IMG/VR virus record: IMGVR_UViG_3300023118_000018
Span: 1 to 35,884 of that record
Strand: one strand, 5' to 3'
Length of the DNA stretch: 35,884 nucleotides
DNA from: a virus
How positions within the stretch are numbered: position 1 is the first letter of the stretch; each line of letters begins with the position of its first letter. This document shows, piece after piece, positions 1 through 35,884 of this stretch. The position numbers and the translations under genes were made by a program. Under the pieces are notes generated by a model. The model saw only the letters and a list, made by a program, of their open reading frames with translations, did not search any database and was not told the origin of the DNA.

Positions 1-53
1 GCGTTCGGGTGCTCGCAATGTGTACGACCCGTCGAACTTTCCGAGCGGACCGT

Positions 54-428
54 TTATGCGCGTTGTGATATGTCGAGATGTTCAGGGTTGACACACGTCT
101 TGTTCTCGCATGTGACTACAGCGATCTGATCTTTGTCACAAGGGCGCCCATCGAGCTTGAGCACCAATCTGCGGAGGTTCGTGCGACGTGAGAGCAGAGT
201 CAAGTATGGCCGGCCGGAAGACGTCACGGAGCCAGTCCATAGCCAACACGAATCGTGCCATAAGACCTTCTCTGCAATGGCATCCAGCAGAGCCCCACAA
301 TCGTTGGCCTGAGCGGCGACGTTCAATGACCCAAGGCGATATAACCCGAGTCTGTCGGGGCGCAAGAATGCCCTGTCGCTCAGTGTCTCGCCGTTCGCCT
401 TGGGTGTGGGTGTCAATTTTGGTGCCAT
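54..428 (-). CDS. HNH-like zinc-binding protein
   Basis: 124-residue protein and the only convincing leftward gene in the window. The C-terminal half has the layout of small phage HNH proteins: CWLWTGS at residues 61-67, then C107, C112, N114 and H117 in a CVNPEHL ending. In active HNH nucleases the first strand of the finger normally carries a His (often HH) just before the first Cys pair. Here the matching stretch reads VVTCEN, so the usual catalytic His is not visible and nuclease activity is doubtful. The N-terminal 50 residues show nothing recognisable. It starts at an ATG with no clear Shine-Dalgarno; a TATGAT element lies 15 nt upstream on the same strand. A zinc-finger DNA-binding role is the main alternative. 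Confidence 0.7.
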   Translation of the reverse strand: MAPKLTPTPKANGETLSDRAFLRPDRLGLYRLGSLNVAAQANDCGALLDAIAEKVLWHDSCWLWTGSVTSSGRPYLTLLSRRTNLRRLVLKLDGRPCDKDQIAVVTCENKTCVNPEHLDISQRA

Positions 429-443
429 AGGGGGTACGATACC

Positions 444-449
444 ATCATA
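444..449 (-). promoter_or_regulatory. Possible -10 element for the leftward HNH-like gene
   Basis: TATGAT on the minus strand, 15 nt before the ATG of the HNH-like gene, inside the divergent gap 429-480. I see no good -35 hexamer, so this is a weak call. Confidence 0.3.
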
Positions 450-480
450 AGTCGCAGAGCTGGGACATTACAGTTGAAGC

Positions 481-1131
481 ATGACAAACAACAAATCAGT
501 CGTCTTGAAGGACGGAACAACATTCAACGTAGTCGACGGCAAGGTCACGAAGATCGACGGTGAGCCTGTCGCTGACTTGTCCATTGACCTGATCCTCGAA
601 TCGGTCGTCCCGCCGTTCGACGGACCCGATCTGTGCCCCGGCCGAGACCAGCACGGTAACCCCCTCCGCTTCTGCCCGATTGGGTGTGGATGGATCGAAC
701 CACCCGAAACCGAGCAGCAGTTCCTGGGCAATGACAACCCGGTCAAGGGCTCCAAACTGACCGGCCCTGGATATGAGATCAGAGCTGACGGCGGGAATAT
801 TGCTGGCCAGGTGATCCCCACACCCACGAAGCCTACCTTGGGTCGCGTCGTCCATTACCGTCTGACCGAGAACGATGCCCGAGCCATCAACATTCGCCGA
901 AACGACTGGCACCAGACGAACATCCAAGACGGCCCGCAGAGCACTGGCTACCAGGCACACGTTGGCAACCCGGTCGTTGGCGGCGACATCTTCGCTGCGG
1001 ATATTGTGCGCGTCTGGGATGACGGCCATGTGAACCTGCAGGTCAAGCTGGATGGCAATGACACGTTCTGGGCAACGTCCGTCACCAACGGCCGTGACAA
1101 CGGCAACTGGTTCTGGCCGCCCCGTGCCTGA
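481..1131 (+). CDS. Conserved actinophage protein of unknown function
   Basis: 216 residues. The N-terminal 35 residues are a short beta-rich stretch (KDGTTFNVVDGKVTKIDGE). The C-terminal 95 residues, from GRVVHYRLTENDARAINIRR to the end NWFWPPRA, resemble a short domain I associate with many actinophage hypothetical proteins: a GxxVHY start, a VGN..V..GD middle, an LDGNDTFW segment and a Trp/Pro-rich end. There are no membrane segments. Its position just ahead of fibre genes suggests a virion-associated or host-contact role, but that is inference from context only. The start ATG has a weak ribosome site. The stop overlaps the GTG of the next small gene by 8 nt. Confidence 0.75.
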   Translation: MTNNKSVVLKDGTTFNVVDGKVTKIDGEPVADLSIDLILESVVPPFDGPDLCPGRDQHGNPLRFCPIGCGWIEPPETEQQFLGNDNPVKGSKLTGPGYEIRADGGNIAGQVIPTPTKPTLGRVVHYRLTENDARAINIRRNDWHQTNIQDGPQSTGYQAHVGNPVVGGDIFAADIVRVWDDGHVNLQVKLDGNDTFWATSVTNGRDNGNWFWPPRA

Positions 1132-1210
1132 TCACCCAGCCGAGATCTACATCATCACGGTGACCCTCGTATTGATCCTGATAATCATTTGGGGATGGAT
1201 CACCCGCTAA
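1124..1210 (+). CDS. 28-residue single-pass membrane peptide
   Basis: A GTG start lies inside the last codons of the upstream gene (overlap GTGCCTGA), giving a 28-residue peptide ending at the TAA at 1208-1210. The sequence is a short polar start (PDHPAE), one hydrophobic helix (IYIITVTLVLILIIIWGW) and ITR at the C terminus. The overlap and the clean membrane profile argue for a translationally coupled mini-gene. It has no independent ribosome site, so it depends on coupling if it is made. Function unknown; a small membrane effector is possible. Confidence 0.5.
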   Translation: MPDHPAEIYIITVTLVLILIIIWGWITR

Positions 1211-1216
1211 CTACTG

Positions 1217-1238
1217 CCCCACATCGTCTGGTGTGGGG
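1217..1238 (+). terminator. GC-rich hairpin before the collagen-like fibre gene
   Basis: CCCCACA (1217-1223) pairs perfectly with TGTGGGG (1232-1238) around an 8-nt loop. It is not followed by a U tract (TTAGTGG), so it may be a weak terminator or a processing or pause hairpin. The right arm lies in a GGTGTGG heptamer. Confidence 0.45.
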
Positions 1239-1242
1239 TTAG

Positions 1243-1251
1243 TGGTAGAAT
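1243..1251 (+). promoter_or_regulatory. Extended -10 promoter candidate TGGTAGAAT
   Basis: TGGTAGAAT matches the extended -10 form (TGnTAnnAT) and lies 24 nt before the ATG at 1275. The same element recurs at 4610 (TGGTAGTAT) and 25380 (TGGTAGAAT), each in a gap next to a hairpin. No convincing -35 box is visible. Confidence 0.45.
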
Positions 1252-1274
1252 TAGGGGCAAAAGGAGGGTATCCC

Positions 1275-2282
1275 ATGACACTAATCCAAGTCGGAGTCTT
1301 TGACCCCAGTTCTCTAGGCCTCGACGTTCCCGCAATGGGGCACATGTTCTGGACGCCTACGCGTGTCCGCAGGAAAGATGACTCGATCATCACCGCCAAA
1401 CCCTTCAAGGTCGAATTGCTCGGCATGAAGGCTTTCACCGTCGACCCCACCGACACTACCTGGGTGTGGAAAGTTGATTCCCAGTTCCCCGGGTACAAGT
1501 CCACACAGTACTACGTTGTTCCAGACCAAGAGGTCGTAGCCTTCGCTGATCTGGTTGCTGTTGATCCTGCAACGCTCGACCCAATAGCCACACCAGAACC
1601 CGCATGGTGGGCCATGGCGAACTCGACAGTCCTTGACGCTGAGGTGCGTGGCACTGACCTTGTCCTCATCCGTAACGACGGCACAGAAATAGTCGCTGGT
1701 TATGTCAAGGGTGATCAGGGCAACCAGGGTATCCAAGGCCTTCAGGGTATCCAGGGTATCCAAGGAAACAAGGGCGATAAAGGTGACAAGGGTGACAAGG
1801 GCGATACCGGCGCGTCCACGACACTGACTGTCGGCACCGTTACGACTACCCCTCCGGGTTCACAGGCAACTGTGACGATCACGGGCACCGCACCGAACCA
1901 GACAGTCGATGTAGCCTTGCCCCAAGGCAACACAGGGCCCCAGGGCTTTACGGGTGACATGGTTCCCGCCATTGCCTCATCCAACAAGACGGGTGCGGTC
2001 GCTTTGACGCTTTCGGATTTCCCCAGCACGCCCACGTGGGTTCTTACCGGGAACGTCACCTTGTCATTACCCACACCACCCGCTGATAGGTCGGCTACGA
2101 TCTCCCTCGCAATCCGCCAGGATGCTACAGGCGGGCGCACGATCACATGGCCGGCGACTGTCAAGTGGCCTGACGGTATCGCACAGCAACCGGCATCTGC
2201 TGCATCCAGCAAGTCCATGATCCACCTCATGTGGGACGGTGTTGACTGGCTCGGCCTGTTGGGAGGTAAGTCCTTTGCGTAG
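1275..2282 (+). CDS. Collagen-like tail fibre or minor tail protein
   Basis: 335 residues starting at the ATG at 1275, which has an excellent ribosome site (AAAGGAGG 6-7 nt upstream); I therefore reject the in-frame upstream start at 1233. There are three parts. An N-terminal domain of about 145 residues is probably beta-rich and rich in Trp and Pro. A collagen-like stretch of about 12 Gly-X-Y triplets follows (residues 146-180). The C-terminal half includes VTLSLPTPPADRSATISLAIR and ends MWDGVDWLGLLGG, a pattern common at the ends of phage fibre and receptor-binding proteins. Collagen-like repeats in phage fibres form trimeric rods. The stop overlaps the next gene's start by 8 nt, suggesting a coupled fibre operon. 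Confidence 0.85.
   Translation: MTLIQVGVFDPSSLGLDVPAMGHMFWTPTRVRRKDDSIITAKPFKVELLGMKAFTVDPTDTTWVWKVDSQFPGYKSTQYYVVPDQEVVAFADLVAVDPATLDPIATPEPAWWAMANSTVLDAEVRGTDLVLIRNDGTEIVAGYVKGDQGNQGIQGLQGIQGIQGNKGDKGDKGDKGDTGASTTLTVGTVTTTPPGSQATVTITGTAPNQTVDVALPQGNTGPQGFTGDMVPAIASSNKTGAVALTLSDFPSTPTWVLTGNVTLSLPTPPADRSATISLAIRQDATGGRTITWPATVKWPDGIAQQPASAASSKSMIHLMWDGVDWLGLLGGKSFA
1710..1814 (+). repeat. Collagen-like Gly-X-Y repeat region
   Basis: 35 codons encoding consecutive Gly-X-Y triplets, first GxQ/GIQ types and then four GDK/GDT types. At DNA level this appears as near-repeats of 9 nt (GGTATCCAA-like, then AAGGGTGAC-like), so the tract could vary in length by slippage or recombination. Confidence 0.85.
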
Positions 2283-4574
2283 ATCACAGCTCGATTGCCT
2301 TAGCCGCCCGTTTCGTAACCTCTTGCTCAACCCCTCGGGTGAAGCTGCCTCAGGATCACTTCAAACTGTAGCCACCAACTTTGTCAGGTCACCTCAGGCT
2401 GAGTTGTTGACAGGCAGCAACATAGCCATCCGGACCAACTGGGCTGTGGACCCTCGCCAAGCATCAGCGGGGAGTCTCGGTGGGTACGGTGCTCAGACGA
2501 TGACCCAAGCCACGGGCATTACTGGGCACCCCCTGGGCATAACGACTGCCACCAGGGTCGCCTATACCAGTGCTGCTAACCCTGGGCCAATCCTTATGGT
2601 CAATCCCAAGGTCAGCACCAGGTACACGATCAGTGCTTACGTCTTCCATGAAACTGTAGGCGCCAACGCAGTATCCGGCTTCGCAATCAAGGGAGTCAAC
2701 GCGGTCAACCTGGGCGCACCCACTGCTGGGGTGTGGAAACGGGAATCGTGGACCTTCACTACCCCCTCATCCCTTGTTGCGGGCAATGACTGGGGCTTCA
2801 GGGTAACCGCTCAAACATCTTCGGGATCTTACCTGATCAACGGTATTCTCATCGAAGAGTCTGCCATCCTTAATGACTACTATGACGGGTCCACACCTGC
2901 GGTAGGTGACTTCACGTTCGCATGGACCGGCACTGCAGGTAATAGCCCGAGCACGATCAATGGTAAGGGCGTTACGAACTGGGGCTCACCCTCGTCCCAA
3001 CGTGCAGCTGCCATCAGCTCAACCGAATGGTCAGTCGGGGGAACACGAAGCGTCCGAATTATTCCCACCCAGGCAACTGACGGAACAACGAATGCCTCTT
3101 ATGCTGAAATTGCAGTCAGTGGGCTCACCATTGGTAGGACCTACTACATCATGGGCACCAACAGAACGACTCAGGCCCTGACTGGTACCTTGTCTGCCGA
3201 TTACCGACGAGTATTTTACCCCGGGACACAGCCTTCGAGCTTTACCACCTACAGCGGGGTTCCCTCGAATACGGGAGGTAACGTCTACAACTACTTCGGG
3301 TCTTTTGTTGCAGCGGCTGCTTTCCACAACATCCGTCTGAACAACGGTGCTCCCGAAGGCATTGGTAACGACGTCTGGTGGGATGCTGTAGCGGTGAGTG
3401 ACGGGGTGAATTACTTCGACGGGACAACCGGTGCTGCACTCGACTACACTTACGCCTGGTCTGGTACTGCTCACGACAGCGTTAGTTACCAGCGAGCAAC
3501 TTTGGTCCCGAACTTCATTCAATCAGGGAGCGGGGGGGTTTACCAGTCCACCCAATGGGCATCAAGTGGCAGTCGAAGTGTCCGTATCGTCAATATCCCC
3601 GGCAGCACTATCCCTGAATCGGTAGTCGCTGACCACACCACCTTACTCAAGCCTGGGATGACTTACACGATGTTGGGTAAGTTGATGCTGGCTTCCGTAG
3701 GAGCTAATACTCACACAAGATCAAGGCGAATCAACCTTTACGTCTCCACAAACGGCGGGGCAAACTACACAGAAACTAATGGCTCTCAATCCCCCAATGC
3801 TATTGGCGTCTATGACCATCGATTCACCTTTACGATCCCGAGCAACGCCACCCACTTTATCCTGAGGCTTGGAGGCAACTCATATGGTGACCTCAGGTTG
3901 GCCCAGTCTGACGCTTGGTGGGATGATCTGATGCTTGCCGAGGGCGTCTACACAGGCGATTACGTCGATGGCACTAAGCCGTTCAGCAAATGGGACGGTA
4001 CAGCACACGCCAGCACGTCTGTAGGTTACCCGCAACAGTTGTTCGACATAGCAGGCAAGCCTCTTTATGATCTGACTGCTACTGGGCATACTGTCTTGTC
4101 TGGGGGGTTCACCAACACCGAAGGCAGGACCATCTATACGGTTTACACCAACCTCATAGATATCACGGATTCCACCGTTCCGACCATCATCACGTACGGA
4201 GCAACAGCTCTGAACGATACCATCCCCAATCAGTTCCTAACCCTCCGACAGCAGCTGTCTAGCAACCCAGGCAACAACATCATCGCTCGTCGGACAGGCG
4301 GGAATGGTGCCCTCGTGTCCCGATCCCTCTTCGGAGTCAACGTTGCCACTTGGGGTCTTGATGATACGGGAAGACTTTCATCCAGGTCAACAATGAGGCA
4401 CCAGTCACGGATACTCTCGTGATGGATCTGCCCAATGAGCGCATCTACATTGCTCCCCCCACTACGTCAAACGTTCACATCCGAACCTTGATCTATCGGG
4501 GTTACCATGACGCAGCCACCAGACAGGCTATTTCACGCTACCTCGGGAACAAGTATGGTACCCGGATAGCCTAA
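2275..4574 (+). CDS. Large modular tail fibre protein, C-terminal 67 codons in -1 frame
   Basis: I place the start at the TTG at 2275, 8 nt after GGAGG (2262-2266), overlapping the previous stop. The first frame runs to a TGA at 4420-4422. From 4371 the -1 frame continues without a stop to the TAA at 4572-4574 and reads as the natural end of such a protein (TFIQVNNEAPVTDTLVMDL, then RGYHDAATRQAISRYLGNKY). Joined product about 766 residues. It contains three copies of a Y-[FYV]-D-G ... W-[TSD]-G-T-A motif closing carbohydrate-binding-like modules (LNPSGE..., TNWAVDP..., QSGSGG...) and a LamG/concanavalin-like last domain. This is likely a receptor- or glycan-binding adhesin. The frame break is either programmed slippage, a real deletion or a sequencing error. 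Confidence 0.75.
4366..4374 (+). other. Frame-break site in the fibre gene (ACG GGA AGA)
   Basis: The -1 frame has two TGA codons just upstream (4358-4364), so any slip must occur at ACG GGA AGA. A tRNA on GGA could re-pair with GGG after a -1 step, but the next codon cannot re-pair well, so this is not a standard X-XXY-YYZ heptamer. One additional G in the GGG run would restore the frame. Confidence 0.7.
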
Positions 4575-4580
4575 GCCATC

Positions 4581-4607
4581 GTCCCCGCATCCATTGGGTG
4601 TGGGGAC
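4581..4607 (+). terminator. Hairpin after the fibre gene
   Basis: GTCCCCGCA (4581-4589) pairs with TGTGGGGAC (4599-4607): 9 bp with one G-U and a 9-nt loop. No U tract follows. The layout matches the 1217-1238 hairpin, and the same TGGTAG element lies directly downstream, so hairpin and promoter form a repeated module. Confidence 0.5.
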
Positions 4608-4609
4608 AG

Positions 4610-4618
4610 TGGTAGTAT
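4610..4618 (+). promoter_or_regulatory. Extended -10 promoter candidate TGGTAGTAT for the packaging operon
   Basis: TGGTAGTAT 45 nt before the terminase small-subunit ATG. A second possible -10 (TATGAT) overlaps its right end and would sit 16 nt from TTGGGT. This is the second of three occurrences of this element in late gaps. Confidence 0.45.
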
Positions 4619-4662
4619 GATGCCATTACCCGCCAGGGAAATACCTGACAAGGAGTAGGAAA

Positions 4663-5109
4663 ATGGCATCCCCTCACAAGAACCCCAATGCGATCCGTCG
4701 CAACAAAGAGCCTGAGAAGACTTTGCTGAAGTCCGACACCAAGATGCGCGGCTTTGCACTGCCCGACGGTGTCCTGACGGATAAGCACGGTGAGCCTGAA
4801 GACTGGCACCCCATGACAAAGAAGTGGTGGACTGCCTGGCGTAAATCCCCTCAGGCTGCGGGCATGTTGTCCGAGGTGGACTGGTACTTCATGGTTGACA
4901 CGGCGCTCATCCACCACAACATGTGGAGCAATGGCCGTTGGGAGTTCGCGAATGAAGTCCGTATGCGCGTTGCCAAATTCGGAGCCACACCCGAAGACCG
5001 TAACCGCCTGCGCATGGAAATCGACGTGCCAGAAACCTCTCCTGTCGGCATCAAGAACAAGGGCAACGAAGTCACATCCCTTGATTCTCGCCGTTCTCGC
5101 ATCAGTTAG
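4663..5109 (+). CDS. terS: Putative terminase small subunit
   Basis: 148 residues, ATG preceded by AAGGAG at good spacing. The pattern W..KW(W)xAWRKSPQAAGMLSEVDWYFMVDTALIHH, then EVRMRVAKFGATPEDRNRLR, is what I associate with phage terminase small subunits of this group, which recognise packaging sites and load DNA onto the large subunit. The N-terminal 30 residues are basic. It lies directly before the large subunit with one small gene between. The family call rests on pattern and gene order, not on a conserved catalytic motif. Confidence 0.7.
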   Translation: MASPHKNPNAIRRNKEPEKTLLKSDTKMRGFALPDGVLTDKHGEPEDWHPMTKKWWTAWRKSPQAAGMLSEVDWYFMVDTALIHHNMWSNGRWEFANEVRMRVAKFGATPEDRNRLRMEIDVPETSPVGIKNKGNEVTSLDSRRSRIS

Positions 5110-5117
5110 GCCACACC

Positions 5118-5351
5118 GTGAACGATATCCTCATAGTCGCCGACATGGCTGACTTGAAACAAGCTCTTGTCAATCCCCGCTTCAAAGACATGGAGTTCAT
5201 GTTCTCTTGTCGTGATGGCAAGAAGATGCATTGCTGGGTTCCCGACAAGATCTTCATCAGTGACCGAGCCTATGACAACGTAAGCGACGAGGTCCGCGAC
5301 TTGGTCAACAAGCGTCGAGCACAGGGGTCGAAGATATGCCCCGTCAGCTAA
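5118..5351 (+). CDS. Small protein between terminase subunits, unknown
   Basis: 77 residues from a GTG at 5118; the ATG at 5145 is an alternative, and neither has a clear ribosome site. The sequence has short alternating strands and helices (MEFMFSCRDGKKMHCWVPDK) and no known motif. It overlaps the terminase large-subunit start by 16 nt, which supports translational coupling. Possible packaging accessory, by position only. Confidence 0.6.
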   Translation: MNDILIVADMADLKQALVNPRFKDMEFMFSCRDGKKMHCWVPDKIFISDRAYDNVSDEVRDLVNKRRAQGSKICPVS

Positions 5352-7030
5352 TCAAAGCCCCAGGTGCTGACAGGAACATGTCCCTGGGCTTTCTCGCAAC
5401 ATGGTGGATCGAGACGTTCGTCGTACAAGGTCCGGGTGACGTTGAAGGCGAGCCCATCGTTCACGGGGATGAGTTCACCGGCTTCATCGTTGACTGCTAC
5501 ATCCTGGACGCCGACGGACGTCGTATGCATGACTCCGCATTCTTCAGCCGACCCAAGGGGTGTAACAAGTCAGGTGTGGCCGCAGAGCTCGCCTTGTTTG
5601 AAGCCCTCGGTCCGTGCCGATTCGATGGTTGGGCTGAAGGTGGCGAAACCTTCGAGTTCCTCGGTCGAGTCTACACGTACCAAAAGGGTGAACCGATGGG
5701 CCGGCCCGTCAAGTACCCCTTCGTCCGCATCATGGCTACTGAAGATGGTCAGACGGGTAACACCTATGACATGATCTTCAACAACCTTGAAGACGGCCCG
5801 CTGTCACAGATGAAGGCCTACGGAATGCGCGTGAACCGAGGCAAGATCGATTTGCCGTTTGGTGGCGAAATCATTCCCTCGACGTCTGGCGCGGCCTCAA
5901 AGGATGGTGGTAAGGAAACGTTCGTGGTGTTCGATGAAACCCATCTGTACAACACAAAGCAGCTGAAGCAGATGTATGACACCGTTTCCCGTAACCTGAA
6001 CAAACGTAAGAAACTCGCTGAGCCTTGGGCACTCGAGACCACGACCATGTATATGCCCGGCGAAGACTCTGTTGCTGAGGACACGTACCGCTACGCTCAA
6101 GACATTGAGGAATCCGAGCGCGAACTGCTGCCCGGTGAAAAGCGTAAGGTCAAGGTCAAGCGTGCCCGCCTGTTGTTCGATCACCGTTGGGGTGAGATCG
6201 AAGACCTCGCTGATGAAGAAGCTCTAGCGCAGGCTATCGATGACGCTTACGGCGAGGCTCTGAACTGGAACACCCGACAAGGTATCATTGATGACCTCTA
6301 CGACCCCCGGCGTACCGAGGAAGCCGCTCGACGGTACTTCCTGAACTCCCTGACCGCTGCAACGGGTGCATGGGTGACGCCCACACAGATGGCGATGGTC
6401 ACGAAGAAAGCGATCACCTGGCGAGACATCGCACCAGGCACAGAAATCACCCTGGGCTTTGATGGTGCACTCACGAATGACGCGACAGCCCTTATTGGTT
6501 GCCGTGTGTCCGACGGTGCGCTGTTCTACATCAAGATCGAAGAAAAGCCCGACGGCCCTGAGGCCAAGGACTGGATCGTTGACCAGGTCGGCTTTGACGC
6601 ACGAGTGCACTGGGCTTTCAACCGTTGGAAGGTCGTTGCGTTCTTCGCTGACCCGCCGCACTGGCAGGATTACATCGACGCGTGGGAGAAAGAGTTCGGT
6701 GACGAGCTCCGCGTAAAGGCCACACCGGGGTCAGCGATCAAGTGGTGGACGAAGCGTGACATTCAGATGGCACTCGCGCTCGAACGTCTGCACCAGGCTA
6801 TCGGGCTCAAGGAAGTTGAGATTGACGCCCACCCGGTACTCGTCCGACACTTCATCAACGCTAGGGTGTGGGATCGCCGTGGTGGTACAGTGATCGGTAA
6901 GGAAACCAAGAATTCTGTCAAGAAAATCGACGGTGCCATGGCCGCGACTTTGGCTAACGAAGCTCGCGCCACATACCTGCTCAAGGGTGAGGTTGAAAAA
7001 CCGACCTTTGTGCCACGACGCGTCCGATAG
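5336..7030 (+). CDS. terL: Terminase large subunit
   Basis: 564 residues, a normal length for the family. ATPase domain: Walker A-like SRPKGCNKSG at 71-80, Walker B FVVFDETHLY with D200-E201, and coupling motif ETTTM at 234-238. Nuclease domain of the RNase H fold: D376 in GFDGALTNDATAL, D439 in FFADPPHW and D532 in KKIDGAMA, matching the acidic triad that binds two metals. The enzyme translocates DNA into the prohead using ATP and cuts the concatemer. Walker A has the SRPKGxxKS form seen in this phage group rather than classical GxxGxGK[ST]. Translation probably couples to the small gene it overlaps. Confidence 0.95.
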   Translation: MPRQLIKAPGADRNMSLGFLATWWIETFVVQGPGDVEGEPIVHGDEFTGFIVDCYILDADGRRMHDSAFFSRPKGCNKSGVAAELALFEALGPCRFDGWAEGGETFEFLGRVYTYQKGEPMGRPVKYPFVRIMATEDGQTGNTYDMIFNNLEDGPLSQMKAYGMRVNRGKIDLPFGGEIIPSTSGAASKDGGKETFVVFDETHLYNTKQLKQMYDTVSRNLNKRKKLAEPWALETTTMYMPGEDSVAEDTYRYAQDIEESERELLPGEKRKVKVKRARLLFDHRWGEIEDLADEEALAQAIDDAYGEALNWNTRQGIIDDLYDPRRTEEAARRYFLNSLTAATGAWVTPTQMAMVTKKAITWRDIAPGTEITLGFDGALTNDATALIGCRVSDGALFYIKIEEKPDGPEAKDWIVDQVGFDARVHWAFNRWKVVAFFADPPHWQDYIDAWEKEFGDELRVKATPGSAIKWWTKRDIQMALALERLHQAIGLKEVEIDAHPVLVRHFINARVWDRRGGTVIGKETKNSVKKIDGAMAATLANEARATYLLKGEVEKPTFVPRRVR

Positions 7031-7039
7031 GAACATAAA

Positions 7040-8530
7040 ATGCCTCTTGATCCCAAGAAGATGAAGAAACCAGGCACTGATGAATGGTGGTTGCACCGGC
7101 TTTGCAAGGCCCAGGGTGAACGACTGCCACGCATCAATGAACTGCAGAGCTGGATGGACGGTAACCCGAACCAGCTAAGGGCAGATGAGGAAGGCTTCGA
7201 CCGTATCCTCTCAATTGCCAGACTCAACCTCGCAGAACTCATCGTCAACGCTGTGCTGTACCGCATGAAGCCCCTGGCTTTCCGTACTGCTGCAGCCGAC
7301 GATCAGAATGGTGACGCTGAAGCCGAGAAGCACTGGAAGCGGAACAACATGAAGGTCGCTTCCTCACAGATCCTCGAATGGATGCTCACCTTCGCTGATT
7401 CCTACTCGTCCGTAGGCCTGCGCGTACCCGGCGACCGCTCGTCTGGCCCGCTGATCCGCCCGGAACACCCGCGTGACGTGATCACCGAGGACGACCCGGC
7501 AAATCCCGGCTATGCGCTTGCTGCCCTCAAGATGTACCGTGACGATTTGACCGATTCGGATGTCCTGGTTCTGTACCGTGACAACTACTACCGTGTCGCT
7601 CGCAAGTACGGCGCATCGACTCTGCCCACTGCGAAGTCCAAGCACTTCAACATCCGTGCAGCATCATGGACGTGGGATCCGCCCGAGGTGCCTGAAGAGG
7701 AAGTCCTCTACACTGAGGATGACGATGCGGTGAACCCCACTTACACCTCAGCACCGCCGATCCACCTGTTCCGCAACCGTCAGGGCAAGGGTGAATTTGA
7801 GAAGCACCTGCCGACCCTGATGCGTATCAACCACACCATCCTGCAGCGAATGATCATCATCGCTTTCCAGGCTTTCCGTCAGCGTGCCGTCAAGGGCGTG
7901 CCTAACACGGACAATGAAGGCAACGAGATCGACTACCAGGACATTTTCAAATCCGACCCCGGTGCGGTGTGGATCCTGCCCGAGATCGCCGAGTTCTGGG
8001 AATCGAGCCAGGCTGACTTTGGTCCCGTTCTGACTGCGGTCAAGGATGACATCATCCACCTCGCGGTATCGTCGTCCACACCCTTGTTCTCGGTTGTCCC
8101 CGATGCGGCGAACGGTTCCGCAGAAGGTGCTGCCCTGCAGCGTGAAGGCTTGATCTTCAAAACTGAGGCTTGCATCGACCTTGCTGATGGTGGGTTCTGC
8201 CGTACCATGGCATCTGTGTTCGAGATTCTTGGTGACGAAGAACGTGCCAACGTTGACGCCATCGAAGGTCTCTGGGCATCTCCCCGTCGGTCCTCCCTGC
8301 AGGAACGTGCAACGGGTGCCGTACAGGCGAAGGTCGCCGGCGTACCTTGGCGAACCGTCATGGAGAAGTTCGTTGAACTCACGCCTGCTGAAATCGCTGC
8401 AGCAGAGACGCAGAGGCTCGATGATGCGTACATGGCATCGTTGCTCGGCACGACCGAACAAACGACTGTACCGGGCATCACAGATCCGCCGCGTACAACC
8501 AATCCCGGTGACGGTCAGGCGGGTCAGTAA
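7040..8530 (+). CDS. Portal protein (SPP1 gp6-like)
   Basis: 496 residues. It starts 9 nt after the terminase stop with a GGAA ribosome site. Features of the SPP1-type portal family: an N-terminal helical segment (EWWLHRLCKAQGERLPRINEL), NPNQLRADE, NLAELIVNAVLYRM, a beta-rich wing region (RVPGDRSSGPLIRPEHPRDVIT), HLFRNR, the long stem helix (RINHTILQRMIIIAFQAFRQRAV) and an Asp/Gly/Pro-rich C terminus. The portal is the dodecameric vertex through which DNA enters, docking terminase outside and connectors later. The stop overlaps the next start (TAATG). Confidence 0.92.
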   Translation: MPLDPKKMKKPGTDEWWLHRLCKAQGERLPRINELQSWMDGNPNQLRADEEGFDRILSIARLNLAELIVNAVLYRMKPLAFRTAAADDQNGDAEAEKHWKRNNMKVASSQILEWMLTFADSYSSVGLRVPGDRSSGPLIRPEHPRDVITEDDPANPGYALAALKMYRDDLTDSDVLVLYRDNYYRVARKYGASTLPTAKSKHFNIRAASWTWDPPEVPEEEVLYTEDDDAVNPTYTSAPPIHLFRNRQGKGEFEKHLPTLMRINHTILQRMIIIAFQAFRQRAVKGVPNTDNEGNEIDYQDIFKSDPGAVWILPEIAEFWESSQADFGPVLTAVKDDIIHLAVSSSTPLFSVVPDAANGSAEGAALQREGLIFKTEACIDLADGGFCRTMASVFEILGDEERANVDAIEGLWASPRRSSLQERATGAVQAKVAGVPWRTVMEKFVELTPAEIAAAETQRLDDAYMASLLGTTEQTTVPGITDPPRTTNPGDGQAGQ

Positions 8531-9522
8531 TGTTGACCGAGAATCTCATCAAACTGATTGAGAAGCAGGCAGCGCTTGTTGCCTCCTTGTCATTGCAGAC
8601 GATCACGATGCTCACTGGGCTTTGGTCGCCGTTCCGTCAGTGGACTGACCATGACCTCGTGTTGGCACGTGCGGCTCGTAGCGCAACGACAGTCGAAGCA
8701 GGCCAGCATGCGGCTCGTATGCGTCAGCGGGCTTACATGAAGTTCGTGTACAAGGAACTTGACATCCCGTACCCGAACGACATCCAGATCATGGTCCCGG
8801 GTGGTGTCGAGGTTTACCCGCGGGAAGTCAACCCGCTCGAGGTGTACCAGCGTCCCGCTGAACAGTACCGCTACCACCTGTCAACGGGCGCGACTCAGGC
8901 ACAGGCGAAGTTCGAGGCCCTGCAGCGTCTCAACACCCTAATTGACACAGACCTCAGCTTGGCTCGTCGTGAGGCTGCCACGGATGTTTACGAGGCCACA
9001 CCAACGATCCTGGGCTGGCGACGCATCATTCACCCTGAGCTGTCGAAGAACGGCTTCTCATGCGGTTTGTGTGTGGTCGCAGCAGATCGCGTGTATTCAC
9101 GGGGTGACCTTATGCCGATCCACGACCTGTGCAACTGTGACAGCCTGCCCATCACTGCCGACAACGATCCTGGACGTGAACTCAACGATGACGACCTTGA
9201 AACCATCTACGACCAGGCAGGCAGCAACACTGCCGGTGACCTGCTCAACACTAAGGTTTACTTCCTCAATCACGGCGAGCTTGGCCCCATTATATCGGGT
9301 GGTGCCCGCCAAGGATCGAAGCAGCGGAAGCGTGCAAAACTCTCCAAGCTCGAACCCGAGGAATCACTCCAGCGACAGATCGAGCAGCTGAAGGCTTCGT
9401 CCCAACGTTTGCTCGCTCGTCAGAAGAACGGTGAGGACGTACGTCTCTCGATCAACTGGCAACGAGATAGAATCCAATCACTGGAATCCCAGCTCGCAGC
9501 CATGAAAAGGATCCGTAAATAA
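8530..9522 (+). CDS. MuF-like minor capsid protein
   Basis: 330 residues, start ATG overlapping the portal stop. The N-terminal two-thirds is helical (ARAARSATTVEAGQHAARMR; ATQAQAKFEALQRLNTLID). A cysteine/histidine-rich core follows: C178 and C181 in SCGLC, H198, and C201 and C203 in HDLCNCD, which could bind zinc and matches the MuF-type core found next to portals. The last 60 residues (EEESLQRQIEQL... to MKRIRK) form a basic coiled coil. MuF-type proteins sit inside the head near the portal and may be ejected with DNA. No extra toxin or ADP-ribosyltransferase domain is visible at the C terminus. Confidence 0.85.
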   Translation: MLTENLIKLIEKQAALVASLSLQTITMLTGLWSPFRQWTDHDLVLARAARSATTVEAGQHAARMRQRAYMKFVYKELDIPYPNDIQIMVPGGVEVYPREVNPLEVYQRPAEQYRYHLSTGATQAQAKFEALQRLNTLIDTDLSLARREAATDVYEATPTILGWRRIIHPELSKNGFSCGLCVVAADRVYSRGDLMPIHDLCNCDSLPITADNDPGRELNDDDLETIYDQAGSNTAGDLLNTKVYFLNHGELGPIISGGARQGSKQRKRAKLSKLEPEESLQRQIEQLKASSQRLLARQKNGEDVRLSINWQRDRIQSLESQLAAMKRIRK

Positions 9523-10472
9523 TGCCTGTCCGTCTCATCACCGGCCCGCCAGGGGCTGGCAAGAACACGTACATCAAAGAACACGGCAAAGAGGGCGACT
9601 TCATCGTCGACTTCGACGCCATCCGAGAAGCATACCCCATGATGGAGCTCGAAGGATGGAAGCAGATTCGTAACGTCCTGGAAGAGCACGCTAAGACGTT
9701 TGACGGTGACGCCTGGGTGATTCGTTGTGTCGCCGACGCAGAGAAGCGGAAGACGCTTGCTGAGTCCCTCGGTGCTGTCGAAACCGTTGTGCTCGAGACT
9801 GATGCCGAAACCGCTAAACAGCGAGTTGAAGAACGGGGACGCCATCCCGAACGCAATTCCGAAGTTTTCGATGCCATCGACCAGTGGTGGAGCCAGTATG
9901 GTGTGGTAGCATCGGATGTGATCGTAAAGCCCGATACGGGCCCTATCCGACAGGATGAAAACAAAATGCCAAAGCAGAACAACGAGCACGGTTACCCGGA
10001 CGACACTCCCATTGCGGAGATGACGATCGAGCAGCAAGCCGCGTACTGGAAGCGTCAGTCTCGTAAGCACGAGGCTGCGAAGAAGGACCTTGAATCGCAG
10101 ATCAACGATCCCGCGAACAAGCCTCTCAGTCGTGAAGACCTTGAGAAGGAGATCCGGGCAGACATTGCTAAGGAGAACCTTCCCGCCGAAGTTCGTGCGA
10201 AGTTTAAGTCGGTTATTGCTGACCGTCTTACTGACGAAGATTTTGATGAAGTCTTCGAAAGTATCGACCACACCAAGTTCCTGACAGCCGAAGGATCGGT
10301 TGACGCGGACAAGGTCGAGAAACGTGCAAATCTCATCGCCCCACCCTCTGTCAAGCGGGTGACTCGCCGTAATCCTGCCACACCTTCCCACCAGGGACCG
10401 CGTGAACGGAACTCGGCTTCCACTGTCGCCGCCGGCAAGGAACTCTTCGAAGAGTTCTCCGGTAAGAACTAG
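9522..10472 (+). CDS. P-loop kinase domain fused to scaffolding protein
   Basis: 316 residues in one open frame. Residues 1-145 form a small P-loop nucleotide/polynucleotide kinase-like domain: Walker A GPPGAGKNT at 8-16, IVDFDAIREA (Asp after strand 2), and an R-rich lid-like segment ERGRHPERN. Residues 149-316 are a typical phage scaffold: YPDDTPIAEMTIEQQAAYWK, then a long charged helix (KHEAAKKDLESQ; LEKEIRADIAKENL) and a C-terminal VAAGKELFEEF. An internal ATG at 9966 would make the scaffold alone (168 residues). Scaffolds guide capsid assembly and are lost on maturation. The Lys in the Walker A is present, so the kinase may be active. Position between MuF-like and decoration genes is normal for scaffold; the kinase fusion is not. 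Confidence 0.85.
   Translation: MPVRLITGPPGAGKNTYIKEHGKEGDFIVDFDAIREAYPMMELEGWKQIRNVLEEHAKTFDGDAWVIRCVADAEKRKTLAESLGAVETVVLETDAETAKQRVEERGRHPERNSEVFDAIDQWWSQYGVVASDVIVKPDTGPIRQDENKMPKQNNEHGYPDDTPIAEMTIEQQAAYWKRQSRKHEAAKKDLESQINDPANKPLSREDLEKEIRADIAKENLPAEVRAKFKSVIADRLTDEDFDEVFESIDHTKFLTAEGSVDADKVEKRANLIAPPSVKRVTRRNPATPSHQGPRERNSASTVAAGKELFEEFSGKN
9966..9968 (+). other. Possible internal start for scaffold-only product
   Basis: ATG codon 149 of the kinase-scaffold gene, exactly at the domain junction (MPKQNNEHGYPDD). It is preceded by AGGATGAAAACAAA, a poor but possible ribosome site. An internal start would let scaffold be made in excess over the fusion, similar in logic to the nested protease-scaffold genes of other phages. 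Confidence 0.5.
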
Positions 10473-10486
10473 AAAGGGCAAGGATA

Positions 10487-10879
10487 ATGCCTAACCGCGT
10501 CGAAACTGCCGCCCTGTCGGAAGGGGACCAGACTTGGCTCGCCTCTACGCGAGGTCTGGACAAGAACCCTCAGGGCAAGCTCAAGCTTTCCACCTTCACG
10601 CCGACTGACGGCTACATCAAGTCGGGTACCCCGGTCGCCAAGATCGGTACGGGCCTCAATGAGGAACTCGTGAAGTATGTCCCGGGTGCCTCCGATGGCA
10701 CTCAGATCCTCGCTGGCTTCCTGCGCAATGATGTCATCGTTGTGGCTGGTTCCACCGACGTCTACGCCAACGTTGCGTTTATCGATCACGGTCGAATCCG
10801 CATCGGACGCCTGCCCGTCGCATTCGTCGTCCCGGCTAAGGCCAACGACAACGGCCTGTTCACTTACGTGACCAACTAA
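10487..10879 (+). CDS. Head decoration protein
   Basis: 130 residues, probably beta-rich, between scaffold and major capsid. It has the lambda D-like decoration features of this group: a short N-terminal arm, then TPTDGYIKSGTPVAKIGTG, ILAGFLRNDVIVV and a closing beta segment. Such proteins trimerise on the expanded shell and stabilise it. Ribosome site AAGGGCAAGG is close. The call relies on position, size and the SGTPV.KIG pattern. Confidence 0.8.
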   Translation: MPNRVETAALSEGDQTWLASTRGLDKNPQGKLKLSTFTPTDGYIKSGTPVAKIGTGLNEELVKYVPGASDGTQILAGFLRNDVIVVAGSTDVYANVAFIDHGRIRIGRLPVAFVVPAKANDNGLFTYVTN

Positions 10880-10896
10880 GAAGGGAGTGAACTAAC

Positions 10897-11916
10897 ATGC
10901 CTCTTTGGACTGATGTTCTCGAACCGGCTACACTGACCGGTTTCGCCCGTGCCTCTGTGCAGGCATACGAAGACAAGAACGGCTCCCTCGAGCGGTACTT
11001 GCCCAACACCCACGTGGACGATACCCACGTCTCCTTCGAGCTCGGTGAAAACGGTCTGCGTGAAGCTGCCGAATTCCGTGCGTTCGATGCTGAGCCGTCC
11101 ATCGCTCGCCAGGCTCTGGGTAAGGGCCTGAAGCTCGAACTGCCCGCCTTGGGCCAGAAGCTGCCCATCTCGGAATACCGAGCTCTGCGTATGCGCAACG
11201 CTTCGGACGACATGTACCGCAAGCACATCCTGCAGACGACCAACCAGATCGTCCGCGCCATCGCTGACCGCATGGAAATCCTGCGTGGTGTTGTTCTCGA
11301 CACCGGCAAGGCAACCGTCAACCAGCGCAACTTCAGCTTCTCCGACGATTTCGGTCGCCCGGCTGAGCACAACATCACGGCACCTGTTCTGTGGTCTGAC
11401 AACACGGCTTCCCGCCTGGATCAGCTGCTCGACGCCGTGGAGCTGTACGAAGAGACGAACAACGGCACGAGCCCTGAGCGCATGCTCATGTCCACCCGTG
11501 CTTACAACCTGCTCCGTGCAGGCGATGAGTTCGTCAACCAGGTCACGGGTCGACCGCTGTCCCGTGAGGACATCAACGCCCTCCTGGCCGATGAAGGTCT
11601 CCCGCAGATCGACATCTACAACCGTCGCATCAAGAACTACGAGGGAACCATTTCCCGCGTGACCAAGGATGACTCCATCCTGTTCCTGCCCGCGCCGGGT
11701 GCTGGTGGAGAATCCGAACTGGGTGCAACCTACTGGGGCACCACCCTGACGGCCACCGAGCTCGACTGGGCCATCGAAGATACCGAGCGTGCGGGTATCG
11801 TCGCAGGCGTTGTGAAGAACGACAACGTCCCCGTAATCGCTGAGGTCGTCGCTGACGCCATCGGCATGCCCGTACTGGGCAACGCTGCACTGACCTTGGC
11901 TTACAAGGTTATCTAA
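10897..11916 (+). CDS. Major capsid protein (HK97 fold, lambda E-like family)
   Basis: 339 residues with a strong ribosome site (AAGGGAGTGAAC). The pattern fits the actinophage branch of the E-type major capsid proteins: a helical N-arm (LTGFARASVQAYEDKNGSLE), RYLPNTHVDDTHVSF, FRAFDAEPSIAR, the long spine helix region (MRNASDDMYRKHILQTTNQI), a P domain around LLDAVELYEE and the RMLMSTRAYNLL segment, and an A domain near the end (GIVAGVVKNDNVPVIAEVVA). No N-terminal protease-cleaved delta domain is evident; the separate scaffold takes that role. It is followed by a hairpin terminator, consistent with very high late expression. Confidence 0.95.
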   Translation: MPLWTDVLEPATLTGFARASVQAYEDKNGSLERYLPNTHVDDTHVSFELGENGLREAAEFRAFDAEPSIARQALGKGLKLELPALGQKLPISEYRALRMRNASDDMYRKHILQTTNQIVRAIADRMEILRGVVLDTGKATVNQRNFSFSDDFGRPAEHNITAPVLWSDNTASRLDQLLDAVELYEETNNGTSPERMLMSTRAYNLLRAGDEFVNQVTGRPLSREDINALLADEGLPQIDIYNRRIKNYEGTISRVTKDDSILFLPAPGAGGESELGATYWGTTLTATELDWAIEDTERAGIVAGVVKNDNVPVIAEVVADAIGMPVLGNAALTLAYKVI

Positions 11917-11927
11917 GCAATCCCGAC

Positions 11928-11970
11928 AGGGTGTGGCCAATATTGATTCCGATCTGAGGCCACACCCTTT
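11928..11970 (+). terminator. Hairpin terminator after the capsid gene
   Basis: AGGGTGTGGCC (11928-11938) and GGCCACACCCT (11958-11968) form a perfect 11-bp stem with a 19-nt loop and a short T run. It probably reduces read-through so that capsid mRNA exceeds connector mRNA. Each arm contains one GGTGTGG heptamer in opposite orientation. Confidence 0.75.
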
Positions 11971-11991
11971 CGACTACCTAGGAGGGTAATC

Positions 11992-12396
11992 ATGGCAACA
12001 CTGAACGCAAATGTCCTGGTCCGTAACGAGAACGGCGACAAGGTTGTCCTGCTTGCAGGCAACGAGGTTCCTGAATGGGCCGTTGACCAGCTGGGCGAGC
12101 ACCTCACCGCTCTGACCCTGCCGTCCGAACGTGGCGAGAACCCGGATGAGGATCCGGCCTCGGCAGGCTACCCGGGCAGCAACGGTACCGAGAACGAACT
12201 GGTCCCCGGCGACGAGGAAGAGGTGGACGAGGAGGAGGAAGACGAAGAGCTTGCTTACTCCGAGTGGACCAAGGAACAGCTCAAGGCTGAAGCCAAGGAA
12301 CGCGAACTCACCGGCTACGGCTCCGCTTCCAAGGAAGACCTCGTGAAGCTGCTCGAGGCCGACGACGCCATCCAGGCTGAGACCGAAGAGGACTAA
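11992..12396 (+). CDS. Acidic protein with C-terminal SAP-like domain, head-tail region
   Basis: 134 residues, ribosome site AGGAGGG at good spacing. An N-terminal domain (ANVLVRNENGDKVVLLAGNEVPEWAVDQLG) is followed by an acidic linker with a run of Glu/Asp (about residues 70-84) and a C-terminal helix-loop-helix (WTKEQLKAEAKERELTGYG, then SKEDLVKLLEADD) resembling SAP or Rho N-terminal DNA-binding helices. Similar proteins follow the capsid gene in many actinophages. The exact role is unknown; a capsid- or DNA-associated accessory is likely. Confidence 0.7.
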   Translation: MATLNANVLVRNENGDKVVLLAGNEVPEWAVDQLGEHLTALTLPSERGENPDEDPASAGYPGSNGTENELVPGDEEEVDEEEEDEELAYSEWTKEQLKAEAKERELTGYGSASKEDLVKLLEADDAIQAETEED

Positions 12397-12398
12397 TC

Positions 12399-12803
12399 AT
12401 GACCAACGTTCTTGCTGTCACCCTTGACGAAGTCTTGGCATCGTATGAGGGCACCATCGTCACAGATGAACTCACTTGGGCAACTGACATTGTGGATAAG
12501 GCTGTGCGTGAGCTTATCAACAAGATCCCATCGATTCCGTCTCGGGTGGCAGCAGGAACGCTTGATCGTGAGTACGTCGTTGACAAGGTCGGCGAGGCAG
12601 CCCACCGGGTTTATCGCAACCCTGAAGGCATGGCTTCTGAAACCGAAGGCGACTACTCGTACCGTCTCCGCACGATCATGGCATCAGGCAACGTCTGGTA
12701 CCCGGACTCGGATTTGATCGCCCTGGGTTACACCAACGGCAAGAATTCTGTTCCGCGCACTGTGTTCTCCACACCAAGCCGAGGATGGGGGTTCCCGATA
12801 TGA
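12399..12803 (+). CDS. Head-to-tail adaptor
   Basis: 134 residues, 2 nt after the previous stop. It has the small helical form of connector adaptor proteins: DIVDKAVRELINKIPSIPSR, then VVDKVGEAAHRVYRNPEGMA and a C-terminal SETEGDYSYRLR...LTPSRGWGF-type tail. The ETxGxYSxR pattern and RGW end are typical of the gp19-like adaptor family in actinophages. The adaptor ring binds the portal and extends the DNA channel. Its stop overlaps the next start by ATGA. Confidence 0.8.
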   Translation: MTNVLAVTLDEVLASYEGTIVTDELTWATDIVDKAVRELINKIPSIPSRVAAGTLDREYVVDKVGEAAHRVYRNPEGMASETEGDYSYRLRTIMASGNVWYPDSDLIALGYTNGKNSVPRTVFSTPSRGWGFPI

Positions 12804-13156
12804 GTTTGCTTGATGGGCCTCATACCGTAATCGTCACACCCAAGGTGAAGCGTAGGAACGCGTACGGATCGTACACACTCACCGACGGAGACCCGATCAC
12901 CGTTCGACGTGTGAATGTGCACCCGTTCGGTGCAGGAACGTACGGAACGCTTGAGGGATCCGATGACGACGGTCAGTTCAATGACCAGTTCGTTGTCAAA
13001 GGTCGAGGCGAATGGCCTGGAGGCATTAGGTCCACTATTGTCTTCGACGGTCAGGAATACGACCAGGTGGGTGTGGCCAAGAAGTACATCCGCGGGTCAC
13101 GCCGCACCAACCACTGGCTCGTCCGAATGAAGGCTCGCAAAACTGAGGTGAAGTAA
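12800..13156 (+). CDS. Head-to-tail stopper
   Basis: 118 residues from the ATG at 12800, chosen because it makes a 4-nt ATGA overlap with the adaptor gene; an in-frame ATG at 12785 is the alternative. The protein is probably all-beta: HTVIVTPKVKRRNAYGSYTL, VTVRRVNVHPFG..., FVVKGRGEWPGG, a compact SPP1 gp16-type stopper layout. Stoppers close the head channel after packaging and form the tail attachment surface. It overlaps the next ATG by one base. Confidence 0.72.
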   Translation: MSLLDGPHTVIVTPKVKRRNAYGSYTLTDGDPITVRRVNVHPFGAGTYGTLEGSDDDGQFNDQFVVKGRGEWPGGIRSTIVFDGQEYDQVGVAKKYIRGSRRTNHWLVRMKARKTEVK

Positions 13157-13521
13157 TGGCTAAGGTTTACAATCACGTCCCGGTGATGGTTGCTCGCATG
13201 GCGGGTAATGATTTCGAGATGGATCGTGTGGCCAAGAAGCTTTACAACATCGCTTACCGTCGTGCTACGGCTCACCGCCTGACTGGCAACTACCTCAGCA
13301 AACTCTCGATCAAGAACGTACCTGGTAAAAAGGGTGTTCGTGACCGCATGGTCTACGCAGGCGATGTGGCAGCCATATCTATCGAGTACGGGCATGCTGT
13401 CCGAGTCGAAGGTGGCAAGAATCAGTACAACTTCAAATGGGTCCCTGGGCAGTACATCCTCACAGGTGCTATTGCTTCGATCCCCGGTACCTACTACAAC
13501 TCATTCGGAGACATCAGATGA
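13156..13521 (+). CDS. Head-tail connector region protein (DUF5403/HK97 gp10-like)
   Basis: 121 residues. It has the helix-plus-beta layout of small neck/tail-completion proteins: VAKKLYNIAYRRATAHRLTGNYLSKL, then a strand pair ending in AAISIEYGHAV and the C-terminal VPGQYILTGAIASI. The SIEYGH motif is typical of the DUF5403/gp10-like group. It sits between stopper and tail terminator and so probably belongs to the neck or tail-completion complex. Its stop overlaps the next start (ATGA). Confidence 0.68.
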   Translation: MAKVYNHVPVMVARMAGNDFEMDRVAKKLYNIAYRRATAHRLTGNYLSKLSIKNVPGKKGVRDRMVYAGDVAAISIEYGHAVRVEGGKNQYNFKWVPGQYILTGAIASIPGTYYNSFGDIR

Positions 13522-13952
13522 CTCGTGAGCGTTACGCCGTAGATGGCAACTTGCTCGTTGTCACCCTGCTTCAAAACTACTTCGGTGACCGGGTGACTGT
13601 CGCTGTCTCGTCAGACGTTGACACCATCGACCACCTCCCATTCATCGTAGTTGATGCCCGGCAAGGCCAGAAGGTCCCTGGATCGTCTCACGCCATGGCC
13701 TGGCAATGGTCGGTCGAGCTGGAATTCCTTGCTGACGGTATTGAGGAGTGCGCTGACATTGCGGACGAAACTCACGAGATGCTTGAAGCAATCCAGAGTG
13801 CCTGGGATGGTCGCGGTATAATTCCAGGTATAGGAGCCATCACTGGGGTAGAAGTCACTTCGATCCCTACCAAGACCGGATCAACCGAACTCCCGGCAGG
13901 GAACCTTACACAATTCCACGGGTCATTCGACATCTTGACCCAAAAAGCATAA
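13518..13952 (+). CDS. Tail terminator protein
   Basis: 144 residues from the ATG at 13518, which overlaps the previous stop by ATGA; the frame is open further upstream but that part lies inside the preceding gene. The fold pattern is alpha/beta: VDGNLLVVTLLQNYFGDRVTV, FIVVDARQGQK, WSVELEFLADGIEECADIADE, then a helix and a last strand FHGSFDILTQ. This matches lambda gpU-type tail terminators, which cap the tail tube and join it to the head. Position before the tube gene fits. Confidence 0.75.
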   Translation: MTRERYAVDGNLLVVTLLQNYFGDRVTVAVSSDVDTIDHLPFIVVDARQGQKVPGSSHAMAWQWSVELEFLADGIEECADIADETHEMLEAIQSAWDGRGIIPGIGAITGVEVTSIPTKTGSTELPAGNLTQFHGSFDILTQKA

Positions 13953-13961
13953 GGAGTGACC

Positions 13962-14786
13962 ATGCCGTTCAACAAGAACGCAACAATCATCCCCGGTAAG
14001 GGTACCGTGCTTTACGCCAACCCTGATACCGCTGTACCGTCCAACTGGGCGACCATCGACCCGACCAGCACTGCACAGCTGGCTGCTTCCGGCGGCTGGA
14101 ATGCCCTGGGCCACACCTCGCGTGAAAACGTCGTAGCCCTTTCCAAGGATGGCGGCGAAGCAACGACCCTCGGCTCCTGGTGGGACGCGGCTCTCGACAC
14201 TCAGCGTGGCGACACCTCCTGGGGCGTTACCATCAACTCGCTGCAGGTCGACGCGACGACCATGTCCATGGCATTCGGTGGCGGTGTCCTTGACACTGTT
14301 GCTGGTACCTACGATGTGGGCGACATCGTCCCCGCAAACGTCGCTTTGCTCATCATCGTTCAGGGTGCAACCACTCGCATGTGCATCTACATCCCGAACA
14401 CCAACATGCAGGTGGGCGACGCTCCTGAGCTGCCGACCGATGCATTCTTCGAAATCCAGCTGTCCGCTGCGATCCAGAACTCGCCGACCACGGGCAAGAA
14501 GTTCCGCTTCCTGCACCCGGCACTGAAGGCATCTGCTGTTGCTGCTCCGACGATCTCCGCTGTTACCCCGGCGAACGCTACGGCCAACAACAACATCACC
14601 ATCACCGGTACCAACTTCGTGGATGTCACCAACGTCACGATCGGTGGCACTGCTGCTCTGATGTTCCGGGCAAACTCGGCTACGTCGATCATCGCAACCA
14701 TGCCGGCAGGTACCGCAGGTTCCGCGCCTGTGATCGTGACCACGTTGTCGGGATCGTCTGCAGGCTTCGCTTACACGCGAGGCTAA
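13962..14786 (+). CDS. Major tail (tube) protein with C-terminal IPT/TIG Ig-like domain
   Basis: 274 residues, with AAGGAG 5 nt before the ATG at 13962; an in-frame GTG at 13956 is less likely. Residues 1 to about 185 are the tube domain (FNKNATIIPGKGTVLYANPD; SWWDAALDTQRGDTSWGVTI; FFEIQLSAAIQNSPTTGKKF). Residues 192-274 form an Ig-like IPT/TIG domain: APTISAVTPANATANNNITI, TGTNF..VTNVTIGGT, ending PVIVTTLSGSSAGFAYT. Tube proteins polymerise into the DNA channel, and Ig-like tails decorate the surface and may bind the host envelope weakly. A strong terminator follows. Confidence 0.9.
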   Translation: MPFNKNATIIPGKGTVLYANPDTAVPSNWATIDPTSTAQLAASGGWNALGHTSRENVVALSKDGGEATTLGSWWDAALDTQRGDTSWGVTINSLQVDATTMSMAFGGGVLDTVAGTYDVGDIVPANVALLIIVQGATTRMCIYIPNTNMQVGDAPELPTDAFFEIQLSAAIQNSPTTGKKFRFLHPALKASAVAAPTISAVTPANATANNNITITGTNFVDVTNVTIGGTAALMFRANSATSIIATMPAGTAGSAPVIVTTLSGSSAGFAYTRG

Positions 14787-14795
14787 GGAAATACT

Positions 14796-14841
14796 CCCGG
14801 TGTCGGATGGGAATGCGAGCCTCTCCGACACCGGGCTTTTC
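14796..14841 (+). terminator. Intrinsic terminator after the tail tube gene
   Basis: CCCGGTGTCGGA (14796-14807) pairs perfectly with TCCGACACCGGG (14824-14835), a 12-bp stem, followed by CTTTTCTTT. A classical rho-independent terminator that separates tube from chaperone expression. Confidence 0.88.
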
Positions 14842-14854
14842 TTTGGCTCGCATG

Positions 14855-14860
14855 TATGAT
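14855..14860 (+). promoter_or_regulatory. Possible -10 element before the chaperone genes
   Basis: TATGAT immediately after the terminator and 26 nt before the chaperone ATG. No clear -35 box is present. Confidence 0.35.
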
Positions 14861-14886
14861 GAAACCACACCTACAAGGAGGCTCGC

Positions 14887-15372
14887 ATGCCAAAAGCACC
14901 AGACGACCGCAGGAACAACAAGGTTCCGGTCGACATTCCCAAACGTCCCGAAGAGGTAGCTGGTTACGACCTGCTGAAGCCGATCGATGAAGTCCCGGTG
15001 TGGGATCAGATCGACATGGTCGCCATGCTCCAGGACGCCATGAACGACGCGGCTAAGGCTGCGAAGGAAGCTCGTGAGGACGAGAACTCTCGTCGTGTGG
15101 ATAAGGGACTCAAGCCCATCCCGCCTCAGTACGAACTCGACGCCAAGGGCAAGGTTCTGAAAGACGATGCCGGCGAACCAATCGAGAAGGTCGAACACGA
15201 CTTCGACATCCGCATGATTGGTGACCTTGGTAAGGCCATCATTCGGTTTGCTCTGAACGAGGCTGACCTGGTCAAGTTCATGTCCGGTAAGGGCGCCATC
15301 GAACGCACTGCCAACCTCGCAATCGCTTGGGTTGGGCAGATGGGGGAATCCTCGAGCTCCGACGACAGCTAG
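14887..15372 (+). CDS. Tail assembly chaperone (G-type, unshifted product)
   Basis: 161 residues, ribosome site AAGGAGG. Charged and helical, typical of the first of the two chaperones between tube and tape measure: VAMLQDAMNDAAKAAKEARE, then DIRMIGDLGKAIIRFALNEAD and WVGQMGESSSSDDS at the end. The chaperone is thought to coat the tape measure while the tube assembles. A G5 run near its end allows a -1 shift into the next frame. Confidence 0.85.
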   Translation: MPKAPDDRRNNKVPVDIPKRPEEVAGYDLLKPIDEVPVWDQIDMVAMLQDAMNDAAKAAKEAREDENSRRVDKGLKPIPPQYELDAKGKVLKDDAGEPIEKVEHDFDIRMIGDLGKAIIRFALNEADLVKFMSGKGAIERTANLAIAWVGQMGESSSSDDS

Positions 15373-15797
15373 CCGAAAATCCTGAATGGGAGTCTGACTT
15401 GTTAGGACTGTACGATTTTGATATCTGCGACGTCTTCACGGGAAAGGCTCCCATTCGGAAAGCCAAGGCCTATCTAGACCGATTGCCGTTCGAGCCCATG
15501 TCTATGTGGCGCGCAAAGCAATTGGGTTCGTTGGAGCACATGGGTTGGACGCCTGACACGTACCGCCTGGCAGATTTGACTGATTCAGTCAACGTCCTTG
15601 TAACAATGGTCGCAAACTTCGGATCAAAGAATCCCGCAGACGCACCCGAGCCTGTGTACCGCCCAGGACTCGATGAAGAATTGAAGACGCACAAGGAACC
15701 GGCCACACCAACGGTACCTACCTTGGACGACTTCAATATTGATCAACTAACCGCACTAGCTAGAAGGATAGGAGGAGGATTAGAAGATGGCGACTAA
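14887..15797 (+). CDS. Frameshifted tail assembly chaperone (G-T fusion)
   Basis: A -1 slip at 15342-15348 joins codons 14887-15345 to 15345-15797, giving about 303 residues. The T part begins ILELRRQLAENPEWE and contains LLGLYDFDICDVFTGKAP, LDRLPFEPMSMWRAKQLGS and a Pro/Glu-rich linker. It ends in a short helix pair overlapping the tape-measure start by 11 nt. The T part has no plausible start of its own with a ribosome site, and the arrangement is near-universal in long-tailed phages. The T domain recruits tube protein to the G-coated tape measure. Confidence 0.85.
15342..15348 (+). other. -1 programmed frameshift site (GGGGGAA)
   Basis: In the zero frame this reads atG GGG GAA. The tRNA on GGG can re-pair with GGG after moving back one base, and the -1 frame then reads GGA ATC CTC into the T coding part. 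Stops bound the overlap: the zero frame ends at 15372, and the -1 frame is open from at least 15327. Confidence 0.8.
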
Positions 15798-18700
15798 ATC
15801 AGCAGGTCGCGTTTCCATTCGAGTTTTACCTGACTCGACTGGGTTCAAGCGTGACCTTCAGAAATCACTGGAACGCATTGAGAAGCAGCTCAAGGCAAAA
15901 ATCCGGGCAGAACTGTACCTTGACCGAGCATCACTCGTGAACCTGAAAAGGCAGATCGAGAGCCTGGTTGTAAAGATCAAGCCCACGATTGAATTGAACG
16001 TCTCGCTCAAGGAACTTGAAGAACTCAAGGCCAAGATTGAGAGCATCAAGCCTGAAGTGACAGTTGAGCTTGACACTAAGGCTGCAGCAGAACGTATTGC
16101 TGCATTGACTCGGACGAGAACGGTTGACATCCGGGCAAACATCAATAGGTCGGCTCTTTCACTGGTAGAAGGTTTTGCAACCCGAATCCGTGCATTGGCC
16201 GGCCTTAACTTGGCTTTGGACTCCCTGCGTGCAGGGGCTGACTTCATGAACAACATCGACCGCAAGGCCGTGGAGTTCGCTCAGACGATGTCCAAGGTCA
16301 TGGGGCTCGTGGGCACGATTGGCTCGACACTGGCAACTCTCACCTCAATCGGTGGGGATGCGCTGAATGTTGGCAAGCTGTCGTTGTTCGCTCCCGCGTT
16401 CGTTGCAGCCGCAGCGATTCAGATTGGTGTGCTCGTTGCTGTACTGAAGGACATGGGTACGGTACTTGCCGACCTTGCCCCGAAGTTTGCAGCAATGCAG
16501 GATCGCATGTCAAAGCGGTTCTGGGACGTCGCAGCAGAGCCCATTCGTCAACTCGCGAATGAATACCTGCCGACGCTCAGCGATCGTCTGTCGGATACAT
16601 CTGAAGCGCTAGGCGGACTCTTCAAGGAGTTTGCCGACACGTTGCGTACCGAGGTAGGCCTCGAGCGCATGAACCGGATGTTCGAGCGGATGAATAACGC
16701 CATCACGGACGCAAGGCCGGCAGTCAACCGACTGTCTCGTGCGTTCATTGTCCTGGCTGACTGGGGTAGCACATACTTCGGTCGATTCACTGCATGGATC
16801 AATAAACTGTCTGATCAGTTCTACAACTTCATCTCGAAGGCCGCTGAGGATGGCCGACTTGATAAGTGGATGGAAGACTCGATCAAGGCAACGAAGGATC
16901 TCGCACGTGTCGCTGGGGGTGTGGCTGAAACGCTCAACGGCATCTACCGTGCAGCAAAGAGTGCAGGTGCTCCAAGCCTGAACGACTTTGCTAACGGGAT
17001 GGAGCGTGTCGCTGACATCGTGAACAGCCCGAGGTTCCAGAAGAATCTCGACATGTTGTTCCAGGGCATGCTCGAACTGTCTCGAGGTGTGGCAAACGGT
17101 ATCAAGAACCTTGCCCCATCCATTGAGGCGTTCATCCCAACGTTGACCAACATCTTGGGCCGTTTCGGAAAGATCTTCGAAACTGCCTTTGGGTTCATCG
17201 GGAAGTTCCTTGAAAACAAGGATCTCCAGAACGGACTGTCAACGTTTGTCGGCGGTATCGAGAAGGCGCTGGGTAACCTCAGCGGTTCTGCTGATCCTGC
17301 TGCTACTTCGCTGGGCAAGCTGCTTGACCTGATGGCCGGTGTACTCGACATGGGTACCCGACTGTTGAACAATGTCTTCACTAAACTGGGGCCAGAGTTC
17401 GACAAGGTCATTGACGCGATCACGCCTCTGATGCAGCCAGTGGAAAACGTGGCCAATACGGTCATTGATTCCCTGCGTGAAATCCTGGGTGCTCTTGCTG
17501 AAAAGGTTCTTCCTCCGCTGGTACGTGCACTTGAAAATGCCGCGCCTGCACTCGAGGGGCTCCTGAAGAAAATCACCCCGGGTGTGGTCAAGCTCGTTGA
17601 GAACCTCGGCAATGCCCTTTCATTCCTCGCTGACTCGATCAAGAACGTCAATGATGCTCTTGGTCCGCTTCAGGAAGGCAATGACCTCGAATGGCTGGGT
17701 GACCTGCTGTTCGGTGGTGGTGAAGGCGGCAAGTTCGGAAGTTCGGGTAACCCGCTTCAGGACATGTTCGGCAACTGGCTGAACGGTATTGACTGGGCTG
17801 GTCTCGGTGCTACGATCGTTGACGGTTGGAACAGGCTTTGGTCTGGGAATATCTTCGGTGATCAGCCGGGCAAGTTCTTCCGTGAAGCCGACGAAGCGAT
17901 GAACAAGTGGTGGGACGAAACCATTGGCAAATGGTGGGACGAGAACATCGGGAAGTGGATCACCGATGCGATCAAGACCATTAGCGAAGAATGGAAGAAA
18001 CTCACCGACTTCATCGGGAACCTGTTCAACCCGGGAGGCGGTATCGATGGTGCCGTAGGCGGCGGTGGCGCTGGGCGTCGATCCATCGGAGGTGTCATTG
18101 GGCTTGACAACACTGACCTCTCCTGGTTCGAAACCCTCAAGGCTACTATCGCGACTGGCATGTCTGGTCTCGGTGGTGCATTCGCACTGGGTGGCGAAGG
18201 CGTCAAGTTGGCCTGGGATACGTTCTGGAGCAACTTGGGTCAGGGCTTTGGCACGATCTGGGAATCGCTGAAACTCACTGCATCTACCAAGATGACTGAG
18301 ATTGGCACATCTCTTGCTGTAGCTGGTGAAGGCACCAAGCTCATGTGGGATACCTTCTGGACGAACCTCAACACTGGGTTCGGTACACTTTGGGAAACCA
18401 TCAAGGCAACGGCATCTACCAAGATGACCGAGATCGGTACCACCATCGCCACTGCAGGTGAAACAGTCAAGACAGGCTGGGACACCTTCTGGGGAGGTGT
18501 GGGTCAAGTCCTTCAGGGCAAGTTTGACGGGTTTGGCGAAACAGCTGCCCGCGGGATGGGCACGATTGACCGCAACGTTGCTGCGGGGGGTGCAGGCGTC
18601 AACAACACTTGGCAAGGGGCTCTGGGAACCCAGGGATCGATCTTGTCAGGCAAGTGGGGCGAATTCCTCAGCACCGTGACCACACAGGGAGGCAGCATGG

Positions 18701-19344
18701 CCGGTAACATCGGCTTGCTGATGACCCGTATCGGTGCGGTGTGGGATGCCGGCTGGCTTGTTGTTCGGAGCATGGTTGCTGTCGCCTTCGAGCGTATCGT
18801 CTCGAGTGTCACCTCGGGCATGGCTTCTGCGGTAGGCGCTGCAGGGGCTGGTATCTCGAATGTCGTGAGCACCATCGCTACATTGCCAAGTCGAGCATCT
18901 GGTGTGCTCGGTAACCTGAGTGGAACTCTCTTCGGATCGGGTGCGTCCCTCGTAGCTGGCTTTGCTTCAGGTATGAGGAACAACATGGGGCTCGTTACGT
19001 CTGCAGCCAGTGCAATTGCTGCTGCGGCTCGTGCGTTCTTCCCGAACTCACCTGCAAAGAAGGGACCGTTCTCTGGCCGAGGTTACACGCCTTGGTCAGG
19101 TCGTGCGCTGGTAAAGGACTTTGCCGGTGGTATGATGGACAACATGAGCATGGTGAAGGCTGCCGCAGAAAAGGTAACCGGTGCCGCTCAGATTGGTAAC
19201 TTCGACTCGTTCTCCGATCTTGAAACCAAGATGACGATTACGAAGAAGGAAGTAAACCTCACAGTCATCAACCCCCAGGCTGAGCCTACCTCTCGTTCCA
19301 TCGAAAGGTCATCCGCAGCTATCCGAATCGCAGGAGATATCTAA
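15787..19344 (+). CDS. Tape measure protein
   Basis: 1185 residues, the second longest gene, with AGGAGGATTAGAAG before the ATG. Helical almost throughout: an N-terminal coiled coil (residues 15-110, RDLQKSLERIEKQLKAKIRA), a hydrophobic segment at about 165-235 (GLVGTIGSTLATLTSIGG; AFVAAAAIQIGVLVAVL), long amphipathic helices, a Trp-rich repeat section (KWWDETIGKWWDENIGKW; then WDTFW repeats every 43 residues), and a C-terminal Ala/Gly-rich membrane-like region ending near PNSPAKKGPFSGRGYTPWSG. The last motif is common at the ends of siphovirus tape measures. The protein sets tail length and is ejected to help DNA cross the membrane. At about 0.15 nm per residue it predicts a tail near 180 nm. 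Confidence 0.95.
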   Translation: MATKSAGRVSIRVLPDSTGFKRDLQKSLERIEKQLKAKIRAELYLDRASLVNLKRQIESLVVKIKPTIELNVSLKELEELKAKIESIKPEVTVELDTKAAAERIAALTRTRTVDIRANINRSALSLVEGFATRIRALAGLNLALDSLRAGADFMNNIDRKAVEFAQTMSKVMGLVGTIGSTLATLTSIGGDALNVGKLSLFAPAFVAAAAIQIGVLVAVLKDMGTVLADLAPKFAAMQDRMSKRFWDVAAEPIRQLANEYLPTLSDRLSDTSEALGGLFKEFADTLRTEVGLERMNRMFERMNNAITDARPAVNRLSRAFIVLADWGSTYFGRFTAWINKLSDQFYNFISKAAEDGRLDKWMEDSIKATKDLARVAGGVAETLNGIYRAAKSAGAPSLNDFANGMERVADIVNSPRFQKNLDMLFQGMLELSRGVANGIKNLAPSIEAFIPTLTNILGRFGKIFETAFGFIGKFLENKDLQNGLSTFVGGIEKALGNLSGSADPAATSLGKLLDLMAGVLDMGTRLLNNVFTKLGPEFDKVIDAITPLMQPVENVANTVIDSLREILGALAEKVLPPLVRALENAAPALEGLLKKITPGVVKLVENLGNALSFLADSIKNVNDALGPLQEGNDLEWLGDLLFGGGEGGKFGSSGNPLQDMFGNWLNGIDWAGLGATIVDGWNRLWSGNIFGDQPGKFFREADEAMNKWWDETIGKWWDENIGKWITDAIKTISEEWKKLTDFIGNLFNPGGGIDGAVGGGGAGRRSIGGVIGLDNTDLSWFETLKATIATGMSGLGGAFALGGEGVKLAWDTFWSNLGQGFGTIWESLKLTASTKMTEIGTSLAVAGEGTKLMWDTFWTNLNTGFGTLWETIKATASTKMTEIGTTIATAGETVKTGWDTFWGGVGQVLQGKFDGFGETAARGMGTIDRNVAAGGAGVNNTWQGALGTQGSILSGKWGEFLSTVTTQGGSMAGNIGLLMTRIGAVWDAGWLVVRSMVAVAFERIVSSVTSGMASAVGAAGAGISNVVSTIATLPSRASGVLGNLSGTLFGSGASLVAGFASGMRNNMGLVTSAASAIAAAARAFFPNSPAKKGPFSGRGYTPWSGRALVKDFAGGMMDNMSMVKAAAEKVTGAAQIGNFDSFSDLETKMTITKKEVNLTVINPQAEPTSRSIERSSAAIRIAGDI
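18190..18510 (+). repeat. Tandem 43-residue repeats in the tape measure
   Basis: Three copies of a unit with core WDTFW...G...WE, ASTKMTEIGT and AGE. The ASTKMTEIGT coding segment recurs at about 18281 and 18411, so the period is near 129 nt. DNA identity between the copies is high, which points to recent duplication. Each copy would add about 6 nm of tail. Confidence 0.8.
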
Positions 19345-19345
19345 A

Positions 19346-20200
19346 ATGGCACGCAACGCGTATACCCTAGATGGGGTTCCTCTCGTAGACCCCGCGAATC
19401 GATTCTTTCCCGAGAAGAAAACGGGTATACGCGTTGTGCCAGCCAAGCTCTCTCCCAACATCGCCTATCCGTCGTTTGACGGTGACGCCTTTCTGCCCGG
19501 GGGCGCTTATGTCCCCGGGTCGATCGGCATCAAGATGTATATCCGTGGAAACACTCATGAACAGTTCATGGAGAACTTCGAATTTGTCAACGGCCTGTTC
19601 CTGCAGCGTTCTCGCGTACTGACTCTTCGCCACGACTACAACGAGGCGGGAACTAACCCTCGGTTCGCCGATGTGAACTTTGCTTCGGGGGCCACACCAG
19701 AGTTGTTCGAGAACGGGGCTCGTGCGGCCATTGTGCCGTACATCGGTGATCTCCCTGGCGTGTTCTGGCGCAACGCAAATAAGGTCGACGCAGTCACACC
19801 CGCAATTACGACAACAGAGACGCAAATCGAACTGCTGGCTCTGGCGGGAGGCAATGCGCCCGTACATGACTCGCTGATACGCGTCAAAGGTGCATTCTCG
19901 TCTCTGACGCTGAAATGTGCAGTCACGGGCCACACCCTGTTCTTCAATACTTCGTTGAGCGCAACGGAGTACATCATCGTTGATACGGCCAACTGGACCG
20001 CACGCAAGGTAACCTCCGATGTGTGGACGGGAGGAACCAACGTTGATTCACTGGTATCTTCATCCAGGGGCCAGGGAACCATGATATCCTTTGAACCAAT
20101 GATCAGTGGTGGTGCACTCAAATACTTCATGAAGGCAAGCGCCACTGGACCAAGCGGTAGTCCGAACGTTATCGTCCGGGCTTACAAGCATTACCTCTAA
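19346..20200 (+). CDS. Minor tail protein, probable distal tail (Dit-like)
   Basis: 284 residues, starting 1 nt after the tape-measure stop. An N-terminal beta-rich domain (NAYTLDGVPLVDPANRFFPE; GIKMYIRGNTHEQFMENFEF) is followed by a galectin-like or jelly-roll C-terminal part (FNTSLSATEYIIVDTANWTA; GTMISFEPMISGGALKYFMK). The order tape measure, Dit, then a large central protein is the usual siphovirus baseplate order. Dit forms the hexameric hub at the tail tip. Confidence 0.8.
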   Translation: MARNAYTLDGVPLVDPANRFFPEKKTGIRVVPAKLSPNIAYPSFDGDAFLPGGAYVPGSIGIKMYIRGNTHEQFMENFEFVNGLFLQRSRVLTLRHDYNEAGTNPRFADVNFASGATPELFENGARAAIVPYIGDLPGVFWRNANKVDAVTPAITTTETQIELLALAGGNAPVHDSLIRVKGAFSSLTLKCAVTGHTLFFNTSLSATEYIIVDTANWTARKVTSDVWTGGTNVDSLVSSSRGQGTMISFEPMISGGALKYFMKASATGPSGSPNVIVRAYKHYL

Positions 20201-20209
20201 GGAGATTCA

Positions 20210-23200
20210 GTGGAATTTAGGCTTGTAGCTTATGACCGACTGGGTGCTCGACGAGGAGTTCTCCCCGTTCCCCTCGAGTTCACCCCCGTACACAGCTTGA
20301 ATGAGCTACCCACGATCAGCATCCACTATCCCCGATGGGCGGTAGGTTCCTCATACCTCGACAACGATCCCGAAGTTGCCTTCGAGTACAACAAGGACGG
20401 TATCAACTGGGTTGAGCCCTGGAACTCTCGTTACCGCCTGCAGAAGGTCGACCTTGACTGGCTTGACACCACGGCTACCACTCGTTACGACTTCGTCGGC
20501 ATTGGCGAAATCCTGAGGGGTGTCACCGTCTTCGATGCCTACGGTCTTCCGTTGAACGATGAAGGCAAGGTACAGTTCCCGCTGACCAATGCTGGCCAGG
20601 TCTTGAACATCATCTGGGTAAACGCACGTGATCAGCGCGGCATGATGCAGGGCTTCTCGAACAACTACTCCCAGACGAACGACTCGAACGGTACCCCATA
20701 CGGACACCAGTTCAGCACGTCATACGACAAGAAAACCGCAATGTCCACGATTCTCGATACCTTGGTTGCTCAGGGTCTCGTTGACTACTGGTGGCAGGGT
20801 CGTCAGATGAACCTTGTCAAGGCCAATGCGCCGGCATCGTTCACAGACCACATCAACGACGGTGTACGGTTCGTTGGCTCGGGAGGCAATACTGGCGTTG
20901 ACTCTGCACCCGAGCAGGTCACACACGGACAGCTGGCAACCCACATCATCGTGAATGGCGAGAACAACCTGAGGTGGATCTTCCCAACGGGAGTCACTCT
21001 GCCCGAAGGCCGACGAGAGATTGTCCTCGAATACTCTGGTGTGGATGACCAGGCAACAGCCCAACTGCTCGCAGGCCCGCACATTATCCGCGCTCAGAAC
21101 TCCCTGAAGAACACGACTCGTCAGTTCCACTTGAAGGCTGACACAACGATCTTCCCGTACCACGATTACAAGGTCGGCGACTGGGTTCCCGTTCAGCGTG
21201 CAGGCACAATGGAGCGGATGCGTATTCAGTCCATCTCTATCACTGTCAACGAGCATGGTGCTCAGGGCTACGTTACCCTGGGCGACAAAACTGACGAGAT
21301 GCTCGATAAGCTGTACAAGCGAATCCAGGCATTGAGCGGTGGCGTCAAGAACGAAGGTGCAGGAACTCCGCCCACACCCAGTTCCCGTACTCCTCGTGCA
21401 GCGACCGGGCTTGTCGTAGGCAACGAGCCGTACATCGACTTCGACGGTAATGTGAAGTCTCTGATCACTGCGTCCTGGCAGCACGATGGTAAGGACGTAA
21501 ATGGCAACACCATCCAGGTGAAGGATCACTGGTTCTTCTACCGAATTCCGGGTGAGGTCAACTGGACGTTGCTCACGCGCACAGCCAACAAATCTGTTTC
21601 CTGGGGCCCACTGCCCACGTACAGGAACGGGAGCCTCGCTACTTACGAGTTCACCGTAGAGACACACAGCCAGGCAGGCGCCTACTCAGCCATTGCTGCA
21701 CCCGTGACCAGTACGATGATCGCAGACAGCACGCCTCCTCTCGTGCCGACGCCACCCACCCTGTCTGTGTGGATGCGAGCTGTGACTGTTAGTTGGAACG
21801 GCTTGGGTGTCGGTAACCTGCAGATGCCCAAGGACCTGAACTACGTCAACATCTGGGAATCCCAGTCAGCCGACGGTTCGGGTGCTATCAAGGTAGGCAC
21901 ATTCGACAAGACGAGCAACCTGAACGTGGGTATCCGTAACGCGGGCACTACCTACTGGTACGCGCTGTCGGCAGTCGACTTCACGGGCAATGAATCAGCG
22001 AAGTCCAACTGGGTGTCTGTCACTCCTGCATCGTTGATTCAGAACCCTGACATTGATGCCATCGTTGACGACCTCAACGCGGACATCGGTCAGAACACGA
22101 CTGACATTATCGCAGCACAGAATGCCGCCAACCAGGCACTGCAGGATGCTGCTGACGCGGGTCAGGCTGCGCTTGATGCTGCGACTGTCGCTGCGGGCAA
22201 GGCTGCGATCTACACACAGTCTGCTCGACCTCCCGCTGATACAACGGGCCTTTGGATCGACACAGGTCACAAGAACATTCCTCGAAGCTACCTGGGCAAG
22301 GGTAAAGCCCTGATCGTGAATGGGCCCGGGTCAAGTACTCAGCCTTTGCTTACGGCCAATGGGTGGACTGTAACCGCTAGGACTACTGACCCGACATTCG
22401 AGGAAGCCATGGCTTTCGACCTGGTGGTCTACGATTACGGTTACAGCCTCATTTCTGCAGCTTCGAAGACACTGCTGGCTCAGCTGTTCGAAGCAGGCAT
22501 GTCGATCTACACCACGGGCAACGACACCACGAGCATGCCTCCCTTGTTTACGGGTACTGCTAGCCGTGGTGCTACCAAGAACCCGATCCGTTCATCCGGC
22601 CCATGGTCATGGGCTGAGTTTGGTGAGAATGACCTCAACCTTGGTCTGACGGGTGTCAACCCTGCAGCAACAGTCACGGGCGTTACCCTGAACTCGACTA
22701 CGGGTCTCGACATGCCCGAGATGGTCATCATGGAGCACGCGACGAACTTTGCTCGTTGGGCTCACCTTCAGACCTACGCAACGCCCAGCCGTGCCGTAAA
22801 CCCCCACCTTGATTGGATCGCTGACAACTGGGTTGCTGTACGCGATACAGACATCCTGACGGCGCTCGCAACGGCGAATCAAGCGATCACCAACGCCCAA
22901 ACCGCTAAGAACGCAGCAGACGCTGCTGCAGCCGCTGCCGTCGCTGCTCAACAAACCGCTGACGGTAAAACAACGGTGTCGGCTGCAGTACCCAACAACA
23001 CGACTGATCTCGCGGGTAAACCTGCAGGTGCTATGTGGACTCAGGTTGTTGCCGGCAAGGTTGTAGGCGCCTGGTACAAGGCTGCATCTAACTCGACCTC
23101 ATGGACTGCCATGCCGTTCGATCCTGTGATGATTCCGCAGATCAACATCGGAACTGGTACCTTCGGTGACCTCGACGGTATCCGCATGAAACTCCGCTCC

Positions 23201-25027
23201 CTGGGTGTGGATAAACTGCTCGTCACGGATCAGACGTCTTACATTGAGAACGGCGACTTCGAAACAGGCGACATGTCTGGGTGGAACAACGTCGTTGGTT
23301 GGGCCGTGTCTAACACCACACCCTACAGCGGAACCTATGCTGCTCGCGTGCAGGGGCCGAACAAGCTGATGGTGAACAACTTCCCGATCTGGCTCGAGAA
23401 CGTTGCGGGCAAGGAAACGGAAGTCCGTGTCAAGATTTGGGCCAAGGGTGATGCGGGTACAAAGTTCCAGGTCATGCTCGTCAACTCGGCTTTGTCCAAT
23501 GTCTCGAACACGGTGACGCTGACGACCTCGACTGCTTACGATGCCGAGTTCTCTACGACGCTGAAGGCAACGGCCGCGGGATGGGCCAAGCTGGCAATTC
23601 TCACTGAGGCTGCCAATGGTGCTACTGCATGGACCTACATCGACAATGTCCGCATGTATAAGCGGATGAATGCCGAGATGTATGTAGACGGATCCGTAGA
23701 TGCTACTACCATCAAGGCTCGTTCAGTCCAGGCCAATCACCTCGAAGCTGACCTTGTATTGACGTCTGAGGTCATCGCGGGTAACCCCGCAGCATCTCAC
23801 GCAAGGTTGAACCCGACAGGTCTTCGTGTCTTTGCGCCTGACCCTGTATCGCCGTCGAACCCTCCTCGGGAAGTCGTTCGCCTCGGTGTCTCTACCACCA
23901 ACGACTACTTCGGTGTGGTCAAGACCAATGGTGAACTGGGTGCGTCGATTGACGAGAACGGCCAGGGCTCCTTTGAACGGATGATCATCAATAACGGTGG
24001 TCTGAGGTACAAGGGCCAGGAATTCGAGACGATCATGAACCGTCGTCCCGAAGGGATCATCGTTTGGGATCAGTGGGATGGGACTGTTCTTCCTTCTGTT
24101 GCTAACGGTCAGGAACGTGGCTTGTTTGAACTTGCGTTCATCCCGAACCCTGCTCGAATGTACAAGATCTGCATGTCGCCCCTGATGTACCAGGCATCCG
24201 CTAACACGGCAACAGATGCTGCTCTGAGGCTTCGTTACACGGGCGACGGTTCTCAGCCGACGACTCTGTCCACACCCATTGCCGAAGTGTATGAGCCTAT
24301 CCTCACGAACGGTGGTTGGCGTCAGACCTTCCAAATCAGCGGTCGACTGCTGCGTGCCTTGAACGGTCCTTACATCCGTTTGCTGTTCACCATTGCAGGC
24401 GCGTCCGGTGCAGGTCTTGCCCCTGTTGCGAACCAGTCTGTCACCGCATGGGTAGAAGACATTGGACCTGATATCCCCGTGTCAGGTAAACTGTCCGTTC
24501 AGACCTCAGGCGGTGGAGGTGGTTCTCAGCCTGTGAAGGTCACGAGGACTGAAACGTTTGCTTCCACCTCGAGCACGAACTACGACGGTGCGGGCAACGT
24601 CTACACCAACGGCGGCAATACCTACATGTACCAGGGACTGTCACCCGCGGGATACGGATCGCTCAAGTCGCTGTGCCGCTTCAACCCGGGCAACCAATGG
24701 TGGGATGGTCGACTTGCCGGCGCAACGATCAATAACATGCGTCTGTACTTCTACTTCCGTCACTGGTACAACAACTCAGGAGGTACGGCTTACGTGGGCG
24801 TGCACTCGTTCCCCGACAACTTGCCTGCTACGTTCAGCCACTCAGGTCAGATCATGTACCAGCCGAACTGGCCTAAGCCGGGTGGGTTCTGGCTTGATAT
24901 CCCGTCCGCGTACTGGGCGAATATCGCTAACGCTACATACAAGGGATTCTCCTTGTTTGGAGACGGCACGTACAACACGTACGGCTACGCCGACAGGCCG
25001 ACACTAGAAATCACATACACCAAGTAG
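20210..25027 (+). CDS. Large central tail protein (Tal-like hub plus fibre modules)
   Basis: 1605 residues from a GTG with AAGGAGA upstream. The first 380 residues look like a tail hub (FRLVAYDRLGARRGVLPVPL; WVPVQRAGTMERMRIQSISI). Next come two fibronectin-III-like domains (about 395-610; FTVETHSQAGAYSA, YWYALSAVDFTGNESAKSNW), an alanine-rich coiled coil (about 615-665), an inserted alpha/beta domain (about 690-890; GKALIVNGPG, FDLVVYDYGYSL, MSIYTTGNDTT), a second Ala-rich coil and a carbohydrate-binding-like jelly roll (about 1010-1155; ENGDFETGDMSGWNN). A trimer-type shaft follows, then a Gly5 linker and a last beta domain (about 1440-1605; TETFASTSSTNYDGAG, LEITY). It probably combines hub and receptor binding. 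Confidence 0.9.
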   Translation: MEFRLVAYDRLGARRGVLPVPLEFTPVHSLNELPTISIHYPRWAVGSSYLDNDPEVAFEYNKDGINWVEPWNSRYRLQKVDLDWLDTTATTRYDFVGIGEILRGVTVFDAYGLPLNDEGKVQFPLTNAGQVLNIIWVNARDQRGMMQGFSNNYSQTNDSNGTPYGHQFSTSYDKKTAMSTILDTLVAQGLVDYWWQGRQMNLVKANAPASFTDHINDGVRFVGSGGNTGVDSAPEQVTHGQLATHIIVNGENNLRWIFPTGVTLPEGRREIVLEYSGVDDQATAQLLAGPHIIRAQNSLKNTTRQFHLKADTTIFPYHDYKVGDWVPVQRAGTMERMRIQSISITVNEHGAQGYVTLGDKTDEMLDKLYKRIQALSGGVKNEGAGTPPTPSSRTPRAATGLVVGNEPYIDFDGNVKSLITASWQHDGKDVNGNTIQVKDHWFFYRIPGEVNWTLLTRTANKSVSWGPLPTYRNGSLATYEFTVETHSQAGAYSAIAAPVTSTMIADSTPPLVPTPPTLSVWMRAVTVSWNGLGVGNLQMPKDLNYVNIWESQSADGSGAIKVGTFDKTSNLNVGIRNAGTTYWYALSAVDFTGNESAKSNWVSVTPASLIQNPDIDAIVDDLNADIGQNTTDIIAAQNAANQALQDAADAGQAALDAATVAAGKAAIYTQSARPPADTTGLWIDTGHKNIPRSYLGKGKALIVNGPGSSTQPLLTANGWTVTARTTDPTFEEAMAFDLVVYDYGYSLISAASKTLLAQLFEAGMSIYTTGNDTTSMPPLFTGTASRGATKNPIRSSGPWSWAEFGENDLNLGLTGVNPAATVTGVTLNSTTGLDMPEMVIMEHATNFARWAHLQTYATPSRAVNPHLDWIADNWVAVRDTDILTALATANQAITNAQTAKNAADAAAAAAVAAQQTADGKTTVSAAVPNNTTDLAGKPAGAMWTQVVAGKVVGAWYKAASNSTSWTAMPFDPVMIPQINIGTGTFGDLDGIRMKLRSLGVDKLLVTDQTSYIENGDFETGDMSGWNNVVGWAVSNTTPYSGTYAARVQGPNKLMVNNFPIWLENVAGKETEVRVKIWAKGDAGTKFQVMLVNSALSNVSNTVTLTTSTAYDAEFSTTLKATAAGWAKLAILTEAANGATAWTYIDNVRMYKRMNAEMYVDGSVDATTIKARSVQANHLEADLVLTSEVIAGNPAASHARLNPTGLRVFAPDPVSPSNPPREVVRLGVSTTNDYFGVVKTNGELGASIDENGQGSFERMIINNGGLRYKGQEFETIMNRRPEGIIVWDQWDGTVLPSVANGQERGLFELAFIPNPARMYKICMSPLMYQASANTATDAALRLRYTGDGSQPTTLSTPIAEVYEPILTNGGWRQTFQISGRLLRALNGPYIRLLFTIAGASGAGLAPVANQSVTAWVEDIGPDIPVSGKLSVQTSGGGGGSQPVKVTRTETFASTSSTNYDGAGNVYTNGGNTYMYQGLSPAGYGSLKSLCRFNPGNQWWDGRLAGATINNMRLYFYFRHWYNNSGGTAYVGVHSFPDNLPATFSHSGQIMYQPNWPKPGGFWLDIPSAYWANIANATYKGFSLFGDGTYNTYGYADRPTLEITYTK

Positions 25028-25036
25028 GGGGATCCA

Positions 25037-25369
25037 ATGTCCAATCTTCTCAAATTCGCCAAGGTCCAGAAAAACGAGGATTTCATCAGCCGGGTGTCTG
25101 CAGCCATGCTGATTCAGGCTCGCTACCTCGACGCAACGGACGCAGATTTGTCTGTACCGGCCCAACAGCTCGTCGAGTACGTACAGGCGAACCCGATGGT
25201 ACCAGTCCCTGACATGGTGCTCACAGCGGCTGTCAACGGCACTGTCGTTTCCAAGGTGAACATCGCCTTGGGTGTGGCCGATGCAACCGAAGTTCCTGAC
25301 ACGGACATTGAATACGTTGTCGGGGCTGAGTGGAGCAACGTGGCTGCTCGGGTGTTCCCGCCCGCATAG
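25037..25369 (+). CDS. Small protein after the tail hub, unknown
   Basis: 110 residues; GGGGAT lies before the ATG. The N-terminal helices (LLKFAKVQKNEDFISRVSAAMLIQARYLDA) are followed by a short beta part. No catalytic motif and no signal peptide. Small genes at this position in related phages often encode fibre chaperones or virion accessories, but the sequence does not decide. Confidence 0.75.
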   Translation: MSNLLKFAKVQKNEDFISRVSAAMLIQARYLDATDADLSVPAQQLVEYVQANPMVPVPDMVLTAAVNGTVVSKVNIALGVADATEVPDTDIEYVVGAEWSNVAARVFPPA

Positions 25370-25379
25370 GACTGGCTGG

Positions 25380-25388
25380 TGGTAGAAT
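25380..25388 (+). promoter_or_regulatory. Extended -10 promoter candidate TGGTAGAAT
   Basis: Third copy of the TGGTAG(A/T)AT element, between the tail and lysis modules and 69 nt before the first lysis ATG. Its right end overlaps the left arm of the terminator hairpin, so it could also be part of that structure. Confidence 0.4.
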
Positions 25389-25424
25389 TGGGGGTAACCG
25401 ACATGGATACTCCCAATTTTCCAT
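25386..25424 (+). terminator. Intrinsic terminator between tail and lysis modules
   Basis: AATTGGGGGTA (25386-25396) pairs with TACTCCCAATT (25408-25418), 11 bp with one G-U, loop 11 nt, followed by TTCCATTTT. A terminator of moderate strength. Confidence 0.75.
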
Positions 25425-25456
25425 TTTAAGACAGGAACGAAATATGAGGTCATGCC

Positions 25457-25726
25457 ATGCTTGAGGAATTGCCGTCTTGGGTGGGGGACACTGCGGCACC
25501 CTGGTCATTGCTTGGATTAGTAATCCTTCTCATTATCACCGGTCGGCTGATCCCCCAGTTTTACTATAAGGAACTCAAGGAAGATCGGGACCGTTGGCGC
25601 GCATCGTCAGAAACCAAAAGTAAAGCAATAGCAGTGTTCGCCGAAGCTTTCCCCGAAATACTTGAGGTTGGAAAAACCACCGAGAAGATTATGACCTCGG
25701 CACCTGTGCAGGAGGAAACAAAATGA
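25457..25726 (+). CDS. Single-pass membrane protein of the lysis cassette
   Basis: 89 residues; GAGG 8 nt before the ATG. A short N-terminal segment (MLEELPSWVGDTAA) is followed by one membrane helix at about 16-33 (WSLLGLVILLIITGRLI) and a charged cytoplasmic tail (KELKEDRDRWRASSETKSKA). The size and layout fit a holin partner or lysis regulator, though a virion membrane protein is possible. Its stop overlaps the next start (ATGA). Confidence 0.75.
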   Translation: MLEELPSWVGDTAAPWSLLGLVILLIITGRLIPQFYYKELKEDRDRWRASSETKSKAIAVFAEAFPEILEVGKTTEKIMTSAPVQEETK

Positions 25727-25929
25727 AACTCCCTTGGTTGTCTCGCTTCAAGGTTTCGGAGGAGGAAAAGGCGGAATCACACAAGGCTCTTGAAGAATCC
25801 CACCAGGAACTTGAAATTGCCAACAATGTCAAATCAGATGCTCAGGTCGTAGGCGAAAGCCAAAGGCGACTCCGGGCAGAAAACCACTTCGGCCAGAAGT
25901 TGGCCCATATCTATAGGAATGCAACATGA
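25723..25929 (+). CDS. Small helical protein of the lysis cassette
   Basis: 68 residues, soluble and strongly helical: EEEKAESHKALEESHQELEI, then SQRRLRAENHFGQKLAHIYR. I associate the LRAENHF.QK pattern with a small actinophage family found next to holin genes; its role is unknown. ATGA-type overlaps on both sides show tight coupling with the membrane protein before it and the one after it. Confidence 0.7.
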   Translation: MKLPWLSRFKVSEEEKAESHKALEESHQELEIANNVKSDAQVVGESQRRLRAENHFGQKLAHIYRNAT

Positions 25930-26198
25930 GTGTAGAACTTCTTTACGTTCTCATTGGTTCTATCGCGCTCGTACTCGCCTACTACGGTATCTTCACCAAG
26001 TGGTACCGTCACCGGGCTGGCCAGTCCCAGTTTGCTCTCTTCGCTGCCCTTCTCGCTTTGTCTGGTTACATCATGTTCGCAAAGAACGTGGGTCAGCCTG
26101 AGCGGGGTATCGTAGCCAATGCCCTGTGTGTAATCCTCATCGGTTCGGTGTGGTACATGGGGGCAGTAATGATCCGAGAACGGATACGAAGGGACTGA
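25926..26198 (+). CDS. Three-pass membrane protein, holin candidate
   Basis: 90 residues with three hydrophobic segments at about 3-22, 36-53 and 61-82, and a positive C-terminal tail (RERIRRD). Size and topology match class I holins, and it lies directly before the peptidase gene. The 133-residue two-helix protein at 27195 is a second candidate, so which one triggers lysis cannot be told from sequence. Confidence 0.72.
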   Translation: MSVELLYVLIGSIALVLAYYGIFTKWYRHRAGQSQFALFAALLALSGYIMFAKNVGQPERGIVANALCVILIGSVWYMGAVMIRERIRRD

Positions 26199-26199
26199 A

Positions 26200-26799
26200 A
26201 TGGATCGATCAAGGTTAGTACTCAGTCGCCCCGCAGAGGGTGACGTCAGCCAGTGGTATGGCCAGCGACAACTGCAGGATGGTCAGCCACACGCAGGCCA
26301 GGACTACGAATACATCTCCAAGGGTGTGGTGTATCGCTACGCGTTCGCCGCTCACGATGGGGAGGTCCTTTGGGCTGACGATTCACGTAAGATGGGTTGG
26401 CCCAACCTCTGGTACATCAACCCAGACTTCGACCGTTCGGACGACGTTGATCAGTCCGGCGGTAACATGGTTTACATCGGAATCAAGGACTACGACACGG
26501 GCGCACCGTTCGCAGACATTGGCTACGGTCACCTCGAAGAAATCTGGATCAAGAAAGGCCAATGGGTCAAGCGAGGCCAGATCATCGGCATCATTGGTGC
26601 ATCTGGCTACTCAAACGGCAAGCATCTGCACTTCTCGCTGATGTTCCGCCCGTTCAACTACAACACCCCCACGTACGGATGTTCGGACCCCAACCCGTAC
26701 TTCGAGACGACCGGGGGCAAGATGTATATCGAGAAGGCCACACCGACATATACCGCGGATGAACAGTTCCTCCTCGATCTGGGCATCCCACTACCTTAG
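26200..26799 (+). CDS. Endolysin, M23-type metallopeptidase
   Basis: 199 residues, starting 1 nt after the holin candidate. The LytM/M23 zinc site is clear: H31 and D35 in HAGQDYEY, H111 in GYGHLEE, and H142/H144 in KHLHFSL. The domain also carries IKKGQWVKRGQIIGIIGASG, the usual M23 strand pair. M23 enzymes cut peptide cross-bridges in peptidoglycan. There is no signal peptide, so export would need a holin. A separate wall-binding domain is not obvious, although the last 40 residues (YIEKATPTYTADEQFLLDLG) could serve. No amidase or glycosidase is present in the window. Confidence 0.88.
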   Translation: MDRSRLVLSRPAEGDVSQWYGQRQLQDGQPHAGQDYEYISKGVVYRYAFAAHDGEVLWADDSRKMGWPNLWYINPDFDRSDDVDQSGGNMVYIGIKDYDTGAPFADIGYGHLEEIWIKKGQWVKRGQIIGIIGASGYSNGKHLHFSLMFRPFNYNTPTYGCSDPNPYFETTGGKMYIEKATPTYTADEQFLLDLGIPLP

Positions 26800-26808
26800 G
26801 AGAAAGTC

Positions 26809-27195
26809 ATGGGAAAACTTCCCGAAAACTTCACCAATGCAGCAAGGGTGAAGTTCGTACCCGAAGCCCTCATCGTGGGCGGACCGTCCATGTCCGAGGG
26901 TCGTTCCATCGAACAGCAGATTGCTGATGCGCCACTCCGGGCATTGACGGCACTGACGATGGACTGGGGTACTTACAAGACCTCGGTGCTCGATCAGTTC
27001 CGTTTCATTGCCCTCGCCCAGGATCGCCTGGAAGCTCGACAGGTCGCCCAGGGGGCCATCCTCGAGCAAATCGCCCAGGCAATGACCAAGGGTGTGGACG
27101 TGATCATCGACTACGACGAGATCGAGAAGCGGATCGCTGCCAACATGCCTGACTACAAGGTCATTGCAGTGACCCACGAAGGAGACAAGGAATAA
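26809..27195 (+). CDS. Unknown soluble protein in the lysis cassette
   Basis: 128 residues, AGGAGA before the ATG. The middle is helical (MSEGRSIEQQIADAPLRALT; FRFIALAQDRLEARQVAQGA) with a C-terminal DVIIDYDEIEKRIAANMPDY. No catalytic motif. It lies between endolysin and the second holin candidate, and its stop overlaps that gene's ATG by one base. A virion or lysis accessory is possible. Confidence 0.72.
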   Translation: MGKLPENFTNAARVKFVPEALIVGGPSMSEGRSIEQQIADAPLRALTALTMDWGTYKTSVLDQFRFIALAQDRLEARQVAQGAILEQIAQAMTKGVDVIIDYDEIEKRIAANMPDYKVIAVTHEGDKE

Positions 27196-27596
27196 TGAAA
27201 GCACAAGCTGAGGCACTCGTAGCCTCACTCGCACGCACGTTCGTGCCGGCAATCGTGGGTGGGCTGCTCGCGTGGCTCACGTCGACTGGCCTGCAGGTTG
27301 ACCCTGCACTCGAGGGAATCCTCACGGTGCTCCTGTTCGCAGGCTTCACCGGCATCTACTACGCGGCCGTTCGGTTCGTTGAGGAGAAGTTCCCCTGGGT
27401 GGGTATTCTCCTGGGCTACGCCAAGTCGCCCGACTCATATAGCAAGGGTCAGGCCACACCAGGCGAATTGTCTAAGGACACAACTTTGAACCTCACCGTG
27501 ATCAATCCGAAGATCCCCGAAGCCGATATTGTCGATGCAGTTCAGGCATCTATGGACCGAGTGAAAAACGGGCCCGATCACCGTCTCGACATTTAG
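27195..27596 (+). CDS. Two-pass membrane protein, second holin candidate
   Basis: 133 residues. An Arg/Lys-containing N terminus is followed by helix 1 (about 15-33, TFVPAIVGGLLAWLTSTG) and helix 2 (about 41-62, GILTVLLFAGFTGIYYAA), then EEKFPWVGILLGYAKSP and a soluble tail with TLNLTVINPKIPEADIV. The RTFVP...GGLLAWL and EEKFPWVG...LLG patterns are those I associate with holins of many actinophages. It is the last gene of the late operon, followed by a hairpin. Confidence 0.78.
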   Translation: MKAQAEALVASLARTFVPAIVGGLLAWLTSTGLQVDPALEGILTVLLFAGFTGIYYAAVRFVEEKFPWVGILLGYAKSPDSYSKGQATPGELSKDTTLNLTVINPKIPEADIVDAVQASMDRVKNGPDHRLDI

Positions 27597-27611
27597 CGAC
27601 ACCCACCCATC

Positions 27612-27646
27612 GAGCGCATACATTTAGCAGAGTGTGTGCGCTCTTT
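27612..27646 (+). terminator. Terminator at the end of the late operon
   Basis: GAGCGCATACA (27612-27622) pairs with TGTGTGCGCTC (27633-27643): 11 bp with one U-G and a 10-nt loop, followed by TTT. It marks the end of the long rightward late transcript. Confidence 0.75.
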
Positions 27647-27651
27647 GGTGG

Positions 27652-27662
27652 CGCTGTACAGA
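27652..27662 (+). promoter_or_regulatory. Shared motif CGCTGTACAGA
   Basis: CGCTGTACAGA, with palindromic core CTGTACAG, also occurs in reverse orientation at 31707-31717. A related half (TCGCTGTACGG) lies near 27708. Operator-like; the binding protein is not known. Confidence 0.4.
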
Positions 27663-27863
27663 CATTTGCACGTCGATCATGCATCATCATGTCACTCACG
27701 AATGCTGGTCGCTGTACGGTCTTTCATGAATCAATGAACGGTAGTGCTGTAGTAAACAAATGTATTCTCCGGTGGAACAGTCATTTTTACCCACAAAAAT
27801 ACCCCCAGATATTAATCCGAGGGTGCTGATCATGTGAATATTCGTATCGTGCGTGGTGTTATG

Positions 27864-27875
27864 TGTATCGATACA
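27864..27875. promoter_or_regulatory. 12-bp perfect palindrome TGTATCGATACA
   Basis: TGTATCGATACA equals its own reverse complement. In a gap with other inverted repeats this is a plausible binding site for a dimeric regulator. Confidence 0.45.
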
Positions 27876-27887
27876 TCATTTCAACAG

Positions 27888-27915
27888 AATGTATTAATCG
27901 TAACACACATGTCAA
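27888..27915 (-). promoter_or_regulatory. Possible leftward promoter
   Basis: On the minus strand TTGACA (27910-27915) is followed by a 16-nt spacer and TACATT (27888-27893). The -35 box overlaps the inverted repeat TGTCA-N4-TGACA. It would direct transcription into the gap and antisense to the end of the late operon; no leftward gene is visible there. Confidence 0.35.
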
Positions 27916-27923
27916 TAGTGACA
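27910..27923. promoter_or_regulatory. Inverted repeat TGTCA-N4-TGACA
   Basis: TGTCA ATAG TGACA. The same arms with the same spacing recur at 31786-31799 (TGTCA TACG TGACA), in another gap before early genes. Probably a binding site for one regulator. Confidence 0.5.
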
Positions 27924-28047
27924 GTGAGACACAACCCCCCATCGCGCCTTAGCAAGCTTCGCAGCACGCGCGAGGTATACGGTTCGATACTTCTCCCACA
28001 TTTGATCTGGGGCCGCAGAGGAAGCCGTCTTGTGAAACAATGAACTT

Positions 28048-28257
28048 ATGAAAAAGATAATCCTCTTTGCAACCAGCCCGCAAGATGCCATGCAATGGTG
28101 CGATCAGAACGAGATCGACTTCGATGAGATCATCTGGTTCCTTAGCCCCGACTTTATGGGAAATCAACTCGAGGGTGTGGAATGTGATTACCTCTGCACC
28201 CCCTCGTTCTTGATCAGCGATCAGTACCCGGCCGCACACGAACTCTTGAAAGGCTAA
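28048..28257 (+). CDS. Small early protein, unknown
   Basis: 69 residues: MKKIILFATSPQDAMQWCDQ, then EIDFDEIIWFLSPDFMGNQL and an LCTPSFLISD segment. It looks like a small alpha/beta protein with two buried strands (KIILFAT, EIIWFL). No catalytic motif is recognised. It is the first gene of the early-type region. The ribosome site is weak. Confidence 0.7.
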   Translation: MKKIILFATSPQDAMQWCDQNEIDFDEIIWFLSPDFMGNQLEGVECDYLCTPSFLISDQYPAAHELLKG

Positions 28258-28259
28258 TC

Positions 28260-28649
28260 ATGAGGATCGATTACCCCCAGGTCGAATGGGAAGATGTACT
28301 CGAAGGCGACACCGTTCTTCGAGAATGGGAAGATACCAACGGCATCTGCTACTTCGAGTTCAAGGTAGATGATGAAAAAGGTGAAGTACCCAGCAAATGG
28401 GTTCATTACCTGATCGATCGGCCCAAGCCCAAGTTCCCCGAAGAGTACGGGACGATCATCATTGCCAAGAAAGTTCGAGGCGTTGAGTTCCCCGATGGCA
28501 TTGCACTGATGCATCACCGAGGATCAGAGTACGGGTACTCTCACACCAAGCCACAGTGGAAGTCCATTGGCCAAAAGGTTGCCGGTCGGGACAGCCACGG
28601 TGAGACTCACATCGAGGACTGGGTACTCGCGAAAATCGTCCCAGTCTAA
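28260..28649 (+). CDS. Early protein, unknown
   Basis: 129 residues, starting 2 nt after the previous stop. Mixed alpha/beta with an acidic start (VEWEDVLEGDTVLREWEDTN), a middle strand pair (GTIIIAKKVRGVEFPDGIAL) and HRGSEYGYSHTKPQW. No motif recognised. Co-transcribed with the small gene before it; a strong promoter lies just after it. Confidence 0.75.
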   Translation: MRIDYPQVEWEDVLEGDTVLREWEDTNGICYFEFKVDDEKGEVPSKWVHYLIDRPKPKFPEEYGTIIIAKKVRGVEFPDGIALMHHRGSEYGYSHTKPQWKSIGQKVAGRDSHGETHIEDWVLAKIVPV

Positions 28650-28653
28650 ATCT

Positions 28654-28682
28654 TTGACACGTAAGCTTTGCGTGTGTAATGT
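28654..28682 (+). promoter_or_regulatory. Strong sigma70-type promoter TTGACA-N17-TAATGT
   Basis: A consensus -35 TTGACA (28654-28659), a 17-nt spacer and -10 TAATGT (28677-28682). It lies 129 nt before the basic DNA-binding protein gene, leaving a leader of about 120 nt. The best promoter in the window. Confidence 0.82.
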
Positions 28683-28742
28683 GTTTCTTGTTCGCAAAGA
28701 AAACGACAAATATTGATTCTCTCCCGAATCTAGAACTTCACG

Positions 28743-28784
28743 ATTACGTGTAATGTTGTTTCTGAACTTGCACGACAAACCAAA
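28743..28784 (+). promoter_or_regulatory. Conserved leader ATTACGT-N22-ACGACAAACCAAA, copy 1
   Basis: ATTACGT (28743-28749) and ACGACAAACCAAA (28772-28784), 39 nt before the ATG at 28811. The same two elements at identical spacing occur at 30776-30817 before the gene at 30843. A shorter ACGACAAA is also at 28703-28710. It could be a regulator site, an mRNA stabiliser or a translation element. Confidence 0.6.
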
Positions 28785-28810
28785 ACAAAACACCTGACAT
28801 AGGAGCTGTA

Positions 28811-29365
28811 ATGCCTGCTGCACGTCGCACCAAGAAAGCAAAGCCCGCCGAGGAAATCCAGGAAGTCGAAGAGGTCGACACCGATCTCGAACTCGACGAG
28901 GACGAGGCTGAAGAGGAAGCTCCGGCCCCCAAGGCGAAGAAGAAGTCCACCAAGGCAAAGGCCGAAAAGGTCGAGAAGCCCGCCAAGGCCGAAATCGCAT
29001 TTGGTACCCAGCAGCTCGCTGACCACGTCAACGAAGAAGCCGGCACCTCCCACACCCCGTACACCCTGCGCATCCTGCTCCGCAAGCTGACCGCCGACGG
29101 TGTCCTGGAACGCGCTGAGTCCGAAGGCCGCGCTCGTTACTCCTTCACCGGCCCCGAGGATCCCCAGGTTCAGGCCATTGTCGAAGCCGTCAAGTCCGGC
29201 GCTGACAAGAAGGCTGAAGCCGAACGCCTCCAGGGTCTCAAGGACAAGCGTGCTGCCAAGAAGGCTGCTGAAAAGCCGGCCAAGGGCAAGCGCACCAAAA
29301 AGGCTGATGTCGAGCCGGAGCCCGAAGAAGAGGATGACTTCGACGCTGAAATCGAAGACATCTAA
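28811..29365 (+). CDS. Basic/acidic tailed winged-helix DNA-binding protein
   Basis: 184 residues; AGGAG before the ATG. The N-terminal 60 residues are low-complexity: a Lys-rich start, an acidic run and a Lys/Ala-rich linker. Residues 62-118 form a compact helical domain (FGTQQLADHVNEEAGTSHTP; TLRILLRKLTADGVL; RARYSFTGPEDPQV) that looks like a winged helix. The rest is a Lys/Ala-rich helix and an acidic tail (EPEPEEEDDFDAEIEDI). The layout recalls histone-like or Lsr2-like nucleoid proteins. The strong promoter and leader suggest high early expression. The core matches the protein at 30843 (TP..LR..R, then RYSFT.PE). Confidence 0.82.
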   Translation: MPAARRTKKAKPAEEIQEVEEVDTDLELDEDEAEEEAPAPKAKKKSTKAKAEKVEKPAKAEIAFGTQQLADHVNEEAGTSHTPYTLRILLRKLTADGVLERAESEGRARYSFTGPEDPQVQAIVEAVKSGADKKAEAERLQGLKDKRAAKKAAEKPAKGKRTKKADVEPEPEEEDDFDAEIEDI

Positions 29366-29366
29366 T

Positions 29367-29377
29367 CCCCCCCCCCC
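29367..29377 (+). repeat. C11 homopolymer tract
   Basis: Eleven consecutive C bases directly after the stop codon (29363-29365) and 5 nt before the first long hairpin. Length variation would not alter a protein. It may be a structural element or a site of read error. Confidence 0.85.
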
Positions 29378-29382
29378 AAACC

Positions 29383-29464
29383 AGGTGTGTCGCGTTCTGA
29401 CGGGCGCCAGGTAAGTAGCGGATAAAGGCCCTATAGCGCATCGCCTCCGTCACGTGGCACACCT
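29383..29464 (+). ncRNA. Long imperfect hairpin RNA (82 nt)
   Basis: AGGTGTGTCGCG (29383-29394) pairs with CGTGGCACACCT (29453-29464), 12 bp with two G-U pairs. After a 3-nt bulge TGACGG (29398-29403) pairs with CCGTCA (29447-29452), then GCG with CGC across a 2-nt bulge. About 21 pairs close a 35-nt apical region. The length is tRNA-like, but no T-loop sequence is present and the stem is too long for an acceptor. Probably a stable structured RNA or a processing hairpin. Confidence 0.55.
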
Positions 29465-29470
29465 ACAAAG

Positions 29471-29589
29471 TCCCACACCTTGCTCGAGCTATCACTCCTT
29501 TCATTTTGTGACTGCGGCTGTCGGGGCAATCGTGCAAGGGGTGGGATATCTAACTGAATGCCCACCGTCTCCTCCCCGAGGCGAGTGGG
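29471..29589 (+). ncRNA. Alternative hairpins with attenuator-like layout
   Basis: Segment 1, TCCCACACCTTGC (29471-29483), pairs with segment 2, GCAAGGGGTGGGA (29534-29546): 13 bp with one mismatch. Segment 2 also contains GGTGGG (29540-29545), which can pair instead with segment 3, CCCACC (29561-29566). Segment 3 can alternatively pair with segment 4, GTGGG (29585-29589). So 1:2 plus 3:4 competes with 2:3, the logic of an attenuator or riboswitch. No ligand domain is recognised. Confidence 0.45.
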
Positions 29590-29594
29590 ACCAT

Positions 29595-29658
29595 GATCAC
29601 GATTAGCACACGAGCAGAGGTCAGATCAACCTCGTGGGTTTGAGGCCCATTCGTGATC
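29595..29658 (+). ncRNA. Shortened tRNA-like fold
   Basis: The acceptor-like stem is perfect: GATCACGA (29595-29602) with TCGTGATC (29651-29658). A 5-bp anticodon-like stem GAGGT/ACCTC (29617-29621, 29629-29633) holds the 7-nt loop CAGATCA. A T-arm GTGGG/CCCAT (29634-29638, 29646-29650) holds loop TTTGAGG. But the D region is only 14 nt with two possible pairs, there is no variable loop, and position 33 is A, not U. It resembles a reduced tRNA (GAT would be Ile). A competing 6-bp hairpin CACGAG/CTCGTG exists. Confidence 0.4.
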
Positions 29659-29663
29659 CTCTG

Positions 29664-29735
29664 AGGAACGTAGCTCAATTGGAAGAAGCATACGGGTTCA
29701 ACCGTCCGATGTGGGTTCGAGTCCCATCGTTCCTC
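29664..29735 (+). tRNA. tRNA with 6-nt anticodon loop (amino acid uncertain)
   Basis: Acceptor stem AGGAACG/CGTTCCT is perfect (29664-29670, 29728-29734) with discriminator C. TA follows, then a D arm GCT/AGC with a GG-containing loop. The T arm is GTGGG-TTCGAGT-CCCAT. The anticodon stem is ACGG/CCGT with loop GTTCAA, six bases instead of seven. Counting U33 as the first T gives anticodon TCA (reads UGA); counting the second T gives CAA. Leu is unlikely because there is no long variable arm. Length 72 nt, no encoded CCA. Either an unusual tRNA, a degenerate one or a decoy. Confidence 0.7.
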
Positions 29736-29763
29736 CGAAGATGTAAGTACGGGTTTTGACGAA

Positions 29764-29872
29764 TGGCCCTGGGTAGGGGTAGGCCCCTTAAACAGACAGA
29801 ATGCCTGGCCACAGAATCAACCGGCAGTACTCCTTCTGGAAGGTGCTGTGTCCCGATTTTGGCGTGATCGGG
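29764..29872 (+). other. Three compact hairpins between the tRNA genes
   Basis: AGGGG-TAGG-CCCCT (29775-29788), enclosed by TGGCC/GGCCA (29764-29768, 29807-29811); CAGTAC..CTT-CTGG-AAG..GTGCTG, bulged, about 29825-29849; and CCCGAT/ATCGGG (29852-29857, 29867-29872). The last ends 5 nt before the next tRNA-like gene. They could be processing signals or independent small RNAs. Confidence 0.45.
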
Positions 29873-29877
29873 TAGGG

Positions 29878-29954
29878 CGTAAGTCCTAGACCTGGAGGCT
29901 GGGGCGTTTGGCTCCAGACCGAAGGGTAGTGGTTCGAATCCACCCACTTTACGA
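29878..29954 (+). tRNA. tRNA-Trp (CCA) with imperfect acceptor stem
   Basis: The anticodon arm is clear: TTTGG-CTCCAGA-CCGAA (29907-29923), 5 bp with one U-G, U33 present, anticodon CCA at 29914-29916. T arm GTGG-TTCGAAT-CCAC (29929-29943). The acceptor pairs CGTAAGT (29878-29884) with ACTTTACG (29946-29953) only if one T is bulged. The D stem is weak (GACC/GGGC, one mismatch), with a 4-nt linker before it. No CCA is encoded. Functional tRNA-Trp is plausible but processing or charging may be impaired. Confidence 0.6.
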
Positions 29955-30056
29955 TGCATCAGATATGCATCAGGTAAGAGAGTGACCTCTCTTTCCATCG
30001 CAAAAGCTGGAACGTCTTCCGAATTCCCCATGAGTTCAAGATATGCCTAGCGATGG
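29955..30056 (+). other. Direct repeat and hairpins after the tRNA cluster
   Basis: ATGCATCAG occurs twice within 20 nt (29954-29973). AAGAGAG-TGAC-CTCTCTT (29976-29993) is a perfect 7-bp tetraloop hairpin. CCATCGC (29995-30001) pairs with GCGATGG (30050-30056), enclosing GGAA/TTCC and CAT/ATG mini-stems, again a tRNA-sized closed domain (62 nt). No coding signal is seen. Confidence 0.4.
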
Positions 30057-30075
30057 GCTCTTTGCTGGACAGGGC

Positions 30076-30138
30076 GTTAAGGGCTTAACACACCCAAGGT
30101 TGGTCGTGTATATGATGTATACGGTCGGTGACCAACCT
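30076..30138. promoter_or_regulatory. Operator-like palindromes
   Basis: GTTAAG-GG-CTTAAC (30076-30089), then a perfect 9-bp inverted repeat AGGTTGGTC (30097-30105) and GACCAACCT (30130-30138). The second loop contains the first copy of the GTCGTGTATAT...GATGTAT repeat. Confidence 0.5.
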
Positions 30139-30202
30139 GCGCCCTTGTCTGGGAGCTTCCCGATGTTGTCATTCGGTCTTTTGTCGTGTATATTCGATGT
30201 AT
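30103..30202 (+). repeat. Two direct repeats GTCGTGTATAT-(N0/2)-GATGTAT
   Basis: Copy 1 at 30103-30120 and copy 2 at 30183-30202 share GTCGTGTATAT and GATGTAT, with 0 or 2 bases between. The spacing is 80 nt, a whole number of helical turns within error. Candidate binding sites or paired promoters. Confidence 0.55.
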
Positions 30203-30280
30203 CGCGTCATTGACGCGTCATCGACGTAAGTTTTGATAATTCCATACTTTCCTGTGATGTTTCATCACATCCGTCACAGG
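30203..30280. promoter_or_regulatory. Two further palindromic sites
   Basis: CGCGTCA-T-TGACGCG (30203-30217) is a perfect 15-bp palindrome. TGTGATG-TTT-CATCACA (30253-30269) is a perfect 7-bp inverted repeat nested within CCTGTGA (30251-30257) and TCACAGG (30274-30280). Both are candidate operators upstream of the early gene at 30464. Confidence 0.5.
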
Positions 30281-30324
30281 AAAACGTGCCGGGTTTTCTT
30301 TGTCGTTTTCCCGCACGCACATAG

Positions 30325-30354
30325 CCCCCGTTGAGCTCGGCTCCGGGGGTTTTT
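30325..30354 (+). terminator. Strong intrinsic terminator
   Basis: CCCCCG (30325-30330) and CGGGGG (30344-30349), with GAGC/GCTC pairing inside the loop, followed by TTTTT (30350-30354). It ends the RNA cluster transcript. Confidence 0.88.
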
Positions 30355-30380
30355 GTGTAGCTGTTTACTGCTGCTATACC
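30353..30380 (+). promoter_or_regulatory. Weak promoter candidate TTGTGT-N16-TATACC
   Basis: TTGTGT (30353-30358), a 16-nt spacer and TATACC (30375-30380), directly after the terminator and 84 nt before the TTG start at 30464. The match is partial. Confidence 0.35.
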
Positions 30381-30463
30381 ATGAACCAGCTAGAATGCTC
30401 TCCGTCGGGTTCGGTGGATGATATTGTTTATTCATCAATTCAAACGACTAAAAGGATTAACAA

Positions 30464-30742
30464 TTGAATGAGTCTGGGGAAAGGGTTCAGGTCGTTGTTC
30501 CTGAGAAGGAAGCTACCGCCCTTTGTAAAGCATTGCGCCACACAACGGAACTCACTGGTCTCGGCTTGAGTTGCTACGGCTTCATCAACAAGAAAGGCAT
30601 TCGTGCCATTCAGATCGCTGTGGACGGTCCCGATGGTGTGGAACGGTACGATCTGTACTACAAGGCTGATACGGTTGGCAAGGATGTTGACCGTGCTGCA
30701 GCCCATGCCACGAAACGCATACTTTCGCATTTTGATTCATAA
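30464..30742 (+). CDS. Small early protein, unknown
   Basis: 92 residues from a TTG at 30464, chosen because AAAGGA lies 7 nt upstream and no ATG is in frame nearby. It looks alpha/beta: VQVVVPEKEATALCKALRHT, SCYGFINKKGIRAIQIAVDG, YDLYYKADTVGKDVDRAAAH. No motif recognised. Its last codons overlap the -35 box of the next promoter. Confidence 0.72.
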   Translation: MNESGERVQVVVPEKEATALCKALRHTTELTGLGLSCYGFINKKGIRAIQIAVDGPDGVERYDLYYKADTVGKDVDRAAAHATKRILSHFDS

Positions 30743-30760
30743 GATTCATCATGATAATGT
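30732..30760 (+). promoter_or_regulatory. Promoter TTGATT-N17-TAATGT
   Basis: TTGATT (30732-30737), a 17-nt spacer and TAATGT (30755-30760), the same -10 hexamer and spacing as the promoter at 28654. It lies 83 nt before the DNA-binding protein gene at 30843. Confidence 0.65.
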
Positions 30761-30775
30761 GATTACATGATTGTA

Positions 30776-30830
30776 ATTACGTCTTTGTGATTTACTTTCA
30801 GAAAACGACAAACCAAACTTAAAACGACAA
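30776..30830 (+). promoter_or_regulatory. Conserved leader ATTACGT-N22-ACGACAAACCAAA, copy 2
   Basis: ATTACGT (30776-30782) and ACGACAAACCAAA (30805-30817), 38 nt before the ATG. The spacing between elements is identical to copy 1. A third partial ACGACAA follows at 30824-30830. Confidence 0.6.
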
Positions 30831-30842
30831 GGTCTCAGCCAC

Positions 30843-31241
30843 ATGTCTCGCATTTACTCCTCCCTGGAAGCTGCAGCGGAAATTGGAACCACTCCCCGTC
30901 TGCTTCGCAGGTTTATCCGCCAGAATGACTCATGGAAGAACGCCACCTATGCTGGTCGGTATTCATTCACAGAGCCCGAACTCAAGTCCTTGACAAAGCA
31001 GTTCAACCAATGGGCAAGCACGAAGTCGAGGTCGACTCCCCGTATAAGCGAGGAGGCTGAACAGGAACTCACTTACCTTGACGAAGACAAAGGCATCACC
31101 GTCGAGCAGATGCATCTCGCGGCGAAGAACCCACACTTCCGACGGCAGGTACTCGCCAATCGGATCGAACGTCAGCGAAAGCTCGAAGCCCGTATCGCTG
31201 AAACCCGCATCCGTAACAACTTCACCCCTCAGGACGCATAA
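30843..31241 (+). CDS. DNA-binding protein related to the protein at 28811
   Basis: 132 residues. The N-terminal 60 residues form a helix-turn-helix-like domain: SLEAAAEIGTTPRLLRRFIR, then YAGRYSFTEPELKSLTKQFN. The TP..LRR.IR and RYSFT.PE segments line up with the winged-helix core of the protein at 28811, so the two are probably paralogues. The rest is helical and charged (EEAEQELTYLDEDKGITVEQ; ANRIERQRKLEARIAETRIR), likely a dimerisation or second nucleic-acid-binding region. It has its own promoter and the shared leader. Probably an early regulator or nucleoid protein. Confidence 0.75.
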   Translation: MSRIYSSLEAAAEIGTTPRLLRRFIRQNDSWKNATYAGRYSFTEPELKSLTKQFNQWASTKSRSTPRISEEAEQELTYLDEDKGITVEQMHLAAKNPHFRRQVLANRIERQRKLEARIAETRIRNNFTPQDA

Positions 31242-31459
31242 TGATCGTGAACAACCCCCCAATGTCTCGCCGTCGTAGGCGTCGTGAGATTATCGCCGGT
31301 ATTACCACCCTCATTTCGGGTTTGTTCGCCGTCATCGTTGGGGTAATCAACATCGCAATCTTGGTCGAGCATAACCAACTCATAAACTTGCTTGGGGCAA
31401 TCTGTGCCATACCAGGCGGTTTGTACCTCATGGTTGTTGGGGCCAAGGTGGTCGACTGA
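31241..31459 (+). CDS. Two-pass membrane protein with Arg-rich start
   Basis: 72 residues; its start overlaps the previous stop (TAATG). A short N terminus with six consecutive Arg (residues 10-15) is followed by two helices at about 18-42 (IAGITTLISGLFAVIVGVIN) and 48-69 (LLGAICAIPGGLYLMVVGAK). No enzymatic motif. Small early membrane proteins in phages often alter host envelope functions or exclude other phages; nothing here identifies the target. Confidence 0.75.
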   Translation: MIVNNPPMSRRRRRREIIAGITTLISGLFAVIVGVINIAILVEHNQLINLLGAICAIPGGLYLMVVGAKVVD

Positions 31460-31647
31460 TGCGCCACTTCTGCCACCGTTGTAAGGTGTGGGAATGGGAA
31501 GGCAACAATGCCCATTTGCCCCGTGACTGGATGATCGTCGTCATGGTCATCAACGGAACAACTGCCGACTACAAACTCTGTAAAGGGTGCGTCTGGCTCC
31601 TTCGGAAATTCAATCACAACGAGTTGGTCGAACCTACTCACCACTAG
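31459..31647 (+). CDS. Small zinc-ribbon protein
   Basis: 62 residues, one-base overlap with the previous stop. Two CxxC pairs, CHRC (C5, C8) and CKGC (C41, C44), flank a strand-rich middle (DWMIVVMVINGTTADY), the usual zinc-ribbon arrangement. It may bind nucleic acid or protein. Function unknown. Confidence 0.75.
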   Translation: MRHFCHRCKVWEWEGNNAHLPRDWMIVVMVINGTTADYKLCKGCVWLLRKFNHNELVEPTHH

Positions 31648-31649
31648 CC

Positions 31650-31693
31650 CTCGAAACGGCACACGGACCTTCCACAGCGTGTGCCGTTTCGAG
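31650..31693. terminator. Perfect 16-bp hairpin, probable terminator
   Basis: CTCGAAACGGCACACG (31650-31665) and CGTGTGCCGTTTCGAG (31678-31693) are perfect complements around a 12-nt loop, 2 nt after the upstream stop. TAGCAAAAATC follows, so on the + strand there is no U tract. It may terminate through stem strength or be a processing site. Confidence 0.7.
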
Positions 31694-31706
31694 TAGCAAA
31701 AATCGT

Positions 31707-31717
31707 TCTGTACAGCG
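31707..31717 (-). promoter_or_regulatory. Shared motif CGCTGTACAGA, reverse copy
   Basis: TCTGTACAGCG on the + strand, which is CGCTGTACAGA on the - strand, matching the site at 27652-27662. Both copies stand in regulatory gaps and next to a hairpin. Confidence 0.4.
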
Positions 31718-31785
31718 TTGAACGCGCGTAACGCATAATCACACGTCGAATCGATTTAGGCGTCTCAGAGACACACCCAGGACTC

Positions 31786-31799
31786 TGTCATACGTGACA
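31786..31799. promoter_or_regulatory. Inverted repeat TGTCA-N4-TGACA, second copy
   Basis: TGTCA TACG TGACA, 37 nt before the ATG at 31836, matching the site at 27910-27923. GTCTC-A-GAGAC lies about 20 nt upstream. Confidence 0.5.
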
Positions 31800-31835
31800 C
31801 AATCGAATCAACGCACACAAACAAAAGGAATTCAA

Positions 31836-32018
31836 ATGACTCAGCCAATCTTGACCGAGCACGAGATTCTTCAGATCGACAAGATCCAACTTGTGGAGGC
31901 ACACATTGAGATCCTGTCTGGTTCTGAAGATGTCGAATCGGTACGCACGTCAGCCGTCGCGCTCCTGAACACTCGGGCCGGCCGGGATTACGTCACAGCC
32001 CACCCGATGGCACTCTGA
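31836..32018 (+). CDS. Small early protein, unknown
   Basis: 60 residues from the ATG at 31836, which has AAAAGGAA upstream; the frame is open back to 31794 but that part contains an operator-like repeat and no ribosome site. Helical (LTEHEILQIDKIQLVEAHIE; VRTSAVALLNTRAGRDYV). No motif recognised. One-base overlap with the next gene. Confidence 0.7.
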   Translation: MTQPILTEHEILQIDKIQLVEAHIEILSGSEDVESVRTSAVALLNTRAGRDYVTAHPMAL

Positions 32019-32314
32019 TGCCCGAGGAAGTAAAGGTGATTCTGATTATGAGCAACAGTCAGGGTGTGGCATACCACCAAATGACTGGCCAACCTCATAT
32101 GGCAATGATCCCGGACGAGGATGATGATTTTGGTTGGGATCTTTTGATGCCTCGTCCTCAAAGGTTGCCTCATTTCAGGTTCGCAGTTGATCGAGTCCAC
32201 GATTCTACCGGTAAATACTACGACCGGGTTCATAGCCCTGAAGAATCTACCCCCATCTTCGATCAGTTGCGACAGGAAAGGTTTGAGGAAGGTTTTGGGC
32301 AAGTACAAATTTAA
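32018..32314 (+). CDS. Small early protein, unknown
   Basis: 98 residues. An alternating strand at the start (EEVKVILIMSNSQGVAYHQM), then an acidic middle (PDEDDDFGWDLL) and FRFAVDRVHDSTGKYYDRVH. No catalytic motif is recognised. It overlaps the helicase start by 20 nt, so the two are probably translationally coupled and may work together. Confidence 0.7.
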   Translation: MPEEVKVILIMSNSQGVAYHQMTGQPHMAMIPDEDDDFGWDLLMPRPQRLPHFRFAVDRVHDSTGKYYDRVHSPEESTPIFDQLRQERFEEGFGQVQI

Positions 32315-33863
32315 GACCACTCCATACAAGCATCAGAAGGATGCGATCAGGAAGCTCCTGAAGAATGGCTATGGTGGCGCGTTGTTGATGGAGCCCCGAA
32401 CGGGCAAGTCAAAGACAACGATCGACTGGCTCAGCATCATGAACCTCATGGGCAAGGTCGACCGAGTCGTGATCATCTGCCCCAACCGCATCATCGGTAC
32501 CTGGGTGACAGAGATTCACTTGCACTGCCCTCGCCTGGTTAACATCACGGTGTGGGATAGCGAAGGTCGAAAGGCTCCTCCTCCTGCTGTTCGAGGTACT
32601 TACCAGCTTGAGGTTGTGATCGTCAACTTCGAGGCATTCGCCACACCGGGCAAGAAAACTGCGTCGGGTCGTCGGAGCAAGGCCTCAGGTCGTGAGAAGA
32701 ACCGGTCGATGTTGCTGAAGTGGATGGGTGATTTCAAGACCTCGTGCATTGTCGTGGATGAATCCCACAAGATCAAGTCAGCCTCGGGCAAGGCAGCCAA
32801 CATGATCGTCCGTATGGGCGAGAAGGTGCCGTACCGATTGATCCTCACTGGTACTCCGCTGACCAAGGCCAAGCGTGCCCACGACATCTACATGCAGTGG
32901 AAGTTCTTGAACCCTGATCGCTTTGAAGACTTGCCTACCTTGGCCGAGTTCAAGGCTCACTTTGGCAGGTGGAAGGATGTGCCTGTCAAGAGGGGTGATC
33001 CCCACAGTCGAACGTTCCCGAAGTATATCGGGCCCAAGAACATGAAAGAGCTCCAGGCCCGTATGGGTGAGGATGCTGTGATCGTTCTTCGTGAGGACTG
33101 CTTCGATCTACCTCCACGCGAGGACATTGTTGTACCCGTCAAACTCAAGGGGTCGAAGTCGGCCTACGAGCAGATGGCCAGGGAAATGATCGCACTGCTC
33201 GAAGATGGCGACACTGCCGAGGCAAGCATCAAGCTGGTGCAGACCTTGCGTTTGTCCCAGATCACCTCGGGTTTTGTGACGACCGAAGACGGCGAACAGA
33301 AAAGGATTGGCTTTGAAAAGCACGATGCGCTCCATGAGATCCTGGAGGACATGCTCGAGAAAGAACAGAAGATCGTCGTTGCGGCTCGGTGGAAGGCGGA
33401 CCTTGATCTCATCGAAGCAATGGGCCACGAACTGGGTTTCAAGACATTCTCGATCCGAGGTAATGTCAAGCGAGCGGATAGCGACAAGGCGATTCTTGAC
33501 TTCCGTGACACGCAGGACGCGGCCCTCATGGTTATCCAACCGCAGGCAGCCTCGATGGGGATTGATCTCTCGACAGCATCAACGATGGTGTGGTACAGCC
33601 ACGTCCAAAGCTGGGTTGACTTCACGCAGGCCTGTGACCGTATTGCACTTAGCCGTACATCGACAACGTTCTACCATCTCCTCGTGGAAAACAGCATTGA
33701 CGAAGTCCTCATGGGCACCCTGGCTAACGATGGAGACGTTGCCAAGGAACTCATGGCCCATCCCGAGCGACTACTTGGTGGAACGAACCTCGGGACGGAC
33801 GCTACGGGCCGGATCAAGGTGAAAACAAAGGGGAAGAAAAATGGGCTCAAACGGGCCAAATAG
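32295..33863 (+). CDS. SF2 DNA helicase/translocase, SNF2-like
   Basis: 522 residues from the TTG at 32295, with GAGGAAGG just upstream; the frame is open further left but overlaps the previous gene. Motifs in order: a Q-motif-like TPYKHQKDAI (9-18), Walker A MEPRTGKS (32-39), motif Ia ICPNRIIGTW (61-70), DESH (155-158), LTGTP (184-188), then the second RecA domain with KIVVAARW (about 359), motif V AASMGIDL (418-425) and a motif VI-like QACDRIALSR (445-454). The order and spacing are SNF2/DEAD-like. Phage proteins of this kind remodel replication forks or recombination intermediates. No nuclease domain is fused. Confidence 0.9.
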   Translation: MGKYKFKTTPYKHQKDAIRKLLKNGYGGALLMEPRTGKSKTTIDWLSIMNLMGKVDRVVIICPNRIIGTWVTEIHLHCPRLVNITVWDSEGRKAPPPAVRGTYQLEVVIVNFEAFATPGKKTASGRRSKASGREKNRSMLLKWMGDFKTSCIVVDESHKIKSASGKAANMIVRMGEKVPYRLILTGTPLTKAKRAHDIYMQWKFLNPDRFEDLPTLAEFKAHFGRWKDVPVKRGDPHSRTFPKYIGPKNMKELQARMGEDAVIVLREDCFDLPPREDIVVPVKLKGSKSAYEQMAREMIALLEDGDTAEASIKLVQTLRLSQITSGFVTTEDGEQKRIGFEKHDALHEILEDMLEKEQKIVVAARWKADLDLIEAMGHELGFKTFSIRGNVKRADSDKAILDFRDTQDAALMVIQPQAASMGIDLSTASTMVWYSHVQSWVDFTQACDRIALSRTSTTFYHLLVENSIDEVLMGTLANDGDVAKELMAHPERLLGGTNLGTDATGRIKVKTKGKKNGLKRAK

Positions 33864-34089
33864 GCAGTCCGAATGCAAGCGGGGCCATCGGCTCGTGGGG
33901 TTCAATGTCATGGACCATGACAATGGCGGGCGAAGGTGCCGAGCTTGTAACCGTGCTCAGTCCGAGCTTCATAACGGTGTCAGACGATATGCCCAGTCAT
34001 TCAACGAGTCTGACATGCAAAGGGTATCAGACCACAAGTACAGGCTCATCATGCTCCACGACAAGTCCGCTCTCACAAATGGAAAGTAA
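33841..34089 (+). CDS. Small zinc-binding protein (HNH-like finger remnant)
   Basis: 82 residues, starting inside the last codons of the helicase gene (23-nt overlap) with GGGGAAG upstream. ECKRGHRLVGFN, then GGRRCRACNRAQ: C12, H16, C33 and C36 form a probable zinc site. This CxxGH...CxxC layout is common in phage HNH-like small proteins, but no catalytic HNH part follows. The rest is basic and helical. Likely nucleic-acid binding. Confidence 0.75.
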   Translation: MGSNGPNRQSECKRGHRLVGFNVMDHDNGGRRCRACNRAQSELHNGVRRYAQSFNESDMQRVSDHKYRLIMLHDKSALTNGK

Positions 34090-34097
34090 GATTAAGC

Positions 34098-34253
34098 ATG
34101 CAAACAAACGAAACGACTGCTTTCACTGTTCCGAACATTCCGGCCTGTGTTGATGGGCCTGCCCACAACTTCCAACCCATTGGGGATAAGCACGTGTACT
34201 GCACCAAGTGCTCGTCCAACGTTCGGTTCACCAAGCCTAAGGACAAGAAGTAA
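34098..34253 (+). CDS. 51-residue zinc-binding protein
   Basis: ATG at 34098, TAA ending at 34253. The middle and end read ACVDGPAHNFQPIGDKHVYC, TKCSSNVRFTKPK: C17, H23, C35 and C38 could bind one zinc. This short PxCxxGxxHxF...YCxKCG-like pattern occurs in many small phage proteins. The stop overlaps the next ATG (TAATG), and the previous gene ends 8 nt upstream, so it fits the operon. Confidence 0.7.
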   Translation: MQTNETTAFTVPNIPACVDGPAHNFQPIGDKHVYCTKCSSNVRFTKPKDKK

Positions 34254-34468
34254 TGCCTAACATCAAGATGGACCTTGATCACTACACGGCCACCGTCATT
34301 GTCACCCGAGTCGATCGCCCTGTAGCTTACGACTACAAGGACAACCAGATCGACAACAGCAACAGCGACCGACAGGTCACCGAGGTGGGCAAGGTCACAG
34401 TTCGAGCAGGCAGCCTCACCGATCTGATCGAACGCACCAAGAAGCACGTGGAGTTGATCGACGAATGA
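34253..34468 (+). CDS. Small early protein, unknown
   Basis: 71 residues, beta-rich: DLDHYTATVIVTRVDRPVAY, VTEVGKVTVRAGSLTDLIER. Coupled by overlaps on both sides (TAATG before, ATGA after). No motif recognised; it sits directly before the nucleotide kinase. Confidence 0.7.
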   Translation: MPNIKMDLDHYTATVIVTRVDRPVAYDYKDNQIDNSNSDRQVTEVGKVTVRAGSLTDLIERTKKHVELIDE

Positions 34469-35025
34469 TCATTTTAGAAGGTCCTGACGGATCAGGCAAG
34501 ACAAGCCTCATGGGCAACCTCCTGGATCGCCTGCATGGTGTGGAACAACACGAACGAGCATCTACGTCGAAAGGCGGCCCAGTTGACAACATCTTCGACT
34601 GGGCACAGGAAGATGTACTGACCTGGCCAGTTCAGCCATTGGCGGTCTATGATCGTCACCCGCTGTTCAGTGAACCCATCTACGGCCCGATCATTCGACA
34701 GACACTGGACCCCCGTTTCAATAGCCCGGTGTTTGGTCGACCGTTGACGCAGCACGTTCTCAAGGATGGGCTGATTGTCATCTGCTTGCCCGATCCACAG
34801 TTCGTGATCGACAATGTCCGTGGCAATGAGGACGATCAGATGGAAGGCGTGATGTACCGCATCGAATCCATCTATTCCGAGTACCGTCGACTGCAGCACA
34901 ACCTCCGAGGCCGACGGAATGTGTTCTGGTACGATTACAACCGCAACGGCGACCTCGAGCAACTCGTGACTGTCGCCAAAGCCCACCAGATCATGTGGAA
35001 CAAGAATCGAGGAATCCATGGCTGA
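34465..35025 (+). CDS. P-loop nucleotide kinase, thymidylate kinase-like
   Basis: 186 residues. Walker A GPDGSGKTS (6-14) directly after the first strand (MIILE), as in thymidylate kinases. A DRH motif at 63-65 (AVYDRHPLFSEPIYG) matches the position of the DR that contacts the dNMP base in the family. A late Tyr/Arg-rich segment (YRIESIYSEYRRLQHNLRGR) may be the lid. The likely reaction is dNMP plus ATP to dNDP. Neighbours (dUTPase-like next) support a pyrimidine-nucleotide role. A polynucleotide or modified-base kinase is the alternative. Confidence 0.8.
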   Translation: MIILEGPDGSGKTSLMGNLLDRLHGVEQHERASTSKGGPVDNIFDWAQEDVLTWPVQPLAVYDRHPLFSEPIYGPIIRQTLDPRFNSPVFGRPLTQHVLKDGLIVICLPDPQFVIDNVRGNEDDQMEGVMYRIESIYSEYRRLQHNLRGRRNVFWYDYNRNGDLEQLVTVAKAHQIMWNKNRGIHG

Positions 35026-35524
35026 AGTTACCAACGATTTGTTGGTCAGGCTGTTCGAGAAGCAGCTCGAAATCCAAACCATTGCTTATGGCAAGAACCC
35101 GCTCGAGATTGACGATCCCGAGGAACGCATCGAGTTCATCCGCAACATGCACACCGCCATGATCATGGAAGCTGGCGAATGGCTTGATGAATCAGGCTGG
35201 AAGCCCTGGGCAACGTCGAACCATGTTCACGAAGAAGCTGGTGCAGGTGAGGCTGCTGACACCTTGCTGTTCTTCATCAACCTGTGCTTCGCGTACAGGA
35301 TCACGCCTCAGAAGTTGTACGACCTGACGATGGCGAAAATGGATCGAAACCTCCAACGTCAGCTCGAAGGTTATGACGGCGTACAGGGCAAATGTCAGGG
35401 ATGCAAGCGTGCCCTCGATGATCCGGCCGTAGAATGCCACGTAGCTGGTATGACTAACGGTCAGCCTACTTCAGCCTACTGCTCTGTTGTAGGTTACTTC
35501 ACCCTCGAAAAGTCAGGATCGTAA
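35018..35524 (+). CDS. All-alpha NTP pyrophosphohydrolase, dUTPase-like, with C-terminal zinc site
   Basis: 168 residues. The helical core carries the MazG/dimeric-dUTPase metal site: EAGEW (E51, E54) and GEAADTLLFF (E78, D81), with GWKPW between as in dimeric dUTPases. Expected reaction: dUTP to dUMP and pyrophosphate, which lowers uracil in DNA and feeds dTMP synthesis. The last 45 residues (GKCQGCKRALDDPAVECHVA...CSVV) contain several Cys that could bind zinc, an unusual addition. It overlaps the kinase gene by 8 nt. It could also act on other dNTPs. Confidence 0.75.
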   Translation: MAEVTNDLLVRLFEKQLEIQTIAYGKNPLEIDDPEERIEFIRNMHTAMIMEAGEWLDESGWKPWATSNHVHEEAGAGEAADTLLFFINLCFAYRITPQKLYDLTMAKMDRNLQRQLEGYDGVQGKCQGCKRALDDPAVECHVAGMTNGQPTSAYCSVVGYFTLEKSGS

Positions 35525-35884
35525 TGTTTACCGCAGAATACAAGGACATGACTGAGTTGTCACGGGGTTTGACCGAGCGGCTCGTATACGCCAGCCCGGA
35601 TGAACTTGACGTGATCAACGCCATGGACTTCCAGCTCAACAACGTGATGGTCAGGAGTGAGACCTGTGAGTACGACTACGACCTCAAGCAAACTTGGGTC
35701 ACGAAATCACGATGGACAAGCTTGGTTCGACAATATCTTGATCCAGTGGCACTTGAGGGCTTCCTCGGTCAGGTTGAAGCAAAACTTCGTGGGAAGAAGC
35801 GAGGTATTGCGTTCCTGCGAACTCAGATGGTTGCCAAGCGGACAACTGTCTCAAACGGCAAGGAGTGGAGGCGTTGGGGCTCTT
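35524..35884 (+). CDS. Early protein cut by the window end, unknown (possibly nucleotide metabolism)
   Basis: 120 residues visible, open at the right edge. The ATG overlaps the previous stop (TAATG). MFTAEYKDMTELSRGLTERL, then YDYDLKQTWVTKSRWTSLVR, QYLDPVALEGFLGQVEAKLR and KGKEWRRWGS-type end (actual: NGKEWRRWGS). I associate this pattern with an actinophage family of unsettled function found next to nucleotide genes; a thymidylate-synthase-like fold is a weak guess. The missing C-terminal part would be needed to decide. Confidence 0.75.
   Translation, partial: MFTAEYKDMTELSRGLTERLVYASPDELDVINAMDFQLNNVMVRSETCEYDYDLKQTWVTKSRWTSLVRQYLDPVALEGFLGQVEAKLRGKKRGIAFLRTQMVAKRTTVSNGKEWRRWGS

What the first reader, a model, noticed from the sequence alone, without database searches (positions are those of the whole stretch)
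29383..30056. Tightly packed array of structured RNA elements
Over about 670 nt, closed stems follow one another with short spacers: an 82-nt hairpin, a 76-nt hairpin with alternatives, a reduced tRNA-like fold, a tRNA, three hairpins, a tRNA-Trp-like fold, a tetraloop hairpin and a last 62-nt closed domain. The region is non-coding, between an early gene and a strong terminator. It may be a polycistronic RNA precursor whose products are not ordinary tRNAs, for example decoys for host tRNA-cutting defences.
Basis: partly seen in the sequence, partly recalled or inferred. Interest (0 to 1): 0.7.

Follow-up and report, generated by a model that had tools for sequence, protein, structure and literature searches.

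The report
Phage cluster of covarying structured RNAs
An uncultured actinobacterial virus carries a tightly packed, non-coding row of about a dozen small folded RNAs (one odd tRNA, tRNA look-alikes and several folds unlike any catalogued RNA), and a related virus keeps many of the same folds while changing their sequence, so they are probably working RNA parts of still unknown use.

Summary
Window 29383-30152 is a non-coding, + strand array of closed RNA domains between the gene 28811-29365 and an intrinsic terminator (30325-30354). Single-sequence folding energy supports it only weakly (whole region z -1.6). Comparative evidence is strong: one related IMG/VR contig (L002/L006) has an array in the same place; seven modules align, six of them clearly beat column-shuffled alignments (z -3.6 to -10), and named helices show 16 compensatory and 9 one-sided changes among 81 pairs, none broken. 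Stems change while loops stay, notably in the tRNA-like module 29595-29658. Other modules are lineage-specific, so the array turns over like a tRNA cluster. Only one module passes as tRNA, with a 6-nt anticodon loop; no other module reaches an Rfam gathering score. Streptomyces phages Zuko and KimJongPhill have a same-style but unrelated array (real tRNAs plus closed domains) downstream of a distant homologue of the flanking gene. Best reading: a phage tRNA-type polycistron whose products are mostly non-decoding stable RNAs, perhaps decoys or inhibitors of host RNA-acting proteins; that function is untested. Novelty: new variant of the known 'phage tRNA cluster plus extra stable RNAs' kind.

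The parts
28654..28682 (+). promoter-like TTGACA-17-TAATGT upstream of the flanking gene; possible start of the gene-plus-array transcript (inferred)
   Evidence: sequence; region conserved in the relative; the -10 match is poor and the promoter scan did not list it
28811..29365 (+). flanking gene, 184 aa, phrog_16498, function unknown; ends 18 bases before the array
   Evidence: homologues in many actinophages
29383..29464 (+). 82-nt closed domain with a 13-bp closing helix; lineage-specific
   Evidence: z -3.3; no counterpart in the relative
29471..29546 (+). module M3: 12-bp closing stem with branched interior; conserved inner sequence GCUAUCACUC...GUGACUGCGGCUGUCGGGGC
   Evidence: alignment z -4.85; covariance model finds only window and relative
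   Evidence: no variation, so no covariation test
29595..29658 (+). module M6: tRNA-like cloverleaf with 8-bp acceptor-like stem, 2-bp D-like arm, 5-bp/7-nt anticodon-like arm (loop CAGAUCA), no variable loop, T-like arm (loop UUUGAGG)
   Evidence: z -4.5 with two compensatory pairs and invariant loops; model's next hits are tRNAs at weak scores
29664..29736 (+). module M7: tRNA with a 6-nt anticodon loop (GUUCAA), amino acid not assignable
   Evidence: ARAGORN, Rfam tRNA 41 bits
29737..29871 (+). three hairpins; the first (29762-29815) is no more stable than shuffles
   Evidence: not in the relative
29872..29953 (+). module M7b: degenerate tRNA-like unit with a possible CCA (Trp) anticodon arm (29907-29923) and a T arm (29929-29943), poor acceptor/D half, competing hairpin
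   Evidence: Rfam tRNA-Sec 20.7 bits, below its cut-off of 47; z -2.3; not in the relative
29953..29971 (+). module M8: hairpin, GAUGCAU/AUGCAUC to GAUGGC/GCCAUC in the relative
   Evidence: z -10.1, two compensatory pairs
29973..29996 (+). module M9: tetraloop hairpin after the shared sequence AUCAGGUAAG
29994..30057 (+). module M10: closed domain with conserved CCCAUGAGUUC interior
   Evidence: z -9.3, three compensatory pairs in the closing stem
   Evidence: z -6.3; 8 compensatory pairs, 5 of 7 in the outer stem
30325..30354 (+). intrinsic terminator (CCCCCG...CGGGGG, TTTTT) that ends the region
   Evidence: sequence; conserved with pair changes, z -11 window at 30284

Best explanation
It is a phage tRNA-type gene cluster that has become a cassette of small structured RNAs. 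Shown: non-coding, + strand, at least six modules under selection for RNA secondary structure, some tRNA-like, module content turning over between relatives. Inferred: it is transcribed as the 3' part of the 28811-29365 message, ends at the terminator at 30325-30354, is cut between closing stems by host tRNA-processing and other nucleases, and releases stable RNAs. Most likely mechanism: because the tRNA-like units lack features needed for decoding (6-nt anticodon loop, A in place of U33, no variable loop, reduced D arm) while loops and T-like arms are kept, the RNAs bind host proteins that recognise tRNA or structured RNA and titrate or inhibit them, plausibly RNA-acting defence nucleases, rather than feeding translation.
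For: Array in the same place in a related phage. Covariation: six modules z -3.6 to -10, control windows mean z -0.43; 16 compensatory and no broken pairs of 81. tRNA relation: one Rfam tRNA, the M6 model's next hits are tRNAs, adjacent T arms 15/17 identical. Not known RNAs: no other Rfam gathering hit. Not coding. Same layout in Zuko/KimJongPhill. Precedents for phage RNA mimics of defence components: PMC10651486, PMC3475682.
Against: No transcript or processing data. Only one homologous array. Host and any target protein unknown. The unit most like an anticodon-loop decoy is not conserved. Published phage tRNAs that counter tRNA-cutting defences do so by replacing cut tRNAs, not as decoys (PMC10264068, PMC11555353).
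Confidence: 0.4

Rival explanations
1. Stable structured RNAs from a tRNA-type cluster, but with translation-related roles (unusual decoding or frameshifting tRNA, ribosome or RNase modulators) rather than counter-defence.
For: A recognisable tRNA is present; in Zuko and KimJongPhill the tRNAs of the cluster are canonical.
Against: The window's tRNA has a 6-nt anticodon loop; the relative's array has no tRNA that ARAGORN or Rfam recognises; most modules have no tRNA features.
Confidence: 0.25
2. Cis-acting RNA: a structured 3' untranslated region or transcription attenuation/antitermination element that controls or protects the phage message and acts only as part of the transcript.
For: Lies directly after a stop codon and before a terminator; operator-like repeats AAACGACAAA cluster around it.
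Against: Ten or more separate closed domains with tRNA-like units, and module gain and loss between relatives, are more than such elements need.
Confidence: 0.18
3. A decaying tRNA cluster: relics of captured tRNA genes and spacer hairpins without function.
For: Several units look like degenerate tRNAs; some stretches are no more structured than shuffles (29762-29815); lineage-specific content.
Against: Compensatory changes and invariant loops in six modules show purifying selection on structure; relics would break pairs. It may hold for individual units such as 29872-29953.
Confidence: 0.09
4. A DNA-level element (replication origin or packaging site rich in inverted repeats).
For: Location at the late/early gene junction; several inverted repeats.
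Against: Helices use G-U pairs; recognisable tRNA T arms; the M3 model scores 104 bits on the + and 22 on the - strand.
Confidence: 0.05

Closest known systems
Phage T4 tRNA gene cluster with the extra stable RNAs C and D (own knowledge; no paper on it was found in the held library)
   Same: one cluster holding tRNAs and further small structured RNAs of unknown function, read as a polycistronic precursor
   Different: here most units are not tRNAs, the only tRNA is odd, and the RNAs are unrelated to any Rfam family; processing not shown
GOLLD RNA in phage-derived tRNA clusters, including mycobacteria (PMC6582537)
   Same: unusual RNA of unknown function inside or beside phage tRNA clusters, with a (pseudo) tRNA
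   Different: GOLLD is one large RNA of more than 400 nt; no Rfam GOLLD match here; here many small domains
Arrays of Streptomyces phages Zuko and KimJongPhill (unannotated, seen here)
   Same: closed RNA domains interleaved with tRNAs, downstream of a distant homologue of the same flanking gene; several domains pass the shuffle test
   Different: modules unrelated in sequence; their tRNAs are canonical; protein genes lie between the flanking gene and the array
Phage tRNAs that evade tRNA-targeting defences (PMC10264068, PMC11555353)
   Same: phage tRNA cluster in the setting of host tRNA-cutting nucleases
   Different: those are functional tRNAs that replace cut ones; here units mostly cannot decode
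RNA anti-CRISPRs (Racrs, PMC10651486) and pseudo-ToxI RNA of phage PhiTE (PMC3475682)
   Same: small phage RNAs; proposed mode (mimicry that titrates a host defence protein)
   Different: those copy a known defence RNA; here no mimicked defence RNA was identified

Membership tests
canonical tRNA (RF00005) | score over the family cut-off | tested here: met
   29664-29735 only, 41 bits; the other tRNA-like units do not reach it
canonical tRNA (RF00005) | 7-nt anticodon loop with U33 and a readable anticodon | tested here: not met
   29664-29736 has a 6-nt loop and ARAGORN gives no amino acid; M6 has A at the U33 place
canonical tRNA (RF00005) | CCA added and amino acid charged | not testable with these tools
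   needs biochemistry
phage tRNA cluster with extra stable RNAs (T4-like) | several structured RNAs closely spaced on one strand with at least one tRNA | tested here: met
phage tRNA cluster with extra stable RNAs (T4-like) | processed from one precursor into stable RNAs | not testable with these tools
   no transcript data
GOLLD, ROOL or other Rfam RNA | match to the family model at its gathering score | tested here: not met
   only tRNA found in window and in L006, L007, L008; nothing above cut-off in the relative's array
anticodon-nuclease decoy | is bound or cut by a named host nuclease in place of a host tRNA | not testable with these tools
   host and nuclease unknown
anticodon-nuclease decoy | conserved anticodon-like loop without decoding features | tested here: inconclusive
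   M6 loop CAGAUCA is invariant between two phages, but the CCA loop of 29872-29953 is not in the relative
RNA anti-CRISPR (Racr) | copy of a CRISPR repeat of the host | tested here: inconclusive
   no Rfam CRISPR repeat family at its cut-off; host repeats unknown

The most novel reading that the evidence does not exclude
Actinophages carry cassettes of lineage-specific, rapidly exchanged small structured RNAs, built on tRNA-cluster processing, that work as a panel of RNA inhibitors or decoys against host RNA-acting defences: an RNA counterpart of clustered protein anti-defence genes.
Probability: 0.22. Interest if true: 0.85.

Novelty: new variant of a known kind. Interest (0 to 1): 0.52.

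Why it matters
At least six RNA folds supported by comparison sit in one phage region, and a cultured genus (Zuko, KimJongPhill) has a similar array that its annotation leaves blank or covers with tiny ORFs, so the question can be taken to the bench. If the RNAs act against host defences, phage tRNA clusters would be a general place to look for RNA-based counter-defence, and the old question of what the extra stable RNAs in such clusters do would become testable.

Tried and rejected
More homologues: exact and gapped DNA patterns for M3 and M6 in IMG/VR gave only the one relative plus coincidental coding matches (L004, L005, L073-L078). Protein searches with the flanking gene, the downstream gene, the helicase and a conserved 128-aa neighbour gave no further array of the same type and no prophages. 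L003, L081 and L082 carry flanking-gene homologues without tRNAs or a visible array nearby; L079 ends just after the gene. Cultured relatives Muddy, Triscuit, Shrew, SteamedHams and NoShow have protein genes there and no annotated RNA. Coding reading: no conserved ORF. M3 loop as an anti-Shine-Dalgarno mimic: the window's AUCACUCCUUUC resembles a 16S 3' end (recalled), but the relative changes just these bases, so dropped. Recurrent short words (UCAAC, CCUCC, GUAAG) led to no target. Covariance models of M3 and M11 found nothing beyond the two phages; M6 found tRNAs weakly. A first hand alignment of M11 was mis-registered and replaced by helix-by-helix counting.

Full report
What the window is. 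The window is a whole IMG/VR virus record of 35,884 bases, from what looks like an actinobacterial siphovirus: terminase, portal, tape measure and tail genes on the left, a SNF2-type helicase, thymidylate kinase and dUTPase on the right, with portal and helicase matches to Rhodococcus, Gordonia, Mycobacterium and Streptomyces phages. The array lies between the two halves, directly after the gene 28811-29365.

The observation. Two were missed, a hairpin at 29561-29589 and a three-way domain at 30065-30152, so the array runs from 29383 to 30152. Folding energy alone does not make the case: z -1.6 for the whole region, and 80-nt sliding windows are only mildly below the rest of the window. Individual modules reach z -1.8 to -3.5, except 29762-29815, but their boundaries were chosen after seeing the folds.

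Comparative evidence. One related contig, IMGVR_UViG_3300007790_000264 (L002, L006, L009 and L072 are parts of it), is syntenic over the right part of the window (helicase 86%, flanking gene 77% identical) and has an array in the same place. Seven modules align. Against alignments with shuffled columns they score z -4.85 (29471-29546), -3.6 (29561-29589), -4.5 (29595-29658), -10.1 (29953-29971), -3.9 (29972-29998, only three consensus pairs), -9.3 (29994-30057) and -6.3 (30065-30152). The same test on 296 windows outside the array gives mean z -0.43 and only 3.7% below -3.5, several of these at the array's own terminator region and in other intergenic stretches. Counting helix by helix, 81 pairs contain 56 unchanged, 9 one-sided and 16 two-sided compensatory changes, none broken. 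The helices were named by eye, so the absence of breaks is biased; the shuffle test is the fairer measure. In the outer helix of 30065-30152, 5 of 7 pairs change on both sides.

Turnover. The domain 29383-29464 and everything between 29737 and 29953 have no counterpart in the relative, which has its own closed domains instead (L002 6551-6617, 6623-6718, 6802-6897). The array gains and loses units, as tRNA clusters do.

How tRNA-like is it? One unit, 29664-29736, passes Rfam's tRNA model (41 bits), but its anticodon loop has six bases and ARAGORN cannot assign it. The module 29595-29658 has an 8-bp acceptor-like stem, a two-pair D-like arm, a five-pair anticodon-like arm with a seven-base loop (CAGAUCA, with A where U33 belongs), no variable loop and a T-like arm. 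Its stems covary while these two loops are invariant. A model built from it finds, after itself, the neighbouring tRNA and tRNAs of Streptomyces-type phages, at weak scores (18.1 and 14.6 bits, E 0.035 and 0.37), which fits a tRNA origin of its T half without proving it. The unit 29872-29953 can form a CCA (Trp) anticodon arm and a T arm but has no proper acceptor and D half and a competing hairpin; it is not in the relative. So the cluster is partly tRNA-derived, and most of its products do not look like decoding tRNAs.

Is it RNA, and which strand? The helices use G-U pairs, the model for 29471-29546 scores 104 bits on the plus and 22 on the minus strand, neighbouring genes are on the plus strand, and no conserved ORF covers the array. 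A TTGACA-17-TAATGT sequence upstream of the flanking gene (28654-28682; region conserved) and the terminator at 30325-30354 would give one transcript of gene plus array; this is inference, and the -10 element is poor.

Relatives further out. Streptomyces phages Zuko and KimJongPhill, and a near-identical metagenomic contig (L080), carry a distant homologue of the flanking gene and, about 1.2 kb downstream, canonical tRNAs (Ile-TAT, Glu-CTC, Lys-CTT) separated by long closed domains that are not annotated as RNA genes. Five of seven of these domains pass the shuffle test (z -2.8 to -6.5), two do not. Their sequences share little with the window's modules beyond tRNA-arm words. Other cultured actinophages with the flanking gene that I checked have only protein genes there. 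So the layout recurs, but the parts are lineage-specific, and linkage to the flanking gene is loose.

Mechanism. Best supported: a tRNA-type polycistron releasing small stable RNAs that are mostly non-decoding. What they do is inferred. Turnover, tRNA resemblance without decoding features, and conserved loops fit RNAs that bind and titrate host proteins, and phage RNAs that disarm defences by mimicry are known (Racrs, PMC10651486; pseudo-ToxI, PMC3475682). Phage tRNAs that withstand tRNA-cutting defences are also known, but these replace the cut tRNA (PMC10264068, PMC11555353). GOLLD RNA in phage-derived tRNA clusters of mycobacteria is the nearest actinobacterial precedent for an odd RNA in such a cluster (PMC6582537). 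None of the papers found describes an array like this one; the library is partial, so that absence is weak evidence.

Limits. Two arrays only, no transcript data, host unknown. The structural claim is strong; the functional claim is not.

Noticed in passing
window 28701-28710, 30180-30189(-), 30299-30308(-), 30442-30451, 30803-30812, 30822-30831: AAACGACAAA-like sites: 6 of the window's 8 matches (2.4 expected by chance in all) lie within 2.1 kb around the array, beside likely promoters, and similar sites stand in the relative; possible operator of a phage regulator.
   Followed up: partly
window 30244-30354: About 110 bases after the array are strongly conserved in the relative: a hairpin CCTGTGATG...CATCACAGG, a second hairpin with the AAACGACAAA-like site in its loop, then the terminator; looks like a regulatory leader or terminator complex.
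   Followed up: partly
L007 2600-3820, L008 2540-3980, L080 7650-9080: Unannotated arrays of long closed RNA domains between tRNAs in Streptomyces phages Zuko and KimJongPhill and a metagenomic relative; some are overlain by tiny doubtful ORFs.
   Followed up: partly
window 29581-29654; L002 6993-7065: The 3' strand of hairpin M5 (GCGAGUGGG) can pair with the T-arm and acceptor 3' strand of M6 in both phages, an alternative fold or switch.
   Followed up: no
L002 6577-6588 and 6666-6677: The relative's two extra 5' domains share GG(C/A)UUCAACGAC, which resembles the GGGUUCAACC anticodon-loop region of the window's tRNA.
   Followed up: no
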